In this document: positions 1-22,308 of the stretch, in pieces | Position numbering within the stretch: the stretch's first letter is position 1 | How the letters are laid out: the number at the start of each line of letters is the position of its first letter | From: Vulcanimicrobiota bacterium | Lineage (GTDB): Bacteria > Vulcanimicrobiota > Vulcanimicrobiia > Vulcanimicrobiales > Vulcanimicrobiaceae | Length of the DNA: 22,308 nucleotides | Direction: 5' to 3' | Assembly (NCBI GenBank): GCA_019233165.1 | Contig: JAFAMS010000281.1 | Span: forward strand, 1 to 22,308 | Translations under genes and position numbers: made by a program | The notes under the pieces: generated by a model | Database searches by the model: none | The model's input: only the letters and a program-made list of their open reading frames with translations | Told to the model about the DNA's origin: nothing

Positions 1-401
1 GTCGCGTCGCCGTCGACGTAGTGCTCCTTCTTCCAGATCTCGACGCGGCGCTTGAGCTCGCTGATCGCATACTCGCAGGCGGCGAATGCCTCGCTGCGGT
101 GCGGTGCCCCGACCGCCACCGCGACGCTCGTCTCGCCGATTTCCAAATCGCCGGTCCGATGGACGAGCGCGAGCTCGCACGGGCCGAACCGCGCGAGCGC
201 CTCGCGCGCGATCGCGCGCATCTGCTCGAGCGCCATCGCCGGATACGCTTCGTAGGAGAGCCCGCTCACCTTGCGGCCGTCGTGCTGGATCCGCACGACG
301 CCCAAGAACAGCGCGACCGCGCCGCAGGCGTCTGTCCGCACGCGTTCGACGAGCGGAGCGGGGTCGATCGGCACGGTGACGAGCTCGACGTAGGGTTCCA
401 T
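1..401 (-). CDS. moaE: Molybdopterin synthase catalytic (large) subunit MoaE, 3' end cut by window
   Basis: MoaE transfers sulfur from MoaD thiocarboxylate onto precursor Z (cPMP) to make molybdopterin in the cytoplasm. Reading the minus strand from the ATG at 401-399 gives MEPYVELVTVPIDP, then GAVALFLGVVR and SYEAYPAMALEQM, and near the end VGAPHRSEAFAACEYAI followed by ELKRRVEIWKKEHY. The last stretch is the typical MoaE active-site region with its conserved lysines. About 133 codons are visible and the family is usually 140-150 residues, so only a short tail is missing. The start codon overlaps the moaD stop by one base (TGATG), so the two subunits are translationally coupled, as expected for partners of one enzyme. 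Confidence 0.93.
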   Translation of the reverse strand, partial: MEPYVELVTVPIDPAPLVERVRTDACGAVALFLGVVRIQHDGRKVSGLSYEAYPAMALEQMRAIAREALARFGPCELALVHRTGDLEIGETSVAVAVGAPHRSEAFAACEYAISELKRRVEIWKKEHYVDGDA

Positions 402-643
402 CAGCCGCCTCCAACCGGCGGGAGGAACGCCACTTCGTCGCCGTCGCGGAGCCGCTCGTCGTCGCCTACCAGCGCGCCGTTGCGAGCGACGCGCGTCGAA
501 TCCCGCAGCGTCGCCAGCTCGGGGGCGTCGCCCTCGAGCCTCTGGCGCAGCCCGCCGACGGTCGCGGCGTCGACAACGCCGAACTCTCGTTCGCCGAAGC
601 CGAGCAGTTCCCGAATCCGCCCGAACGCGAGCACCCGTATCAT
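401..643 (-). CDS. moaD: Molybdopterin synthase sulfur-carrier subunit MoaD
   Basis: This 80-residue ubiquitin-fold protein starts MIRVLAFGRIRELLGF and ends PPVGGG. The terminal Gly-Gly is the site that is adenylated and converted to thiocarboxylate before sulfur is donated to MoaE's substrate. Length and C-terminus fit the family exactly. The ATG at 643-641 sits in a 4-base ATGA overlap with the stop of the upstream HAD phosphatase gene, and its own stop overlaps the moaE start. A longer open frame continues upstream but only overlaps the HAD gene, so it is disregarded. No other molybdenum-cofactor genes are visible in the window. Confidence 0.93.
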   Translation of the reverse strand: MIRVLAFGRIRELLGFGEREFGVVDAATVGGLRQRLEGDAPELATLRDSTRVARNGALVGDDERLRDGDEVAFLPPVGGG

Positions 644-1452
644 GCGAACTTCTTCTTGTACGGGGCGAGCGCGTAGCGCTCGACCGCCAGCGCGACGCCG
701 TCTTGATCGTTCGTCGCCGTCACGATCCGCACCGCGCTCTTGACCTCGGCAAGCGCGTTTCCCATTGCGACGCCGATTCCCGACCATTGCAACATCGGAA
801 CGTCGTTGCGCGAGTCGCCGATTGCGAGCACGCGTTCGCGCGGGATCTGAAAGTCGGCGCAGAGTCGCGCGAGCGCCTGCTGTTTCCCGGCGTCGCGGCT
901 GAGCACCGCGCACTCCGCGAAGTTCCCCCAGGTCTCGTAACGGAAGTTCAACGGATAGTCGCCGAACTCGCGATCCATCGCCTCGACCGCTTCCGCACCG
1001 AGAAAGCGGATGAACGTAGGCGCTTCTGAGAGCAGCTCTTTGAACGATGCGATCTCTTTCCAAGCGGGACCGGTCATGTCGGCCATGTAGATCGTGCTCC
1101 CGGTCAACCGATAGAAGAACTCCTCGACGTAAACGGCGATTTGCAAACCGTGCTTTTCCGCGTAATCGAGCATCGGCTTCGCGTACGGAAGCGGTACGGG
1201 AATGTGCACCAGCGTCCGGTTCGCCCCGAAATCCTTCGTCAGCGCACCGTGACAGCATATGACGGGCAGATTCAGCTCGAGTTCGTGCGAGATCCGAACC
1301 GGCATGTCGACGCCGCGACCCGTGACCAGCACGACGCGAATTCCGCTTTCCAGCGCGGCTTTGATCGCCCGGCGGTTTCGCGCCGAAACGTGCTCGTTCG
1401 AGTCCAGCAACGTTCCGTCTAAATCGAGGGCGATGAGGTCGATTAAGGGCAT
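640..1452 (-). CDS. Cof-type HAD-IIB family phosphatase
   Basis: This is a 270-residue haloacid-dehalogenase-superfamily hydrolase of the Cof/YidA type. All four motifs are visible: LDLDGTLLDS with nucleophile Asp10 and acid/base Asp12, VTGRG near residues 43-47, a lysine in DAGKQQAL, and GDSRNDVPML for Mg2+ binding. The region between motifs II and III is long, as expected for a C2 cap. Such enzymes dephosphorylate sugar phosphates, flavin or pyridoxal phosphates; the substrate cannot be read from sequence. It is the first gene of a minus-strand operon with moaD and moaE (ATGA overlap). Expression with moaDE does not by itself imply a cofactor role. A divergent gene starts at 1553, leaving about 100 bases for promoters. 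Confidence 0.88.
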   Translation of the reverse strand: MPLIDLIALDLDGTLLDSNEHVSARNRRAIKAALESGIRVVLVTGRGVDMPVRISHELELNLPVICCHGALTKDFGANRTLVHIPVPLPYAKPMLDYAEKHGLQIAVYVEEFFYRLTGSTIYMADMTGPAWKEIASFKELLSEAPTFIRFLGAEAVEAMDREFGDYPLNFRYETWGNFAECAVLSRDAGKQQALARLCADFQIPRERVLAIGDSRNDVPMLQWSGIGVAMGNALAEVKSAVRIVTATNDQDGVALAVERYALAPYKKKFA

Positions 1453-1552
1453 CCGAGACGCATCCTACGGGAGGTCCGCCCGGCGTTCCTAGGAACGCAC
1501 TGCGACGGTAGGGGCGCAACGCGCGACGCCGGCGAAACGTTCCCATCACCAA

Positions 1553-1969
1553 ATGTACCCCCGCACGTGGGCCGTTCGCCTCGTCTTCGCCGCCGCAGCA
1601 CCCGCGCTATGGAGCGCGCTCCTCGCGAGTCAGGCCTCGGCTGCGGGCGGCGACCGTTGCAGCGTCGACAATTTGCCGATCGACGGGCAGCGCGTCGCCG
1701 CAACGTTTTGCGTCGTAGACGCCGTCGCCGCCGGTCCGAACAAGCCGGTGCGCGTCACCGTTTCGGAGTCGCTCGTCGGACCCGGAGGGAACCTCAGCCG
1801 GACGTCGTCGCTCGATTTCGTCGCCGACGATCCCGCACGGGCGATAGACGACATCCCGCTTGCCGTGTTGGGTATCAAGAAAACGTTGCACTCGACGTTC
1901 CTCTACAGCGGCGGAACCGTCAAGCTCGAGCACGCCCTCCTGGTGCCGGGCGCCGTGACGGTCAAGTAG
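1553..1969 (+). CDS. Small exported protein of unknown function
   Basis: This is a 138-residue protein that I do not recognise. The N-terminus has a charged start (MYPRTWAVR), a hydrophobic stretch and an ASQASAAGG cleavage-like site near residues 26-33, so it is probably secreted by Sec. The mature part has two cysteines (RCSVDN and TFCVVD) that could form a disulfide, and an alternating beta-like pattern (VRVTVSESL, TSSLDFVADD, GTVKLEHALLVPG). It is predicted to be a small beta-rich extracytoplasmic protein. No convincing Shine-Dalgarno sequence precedes the ATG. It is transcribed divergently from the HAD-moaDE operon. Third-position GC use and the signal peptide support it being real. The open frame on the opposite strand has no such features. 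Confidence 0.62.
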   Translation: MYPRTWAVRLVFAAAAPALWSALLASQASAAGGDRCSVDNLPIDGQRVAATFCVVDAVAAGPNKPVRVTVSESLVGPGGNLSRTSSLDFVADDPARAIDDIPLAVLGIKKTLHSTFLYSGGTVKLEHALLVPGAVTVK

Positions 1970-2075
1970 GGGGCTGGCGCAACCTGCTCGGGTCGGCCGC
2001 TGGTTCATACCTGCTGTGAGGCATCGCCGCTACATCGCGCTCGTCTGCGCGAAGATCCCGGAGTGTTGATCTAGG

Positions 2076-3512
2076 ATGGGCTGCACGGCGATCGCGCCGG
2101 GGATGACGCCGCTCGAACAAGCGCGTTTCCTCGAAGAGCATCTTCCGCCCGGACTTTTCCGGATCGCCGAAGGCGGCGATGCGAAGGTCGCCTGGCGGAT
2201 CGCCCCCGAGCCTTTCGGCCTCTCGCCGGCGACCGTGGAAAAGATCGCCTCGCTGGGCGACGATCTCCTCGCGTTTTATCGCGGTCTGAACGCGCTCTAC
2301 ACGCGCAGCGCGCGTGGGACCGCTCCCGAGTTCATCGCCGAGTACCTCGATCGGGGAAAACCGGACTTCGTCATCCGTTTGGCACGCCAAAATCGCTTCC
2401 GCAGCGATCTCGTCGGCGTGATCCGGCCGGATTTGATTTTGACGGACGACGGTTTCATCGCCAGCGAGCTCGACAGTCTTCCGGGCGGGATGGGGTTCGT
2501 CGGCGCGATGGCCGAGCAGTACTGTCGCATCGGGTACGAAAGCATCGGGACCGCCGAGGGGATCGCCGACGGTTTCGCCGCGATGGCCGCGAGCACGGCG
2601 CAGCGCCCGCATCCGGTCGTCGCGATCGTCGTCTCCGAGGAATCGGCGGATTATCGGAACGAGCTCGATTGGCTCGCACGTAAGATCACCGAACGGGGAA
2701 CAGCGACGGTCTACTGTGCCGCGCCGCAGGAGATCGTCTTCACGGAACAAGCGCTCTTCGTCCGTCTCCCCGACGGCCGCGAAGAAAAGCTGGACGTGAT
2801 CTACCGGAACTTCGAGCTCTTCGATCTCCTCAACGTCCCCAAGTGGGAGCTGATGCTGTACGCCGCGCGCAAGAATCGCGTGAAGATGACGCCGCCGCCG
2901 AAGCCGCAGCTCGAAGAGAAACTCTCGTTCGCGCTCTTCCATCATCCGGCTCTCGAAGATCTCTGGCGCGCCGAGCTGGGGCCGCAAACCTTCGAACGGC
3001 TGCAGGGCGTCTTCCCTCAGACCTGGGTTCTCGATCCGCGCCGGCTTCCGCCGCAAGCGGCAATCCACTCGCTGAGCGCCGGCGGAAAGCCCGTGTTCGA
3101 CTGGATGCAGCTCGCGGGTCTCGGGAAGTCGGAACGCGATTTCGTGATCAAACCTTCCGGCTTCAGTCCGCTCGCCTGGGGCGCCCGCGGCGTCAAAGTC
3201 GCAAACGATCTTCCGCGACCGGAATGGACCGCGGCGCTCTCCGAAGCGCTCTCCGCCTACGAGCGGACGCCGTCGATCTTGCAACGCTTCCGCAAAGGCC
3301 GCCGCGTCGCCGCCCGCTGGTGGGAACGCGAGTCCGGCGAGATTCGCATCATGGAAGGCCGCATTCGGCTCTCGCCCTACTATTTCGTCGTCGGCGAGCG
3401 CACGCAGCTCGGCGGGATCCTCGCGACGATTGCGCCGGCCGACAAGCGGCTGATCCACGGCATGCGCGACGCCGTCATGGCGCCGTGCATCCTCAGCGAG
3501 GACGGCGCCTGA
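2076..3512 (+). CDS. ATP-grasp-like protein of uncharacterised family
   Basis: This is a 478-residue protein of unknown specific function. Two conserved-looking blocks resemble the permuted ATP-grasp arrangement of glutathionylspermidine-synthase-like enzymes. Residues 117-141 read RPDLILTDDGF followed by ELDSLPGGMGF, a pre-ATP-grasp type substrate block. From about residue 356 comes FVIKPSGFSPLAWGARGVKV, a possible phosphate-binding loop, then SILQRF and a tail with LSPYYFVVGERTQLGGILATIAP. The ligase assignment is inference from these blocks. The start at 2076 is uncertain: a GGAG lies 12 bases upstream, and an in-frame ATG at residue 10 is possible. The stop overlaps the presumed start of the DUF1345 membrane gene, implying co-translation and perhaps a joint function. 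Confidence 0.75.
   Translation: MGCTAIAPGMTPLEQARFLEEHLPPGLFRIAEGGDAKVAWRIAPEPFGLSPATVEKIASLGDDLLAFYRGLNALYTRSARGTAPEFIAEYLDRGKPDFVIRLARQNRFRSDLVGVIRPDLILTDDGFIASELDSLPGGMGFVGAMAEQYCRIGYESIGTAEGIADGFAAMAASTAQRPHPVVAIVVSEESADYRNELDWLARKITERGTATVYCAAPQEIVFTEQALFVRLPDGREEKLDVIYRNFELFDLLNVPKWELMLYAARKNRVKMTPPPKPQLEEKLSFALFHHPALEDLWRAELGPQTFERLQGVFPQTWVLDPRRLPPQAAIHSLSAGGKPVFDWMQLAGLGKSERDFVIKPSGFSPLAWGARGVKVANDLPRPEWTAALSEALSAYERTPSILQRFRKGRRVAARWWERESGEIRIMEGRIRLSPYYFVVGERTQLGGILATIAPADKRLIHGMRDAVMAPCILSEDGA
3498..3502 (+). promoter_or_regulatory. Shine-Dalgarno GAGGA for a CTG start
   Basis: GAGGA lies six bases before the CTG at 3509-3511. It supports that CTG as the initiation codon of the DUF1345 gene. 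It is embedded in the last codons of the upstream gene. Confidence 0.5.
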
Positions 3513-4138
3513 TCCAACGCACCCGCGTCGTCATCTGGAGCGTCGCGGTCGTGGGTGGAGTCGCCGTTTGGCTCGCGGATTTCGGGGCGCTCCCGGGTGC
3601 GCGCTTCGTCGCAGCGTGGTCGGCGTTCGCCGCGCTTTTGCTCGCGGAGATCTGGATCTTCGTGATCAGCAGCGACCCCGCGAGGACGAAGCGCCGCGCC
3701 GCCCAAAGCGATCCCGGGAAGCACGCCGTCCTCATCCTCGTCCTGCTCGCGAGCTGTATGGGATTCAGTGCTGCGGTCCTCGTTCTTGGCGAAGCCTCCT
3801 CACAGCACGCGCGTGAAGGATTCTCCGTAGCTCTCGCCGTCCTCGCGATCGCCCTCTCTTGGACGTTGATTCACACGACGATGACGCTGCGGTACGCGCA
3901 TTTATTCTACGCGACCGAGCCGGGCGGAGGGATGATCTTCCCGGAAACGCCGGAACCGTCCGACAGCGACTTTGCGTATTTCGCGTTCGTCGTCGGGATG
4001 ACGTTTCAAACCTCCGACGTCTCGATTGCCGATAGCGCGATCCGCCGGCTGGTCGTCGTTCACGGCGCCGTTTCGTTTATCTATAACGTCGCGATCATCG
4101 CCGTGGCCGTCAATATCGGCACCGGACTCTTACACTAG
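3509..4138 (+). CDS. DUF1345 family integral membrane protein, probable CTG start
   Basis: This is a 209-residue polytopic inner-membrane protein. Hydrophobic segments lie near residues 6-25, 33-50, 72-93, 104-122 and 185-207. The family signature is the loop and helix DFAYFAFVVGMTFQTSDVSI followed by RRLVVVHGAVSFIYN, which I recognise as DUF1345; no biochemical function is established for that family that I know of. No ATG, GTG or TTG occurs between the upstream stop and the first transmembrane helix; the first in-frame GTG (3551) lies inside that helix. A CTG at 3509 overlaps the upstream TGA as CTGA and has GAGGA six bases upstream, giving the usual family length. The 3' end overlaps the convergent aminotransferase gene by nine bases. 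Confidence 0.82.
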   Translation: MIQRTRVVIWSVAVVGGVAVWLADFGALPGARFVAAWSAFAALLLAEIWIFVISSDPARTKRRAAQSDPGKHAVLILVLLASCMGFSAAVLVLGEASSQHAREGFSVALAVLAIALSWTLIHTTMTLRYAHLFYATEPGGGMIFPETPEPSDSDFAYFAFVVGMTFQTSDVSIADSAIRRLVVVHGAVSFIYNVAIIAVAVNIGTGLLH

Positions 4139-5251
4139 AAGCTCCAGCAGCGCGTCGATTTCGTCCGCCGAGTTGTAACCGTGCGGAGAGACTCGAATTC
4201 CGTTCGCCCGATAGGTCACGCAAATTCCGGCTCCGGCGAGGCGCGCTCCAAGGGAGAGCGAATCGACGCCGTCGAGCGAAAACGTCACGATCCCCGAACG
4301 GGCGGCTTCGGCCCGAACGCTCGCGATTCGGGCTCCGCGCCGAGCGAGTCCCTCGCAGAGCCGGTCCGTGAGCGATAAGACGTGTGAGGCGATCGCGGGG
4401 ACGTCGTGCTTGCGCAGGAGCGCGACCGACGTCGCAAGCGAGAGCGCGCCGATGAAGTTCGGGGTTCCCGCTTCGTAACGGGAAGCGAAGCGCGCGAGCG
4501 GCTGTTCGTAATTCAGAAAATCCCAAATGTCGCTCACGGAGCGCCAGCCCGGCGCGCGCACCTTCAGGCGATCCAAGAGCGCCGCGCGCACGTAGAGAAA
4601 GCTGATCCCCTGGAGCGCGAGCAGCCATTTCGCACCGCCGGCGTAGAGCGCGTCGCACGGAAACGCTCGCACGTCGAGCGGGAATGCCCCGAGCGCCTGT
4701 ATCGCATCGACGACGAAGAGCGAGCCCGCCGCGCGTGCGATCTCCCCGAGCGCGGCGAGATCGTGACGGTAGCCGTCCCGGAACCCGACCCACGAGACGG
4801 CGACGAGCCGCGTCCGCGGCCCGATCGCGCGCCGCAACGCATCGGGGGTCAACCGTTCGCGCTCGGTCTGGACGAACCGAATCGAGACTCCCCGCTCGCG
4901 TAACGCGAGCCAAGGATACGCGTTCGCGCCGAACTCGTCGTCGCCGAGGATCACCTCGTCGCCCGGCACCCAGTCGAGGCCGCCCGCAATCGCGTTCGCC
5001 CCATCCGAGGTAGCGCGCAAGAACGCAATCTCGTCGGAAGACGCGCCGATCAGCTCCCCGACGATGCGGCGATACTCGTCGAGCCGGGCTTCATATTCGG
5101 CGACGCCGAGGACGCCGCGCTCGGCGTGCGCGTCGACGAACGCCTTCGTCGCGACGCGCGTCACGCGCGGCAAGACGCCCGCCGCGGCGTGGTTAAGATA
5201 GATCAAGCGCGGATCGAGGTCGAACTCCGCGCGGGGGATCGGAGTCGCTAT
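4130..5251 (-). CDS. Class V (PLP-dependent) aminotransferase, start codon unclear
   Basis: This is a PLP enzyme of the cysteine desulfurase/isopenicillin-N-epimerase/kynureninase fold. Visible landmarks are FDLDPRLIYLNHAAAG at the N-terminus, ATSDGANAIAGGL, SWVGFRDGYRHDL, FVVDAIQALGAFPLDV (PLP-ring aspartate), YAGGAKWLLALQGISFLYV (Schiff-base lysine) and YEAGTPNF. Substrate specificity cannot be read. The conserved FDLDP block lies upstream of the first in-frame TTG (5206), so the start must be further 5'. The choices are an ATA at 5251 overlapping the upstream TAG as ATAG (used here as the minimal extent) or a GTG at 5353 with a 106-base overlap. Neither has a Shine-Dalgarno sequence. It follows the exported BsuPI protein gene on the same strand. 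Confidence 0.85.
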   Translation of the reverse strand: MATPIPRAEFDLDPRLIYLNHAAAGVLPRVTRVATKAFVDAHAERGVLGVAEYEARLDEYRRIVGELIGASSDEIAFLRATSDGANAIAGGLDWVPGDEVILGDDEFGANAYPWLALRERGVSIRFVQTERERLTPDALRRAIGPRTRLVAVSWVGFRDGYRHDLAALGEIARAAGSLFVVDAIQALGAFPLDVRAFPCDALYAGGAKWLLALQGISFLYVRAALLDRLKVRAPGWRSVSDIWDFLNYEQPLARFASRYEAGTPNFIGALSLATSVALLRKHDVPAIASHVLSLTDRLCEGLARRGARIASVRAEAARSGIVTFSLDGVDSLSLGARLAGAGICVTYRANGIRVSPHGYNSADEIDALLELLV

Positions 5252-6063
5252 TTGACGCCGAGCGAAACGGGAGACGAAATCAAGGGCGTGCGCAGCTCGA
5301 GCCTGGCCCGCAACTGGTAGCGCCCGGGGTCGGCGGCGCTCCAGCCCGGCCACACGTCTGCGTACGTTTGCGCTTCACCGGGCGCGAGCGTCACTTGGCC
5401 GAGCGACTGCAGGAAACGCTTTCCACCACTCGAGTCCCAAACGGTCGTTCCGTCGCGGTCGACGAGAAACGTGGCGCGCGCGCTCGTCGGGAACGTCAGC
5501 GTGTACGGGACGTCGAGCGTGTTACGGATCGTGACGGAGACGTGCAAGCCGTCCGCGGCTGCCGATGCGGTCGGAATCACGGCCAGCGCGACCGCCGGCG
5601 AGGCGAGCGGCGTGTCGACGGTGTTGAACACTGCGAGGTGCACGTCGGCGTGCGTCTTGTCGATCACGTGAAGCGTCGTCCCCGGCGACTGTTTGAGGAT
5701 TGCAGCGAAAGGAATGTAAAGATCGCCGTGACGCTCGAACGGCGCGTGCGCGAGCGTCACGCTTTTGCCGTCGATCCGAGCGGTCCGCGTTCCGGCGGAG
5801 AACGTGGCGGCGTGTCCGCGGACGGCGAGCTTGACGGTCCCTTTCCCTTCGAAAACCAGCAGACCGTTGGCGACCCGCGTGAAATCGACGGCATCGATGA
5901 AAAGCTCGCCGTCGTGGAGGACCGCGACGTCCGTCTTCTCGGAGATCGGTCTGCCGTCGAGCGTGAGATGAACCGGCGTATCGGCAGCGGCCAACGCCGG
6001 CGAAATCGTGAGGCCGAACGCGACGAGCGCCGCCGCAATCAAAAGGAACGAAGCGCTACGCAG
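5248..6063 (-). CDS. Exported copper-amine-oxidase-N / BsuPI-domain protein, probable CTG start
   Basis: From a CTG at 6063 the product is 271 residues and begins MRSASFLLIAAALVAFGLT, then ISPALAAAD, a complete Sec signal peptide with an arginine n-region and an ALA-A cleavage site. Residues about 30-135 (TLDGRPI, GELFIDAVDFTRVANG, GDLYIPFAAIL) resemble the copper amine oxidase N-terminal-like domain common in exported proteins. Residues about 155-265 (VSVTIRNTLDVPYTLTFP, VDRDGTTVWDSSGGKRF, LAPGEAQTYADVWPG) resemble the BsuPI proteinase-inhibitor domain. The alternative TTG at 6042 would remove the charged n-region. The start overlaps the end of phoU by eight bases and uses an AAGGAG located inside phoU. 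A role in envelope binding or protease inhibition is inference. Confidence 0.8.
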   Translation of the reverse strand: MRSASFLLIAAALVAFGLTISPALAAADTPVHLTLDGRPISEKTDVAVLHDGELFIDAVDFTRVANGLLVFEGKGTVKLAVRGHAATFSAGTRTARIDGKSVTLAHAPFERHGDLYIPFAAILKQSPGTTLHVIDKTHADVHLAVFNTVDTPLASPAVALAVIPTASAAADGLHVSVTIRNTLDVPYTLTFPTSARATFLVDRDGTTVWDSSGGKRFLQSLGQVTLAPGEAQTYADVWPGWSAADPGRYQLRARLELRTPLISSPVSLGVK

Positions 6064-6691
6064 TGCCGATCATCTCCTTGGTGTGCCACGCAATGTTCTG
6101 CGCGCGGTCACCGACGCGCTCGAGGACGGCGAGCGAGAACAGCAGCAGGGTCCCGGCGCGCACGACGGCGGGGTCCGCTTGCATCTCCGCCTGCAGCTTC
6201 TCGATCCCGCGATGGTACAAGAGGTCGACGCGATCGTCGCGCGCGATCACCGCGTCGGCGAGCTCGCCCGAAGCTTCGCTGAAGGCGCGCATCGCATCGA
6301 CGACCATCTGCCGCGCTTCGTGGCCCATCCGTCCGATCTCGACGTGCGCGGGACGGATCGGGGCGTCGACGAGCTTGACCGCGTTCTTTCCGATATCGAC
6401 GGCGTAGTCGCCGATACGCTCGAGGTCGGTGTTGATCTGCAGCATTGCCGCGACCTGGCGCAGCTCGCCGGCGAGCGGTTGCTGCTTCCACATGAGCTCG
6501 ATGCACGCGCCTTCGATCTGCCGTCGCAAGCCATCGATCTCATCGTCGCCGGCGATCACCCGCGCCGCCAAATCGACGTCCCGCTCTTCGAGTGCCGCGA
6601 CGGCGGAATGCAGCGCATCGGTCGCGAGGGCGCCGAGACGGACGACGTCGAGCCGCGTCTTCTCGAGAGCTTCATGGTAAGCAGTGCGCAT
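6056..6691 (-). CDS. phoU: PhoU-family phosphate signalling protein
   Basis: PhoU is a cytoplasmic, metal-binding helical protein that links the PstSCAB phosphate transporter to the PhoR/PhoB two-component system and keeps the Pho regulon off in phosphate excess. The 211-residue protein shows the two tandem PhoU repeats: INTDLERIGDYAVDIGK near residues 86-102 and LAVLERVGDRAQNIAW near 187-202, each with the E-x3-D metal-binding motif. The start MRTAYHEALEKTR at 6691 is typical of the family; the open frame runs further upstream but only as a shadow of the divergent hydratase gene. No pst, phoR or phoB genes lie nearby, so its partners must be encoded elsewhere. The mRNA probably has a leader of only a few bases. 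Confidence 0.93.
   Translation of the reverse strand: MRTAYHEALEKTRLDVVRLGALATDALHSAVAALEERDVDLAARVIAGDDEIDGLRRQIEGACIELMWKQQPLAGELRQVAAMLQINTDLERIGDYAVDIGKNAVKLVDAPIRPAHVEIGRMGHEARQMVVDAMRAFSEASGELADAVIARDDRVDLLYHRGIEKLQAEMQADPAVVRAGTLLLFSLAVLERVGDRAQNIAWHTKEMIGTA
6074..6079 (-). promoter_or_regulatory. Shine-Dalgarno AAGGAG favouring the CTG start at 6063
   Basis: A full AAGGAG lies ten bases before the CTG at 6063, inside the last codons of phoU. An ATG just after it is in the phoU frame and reaches the phoU stop within a few codons, so the site most likely serves the next gene. Confidence 0.5.
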
Positions 6692-6701
6692 AGCCGCATG
6701 C

Positions 6702-6710
6702 AGTATAGCA
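6702..6710 (-). promoter_or_regulatory. Extended -10 promoter (TGCTATACT) of phoU
   Basis: On the minus strand TGC-TATACT forms a near-consensus extended -10 element. The expected transcription start is near 6695, only about four bases before the phoU ATG. No clear -35 is visible, which is normal for extended -10 promoters. Confidence 0.5.
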
Positions 6711-6752
6711 CGCGGGGGAGGGCGGCGCACCCACCGTGGTGGAGTTACGTTC

Positions 6753-7535
6753 GTGTTTACGACGATAGAACTGGAGCGAGCGGACGGCATCGCCGTCTTG
6801 ACGTTGAACCGTCCTGCCGTTCTCAACGCCCTCTCGATAGCGCTCCTGGACGAACTCGCCGCCGCGCTGGACGAGCTCGAAGAGGATCGTTCGACGCGAG
6901 CCGTCGTTCTGACCGGCTCGGGCGAGAAAGCGTTTGCGGCGGGAGCGGACATCGCCGAATTCGAGACGATCGAGAGCGCGGTCGCCGGCGCGGCATTCGC
7001 GCGCCGCGGCCAAGCGATCGTCTCGCGGATCGGCGCACTTCGCGTCCCCGTAATCGCCGCGGTCAATGGGTTCGCGCTCGGCGGCGGCTGCGAGCTCGCG
7101 CTCGCGTGCGACATCCGGATCGCGAGCCGGAATGCGAAGTTCGGACAGCCCGAGGTGAACTTGGGATTGATCCCCGGCTACGGCGGGACGCAGCGGCTGA
7201 CGCGGCTCGTCGGGATGGGGATGGCGATGTATTTGTGCCTCTCGGGTGAGATGATCGACGCCGAAGCCGCGCTGCGCGCAGGACTCGTGCAGAAAGTCGT
7301 TGCTCCCGAGGAGCTGCTCGGTGAAGCGAAACGCGTCGCCGCGGCGATTGCGGCGAAGGCGCCGCTCGCGGTCGAAGCTGCAAAGCGCGCGATCGCCGAC
7401 GGCAGTCAAGCTCCGCTGGAGGAAGGGTTGGCGATCGAAGCGCTGCATTTCGGAAGCGTCACGACGACCCAAGATTTCCGCGAGGGGACGAAGGCGTTTC
7501 TCGAAAAGCGCAAGCCCGCGTTCTCGGGACGGTGA
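6753..7535 (+). CDS. Enoyl-CoA hydratase (crotonase family)
   Basis: This is a 260-residue crotonase that hydrates trans-2-enoyl-CoA to 3-hydroxyacyl-CoA in beta-oxidation or related CoA pathways. It has AAGADIAEF near residues 62-70 and NGFALGGGCELALACD near 105-120 for the oxyanion hole. Both catalytic glutamates are present: Glu114 in GGGCELA and Glu134 in GQPEVNLGLIPGYGGTQRL. With both acids it is expected to be a hydratase rather than an isomerase or dehalogenase. The GTG at 6753 is chosen because GGAG lies eight bases upstream and MFTTIELERADGIAVLTLNRP matches the usual N-terminus. The stop overlaps the ATG of the next gene (TGATG). The gene diverges from phoU across 61 bases. Confidence 0.93.
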   Translation: MFTTIELERADGIAVLTLNRPAVLNALSIALLDELAAALDELEEDRSTRAVVLTGSGEKAFAAGADIAEFETIESAVAGAAFARRGQAIVSRIGALRVPVIAAVNGFALGGGCELALACDIRIASRNAKFGQPEVNLGLIPGYGGTQRLTRLVGMGMAMYLCLSGEMIDAEAALRAGLVQKVVAPEELLGEAKRVAAAIAAKAPLAVEAAKRAIADGSQAPLEEGLAIEALHFGSVTTTQDFREGTKAFLEKRKPAFSGR

Positions 7536-8515
7536 TGCGCGCGGTCGTTCTCGACTCCAAGGGTGGCCCCGAGATTCTGACGGTGCGCGACGGCGTCGCC
7601 GCACCGGAGCCCCAAGGCGAAGAGGTACGCGTGCGCGTGCACGCCTTCGCGATCAATCGTGCCGACGTGCTCCAGCGGCGCGGTCTGTACCCGGCACCGC
7701 CGGATGCGATCGACAAAGAGATTCCGGGCCTGGAGTACGCCGGCGAGGTCGAAGCGCTCGGACCGCGCGCGCGGATGCGCGCAATCGGGGAGCGCGTCTT
7801 CGGGATAACGGGCGCCGGGGCGTACGCCCAGCGTTTGTGCGTCCACGAGCGCGCGACGATGCGGATCCCCGACGGGATGCCGTTCGTCGATGCTGCTGCA
7901 GTCCCCGAGGCGTTCATGACCGCATTCGACGCGCTCGCACAAGGCGGTTTCGCGCCGGGCGGTTCGGTGCTCATCCACGCCGTCGGAAGCGGCGTCGGCC
8001 TGGCCGCGCTGCAGCTCGTCGCGACAGCCGGCGGGACCGCGATCGGAACGTCGAGGACCGCAGAAAAGCTCGCGCGCGCGCAGCCCTACGGACTTGCCGC
8101 GAGCGCGCTGCTCGACGAAGCTTGGGACGAGCTCGCCCGCCGGCACACGCACGGCGCCGGCGTCGACGTCGTCCTGGACTTCATCGGGCCTTCCGTCTAC
8201 GCGCGCAACCTCGCGGCGCTGCGGATCGGCGGGAGGGTCGTGCAAATCGGGACGCTGGCGGGCGGCAAAGCCGAGATCGAGATCGGGCTCTTGATGCAGA
8301 AACGCGCGACGTGGATCGGGACGACGTTGCGGGCCCGGCCGATCGAGGAAAAGATCGCGCTGGCGCGCACGTTCGAACGACTCGTCGTGCCGCAATTCGG
8401 CGCCGGCCGGCTTCGAGCGGCGATCGATACGGTCTACGAGTTCGAGCAGATCGCCGAAGCGCACCGCCGCATGGAGAGCGACCGCAGCTTCGGCAAAATC
8501 GTCGTCAAAACTTGA
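7535..8515 (+). CDS. Zinc-independent NAD(P)H:quinone oxidoreductase, PIG3/QOR type
   Basis: This is a 326-residue medium-chain dehydrogenase/reductase. The N-terminal GroES-like domain shows MRAVVLDSKGGPEILTV, NRADVLQRRGLYPAPP and PGLEYAGEVEALG, the signature of the PIG3/zeta-crystallin quinone oxidoreductases. The Rossmann domain shows HAVGSGVGLAALQLV and a SRTAEKL cofactor loop suited to NADPH. Zinc-binding cysteines are absent, as expected for this branch. The C-terminus RSFGKIVVKT is typical. The ATG at 7535 is used; a GTG three bases earlier also overlaps the hydratase stop. Co-transcription with enoyl-CoA hydratase suggests a role in fatty-acyl or quinone redox metabolism, but the substrate is unknown. 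The 3' end overlaps the convergent thioredoxin gene by 11 bases. Confidence 0.92.
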   Translation: MRAVVLDSKGGPEILTVRDGVAAPEPQGEEVRVRVHAFAINRADVLQRRGLYPAPPDAIDKEIPGLEYAGEVEALGPRARMRAIGERVFGITGAGAYAQRLCVHERATMRIPDGMPFVDAAAVPEAFMTAFDALAQGGFAPGGSVLIHAVGSGVGLAALQLVATAGGTAIGTSRTAEKLARAQPYGLAASALLDEAWDELARRHTHGAGVDVVLDFIGPSVYARNLAALRIGGRVVQIGTLAGGKAEIEIGLLMQKRATWIGTTLRARPIEEKIALARTFERLVVPQFGAGRLRAAIDTVYEFEQIAEAHRRMESDRSFGKIVVKT

Positions 8516-9047
8516 CGCCCGCCATCGCCTGTTCGATCAGCGGGTTGAAGCCGATCCATTTCGCGCGTTCTTTTCCGTCGGGATCGATCACGATCATCGT
8601 CGGAAAGACCGTAACGCCGAAGGCATCCGAGACTTTCATCTCGGGGTCGAACGCAACCCGCGTCATGTTGGCGCCGCGAGCGTAGCGCTCCGCGACGGCG
8701 ACCGGCTCGCCCGCATTCACACTAAATACCAGCGTATCCGGGTGGGCTTTCTTGTAGCGCTCGATCAGCGGGATCGAGAGCTTGCACGGTTCGCACCAAG
8801 ACGCCCAAAAGTCGAGAAAAACGACGTGGCCGCGCGCTTTGGCGAGTGCGAACGTCCCGCCGTTCATGAGCGGTAGAACGACCGCAGGGGCCGCGACCGC
8901 TTTCGCTTTGCTCGTGAAGAACCGCGGCGCGACGAAGATCTTCCAGACCGCAAACAGGATGAGGACGACGGCCGCCGCGTCGAGGATGCGACTGACGACC
9001 TTCGACTTGGTCGAGGCCGGCGACGGCGGCGCGCTGGGGGTATCCAT
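8505..9047 (-). CDS. Membrane-anchored TlpA-like thioredoxin-fold protein
   Basis: This is a 180-residue protein. A Pro/Ser-rich cytoplasmic tail is followed by one transmembrane helix near residues 21-39 (ILDAAAVVLILFAVWKIFV), and then a periplasmic or external thioredoxin domain. The active site is WASWCEPCK with Cys85 and Cys88, and the cis-proline motif appears as GVTVFPTMIVID. Such proteins reduce disulfides on the outer face of the membrane, for example in cytochrome c or oxidase maturation. No ccm genes are near, so the client is unknown. The ATG at 9047 is preceded by GGGAGAGG. It diverges from a DUF2249-Crp/Fnr regulator, a possible controller given the shared 64-base spacer. Confidence 0.9.
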   Translation of the reverse strand: MDTPSAPPSPASTKSKVVSRILDAAAVVLILFAVWKIFVAPRFFTSKAKAVAAPAVVLPLMNGGTFALAKARGHVVFLDFWASWCEPCKLSIPLIERYKKAHPDTLVFSVNAGEPVAVAERYARGANMTRVAFDPEMKVSDAFGVTVFPTMIVIDPDGKERAKWIGFNPLIEQAMAGVKF

Positions 9048-9094
9048 CGGCCTCTCCCTTCTTCCCAAACGAGGCGAACGCCGCCAGGGCGGCG

Positions 9095-9100
9095 CATACT
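9095..9100 (+). promoter_or_regulatory. Possible -10 element (CATACT)
   Basis: CATACT lies 11 bases before the ATG at 9112, so transcription would start about five bases upstream of the codon. No -35 or Shine-Dalgarno sequence is seen. This is a weak call. Confidence 0.25.
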
Positions 9101-9111
9101 GTTTCGCTGAT

Positions 9112-10059
9112 ATGGCGAGTACGCGTCCGGCCACGGTAACGCTCGATGCGCGGACGATCCCCCCGGCCAAGCGGAGCGCACAGATCCTCGAGGCCTTCGA
9201 CCGTCTGCCGGTCGGCGGCGTGCTGGAGCTTTCCGACGAGTCGGACCCGCGCGCCCTGCGCAACGAGTTCGCGCAATACCGTCCGGGCCTTTTCGCGTGG
9301 GACGCGCGAAACCGCGGCTCGGGCCGCTGGACCGTACGCTTGGAACGGATCGACGAACGCGCCGACACCCAGACGTTCCTCTCGCACACCGCGCCGTTCG
9401 CGAACGCACGACCCGATACGATCAAGCAAGTCGGCGCCGCAGCGACCGAACGCCGCTTCCGTCACGGCGAAACGATCTTCGACGAGGGCGAAGTCTGGCC
9501 GTACATCGGCTGGGTACGCGAAGGGAAGATCGTCCTCACGCTCCTCTCTCCCGACGGAAAGACGCAAGCGCTCGGCGAGCGGCTCGTCTTCGACCCGCTC
9601 AACGAGACCGCGGTCTTTGACGGGGGCGGTGCGACGACGCGCGCGGAAGCGCTCACCGACGCAACGATCGTGCTCGTCCCCAACGAGGTCATCGTCAACG
9701 CCGCGCGCGGCGATTCCGAGCTCGCCCTCGGGTTCCTCGCCGCGTCCTCGCAAGCGCGCCGGCGCTCCGTCGACACGATCGCCGATCTCGCATTCGCACA
9801 CGTCCTGCAGCGCGTCGCGAAATTCTTGCTCTCGTACGCGCCGAACACCGCCGGCATGGCGACCGGACTTCCCGGCGTCGAAAACCTCTCGCAAGCGCAA
9901 GTCGCCGCCGCCGCCGGCACCGTCCGCGACATGGCGGCCCGCGCGCTCCTTCGCCTCAAGAACGCGAATGCGGTCGAGCTCGACCGCGGCCGCGTCCGCG
10001 CGCTCGATCGCGACCGTCTCGAAGCGTTCGCGCACAACGTTCAAGCGCCCCCGGTTTAG
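9112..10059 (+). CDS. DUF2249 (TusA-like) - Crp/Fnr-type transcription regulator fusion
   Basis: This is a 315-residue protein. Residues about 9-80 (LDARTIPPAKRSAQILEAFD, ELSDESDPRALRNEF, GRWTVRLERI) match the DUF2249 fold, a TusA-like domain often found with hemerythrin, cupin or nitric-oxide/redox proteins. Residues about 104-200 form a cyclic-nucleotide-binding beta roll (RFRHGETIFDEGEVWPYIGWVREGKIVL). Residues about 226-305 form a Crp/Fnr winged helix with recognition region LSQAQVAAAAGTVRDMAARALLRL. No Fnr-type cysteine cluster is seen. I infer a redox- or ligand-responsive regulator in which DUF2249 is the sensor; the signal is unknown. It faces the TlpA-like gene across a shared promoter region. 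There is no clear Shine-Dalgarno sequence. Confidence 0.85.
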   Translation: MASTRPATVTLDARTIPPAKRSAQILEAFDRLPVGGVLELSDESDPRALRNEFAQYRPGLFAWDARNRGSGRWTVRLERIDERADTQTFLSHTAPFANARPDTIKQVGAAATERRFRHGETIFDEGEVWPYIGWVREGKIVLTLLSPDGKTQALGERLVFDPLNETAVFDGGGATTRAEALTDATIVLVPNEVIVNAARGDSELALGFLAASSQARRRSVDTIADLAFAHVLQRVAKFLLSYAPNTAGMATGLPGVENLSQAQVAAAAGTVRDMAARALLRLKNANAVELDRGRVRALDRDRLEAFAHNVQAPPV

Positions 10060-10070
10060 ATCTCGGGCTC

Positions 10071-10223
10071 GGGCACGCGGGGCGGGGACGGTCCGCTAGG
10101 GAGACGCCGCGCGTTTTCCATCGTGGAAAACGCGCGGCTTGAAAACGCGCCGCGCCTCTCGCCATCCTGCTCCGGCCCGGCGCGATGCACTCCTACGCTG
10201 GAACGTCCCCGCCCCGCGTGCCC
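10071..10223. repeat. Large inverted-repeat element with 20-bp perfect arms
   Basis: Positions 10071-10090 and 10204-10223 are exact reverse complements (20 of 20), and after one mismatch three more pairs extend the arms inward. Inside lies a second perfect hairpin (10107-10137). The whole 153-base unit fills the 225-base gap between the Crp/Fnr-type gene and the lipoprotein gene. It has no long U-run, so it is not a plain intrinsic terminator. It could be a MITE or REP-like element, a structured RNA, or a regulatory 3' end. I do not recognise it. Confidence 0.7.
10107..10137. repeat. Perfect 14-bp palindromic hairpin, 3-base loop
   Basis: Arms 10107-10120 and 10124-10137 are exact reverse complements around TCG. 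The right-arm sequence GAAAACGCGC (10126-10135) is repeated at 10141-10150, so the left arm can pair with either copy. The two hairpins would be mutually exclusive. Confidence 0.75.
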
Positions 10224-10246
10224 TCCTGGTGACATAGAAGGGATCC

Positions 10247-10262
10247 ACCTAAGGAATTAGGT
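10247..10262. promoter_or_regulatory. Short dyad ACCTAA-N4-TTAGGT upstream of lipoprotein gene
   Basis: Six-base arms are separated by GGAA, ending 22 bases before the GTG of the lipoprotein gene. The site has the size of a small operator, but no regulator can be assigned. It lies in an AT-richer patch likely to hold the promoter. Confidence 0.3.
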
Positions 10263-10284
10263 TAGACCCCTCGAAGCGGACTTT

Positions 10285-11034
10285 GTGGCTATCTTGCGTC
10301 TTCTCATCGCTCTGCTCGCCGGCTCGCTGCTCGCAGCGTGCAGTTCAAATCGAACTGCATCCCCGGCGCCGACGCCGGGCCCTTTGCTCGCGAGCCCCTC
10401 TCCCCTTACGATCCCGAATTTAAGCGGCTGGCCTCCAACGTCGACGGCGCAGGTCAGCGTCTCGCGCAGCATTGGGACGATCGGCAATCTCAAAGTCGCC
10501 GTCTCGGATCCGTTTGTGCTCGAAGCGTCGACACCGATCGTCAGCGGCTCGGGAGCGACGTTCACGCTGACGGCATTTGCCGGCGCGCAAACCGCGAGCG
10601 CCACCGCGAGCGACGCGGCCGGCTCGGTGAATATTCCGGTTAGCTTGACGTTGTGCGGACGGCCCGAAGGCCTCGCCCTGCCGACGCTCGTCAATCCCGT
10701 GCCGAATGCGGTCGGGGTCCCTACGACGATTGGAAAACTCTACTTCGCCGTCTGGACTACGTCGCAATCGGCCAGCATGCCGATGCTGGGCTGGACGCTG
10801 CGTCTCGTCTCAACACAGCCGCCGATCGATATCACTGGGATGACGGTCGTCGCGTCACCGCCTCCGAATTCTGGCCAGCCCTTCCCTCCGCCGCCGAGCG
10901 GAATCGGCTTCACGCCGACGTTGGCCTATGTAACCGCAAACATCCCGACGCTCACCGCCGGAACATCGTACACGACGCAAATCGTCGACGACACCTGTCA
11001 AGGCGTGAACAAGGCCGGCACCTTCAGCACCTGA
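10285..11034 (+). CDS. Lipoprotein with predicted beta-sandwich repeats, function unknown
   Basis: This is a 249-residue protein with a lipoprotein signal: MAILRLLIALLAGSLLAACSSN with lipobox LAAC and lipidated Cys19. A Pro/Ala/Ser/Thr linker follows (residues 24-45). The mature part has Ser/Thr/Val-rich segments such as VSVSRSIGTIGNLKVAVSDP and FTLTAFAGAQTASATASDAAGSVNIPVSLTLCG that look like Ig-like beta sandwiches, then a second half (NPVPNAVGVPTTIGKLYFAV) ending with DDTCQG. Two cysteines may pair. I do not recognise a family. The start is GTG at 10285; a TTG at 10294 would also leave a working signal. No strong Shine-Dalgarno sequence is seen. It is predicted to be surface-exposed or periplasmic and membrane-anchored. 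Confidence 0.75.
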   Translation: MAILRLLIALLAGSLLAACSSNRTASPAPTPGPLLASPSPLTIPNLSGWPPTSTAQVSVSRSIGTIGNLKVAVSDPFVLEASTPIVSGSGATFTLTAFAGAQTASATASDAAGSVNIPVSLTLCGRPEGLALPTLVNPVPNAVGVPTTIGKLYFAVWTTSQSASMPMLGWTLRLVSTQPPIDITGMTVVASPPPNSGQPFPPPPSGIGFTPTLAYVTANIPTLTAGTSYTTQIVDDTCQGVNKAGTFST

Positions 11035-11080
11035 CGCGCGCGGAATCGCGCAAGGAGGCCCCGCGGCGCCAGTGCTACGT

Positions 11081-11662
11081 TTACGGCGTGACTTCGTCGA
11101 GTTGCGCCGTTTCCACCATGATGTGGGTTTTCTCGACCGGCTCTTGCGCGTCGAACGCGGCGCGCTTCGATTGTGCGGCGGCTTCGGTGATCGAGGTTGC
11201 TGCGGCGGCTGCGGGCGCCGTCGCTGCGGCCGCCAAGGCTTCTTGACCTTTGCGGACCGAGCCGAGGGCGACCGAGAGACGGTTCTGCAAGTCCGCAAGG
11301 ATCTGCGCCGCGTATTGATCGGCGCCGTCACGGATCTTGCGGGCGCGCTCTTCGGCTTCGCGCAGGACGACTTCGGCGGTCGCGCGGGCTTGCTGCACGA
11401 CTTCGTGGCTGTCGACCATCTGCGCGTGATGGTCGCTCGCTTCGCTCACGATCGCTTGCGCGCGTTCTTGCGCTTCGCGCATCATGCGGTCTTTGTCGCG
11501 GGCGATCAGCTTGGCGCGGCCGACCTCCTCGGGGAGCGTCGAACGCATCTTCTCGATCAGCTCGAGGAGCTTCTCCTCGCTGAGGACGCGCCGGCGGAAC
11601 GGAAGCATCGTCCCTTCCCGAACGTAGGCTTCTAAACGGTCGATCACGCGGTAAATGGTCAT
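11081..11662 (-). CDS. SepIVA-like DivIVA-family coiled-coil cell-division protein
   Basis: This is a 193-residue protein. The first 45 residues (MTIYRVIDRLEAYVREGTML, VLSEEKLLELIEKMRSTLPEE) and the following helical stretch (AKLIARDKDRMMREAQERAQAIVSEASDHHAQMV) closely follow what I recall of mycobacterial SepIVA, a DivIVA-family septation factor. Residues about 45-130 form a continuous charged coiled coil; an Ala-rich low-complexity linker comes next and the tail is acidic. No enzyme motif is present. GGAGG stands four bases before the ATG. The gene lies last in the recG-HAD-rsmD-coaD series, 28 bases after coaD, a neighbourhood also seen in actinobacteria. Homology is clear by pattern; a septation role here is inference. 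A general coiled-coil scaffold is the alternative. Confidence 0.72.
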   Translation of the reverse strand: MTIYRVIDRLEAYVREGTMLPFRRRVLSEEKLLELIEKMRSTLPEEVGRAKLIARDKDRMMREAQERAQAIVSEASDHHAQMVDSHEVVQQARATAEVVLREAEERARKIRDGADQYAAQILADLQNRLSVALGSVRKGQEALAAAATAPAAAAATSITEAAAQSKRAAFDAQEPVEKTHIMVETAQLDEVTP

Positions 11663-11690
11663 CCGGCCTCCGATGGTTTTTGAGATGGGG

Positions 11691-12194
11691 TCAAGTGGTC
11701 GGTCGTAACGCGCGCAGCTTTTTGTGGCGCGCGTTCATCATCTTCAGGACCGGCGGCGGTACGTAGCTGCTGACGTCGCCGCCCAGCAAGAAGACTTCTT
11801 TGATCAAGCTCGAGGAAACGAAACTGTATCTCGCGTCCGACATGAGGAACATCGTGTCGACGTCGGAGAGCGAGCGGTTCATCAGCGCGGTCGAGAGCTC
11901 GCTCTCGAAATCCGAGATCACGCGCAGGCCTTTGACGATCACGTCGGCCCCGATCTCCTTGACGAAGTCCGCGAGCAGTCCGCGAAAATCGGCGACCTCG
12001 ATGTTGCGCAGGTCGTTGGTGCATTCTGTGAGCATCGCGTACCGCTCTTCGAGCGTGAACATCGGCTCGCGCTTCTGCGGGTTCACGACGACCGCGACGG
12101 TCAACCGGTCGAAGACCGCCGCCGAGCGGCGGATCACGTCGAGATGTCCGTTTGTCAGCGGGTCGAAGGAGCCCGGATAGACGGCGTGCGGCAT
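11691..12194 (-). CDS. coaD: Phosphopantetheine adenylyltransferase CoaD
   Basis: CoaD transfers AMP from ATP to 4'-phosphopantetheine to make dephospho-CoA, the penultimate step of CoA synthesis. The 167-residue protein has the nucleotidyltransferase motif YPGSFDPLTNGHLDVI (T/H-x-G-H at residues 14-17), the NPQKREPMFTLEERYAML loop, KGLRVISDFESEL for the pantetheine site and SDARYSFVSSSLIKEV, the ISST-type motif. Length is typical (about 160). The ATG at 12194 follows the rsmD stop directly (TAAATG), so the genes are coupled. rsmD-coaD is a widely conserved pair in bacteria. Confidence 0.97.
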   Translation of the reverse strand: MPHAVYPGSFDPLTNGHLDVIRRSAAVFDRLTVAVVVNPQKREPMFTLEERYAMLTECTNDLRNIEVADFRGLLADFVKEIGADVIVKGLRVISDFESELSTALMNRSLSDVDTMFLMSDARYSFVSSSLIKEVFLLGGDVSSYVPPPVLKMMNARHKKLRALRPTT

Positions 12195-12752
12195 TTATGC
12201 GGCTCGCTCTTCCGCGATCCGCAGGAAGCTGAGCGCGACGTCGCCGTAGCGCTCCTCGCGCGTCGAGACGAACCCCGGCGTCGGGGGCGCGCTTCGTCCG
12301 CTGTGTTCGAAGACGACGACGGCCTCTGTGGCGAGCGCGCGGCGTTCTCGCAACGCGCCGAGCGCCGCGCTCGGAAAGCCTTGCGCGTACGGCGGGTCGG
12401 CGAAGACCAGATCGAACGGCCCTTGCAGTCGTGCGGCGGCGCGTTCGGCACGCTGCGCGACGACCGTCGCGCGTTCGGCGACGCCGAGCTCCCGCGCCGC
12501 TGCGCGGAGTCGCGCCGCAAGCTGCGCGTTCGACTCGACGAACGTCGCGTGGCGCGCTCCGCGCGAGAGCGCCTCGAAGCCGAGCGCACCGCTTCCCGCA
12601 AAGAGATCGAGGACGTTTGCGTCGTCGACGCGCTCGCCGAGAATCGCAAAGAGCGACTCCTTCACTCGGGCGGGCGTCGGTCGGACGCCGCGTTTGGGGA
12701 TGCTCGGCAGCCGGCGGCTGCGCAACGTCCCTCCGGTTAGTCGCAGTGGCAC
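12195..12752 (-). CDS. rsmD: 16S rRNA (guanine-966-N2)-methyltransferase RsmD
   Basis: RsmD methylates N2 of G966 in 16S rRNA within the assembled 30S subunit, using S-adenosylmethionine. The 185-residue protein starts VPLRLTGGTLRSRRL (GTG start read as Met). It has RPTPARVKESLFAIL, the SAM motif LDLFAGSGALGFEALSRGA (residues 48-66) and the catalytic DPPY motif FADPPYAQG (119-122). It matches the family in length and order. A small hairpin sits immediately before the GTG and could hide its ribosome-binding site. The gene is 33 bases downstream of the HAD gene stop and directly abuts coaD. Confidence 0.95.
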   Translation of the reverse strand: MPLRLTGGTLRSRRLPSIPKRGVRPTPARVKESLFAILGERVDDANVLDLFAGSGALGFEALSRGARHATFVESNAQLAARLRAAARELGVAERATVVAQRAERAAARLQGPFDLVFADPPYAQGFPSAALGALRERRALATEAVVVFEHSGRSAPPTPGFVSTREERYGDVALSFLRIAEERAA

Positions 12753-12766
12753 GCCCCCCTTGGGGC
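12753..12766 (-). promoter_or_regulatory. Hairpin GCCCC-AAGG-GGGGC overlapping the rsmD ribosome-binding site
   Basis: A five-pair GC stem with a four-base loop ends directly at the rsmD GTG. The purine run AAGGGG that would serve as Shine-Dalgarno lies in the loop and 3' arm, so folding would reduce initiation. Confidence 0.35.
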
Positions 12767-12785
12767 CCGCGACTTCCTCATCTTG

Positions 12786-13511
12786 TCAGACGATCTTCGG
12801 CATCGCCTCCAGGCAACCTGGCTTGCCGTCCGCATCGGCGCCTTCGAGCAGCGGGACGAGATCGAGGAGTTGATCGATCACGGCGCTCGGCGGCGGGACG
12901 TGGCTCGGATACGGAACGCCTGCATGCTCGTGGTACCAAATCGCCTCGCATCCGGCTTGCATGCTCCCGCGCACGTCGCTCGCAGGATTGTCGCCGACGT
13001 ACCAAATCTTCGCATCGCCCGGAAACGCGGCCGCCAAACGAGCGAAGGCTTCGCGGGAAGGCTTGGCGACGCCGAGCGCATCGCTGACGAGGATCTCTCC
13101 GTCGTAGCGGATCGCCTGCGCCTTGCGCTCTTGCAGCGGGCTCCAGCCGTTGGTCAGGATCGCGTGCGGTATTCCGCGGCGATCCAGCTCGTCGATCAAC
13201 TGGTTCGCACCGGGGAGGGCGACGACGTGGTGCGGGATCAGCGCGTAACAAATCTCTTTGAAGCGTTCGACGAGAGCGGCCGTGCGATTGTCCTTACGGA
13301 TCGAATGAAGGAAGCCCGCGATCGCCGCTTCCAGGCTCAGCTTCCCCATTCGCATCTCTTGCAGGAGCGTGTCGATCTGTGCGATGCGGGCGACCTCCGT
13401 CGCCCCGATGACGACCCCTTGCTCCTTTGCGAGCGCGATCAGGGCGGTGCGCTCGAGCTTGTTGTCGATCGCAAGCGTATGGTCGAAATCGAAACCGACG
13501 GCAATCTTCAT
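12786..13511 (-). CDS. HAD-superfamily hydrolase (HAD-IA-like)
   Basis: This is a 241-residue HAD phosphatase with an alpha-helical C1 cap. Motifs are FDFDHTLAID (Asp8, Asp10), AILTNGWSPLQERKAQAI (motif II Thr), ALGVAKPSREAF (motif III Lys) and VGDNPASDVRGSMQAG (motif IV). FDFDHT replaces the more usual FDLDGT, placing His after the second aspartate, which is seen in several HAD branches. Residues 30-110 between motifs I and II form the cap. It is likely a small-molecule phosphatase; substrate unknown. The ATG at 13511 overlaps the recG stop (ATGA). A 33-base gap separates it from rsmD. It is not a known part of the recG-rsmD-coaD series, so it may be a lineage-specific insertion. Confidence 0.87.
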   Translation of the reverse strand: MKIAVGFDFDHTLAIDNKLERTALIALAKEQGVVIGATEVARIAQIDTLLQEMRMGKLSLEAAIAGFLHSIRKDNRTAALVERFKEICYALIPHHVVALPGANQLIDELDRRGIPHAILTNGWSPLQERKAQAIRYDGEILVSDALGVAKPSREAFARLAAAFPGDAKIWYVGDNPASDVRGSMQAGCEAIWYHEHAGVPYPSHVPPPSAVIDQLLDLVPLLEGADADGKPGCLEAMPKIV

Positions 13512-15577
13512 GACGAAATCAAAATCGCTCGGGCGCTGGGGACCGCTTCGACGAGCGCGCGTAAGCCGGCGTTCTCGGGCCGCTCCAATTCCGGATCGGC
13601 CGAAACGATAGCATCCGCTTCACGCTTCGCCTCGAGGTACACGGAGAAGTCTTGCACGAGGTCCCCAAAGGTTCCGCTGCCGGCCCCCGTCTGGAGCGTC
13701 CCCGCCATCTCGCCGGCACGCCGCAGCCGCAGGTCCTCTTCGGCGATCCGGAACCCGTCTTCGGTCTGCGAGAGGACCTCGAGACGCCGGGCCTCCGCCG
13801 CGTCGTCGGGAGCGACCAGGACGCAATAGGAGCGCGCCGAGCCCCGGCCGACTCGTCCCCGGAGCTGATGGAGCTGCGCGAGCCCGTAGCGGTGGGCGTC
13901 CAGAACGACCATCAGGGCTGCGTTCGGGACGTCGACCCCGACCTCCACGACCGTCGTCGCGATCAGCACGTCGGTCTCCCCGCGGCTGAATCGGTCCATC
14001 GCGGCATCCTTCTCGCGCGGCGGCATCCGGCCGTGGAGCAGATCGACGCGAAGCCCCTTCAGCTCCCGCCGCCGAACGCGCTCGGCCTCGTCGACCGCGG
14101 CTACTCGCGACGACGGGCCCTCACCCGATTCGATCGCGGGCGCGACGACGTAAGCTTGTCGGCCCCGGGCGACTTGCCCGCGGACGAACTCGTAGACGCG
14201 CGCCTTGCGGCTCTCGCGAACGACGTAGGTTTCGATCGGGATCCGGCCCGGGGGCATCTCGTCGATCGTCGAGAGATCGAGATCCGCGTAGCGCGTCTGC
14301 GCGAGCGTCCGCGGGATCGGCGTCGCCGTCATGTGGAGCGTGTGCGGCGCGACCTCGCCTTTGGCGCGCAACGCGGCGCGCTGGGCGACGCCGAAGCGAT
14401 GTTGCTCGTCGATGATCACAAGACCCAAGCGCTTGAATTCGACGCTCTCGGTGAGCAGGGCGTGCGTTCCGATCGCAAGCAGCGCCTCGCCGCTCGCGAT
14501 CCGCTCGTTGGCAGTGCGTCGCGCACCCGCCGCGAGGCTTCCGAAGACGGCTTCGACGGCGATTCCGAACGGGAGCAGGAGCGGCGCAAGCTTCTCGGCA
14601 TGTTGCGCGGCGAGGATCTCGGTCGGCGCCATCAGCGCGCTTTGCACGCCGGAATCGGCGGCTGCGAGGATCGCAGCGGCAGCGACCAGCGTCTTCCCCG
14701 AGCCTACGTCGCCTTGCAGGAGGCGGTTCATCGCGTGCGGCTCGCGGAGGTCCTTCCAGATCTCCTCGATGACGCGCCGCTGCGCACCGGTGAGCGCGAA
14801 CGGGAGCGCGCGCTCGAAGCGTTCGAAAAGCGCCGGCGGTGCGGCGAGTGCGAGCGCGTGACCTTCGCGCTTGCGTTGCAGCCGGACCAGCGCCGCCGCG
14901 AGCGCGATCGAAAAGAACTCTTCGTAGATGATCCGGCGGCGCGCCGGGAGGACGTCGTCCATTTCCCGCGGCGCGTGAATATCGTGCCAGGCGGCGCGCG
15001 CGTCGAGTAAACGATGCCGGCGCACGACGGCCGCGGGGAGCCGCTCTTCGACGTCCTCCAGAAGGCGGGGAAGATTTTTGGCGATTGCGGCGCGGATCGT
15101 CCTGGACAACAGATCTTTGGAGGCGGGGTAGACCGGGACGATCTCTCCTTTATACTCGGTGTCGTCGCCCAGGATCCGGTGGTTCGTAACGTTCAGCTCG
15201 ATCGTCACCGCGCCGCGCCGCCGTTTCGCTTGCGCGCGCCCGGCGACGAAGAGGCGCATCCCGGCGCTCAGCCTTCCCGCTAAGCCGCGACGGCCGTACC
15301 AAACCGCCGCGAGCGTCCCGCTCTCGTCCTGCAGGACCGCGCTCGTGATCGGGATGCGCGCGCGAACGTCGCGCACGCTCGCGATTCGCGCGACCGCGAT
15401 CTCGTCGAATGCCTCGTCGCTGCGGAGCGCCCGCGCGGCGATCGTCGCGAGTGGCGTCGGCCGCCGCCAATCCTTGTAATCGCGCGGGACGTGCGCCAAG
15501 AGGTCGCGGTGCGTTAGAATCCCCATCTCGGCGAATTGCCGCGCCGTTTGCGGCCCGACGCCGGCGAGATCGATCAG
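13508..15577 (-). CDS. recG: ATP-dependent DNA helicase RecG, probable CTG start
   Basis: RecG is a superfamily-2 helicase that remodels stalled replication forks and Holliday junctions. From a CTG at 15577 the product is 689 residues, the usual length. It begins (M)[33 protein letters not shown], the start of the family's N-terminal wedge region. Helicase motifs follow: LLQGDVGSGKT near residue 288, MAPTEILAAQH, DEQHRFGVAQR near 388, MTATPIPRTL, LLHGRMPPREK, IATTVVEVGVDVPNA and QLRGRVGRG. No ATG, GTG or TTG lies close upstream; a GTG at 15679 would add an arginine-rich tail overlapping hisIE by about 105 bases, and the first downstream ATG would cut the conserved wedge. The CTG overlaps the hisIE TGA as CTGA. 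Gene identity is certain, the start codon inferred. Confidence 0.95.
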   Translation of the reverse strand: MIDLAGVGPQTARQFAEMGILTHRDLLAHVPRDYKDWRRPTPLATIAARALRSDEAFDEIAVARIASVRDVRARIPITSAVLQDESGTLAAVWYGRRGLAGRLSAGMRLFVAGRAQAKRRRGAVTIELNVTNHRILGDDTEYKGEIVPVYPASKDLLSRTIRAAIAKNLPRLLEDVEERLPAAVVRRHRLLDARAAWHDIHAPREMDDVLPARRRIIYEEFFSIALAAALVRLQRKREGHALALAAPPALFERFERALPFALTGAQRRVIEEIWKDLREPHAMNRLLQGDVGSGKTLVAAAAILAAADSGVQSALMAPTEILAAQHAEKLAPLLLPFGIAVEAVFGSLAAGARRTANERIASGEALLAIGTHALLTESVEFKRLGLVIIDEQHRFGVAQRAALRAKGEVAPHTLHMTATPIPRTLAQTRYADLDLSTIDEMPPGRIPIETYVVRESRKARVYEFVRGQVARGRQAYVVAPAIESGEGPSSRVAAVDEAERVRRRELKGLRVDLLHGRMPPREKDAAMDRFSRGETDVLIATTVVEVGVDVPNAALMVVLDAHRYGLAQLHQLRGRVGRGSARSYCVLVAPDDAAEARRLEVLSQTEDGFRIAEEDLRLRRAGEMAGTLQTGAGSGTFGDLVQDFSVYLEAKREADAIVSADPELERPENAGLRALVEAVPSARAILISS

Positions 15578-16200
15578 TTCGCTCTGCGCTTGAATTCGGC
15601 CCCGACCTCGTCGAGCGTGACGTCTTCTTCCGCCAGCAAAACGAGCGTGTGAAACATGAGGTCGGCGGCCTCCCACACGATCTCTTCGCGCTTGCGGTTT
15701 TTCGCAGCGATCACCAGCTCGGTCGCTTCCTCGCCGATCTTCTTTCCGATGCGATCGACGCCCCCGGCGAGCAACTTCGCGACGTAGCTTTTCTGCGGAT
15801 CGGCGCCGCGACGCGCTTCGATCACCGCTTCCAGGTGCGCGACGGCCGCACGGAAGGCACCGGCCCGTTCGCCCTCCGGCGCGGCGAGAACCGCGTCGTG
15901 AAAGCACGACTCCGCACCCGTGTGGCACGCCGGACCGGCCGGGACGACGCGGTAGACGAGCGCGTCCCCGTCGCAATCGGCGTCGATCGCGACGACGCGC
16001 TGCGTGTTTCCCGATTCCTCGCCTTTGCGCCACAGCTTGTTGCGAGAGCGCGACCACAGGTGCGTCTCCCGCGTCGCGATCGTCTTTTCGACGGCTTCGC
16101 GATTCGCGTACGCCAGCGTGAGCAGCGAACCGCTTCCGGCGTCGACGATCGCGACCGGGATGAGCCCATCGGCGCCGAAGCGCAGCCCCTCCAGCGTCAT
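15574..16200 (-). CDS. hisIE: Bifunctional phosphoribosyl-AMP cyclohydrolase / phosphoribosyl-ATP pyrophosphatase HisIE
   Basis: HisIE catalyses steps 2 and 3 of histidine synthesis. Residues 1-110 are the HisI cyclohydrolase: [31 protein letters not shown], the metal-binding DCD at 75-77 and zinc cysteines Cys76, Cys92 and Cys99 in [10 protein letters not shown]. Residues 115-208 are the HisE pyrophosphatase: [18 protein letters not shown] at 150-167 and [13 protein letters not shown]. The order HisI-HisE and length 208 match the usual fusion. The ATG at 16200 overlaps the hisF stop (ATGA). Its own TGA overlaps the presumed recG CTG. It is paired with hisF; the remaining his genes are not in the window. 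Confidence 0.96.
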
Positions 16201-16970
16201 CGCGCCAAGACGGGGAGCGGCCGCACCGGGATCCCGCGTTCGCCGAGCGCGCTTTTCAGAGATCCGATTTCGAGGATTCCATAATGGAAGAGCGAGGCCG
16301 CGAGCGCGGCGTCGGCACCGGCGCGCTCGAAAACCTCGACGAAGTGCTGCGTCGTCCCCGCGCCGCCCGAAGCAATGACCGGCGCGTCGACGGCGTCGCG
16401 TACGGCGGCGGTGAGCTCGAGGTCGTAACCGCTGCGGGTTCCGTCCCGATCCATGCTGGTGAGCAAAATCTCGCCGGCGCCGCGCGCGCAGGCTTCGCGC
16501 GCCCAGTCGACCGCGTCTTTACCGCTCGGCGTCCTTCCGCCGTCGACGATCACTTCCCACGACGAACCGGCGCGTCGCGCATCGATCGCAACGACGACGC
16601 ATTGCGATCCGAATTCTGCGGCGGCCGCATCGATCAGCGCGGGAGAGCGCACCGCGGCGCTATTGATCGAGATCTTATCGCACCCCGAGCGGAGCAGGTC
16701 TCTGGCGTCCGCAACGCCGTCGATCCCGCCACCGACGGCGAAGGGGATCGTCAGCTCGGCTGCGACCGCGCGGACCACCGCCCGCGTCGCGCGCCGGCCC
16801 TCGACCGTCGCGGTAATATCGAGAAAGACCAGCTCGTCGGCCCCCGCGCGCTCGTATGCGCGGGCGAGCGCTACGGGATCGCCCGCGTCGACGAGGTCCA
16901 CGAAGCGCACGCCTTTTACAACCCGCCCGGCTTTGATGTCCAGACAGGGGATGATTCGCCGCGCCAGCAT
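16197..16970 (-). CDS. hisF: Imidazole glycerol phosphate synthase cyclase subunit HisF
   Basis: HisF is a TIM barrel that, with ammonia from HisH, converts PRFAR to imidazole glycerol phosphate and AICAR, linking histidine and purine synthesis. The 257-residue protein starts [21 protein letters not shown] with catalytic Asp11. The second catalytic aspartate, Asp130, is in VVVAIDARR. Phosphate-binding loops appear as [22 protein letters not shown] and [11 protein letters not shown]. It starts three bases after the stop of the PP2C gene, so it is probably read from the same transcript. No hisH or hisA is visible here. Confidence 0.97.
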
Positions 16971-16973
16971 CTG

Positions 16974-18368
16974 CTAAACGGTTTCGTCGGGCTCTGGGGC
17001 GCTACCGCCTTCGAAGCGGAGGGCGAGCAACGCCAAATCGTCGGAGATCGTCCCGCCGCTCCGCTCCCGCACCGCCTCGACGACGGCGTCGCACAGCAAT
17101 TGCGGCGCGGTTGGGACCCGCGCGATCAGCTCCATCGCCGCAGCGACGCCCAGCATCTCACCGCTGCCGTCGCGCGCTTCGGTAAGACCGTCGGTCGCGA
17201 GCAGAATCACGTCGCCGGGCTCCATCGGTTCGACCGCGGTCCGATACGCCGAGTCCGCTTCGAGTCCGACGATTGGCCCCCCGATCTCCAGCGCTTTGAC
17301 CGTCGCGTCGCGACGAAAGAACGCCGGCTCGTGTCCCGCGCTGACGTACCGCAGTTTGCGCTGGTTCAGGTCGACGACGCCGAGAAACGCGACCGCGAAC
17401 ATCGCCGGATCGCTCACGGTGCGCGCGAAGAGGCGGTTGAACTCGGTCATGACGGCGGCCGGATCGGCGTGCGTCTCGAGCAGTGCCCGGATCGAGTACT
17501 TGCAGAACGCGGTATTCACGACCGCGTCGATCCCCTTGCCGCTCATGTCGGCGATCACGATCGCTCCGCAGGCGTCGTCGAGCCGCCACGCGTCGAAGAG
17601 ATCGCCGCCGACTTCTGCCTCGCGCGTCGCCGAGATGTAGGCCGTCCCGATCGACGAGCCCGGAATCGTCTGCCATCCGACGCCGAGCGCCGCCTGCAGG
17701 CTGGCCGCGATCGAGTGCTGGCGCTCGAGCGCCGCCGACGTGGTCACGTGCTCGATCGTCAAGTAGAATCCGGCGAGAGCGAAGATCAAGACGAAGCCGA
17801 TCGCGTATTCGACCGTGTGGTCGATGTTTTCGGCGAGCATCGCTTGGACGGCGTCGTTCTTCCCGCTGACGTAGGCTCGCAGCGCGGCCGCTTCGTTGCG
17901 CAAGCGATCGGTCAGGATCTTGCCGTACGACTCGCGGTCCCGAACGTTGCGCGGCGTCGGCGCGGCGATCAACGGTTCGGCGACCTGACTGCGCCACTGA
18001 CGATGCCAGTCCCGAATCCGCGCCAGGTAGCGGAGCGCCGGCGCGAGATCCGTCCCGGAGAGCGAGCGCGCGGCGATCGCGTACTGCTCTTCGAAGGGAT
18101 CGATGACGCCCGAGAGATACGGCTCGAGAAACTCGCGCTGTCGCGCGATGAGGTACCCGCGCAGCGACGTTTCTTCATCGAGCTGCACCCGCACCAGCGC
18201 GTCGGTGCGCTCCTGAATCGCGAAGAGCAGCCGCGACTCGGCCGCCGCCGCGCTGAGCTGGCGGACCGCGACGAAACCGGCGACGATTGCGACGATCAGA
18301 ACCAGCAGAATCAGCGTCGCGAGTACGATCGCGCCGCCGGTGCCGATGCCGGAAGGGCGGCGCGGCAC
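16974..18368 (-). CDS. Membrane sensor Ser/Thr phosphatase: CHASE3-like + PP2C (SpoIIE/RsbU type)
   Basis: This is a 464-residue protein. A transmembrane helix near residues 13-35 is followed by an external helical domain of about 150 residues (QERTDALVRVQLDEETSLRGYLIARQREFLEPY) resembling CHASE3. A second helix (YAIGFVLIFALAGFYLTI, 187-205) leads to a cytoplasmic SpoIIE-type PP2C phosphatase with EVGGDLFDAW (253-261), IADMSGKGIDAVV, YVSAGHEPAFF, LLATDGLTEARD and SDDLALLAL. Such enzymes dephosphorylate anti-anti-sigma factors in partner-switching stress pathways; none is encoded here. The GTG at 18368 is chosen because the open frame upstream runs into tRNA-Cys. The start lies 24 bases after the tRNA-Cys 3' end, so the tRNAs and this gene may share a transcript. 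Confidence 0.88.
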   Translation of the reverse strand: MPRRPSGIGTGGAIVLATLILLVLIVAIVAGFVAVRQLSAAAAESRLLFAIQERTDALVRVQLDEETSLRGYLIARQREFLEPYLSGVIDPFEEQYAIAARSLSGTDLAPALRYLARIRDWHRQWRSQVAEPLIAAPTPRNVRDRESYGKILTDRLRNEAAALRAYVSGKNDAVQAMLAENIDHTVEYAIGFVLIFALAGFYLTIEHVTTSAALERQHSIAASLQAALGVGWQTIPGSSIGTAYISATREAEVGGDLFDAWRLDDACGAIVIADMSGKGIDAVVNTAFCKYSIRALLETHADPAAVMTEFNRLFARTVSDPAMFAVAFLGVVDLNQRKLRYVSAGHEPAFFRRDATVKALEIGGPIVGLEADSAYRTAVEPMEPGDVILLATDGLTEARDGSGEMLGVAAAMELIARVPTAPQLLCDAVVEAVRERSGGTISDDLALLALRFEGGSAPEPDETV

Positions 18369-18391
18369 GCGGCGGCGTTCGAGCGCATTTC

Positions 18392-18466
18392 TGGAGGCGA
18401 CGCCCAGACTCGAACTGGGGAATGGAGCTTTTGCAGAGCTCTGCCTTACCACTTGGCTACGTCGCC
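18392..18466 (-). tRNA. tRNA-Cys (GCA)
   Basis: On the minus strand the 7-bp acceptor GGCGACG pairs with CGTCGCC, and the anticodon loop CTGCAAA (anticodon GCA) is closed by GAGCT/AGCTC. The T-arm is CCCAG-TTCGAGT-CTGGG. The discriminator is U and an encoded CCA follows (18394-18392), all correct for cysteine. Confidence 0.97.
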
Positions 18467-18474
18467 GACCGGCT

Positions 18475-18548
18475 TGGAGCGGGTACCGAGAATCGAACTC
18501 GGACGTTCAGCTTGGGAAGCTGACAGGCTACCATTACATCACACCCGC
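18475..18548 (-). tRNA. tRNA-Gly (CCC)
   Basis: The acceptor GCGGGTG pairs with TACCCGC (last pair G-U). The D-arm contains ATGGTAG, the anticodon loop TTCCCAA (anticodon CCC) is closed by TCAGC/GCTGA, and the T-arm is CCGAG-TTCGATT-CTCGG. Encoded CCA is present. It lies eight bases upstream of tRNA-Cys, so the two are a tandem transcript. Confidence 0.96.
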
Positions 18549-18737
18549 CGAAGGGCGACGGGCTGCGTTCGTTGGTCTCTTCGGGGCGTCCTGTAGGGAG
18601 CCAAGCACGGGGCCGGTGCGGCCGATTAGAAGCATGCGGACACCATTTGGGAGGCAGCTCGCTCGCGGAGGGCACAAGCGAAGAAGCCGGTCTCCCGAAT
18701 CGAACGAAGGGTCTCCTGCAGACGTTGATGAGATGAG
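18549..18737. other. 189-base divergent spacer between tRNA-Gly and the M48 gene
   Basis: This spacer must contain the tRNA promoter (minus strand) and the M48 promoter (plus strand). I could not pick a convincing -35/-10 pair for either. A small GC dyad (GGCCGGTGCGGCC) lies near 18611-18623. A direct repeat GGTCTCC flanks a T-loop-like stretch near 18690-18718. No gene is seen. Confidence 0.4.
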
Positions 18738-19535
18738 ATGAACGTCATGAGCAAGCGGCTCGGCGCGCTGTTGCTTGGTTTGGTTCTCGCCCTCGGAGCC
18801 GCCGGCGCGGCGTCTGCCGATCAGACCGAAGATCAAATCGGCGCGCAAGTCTACCAACAACTCGCGCAAAAAGGTGAGATTCTCGACTCCTCGCCCTACT
18901 ACGCCGTCCTCAATCCGATCGCGCGCCAAATCAAGACGGTCGCGGACAAGCAATACGATCGTCCTTTTCGGTTCATCCTCGTCCACGAAACGCAGCCCAA
19001 CGCGTTCTCGGTCCCAGGCGGCAACGTGTACGTCACCGATTCGCTGATCCGGTTCGTGCGAAATCGCGAAGAGCTCGCCGGGGTGCTCTGTCACGAGACC
19101 TCACACACGATCCATCACGACGTCGTCAACAACATGCGCAAGGATCAGAACGTCAGCTTGGCCGCCGGCGTCCTCGAGATTCTCACCGGCGGGCACGGGC
19201 TATCCAACGCCGTGATCGGACTGGGCGCGAACGCGACCGCGCTGAACTTCTCGCGCGCAGTCGAGACGGCAGCGGACCTCAAAGGCGCCGACACGTGCGC
19301 CGAAGCCGGATTCAACCCGTGGGGAATGGTTTGGCTCTTCCAACAGTTCCAGGCAAGCGGAAACGGCGGGACGATGGAGATGCTCTCGGATCACCCGCGC
19401 GACGACCATCGCATCGCGGATCTCGAGCGCCACTTCCGGGCGAACCCGGCGCTGTTCGGATCGTTCAGCCCCGAGATTGCAACCGGGACGCCGCTCTGGA
19501 CGCAGACGCCGCCTCCCGCGGCGTACCAACGGTAG
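18738..19535 (+). CDS. Secreted M48-family zinc metalloprotease
   Basis: This is a 265-residue exported protease. The signal peptide MNVMSKRLGALLLGLVLALG (then AAGAASAD) ends near residue 28. The gluzincin site is LAGVLCHETSHTIHH, where HETSH at 119-123 is the HExxH motif. The third zinc ligand is probably Glu176 in FSRAVETAADLKG, followed by the family's AEAGFNPWGM and the SDHPRDDHRIADL tail motif. With no transmembrane helices other than the signal it resembles BepA/LoiP-type soluble M48 proteases that handle envelope quality control. The start may be 18738 or the in-frame ATG at 18747; neither has a clear ribosome-binding site. Its stop lies five bases before the promoter-like start of the aromatic leader. 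Confidence 0.9.
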   Translation: MNVMSKRLGALLLGLVLALGAAGAASADQTEDQIGAQVYQQLAQKGEILDSSPYYAVLNPIARQIKTVADKQYDRPFRFILVHETQPNAFSVPGGNVYVTDSLIRFVRNREELAGVLCHETSHTIHHDVVNNMRKDQNVSLAAGVLEILTGGHGLSNAVIGLGANATALNFSRAVETAADLKGADTCAEAGFNPWGMVWLFQQFQASGNGGTMEMLSDHPRDDHRIADLERHFRANPALFGSFSPEIATGTPLWTQTPPPAAYQR

Positions 19536-19540
19536 CGTGC

Positions 19541-19571
19541 TTGACACTACCCAGGGGGCCTATGGTTGAAT
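19541..19571 (+). promoter_or_regulatory. Candidate promoter of the aromatic leader operon
   Basis: A consensus -35 TTGACA (19541-19546) lies five bases after the M48 stop. The best -10 candidates are TTGAAT (19566-19571, spacer 19) or TATGGT (19561-19566, spacer 14). Both are imperfect. With the first, transcription would start near 19578, almost at the ATG at 19580. Confidence 0.45.
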
Positions 19572-19663
19572 GGCTGGGTATGACCGCGGCGGATTTCTCG
19601 TATTTCGCGTATTTCTTTAGCTGGGCGGAGGCGCCGCTTCGGCCGAGAAGGGTACGCGCGTAA
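19562..19663 (+). CDS. Aromatic-amino-acid leader peptide of the pheA-aroF fusion
   Basis: This is a 33-codon reading frame. After MVEWLGMTAA comes DFSYFAYFFSW (about residues 11-21), seven aromatic codons in eleven: four Phe, two Tyr, one Trp. A basic tail AEAPLRPRRVRA follows. Ribosomes would stall here when charged tRNA-Phe, -Tyr or -Trp is short. The frame ends 77 bases before the start of the prephenate dehydratase-DAHP synthase gene and upstream of an intrinsic terminator, the classical layout of an attenuation leader. The start is either ATG 19562 (AGGGGG only three bases upstream) or ATG 19580 (nearly leaderless from the TTGACA promoter). Both include the aromatic run. The peptide itself needs no function. 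Confidence 0.82.
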   Translation: MVEWLGMTAADFSYFAYFFSWAEAPLRPRRVRA

Positions 19664-19711
19664 ACGGGATCCCGGCCGGGACCCAAACGTAAGCCCCTCG
19701 CCGAAGCGGCG
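19632..19711 (+). promoter_or_regulatory. Antiterminator: leader tail pairs with the terminator 5' arm
   Basis: Bases 19632-19643, within the Ala-Pro-Leu-Arg codons of the leader, are exactly complementary to 19700-19711 (12 of 12). That second segment lies in the terminator stem, so pairing prevents the terminator from forming. A ribosome stalled on the Phe/Tyr codons (19595-19618) leaves 19632-19643 free; a ribosome moving on through 19625-19660 covers it. Confidence 0.72.
19666..19684 (+). promoter_or_regulatory. Central hairpin of the leader RNA
   Basis: GGG-A-TCCC pairs with GGGA-CCC around a GGCC loop, with one bulged A. It lies between the antiterminator arms just after the leader stop. 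It could act as the pause hairpin that synchronises polymerase and ribosome, and would bring the two antiterminator arms together. Confidence 0.5.
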
Positions 19712-19722
19712 GGGGTCTTTTT
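19694..19722 (+). terminator. Intrinsic terminator/attenuator before pheA-aroF
   Basis: The stem is CCCC (19694-19697), bulged T, CGCCG (19699-19703), loop AAG, CGGCG (19707-19711), GGGG (19712-19715), followed by TCTTTTT. It is nine GC pairs with a U-run, standing before rather than after a gene. Confidence 0.85.
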
Positions 19723-19725
19723 GTT

Positions 19726-19731
19726 AGGAGG
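19726..19731 (+). promoter_or_regulatory. Consensus Shine-Dalgarno AGGAGG of pheA-aroF
   Basis: AGGAGG stands nine bases before the ATG at 19741, directly after the terminator U-run. Translation should be efficient once the attenuator is read through, so control is mainly transcriptional. Confidence 0.8.
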
Positions 19732-19740
19732 CTTTTTTCG

Positions 19741-21510
19741 ATGATCGGGGCGTTCGAAGGGATCGACGGCGCACATTCACAGCTGGCGCTCGACGCCTAT
19801 TTCAAAGCGCGCGCGTTGACGAGCGCGTCGACGCTCGGGACGCCGAGTTTCCGCAGCGCCGCGGTCGCCGTCTCCGCAGGTCGCGCCGACGTTGGGATCG
19901 TCCCCATCGACAACGCGATCGCAGGTACGGTCCGCGACGGCTACGATCTGCTCCTCGAGTTCGATCTCGTTCCGATCGCCGAGATCGTCTGGCGAATGGA
20001 CCATCGGCTCCTCGGGGTTCCGGGCGCGACGCTCGACGGCGTCCGCGAGATCCTCGCACATCCGCTGGTGATGGCCGAATGCGGGAAGTTTCTTGCAAGC
20101 CTCCCGAACGCGCGCGCCGTCCCGTGCGAGGACACCGGGATCGCCGCCCGCGAGGTCGCGCGCAGCGGGAATGCGGCGCTCGCAGCAATCGCGCCGCCGA
20201 GTGCCGCCGTCCGTTACGAGCTCATCGAGCTCGCGCCGCGCGTCGCCGACCATCCCGAGAACTTCACGCGCTTCATCGTTTTCCGCGCGCGCGGCAGCTC
20301 GGATCCCGGTTACGCGGTCGACGAGAGCGACGGGCCGCGCAAGACGTCCCTGGTTCTCGTCACCTCGAACGCGCCCGGCTCGCTCGCGCGCTGCCTCGCG
20401 GTAATCGCGCAGGCCGGGATCAGCCTGGCGAAGCTCGAGTCGAAGCCGACGCTCGGACGACCGCAGCAAGCCGAGTTCTATCTCGACATCGACGGCGATC
20501 TTCTCGACCCGGATCATGCCGGCGCGCTCGCCGCTCTCCGCTCCGCGGCGCTCGATCTGCGGATGATCGGAAGCTATCGCGCGAACGCGCACGTCGCCGT
20601 CGCCGCTGCGGCCGCGGCGCCGCACGTTCCGCTTTCGGTGATCCGGGACGTCCTCCCCAAGCCTCCGAAGAGCGCGTCGTCCTCGTCGGCGACGCCGCGC
20701 GCGGCGCGCGATTCGCGCCCGCACGGGACGCGCGTCCGTGTCGACGGCGTCGAGATCGGCGACGGCAGCTTCACGATCATCGCCGGCCCTTGCTCGGTCG
20801 AATCACGCCAGCAAGTCCTCGAAACGGCGTTCTCCGTGCGCGACGCCGGCGCGCTCATGCTGCGCGGCGGCGCGTTCAAACCGCGGACGAATCCGTACGC
20901 CTTCCAGGGACTCGGTTGGGACGGCGTGGGGCTTCTCGCCGAAGCTGGCCGCGCGACCGGACTTCCGACGGTGAGCGAGGTGATGAGCATCGATCAGGTC
21001 GAGCGAATGGCATCGCAGATCGACGTCCTACAGATCGGCGCCCGCAACATGCAGAACTTCGATCTTCTCAAAGCGGTCGGCCGGACGGGGAAGCCGGTGC
21101 TGCTCAAGCGTGGGCTCTCGGCAAGCATCGAAGAGCTCATCGCGGCCGCCGAGTACGTCATGTCTGAAGGGAATCCGAACGTGATCTTGTGCGAGCGCGG
21201 GATTCGCACGTTCGAAACCGCGACGCGGAATACGCTCGATCTTTCCGCCGTTCCGGTCTTGCGCGAAAAGACCCATCTCCCCGTGATCGTCGATCCCAGT
21301 CACGGTGTCGGCGTGCGGCGCTGGATCGCCCCGATGTGCCGCGCCGCCAAAGCCTCCGGCGCGCACGGGATCATCGTCGAAGTCCATCCGAACCCGCCCG
21401 AGGCGCTCAGCGACAAAGATCAGGCGCTCACGTTCGACGACTTCCGGGCGATCGTCGCCGAGCTCGAACGCGTCCCCGTCTTCACCGGAGCGACGCCGGT
21501 CGAGGTATGA
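19741..21510 (+). CDS. Prephenate dehydratase (with ACT domain) - DAHP synthase (type I-beta) fusion
   Basis: This 589-residue bifunctional enzyme joins the first step of the shikimate pathway to the step committing prephenate to phenylalanine. Residues 1-185 are prephenate dehydratase: GIDGAHSQLAL, PIDNAIAGTV near 55-64 and the catalytic Thr-Arg-Phe at 176-178 (NFTRFIVF). Residues 200-280 are an ACT domain (APGSLARCLAVIAQAGISLAK, ESKP), the usual Phe sensor. An Ala/Ser/Pro linker (285-330) leads to DAHP synthase of the AroF/KDO8P-synthase-like class: AGPCSVES (348-355), LRGGAFKPRTNPY (374-386), RNMQNF, LLKRG and VDPSHGVG (517-524). No chorismate mutase domain is fused. The stop overlaps the aroA ATG. 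Expression is probably set by the attenuator upstream. The order dehydratase-DAHP synthase is unusual to my knowledge. Confidence 0.93.
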   Translation: MIGAFEGIDGAHSQLALDAYFKARALTSASTLGTPSFRSAAVAVSAGRADVGIVPIDNAIAGTVRDGYDLLLEFDLVPIAEIVWRMDHRLLGVPGATLDGVREILAHPLVMAECGKFLASLPNARAVPCEDTGIAAREVARSGNAALAAIAPPSAAVRYELIELAPRVADHPENFTRFIVFRARGSSDPGYAVDESDGPRKTSLVLVTSNAPGSLARCLAVIAQAGISLAKLESKPTLGRPQQAEFYLDIDGDLLDPDHAGALAALRSAALDLRMIGSYRANAHVAVAAAAAAPHVPLSVIRDVLPKPPKSASSSSATPRAARDSRPHGTRVRVDGVEIGDGSFTIIAGPCSVESRQQVLETAFSVRDAGALMLRGGAFKPRTNPYAFQGLGWDGVGLLAEAGRATGLPTVSEVMSIDQVERMASQIDVLQIGARNMQNFDLLKAVGRTGKPVLLKRGLSASIEELIAAAEYVMSEGNPNVILCERGIRTFETATRNTLDLSAVPVLREKTHLPVIVDPSHGVGVRRWIAPMCRAAKASGAHGIIVEVHPNPPEALSDKDQALTFDDFRAIVAELERVPVFTGATPVEV

Positions 21511-22308
21511 CCGCCGTTACGCCTGCGCGCGGCTTGCGCGGCACGATTCGCGTCCCCGGCGACAAATCGATCGGACACCGCGCGCTGTTTCTCGGCGCGC
21601 TCGCCGAAGGGACGACGCACGTCGCGGGTCTTTCCGACGGCGACGACGTGGCCTCGACGCGGCGGTGCTTGACGGCGCTCGGCCTCGACGTTCGTGACGG
21701 CGCGAGTCGCGGTTCGATCGCGATCGAGGGGAGCGCGGGCCACCTCTCGCCGCCGAGCGGCGTCCTCGATTGCGGAAACTCCGGGACGACGATGCGGCTG
21801 CTGGCGGCACTGCTCGCCTCGCAACCGTTCGCGGCGATCCTCGACGGCGACGCATCGCTTCGTTCGCGTCCGATGCGGCGAATCGCCGAGCCGTTGCGGG
21901 AAATGGGAGCGCAGGTCGAGCTCTCGAGCGGCGACGTCGCGCCAATTCGAATCCGCGGCGGGTCGTTGCACGGGATCCGCTACACGCTCCCGATTGCGAG
22001 CGCACAGTTGCGCACCGCCCTGATCTTCGCCGGGCTCGCGGCGAGCGGAACGACGCGGCTCGAAGGAAAGCTCGGCGCGCGCGATCACACGGAGCGCATG
22101 CTCCCGCTTTTCGGCGGCGCCCTCGAGCTGGACGACGGCCATCTTACGCTCCATGGCCCGCAACGTTTGCGCGCTCCCGCCGCCGAGCTCGTCGTCCCCG
22201 GCGATCTCTCGAGCGCCGCTTACTGGATCGCTGCGGCCACGATCGTTCCCGGTAGTCGAATCGAGATCGAGTGCGTCGGTCTCAACCCGACGCGAATCGG
22301 TTTCATCG
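21507..22308 (+). CDS. aroA: 3-phosphoshikimate 1-carboxyvinyltransferase (EPSP synthase) AroA, 3' end cut by window
   Basis: AroA condenses shikimate-3-phosphate with PEP to give EPSP, the sixth shikimate step. The visible 267 codons show RGTIRVPGDKSIGHRALFLGAL with substrate-binding Lys20, Ser21 and Arg25, LDCGNSGTTMRLLAALLA, SLRSRPMRRIAEPLREMGAQ, LPIASAQLRTALIFAGL, ARDHTERMLPLFG and PGDLSSAAYWIAAATIVPGS. Gly replaces the frequent Ser after Ile in the first motif, and Arg replaces the frequent Lys after SAQ-hydrophobic. The GNSGTT form resembles Bacillus-type enzymes more than that of E. coli. The ATG overlaps the upstream stop (ATGA), so it is co-translated with the fusion enzyme and falls under the same attenuator. 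About 160 further residues are expected beyond the window. Confidence 0.96.
   Translation, partial: MTAVTPARGLRGTIRVPGDKSIGHRALFLGALAEGTTHVAGLSDGDDVASTRRCLTALGLDVRDGASRGSIAIEGSAGHLSPPSGVLDCGNSGTTMRLLAALLASQPFAAILDGDASLRSRPMRRIAEPLREMGAQVELSSGDVAPIRIRGGSLHGIRYTLPIASAQLRTALIFAGLAASGTTRLEGKLGARDHTERMLPLFGGALELDDGHLTLHGPQRLRAPAAELVVPGDLSSAAYWIAAATIVPGSRIEIECVGLNPTRIGFI

Follow-up and report, generated by a model that had tools for sequence, protein, structure and literature searches.

A candidate aromatic leader-peptide attenuator ahead of a prephenate dehydratase–DAHP synthase fusion gene in Eremiobacterota

A short reading frame rich in aromatic codons lies directly ahead of an aromatic amino acid biosynthesis gene in an Eremiobacterota genome rated 80% complete, and this locus raises the question of whether the frame is a regulatory leader peptide or a chance frame beside the terminator of a neighbouring gene. 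The stretch of DNA analysed here (contig 31 of that genome; 22,308 nt) is referred to as the window. The first-pass annotation of this DNA had read the region as an attenuator, and sequence comparison with related loci supported that interpretation. The element is very probably a ribosome-mediated transcription attenuator of the trpL/pheL type, which most likely lets this uncultured bacterium keep its aromatic amino acid pathway off unless Phe, Tyr and Trp run short.

Organization of the window locus

An M48 peptidase gene ends at 19535, just ahead of the element, whose parts are listed below together with the genes that follow.

19541–19546, plus strand: putative −35 box TTGACA, of which TTGAC is present in 31/31 leader loci
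19566–19571, plus strand: putative extended −10 (TGG TTGAAT), 8 nt upstream of the start codon, the top-scoring hexamer with an upstream TG
19580–19663, plus strand: leader peptide ORF MTAADFSYFAYFFSWAEAPLRPRRVRA with its stop (TAA, 19661–19663), probably leaderless; aromatic run at 19592–19624
19583–19681, plus strand: protector pairing between leader codons, including the aromatic run, and the stretch after them (z −1.53 in the window)
19636–19654, plus strand: region 2, the antiterminator strand, beginning 11 nt past the last aromatic (Trp) codon; duplex with 19693–19706
19693–19725, plus strand: intrinsic terminator (regions 3:4), GCCCCTCGCCGAAGCGGCGGGGGT + CTTTTTGTT, a hairpin (19693–19716) and then the T-run tail CTTTTTGTT
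19726–19731, plus strand: Shine-Dalgarno sequence AGGAGG of the structural gene
19741–21510, plus strand: prephenate dehydratase – ACT-like – DAHP synthase fusion, 589 residues (PF00800, PF00793)
21507–22308, plus strand: aroA (EPSP synthase; PF00275), overlapping the fusion by 4 bases and cut by the window end

The short frame encoding DFSYFAYFFSW, the intrinsic terminator behind it, the consensus ribosome-binding site before the ATG and the fused nature of the gene product had all been named in the first-pass annotation, and each was recovered. In the fusion protein PF00800 covers residues 4–183 and PF00793 residues 336–570, and the ACT-like region is assigned indirectly from a weak, below cut-off match to TIGR01268 (residues 199–268); prephenate dehydratase models extend to residue 282–288 with scores also below their cut-offs. 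Two ATG codons, 19562 and 19580, are in frame with the window leader, the former falling within the putative promoter, and promoter geometry indicates that 19580 is most likely the start used. Two tandem tRNA genes lie at 18395–18548 on the minus strand, and a similar tandem pair was observed upstream of the gene in sister genome G048 (L005, 3521–3711).

Distribution and composition of the leader

When 103 genomes of the order were searched in six frames, at least 34 genes carrying both domains were identified, plus several pieces; one of these genes (G095) is without its first 36 residues. A search of the phylum returned a match at E ≤ 1e−100 in 39 of 149 genomes and contributed one extra DAHP synthase, from a genome in another family (G117, locus L094, CADDZI010000026). 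Close fusion homologues came mostly from records named Candidatus Eremiobacterota, Eremiobacteria, WPS-2 or 'bacterium'. Among the matches listed, 39 loci had readable upstream DNA and were assessable; G062 was left out for N in the leader region, and G095, G032 and G093 because the contig ends within the gene or immediately upstream of it, or because only a fragment is present. Aromatic runs with changing flanks, which the annotation had proposed to look for upstream of homologues, were found in 31 of these 39 Eremiobacterota loci, representing 16 genera, and all 31 combined a TTGAC box, an in-frame ATG or GTG 37–42 nt after the first base of that box, an aromatic run and a terminator located between leader and gene.

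The element was absent from the remaining eight loci, all of genus g35 (G081–G088). One of them (L019) holds a frame that reaches 4 aromatics per 10 codons and extends to the gene and two (L012 and L017) reach a maximum of 3, and these loci were scored as lacking the element because their best hairpins measured −7.0 to −13.8 kcal/mol or none was found. A maximum-likelihood tree was built from 36 fusion proteins, of which 30 were from Eremiobacterota, six g35 proteins among them. These six grouped with four leader-bearing genes in a clade of 10 rows (100/99). As g35 is nested among leader-bearing genes, its lack of the element is most simply read as a loss of the leader. The earliest-branching g35 member (L012, G081) has a TTGAC box about 89 nt upstream of its fusion and no aromatic leader; the box is perhaps a remnant.

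Outside Eremiobacterota, 26 of 63 loci with fusion homologues were scanned, and the gene start was near enough for a fair test only in three Polyangiaceae loci (L063, L064 and L068). These encode the closest fusions found outside the phylum (about 60% identity), with no leader detected: none has a frame with 4 aromatics or a strong terminator (best −13.5 kcal/mol), and their genes fell outside the Eremiobacterota rows of the tree (97/94). In most other outside loci the 420 nt scanned resembles an in-frame N-terminal part of the gene (chorismate-mutase-like by eye), so that absence of a leader cannot be read off there; L105 offered merely 62 nt of upstream sequence, and L090 has one frame with 4 aromatics far upstream. 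Homologues without run and terminator, which the annotation had counted against its own reading, thus exist in g35 and Polyangiaceae, but the former are nested among leader-bearing genes, the latter lie outside the phylum, and every leader locus has a terminator. At nine loci of stand-alone DAHP synthase paralogues a single frame reached 4 aromatics and no terminator turned up, by an insensitive finder that missed 2 of 6 leader-locus terminators; a better finder was used for the 31 loci.

The genes behind the leader vary. Sister genome G048, of the same genus as the window, carries fusion-aroA-aroE-aroC-aroK-aroB on one strand, comprising most of the shikimate pathway, while chorismate mutase and tyrA come after the fusion in G046 and, by similarity, in nine further loci. 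In genus g31 (L098 and L099) the leader precedes a DAHP synthase fused to chorismate mutase, with a separate prephenate dehydratase next (called by eye and from a phylum-search match); the domains there are shuffled and the leader is retained. In L094 the leader stands before a stand-alone DAHP synthase followed by chorismate mutase and tyrA. As the leader is retained before both the chorismate mutase fusion and the stand-alone enzyme, its constant partner is DAHP synthase, the entry step, and the earlier tie of the leader to the prephenate dehydratase fusion as such does not hold.

The leader start codons were chosen within a band of 35–43 nt from the TTGAC box, so the tightness of the observed spacing arises partly by selection. 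An extended TG was present at −10 in 30/31 loci under a scoring that itself rewarded TG. The window spacer is 19 nt, against 17–18 in most relatives, and a simple promoter scan of 19400–19800 returned nothing at its cut-offs. The best −10 hexamer lies 7–12 nt before the start codon, which puts that codon close to the expected transcription start. SD-like 4-mers precede 1/31 leader starts versus 26/31 gene starts, in a test that favoured the gene side by allowing any in-frame start from −90 to +3. Given this −10 spacing and the single SD-like 4-mer, the leader mRNA is probably leaderless.

Of the leader codons 24% are aromatic, against 6% and 7% in the two alternative frames, a comparison to be read with the leader frame having been picked for its aromatic run, and 5% in downstream genes. 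The runs themselves differ (for example FAYWYYYF, AYAYWYSF, WSYRYFYA, WASYYRYGW and RFPDFSF). TTT serves for 40/57 Phe codons in leaders versus 82/406 in genes, and TAT for 43/94 Tyr codons versus 59/278. Seven aromatics in 10 codons, as in the window, occurred in 0/500 dinucleotide shuffles of the 200 nt from −35 box to gene start, and 30/31 loci exceeded 95% of their own shuffles in aromatic density; the weakest leader has 3 aromatics in 10 codons, consistent with G089, and the opposite strand reaches at most 3 per 10. A leader bearing all three aromatic residues had been proposed to fit the fusion. The window leader does contain them (4 Phe, 2 Tyr, 1 Trp), but only 16/31 leaders have all three, nine being without Trp, five without Phe and one without Tyr. 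No clear link was found between this mix and operon content, Trp occurring in 5/11 leaders with tyrA behind and in 4/4 with aroA next.

Terminator, alternative pairings and modelled stalling

Terminators were present in all 31 leader loci, with stabilities of −17.5 to −34.7 kcal/mol, the window hairpin being the weakest (−17.5); the same criterion gave at best −13.8 in the eight g35 and three Polyangiaceae loci. In 11/31 loci the tail just reached the required 4 T in 9. The fold of 19545–19725 as a whole was no more stable than shuffles (z −0.92; 39/200 at least as stable).

The best duplex between region 2 and the terminator 5' arm begins 5–17 nt past the last aromatic codon across the 31 loci. 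For the window this duplex has −20.2 kcal/mol, a value matched by 12% of shuffles, and in single-locus tests 9/31 fell at or under 5% of shuffles (mean z −1.42), the duplex being no better than shuffles in G055, G046 and G045. When one locus from each of the 16 genera was compared, region 2 paired with its own terminator at −20.3 kcal/mol versus −17.9 (sd 0.56) for permuted partners (0/20,000 permutations as good; 4/20,000 with the terminator arm trimmed to 14 nt), although in 6/16 genera at least seven of the 15 foreign terminators would be better partners for region 2 than the native one. The protector pairing behaved similarly, with −28.9 for own and −24.9 for permuted partners (0/20,000; 16 genera), and at single loci 13/31 fell below z −1.64 and several had positive z. 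The stem covariation suggested as a check by the first-pass annotation was thus observed between genera, and the features of an attenuator, an antiterminator overlapping the terminator 5' arm and a protector pairing, are present on the locus set and weak at single loci.

A ribosome placed in silico at a middle aromatic codon gave a mean antiterminator pairing of 0.82 in comparison to 0.15 at the stop codon, and the contrast ran in the same direction in 31/31 loci. Shuffling region 2 lowered the stalled value to 0.47, with 27/31 loci at or under 10% of 40 shuffles. In the window itself antiterminator pairing was still 0.71 in the modelled stop-codon state, and all three modelled stall positions favoured the antiterminator in the partial transcript (0.92–0.99); in the full-length model, stalls at the middle and last aromatic codons abolished the terminator and a first-codon stall did not. 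Many relatives retained a dominant full-length terminator at equilibrium despite the stalled ribosome (median 0.94), so that switching there must be kinetic, during RNA synthesis.

From these reading frames, promoter-like boxes with their spacing, terminators, alternative pairings and co-variation, we infer a course of transcription start, translation, stalling and read-through, and the amino acids to which it responds, as follows. Transcription would start at or beside the leader ATG, and the leader would therefore be read as a leaderless mRNA. With charged aromatic tRNAs plentiful, the ribosome would clear the F/Y/W run and cover the stretch behind it, the terminator would form and transcription would end ahead of the gene. 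A ribosome stalled in the run would instead break the protector pairing, region 2, just ahead of it, would pair with the terminator 5' arm, and RNA polymerase would be expected to read through into the fusion gene and the shikimate genes behind.

Rival readings and known leaders

The hairpin could serve the M48 peptidase gene, which ends a short way upstream, with the aromatic frame arising by chance and no regulation involved; however, the shuffles leave a small chance for such a frame, and promoter-like boxes, leader and terminator occur together in 31 loci with co-varying pairing, which makes this account extremely improbable. We consider it just as improbable that the RNA senses a metabolite or tRNA directly, as a riboswitch or T-box with an incidental aromatic frame. 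Letters near 19576–19588 faintly resemble a T-box motif by eye, but they coincide in part with the leader start and, again by eye, are absent from the G048 sister locus. Rfam searches at gathering scores, covering the window and 18 of the 30 remaining leader loci, matched nothing but tRNAs, and a search of 19500–19760 at E up to 5 gave three weak hits far below cut-offs, none of them a T-box or amino acid leader. In other systems leader peptides can affect the translation or stability of the gene RNA, and the leader ribosome might act here mainly in that manner rather than on termination; this is very unlikely, as the window hairpin is followed by a T-run, 24 nt separate its end from the gene, and the SD sequence of the gene lies outside the hairpin.

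A closer contest concerns which amino acids count. The same attenuator may in practice heed one amino acid, Phe or Tyr, as described for AroR of Corynebacterium, which has Phe-Tyr-Phe yet, according to a review, responds by ribosome-mediated attenuation to Phe but not Tyr limitation (PMC11802643). The leaders without Trp, Phe or Tyr and the failure of the first-codon stall to remove the full-length window terminator are consistent with such a restriction, but the composition of the window leader and the antiterminator favoured from every stall position in the partial transcript argue for a broader response. We consider the restricted form a serious possibility, if somewhat short of an even chance, and a ribosome-mediated attenuator remains the preferred reading in either form.

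E. coli pheL and trpL are single-amino-acid leaders with SD sites; the present element resembles them in its regulatory codons and in the order of protector, antiterminator and terminator, but E. coli pheA encodes a chorismate mutase-prephenate dehydratase rather than a DAHP synthase fusion. The aroR leader of C. glutamicum aroF is credited to Neshat et al. 2014. It is reported as a Phe-Tyr-Phe leader before this DAHP synthase gene (PMC11802643; PMC4046766), and the former source names the E. coli pheL-pheA and trpL-trpEDCBA attenuators. The aroR system is thus alike in having an aromatic leader peptide before a DAHP synthase gene, but belongs to another phylum, has no Trp mentioned in those accounts and is described as preceding a DAHP synthase instead of the fusion; the likeness would be functional only, and common descent is not claimed. 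In Acholeplasma, the uORFC-13-1 motif upstream of aroF includes a uORF that was proposed to sense Phe (PMC8632094); this uORF has one or more Phe codons and similarly stands ahead of a terminator and the DAHP synthase gene, but the motif is reported there only from Acholeplasma and environmental sequences, has an extra conserved substructure and comes with no report of an F/Y/W mix. Leader ORFs that begin at the transcript 5' end are reported for S. meliloti trpL (PMC7298713) and for S. lividans trpL1, leuL1 and ilvL (PMC8079986); those concern Trp, Leu or branched-chain amino acids and draw on RNA data, in contrast to promoter spacing here.

The attenuation mechanism is already known, and Corynebacterium aroR is a precedent for an aromatic leader ahead of DAHP synthase. 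In line with the earlier statement that no such leader was known to be described for this type of fusion, full-text literature searches brought up, among the matches listed, no account of an element of this kind for Eremiobacterota or ahead of a prephenate dehydratase–DAHP synthase fusion. With the comparative support given here, leader-peptide attenuation of aromatic biosynthesis would now include a phylum that is familiar chiefly through metagenomes. The 31 leaders with differing Phe/Tyr/Trp mixes before the same enzyme form a natural series, in which the relative weight of three amino acids in a single attenuator can be put to the test. Were the transcript start as proposed, leaderless translation in attenuation would reach beyond Actinobacteria and Alphaproteobacteria, the groups in which it was found reported. 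It is also possible, though less likely than not, that an ancestral leaderless pooled sensor, acting as an OR gate on Phe, Tyr and Trp tRNAs, sets shikimate entry in Eremiobacterota, with the F/Y/W mix re-tuned in each lineage as the operon changes (shikimate genes, chorismate mutase-TyrA, prephenate dehydratase fusion).

A scan upstream of trpE at 19 loci found Trp-rich short frames at six, of which L126, L132 and L134 have weak hairpins only. The other three, L125 (G029; MIVRLAAWYRWHWLLGVQR), L129 (G058; MRLVLSWWWQVSVRSGR) and L136 (G117; MNPYLARRWWRTCPLRKPAVRR), are accompanied by strong terminator-like hairpins of −21.5, −19.5 and −27.7 kcal/mol, respectively, and are probably Trp attenuators in the same phylum.
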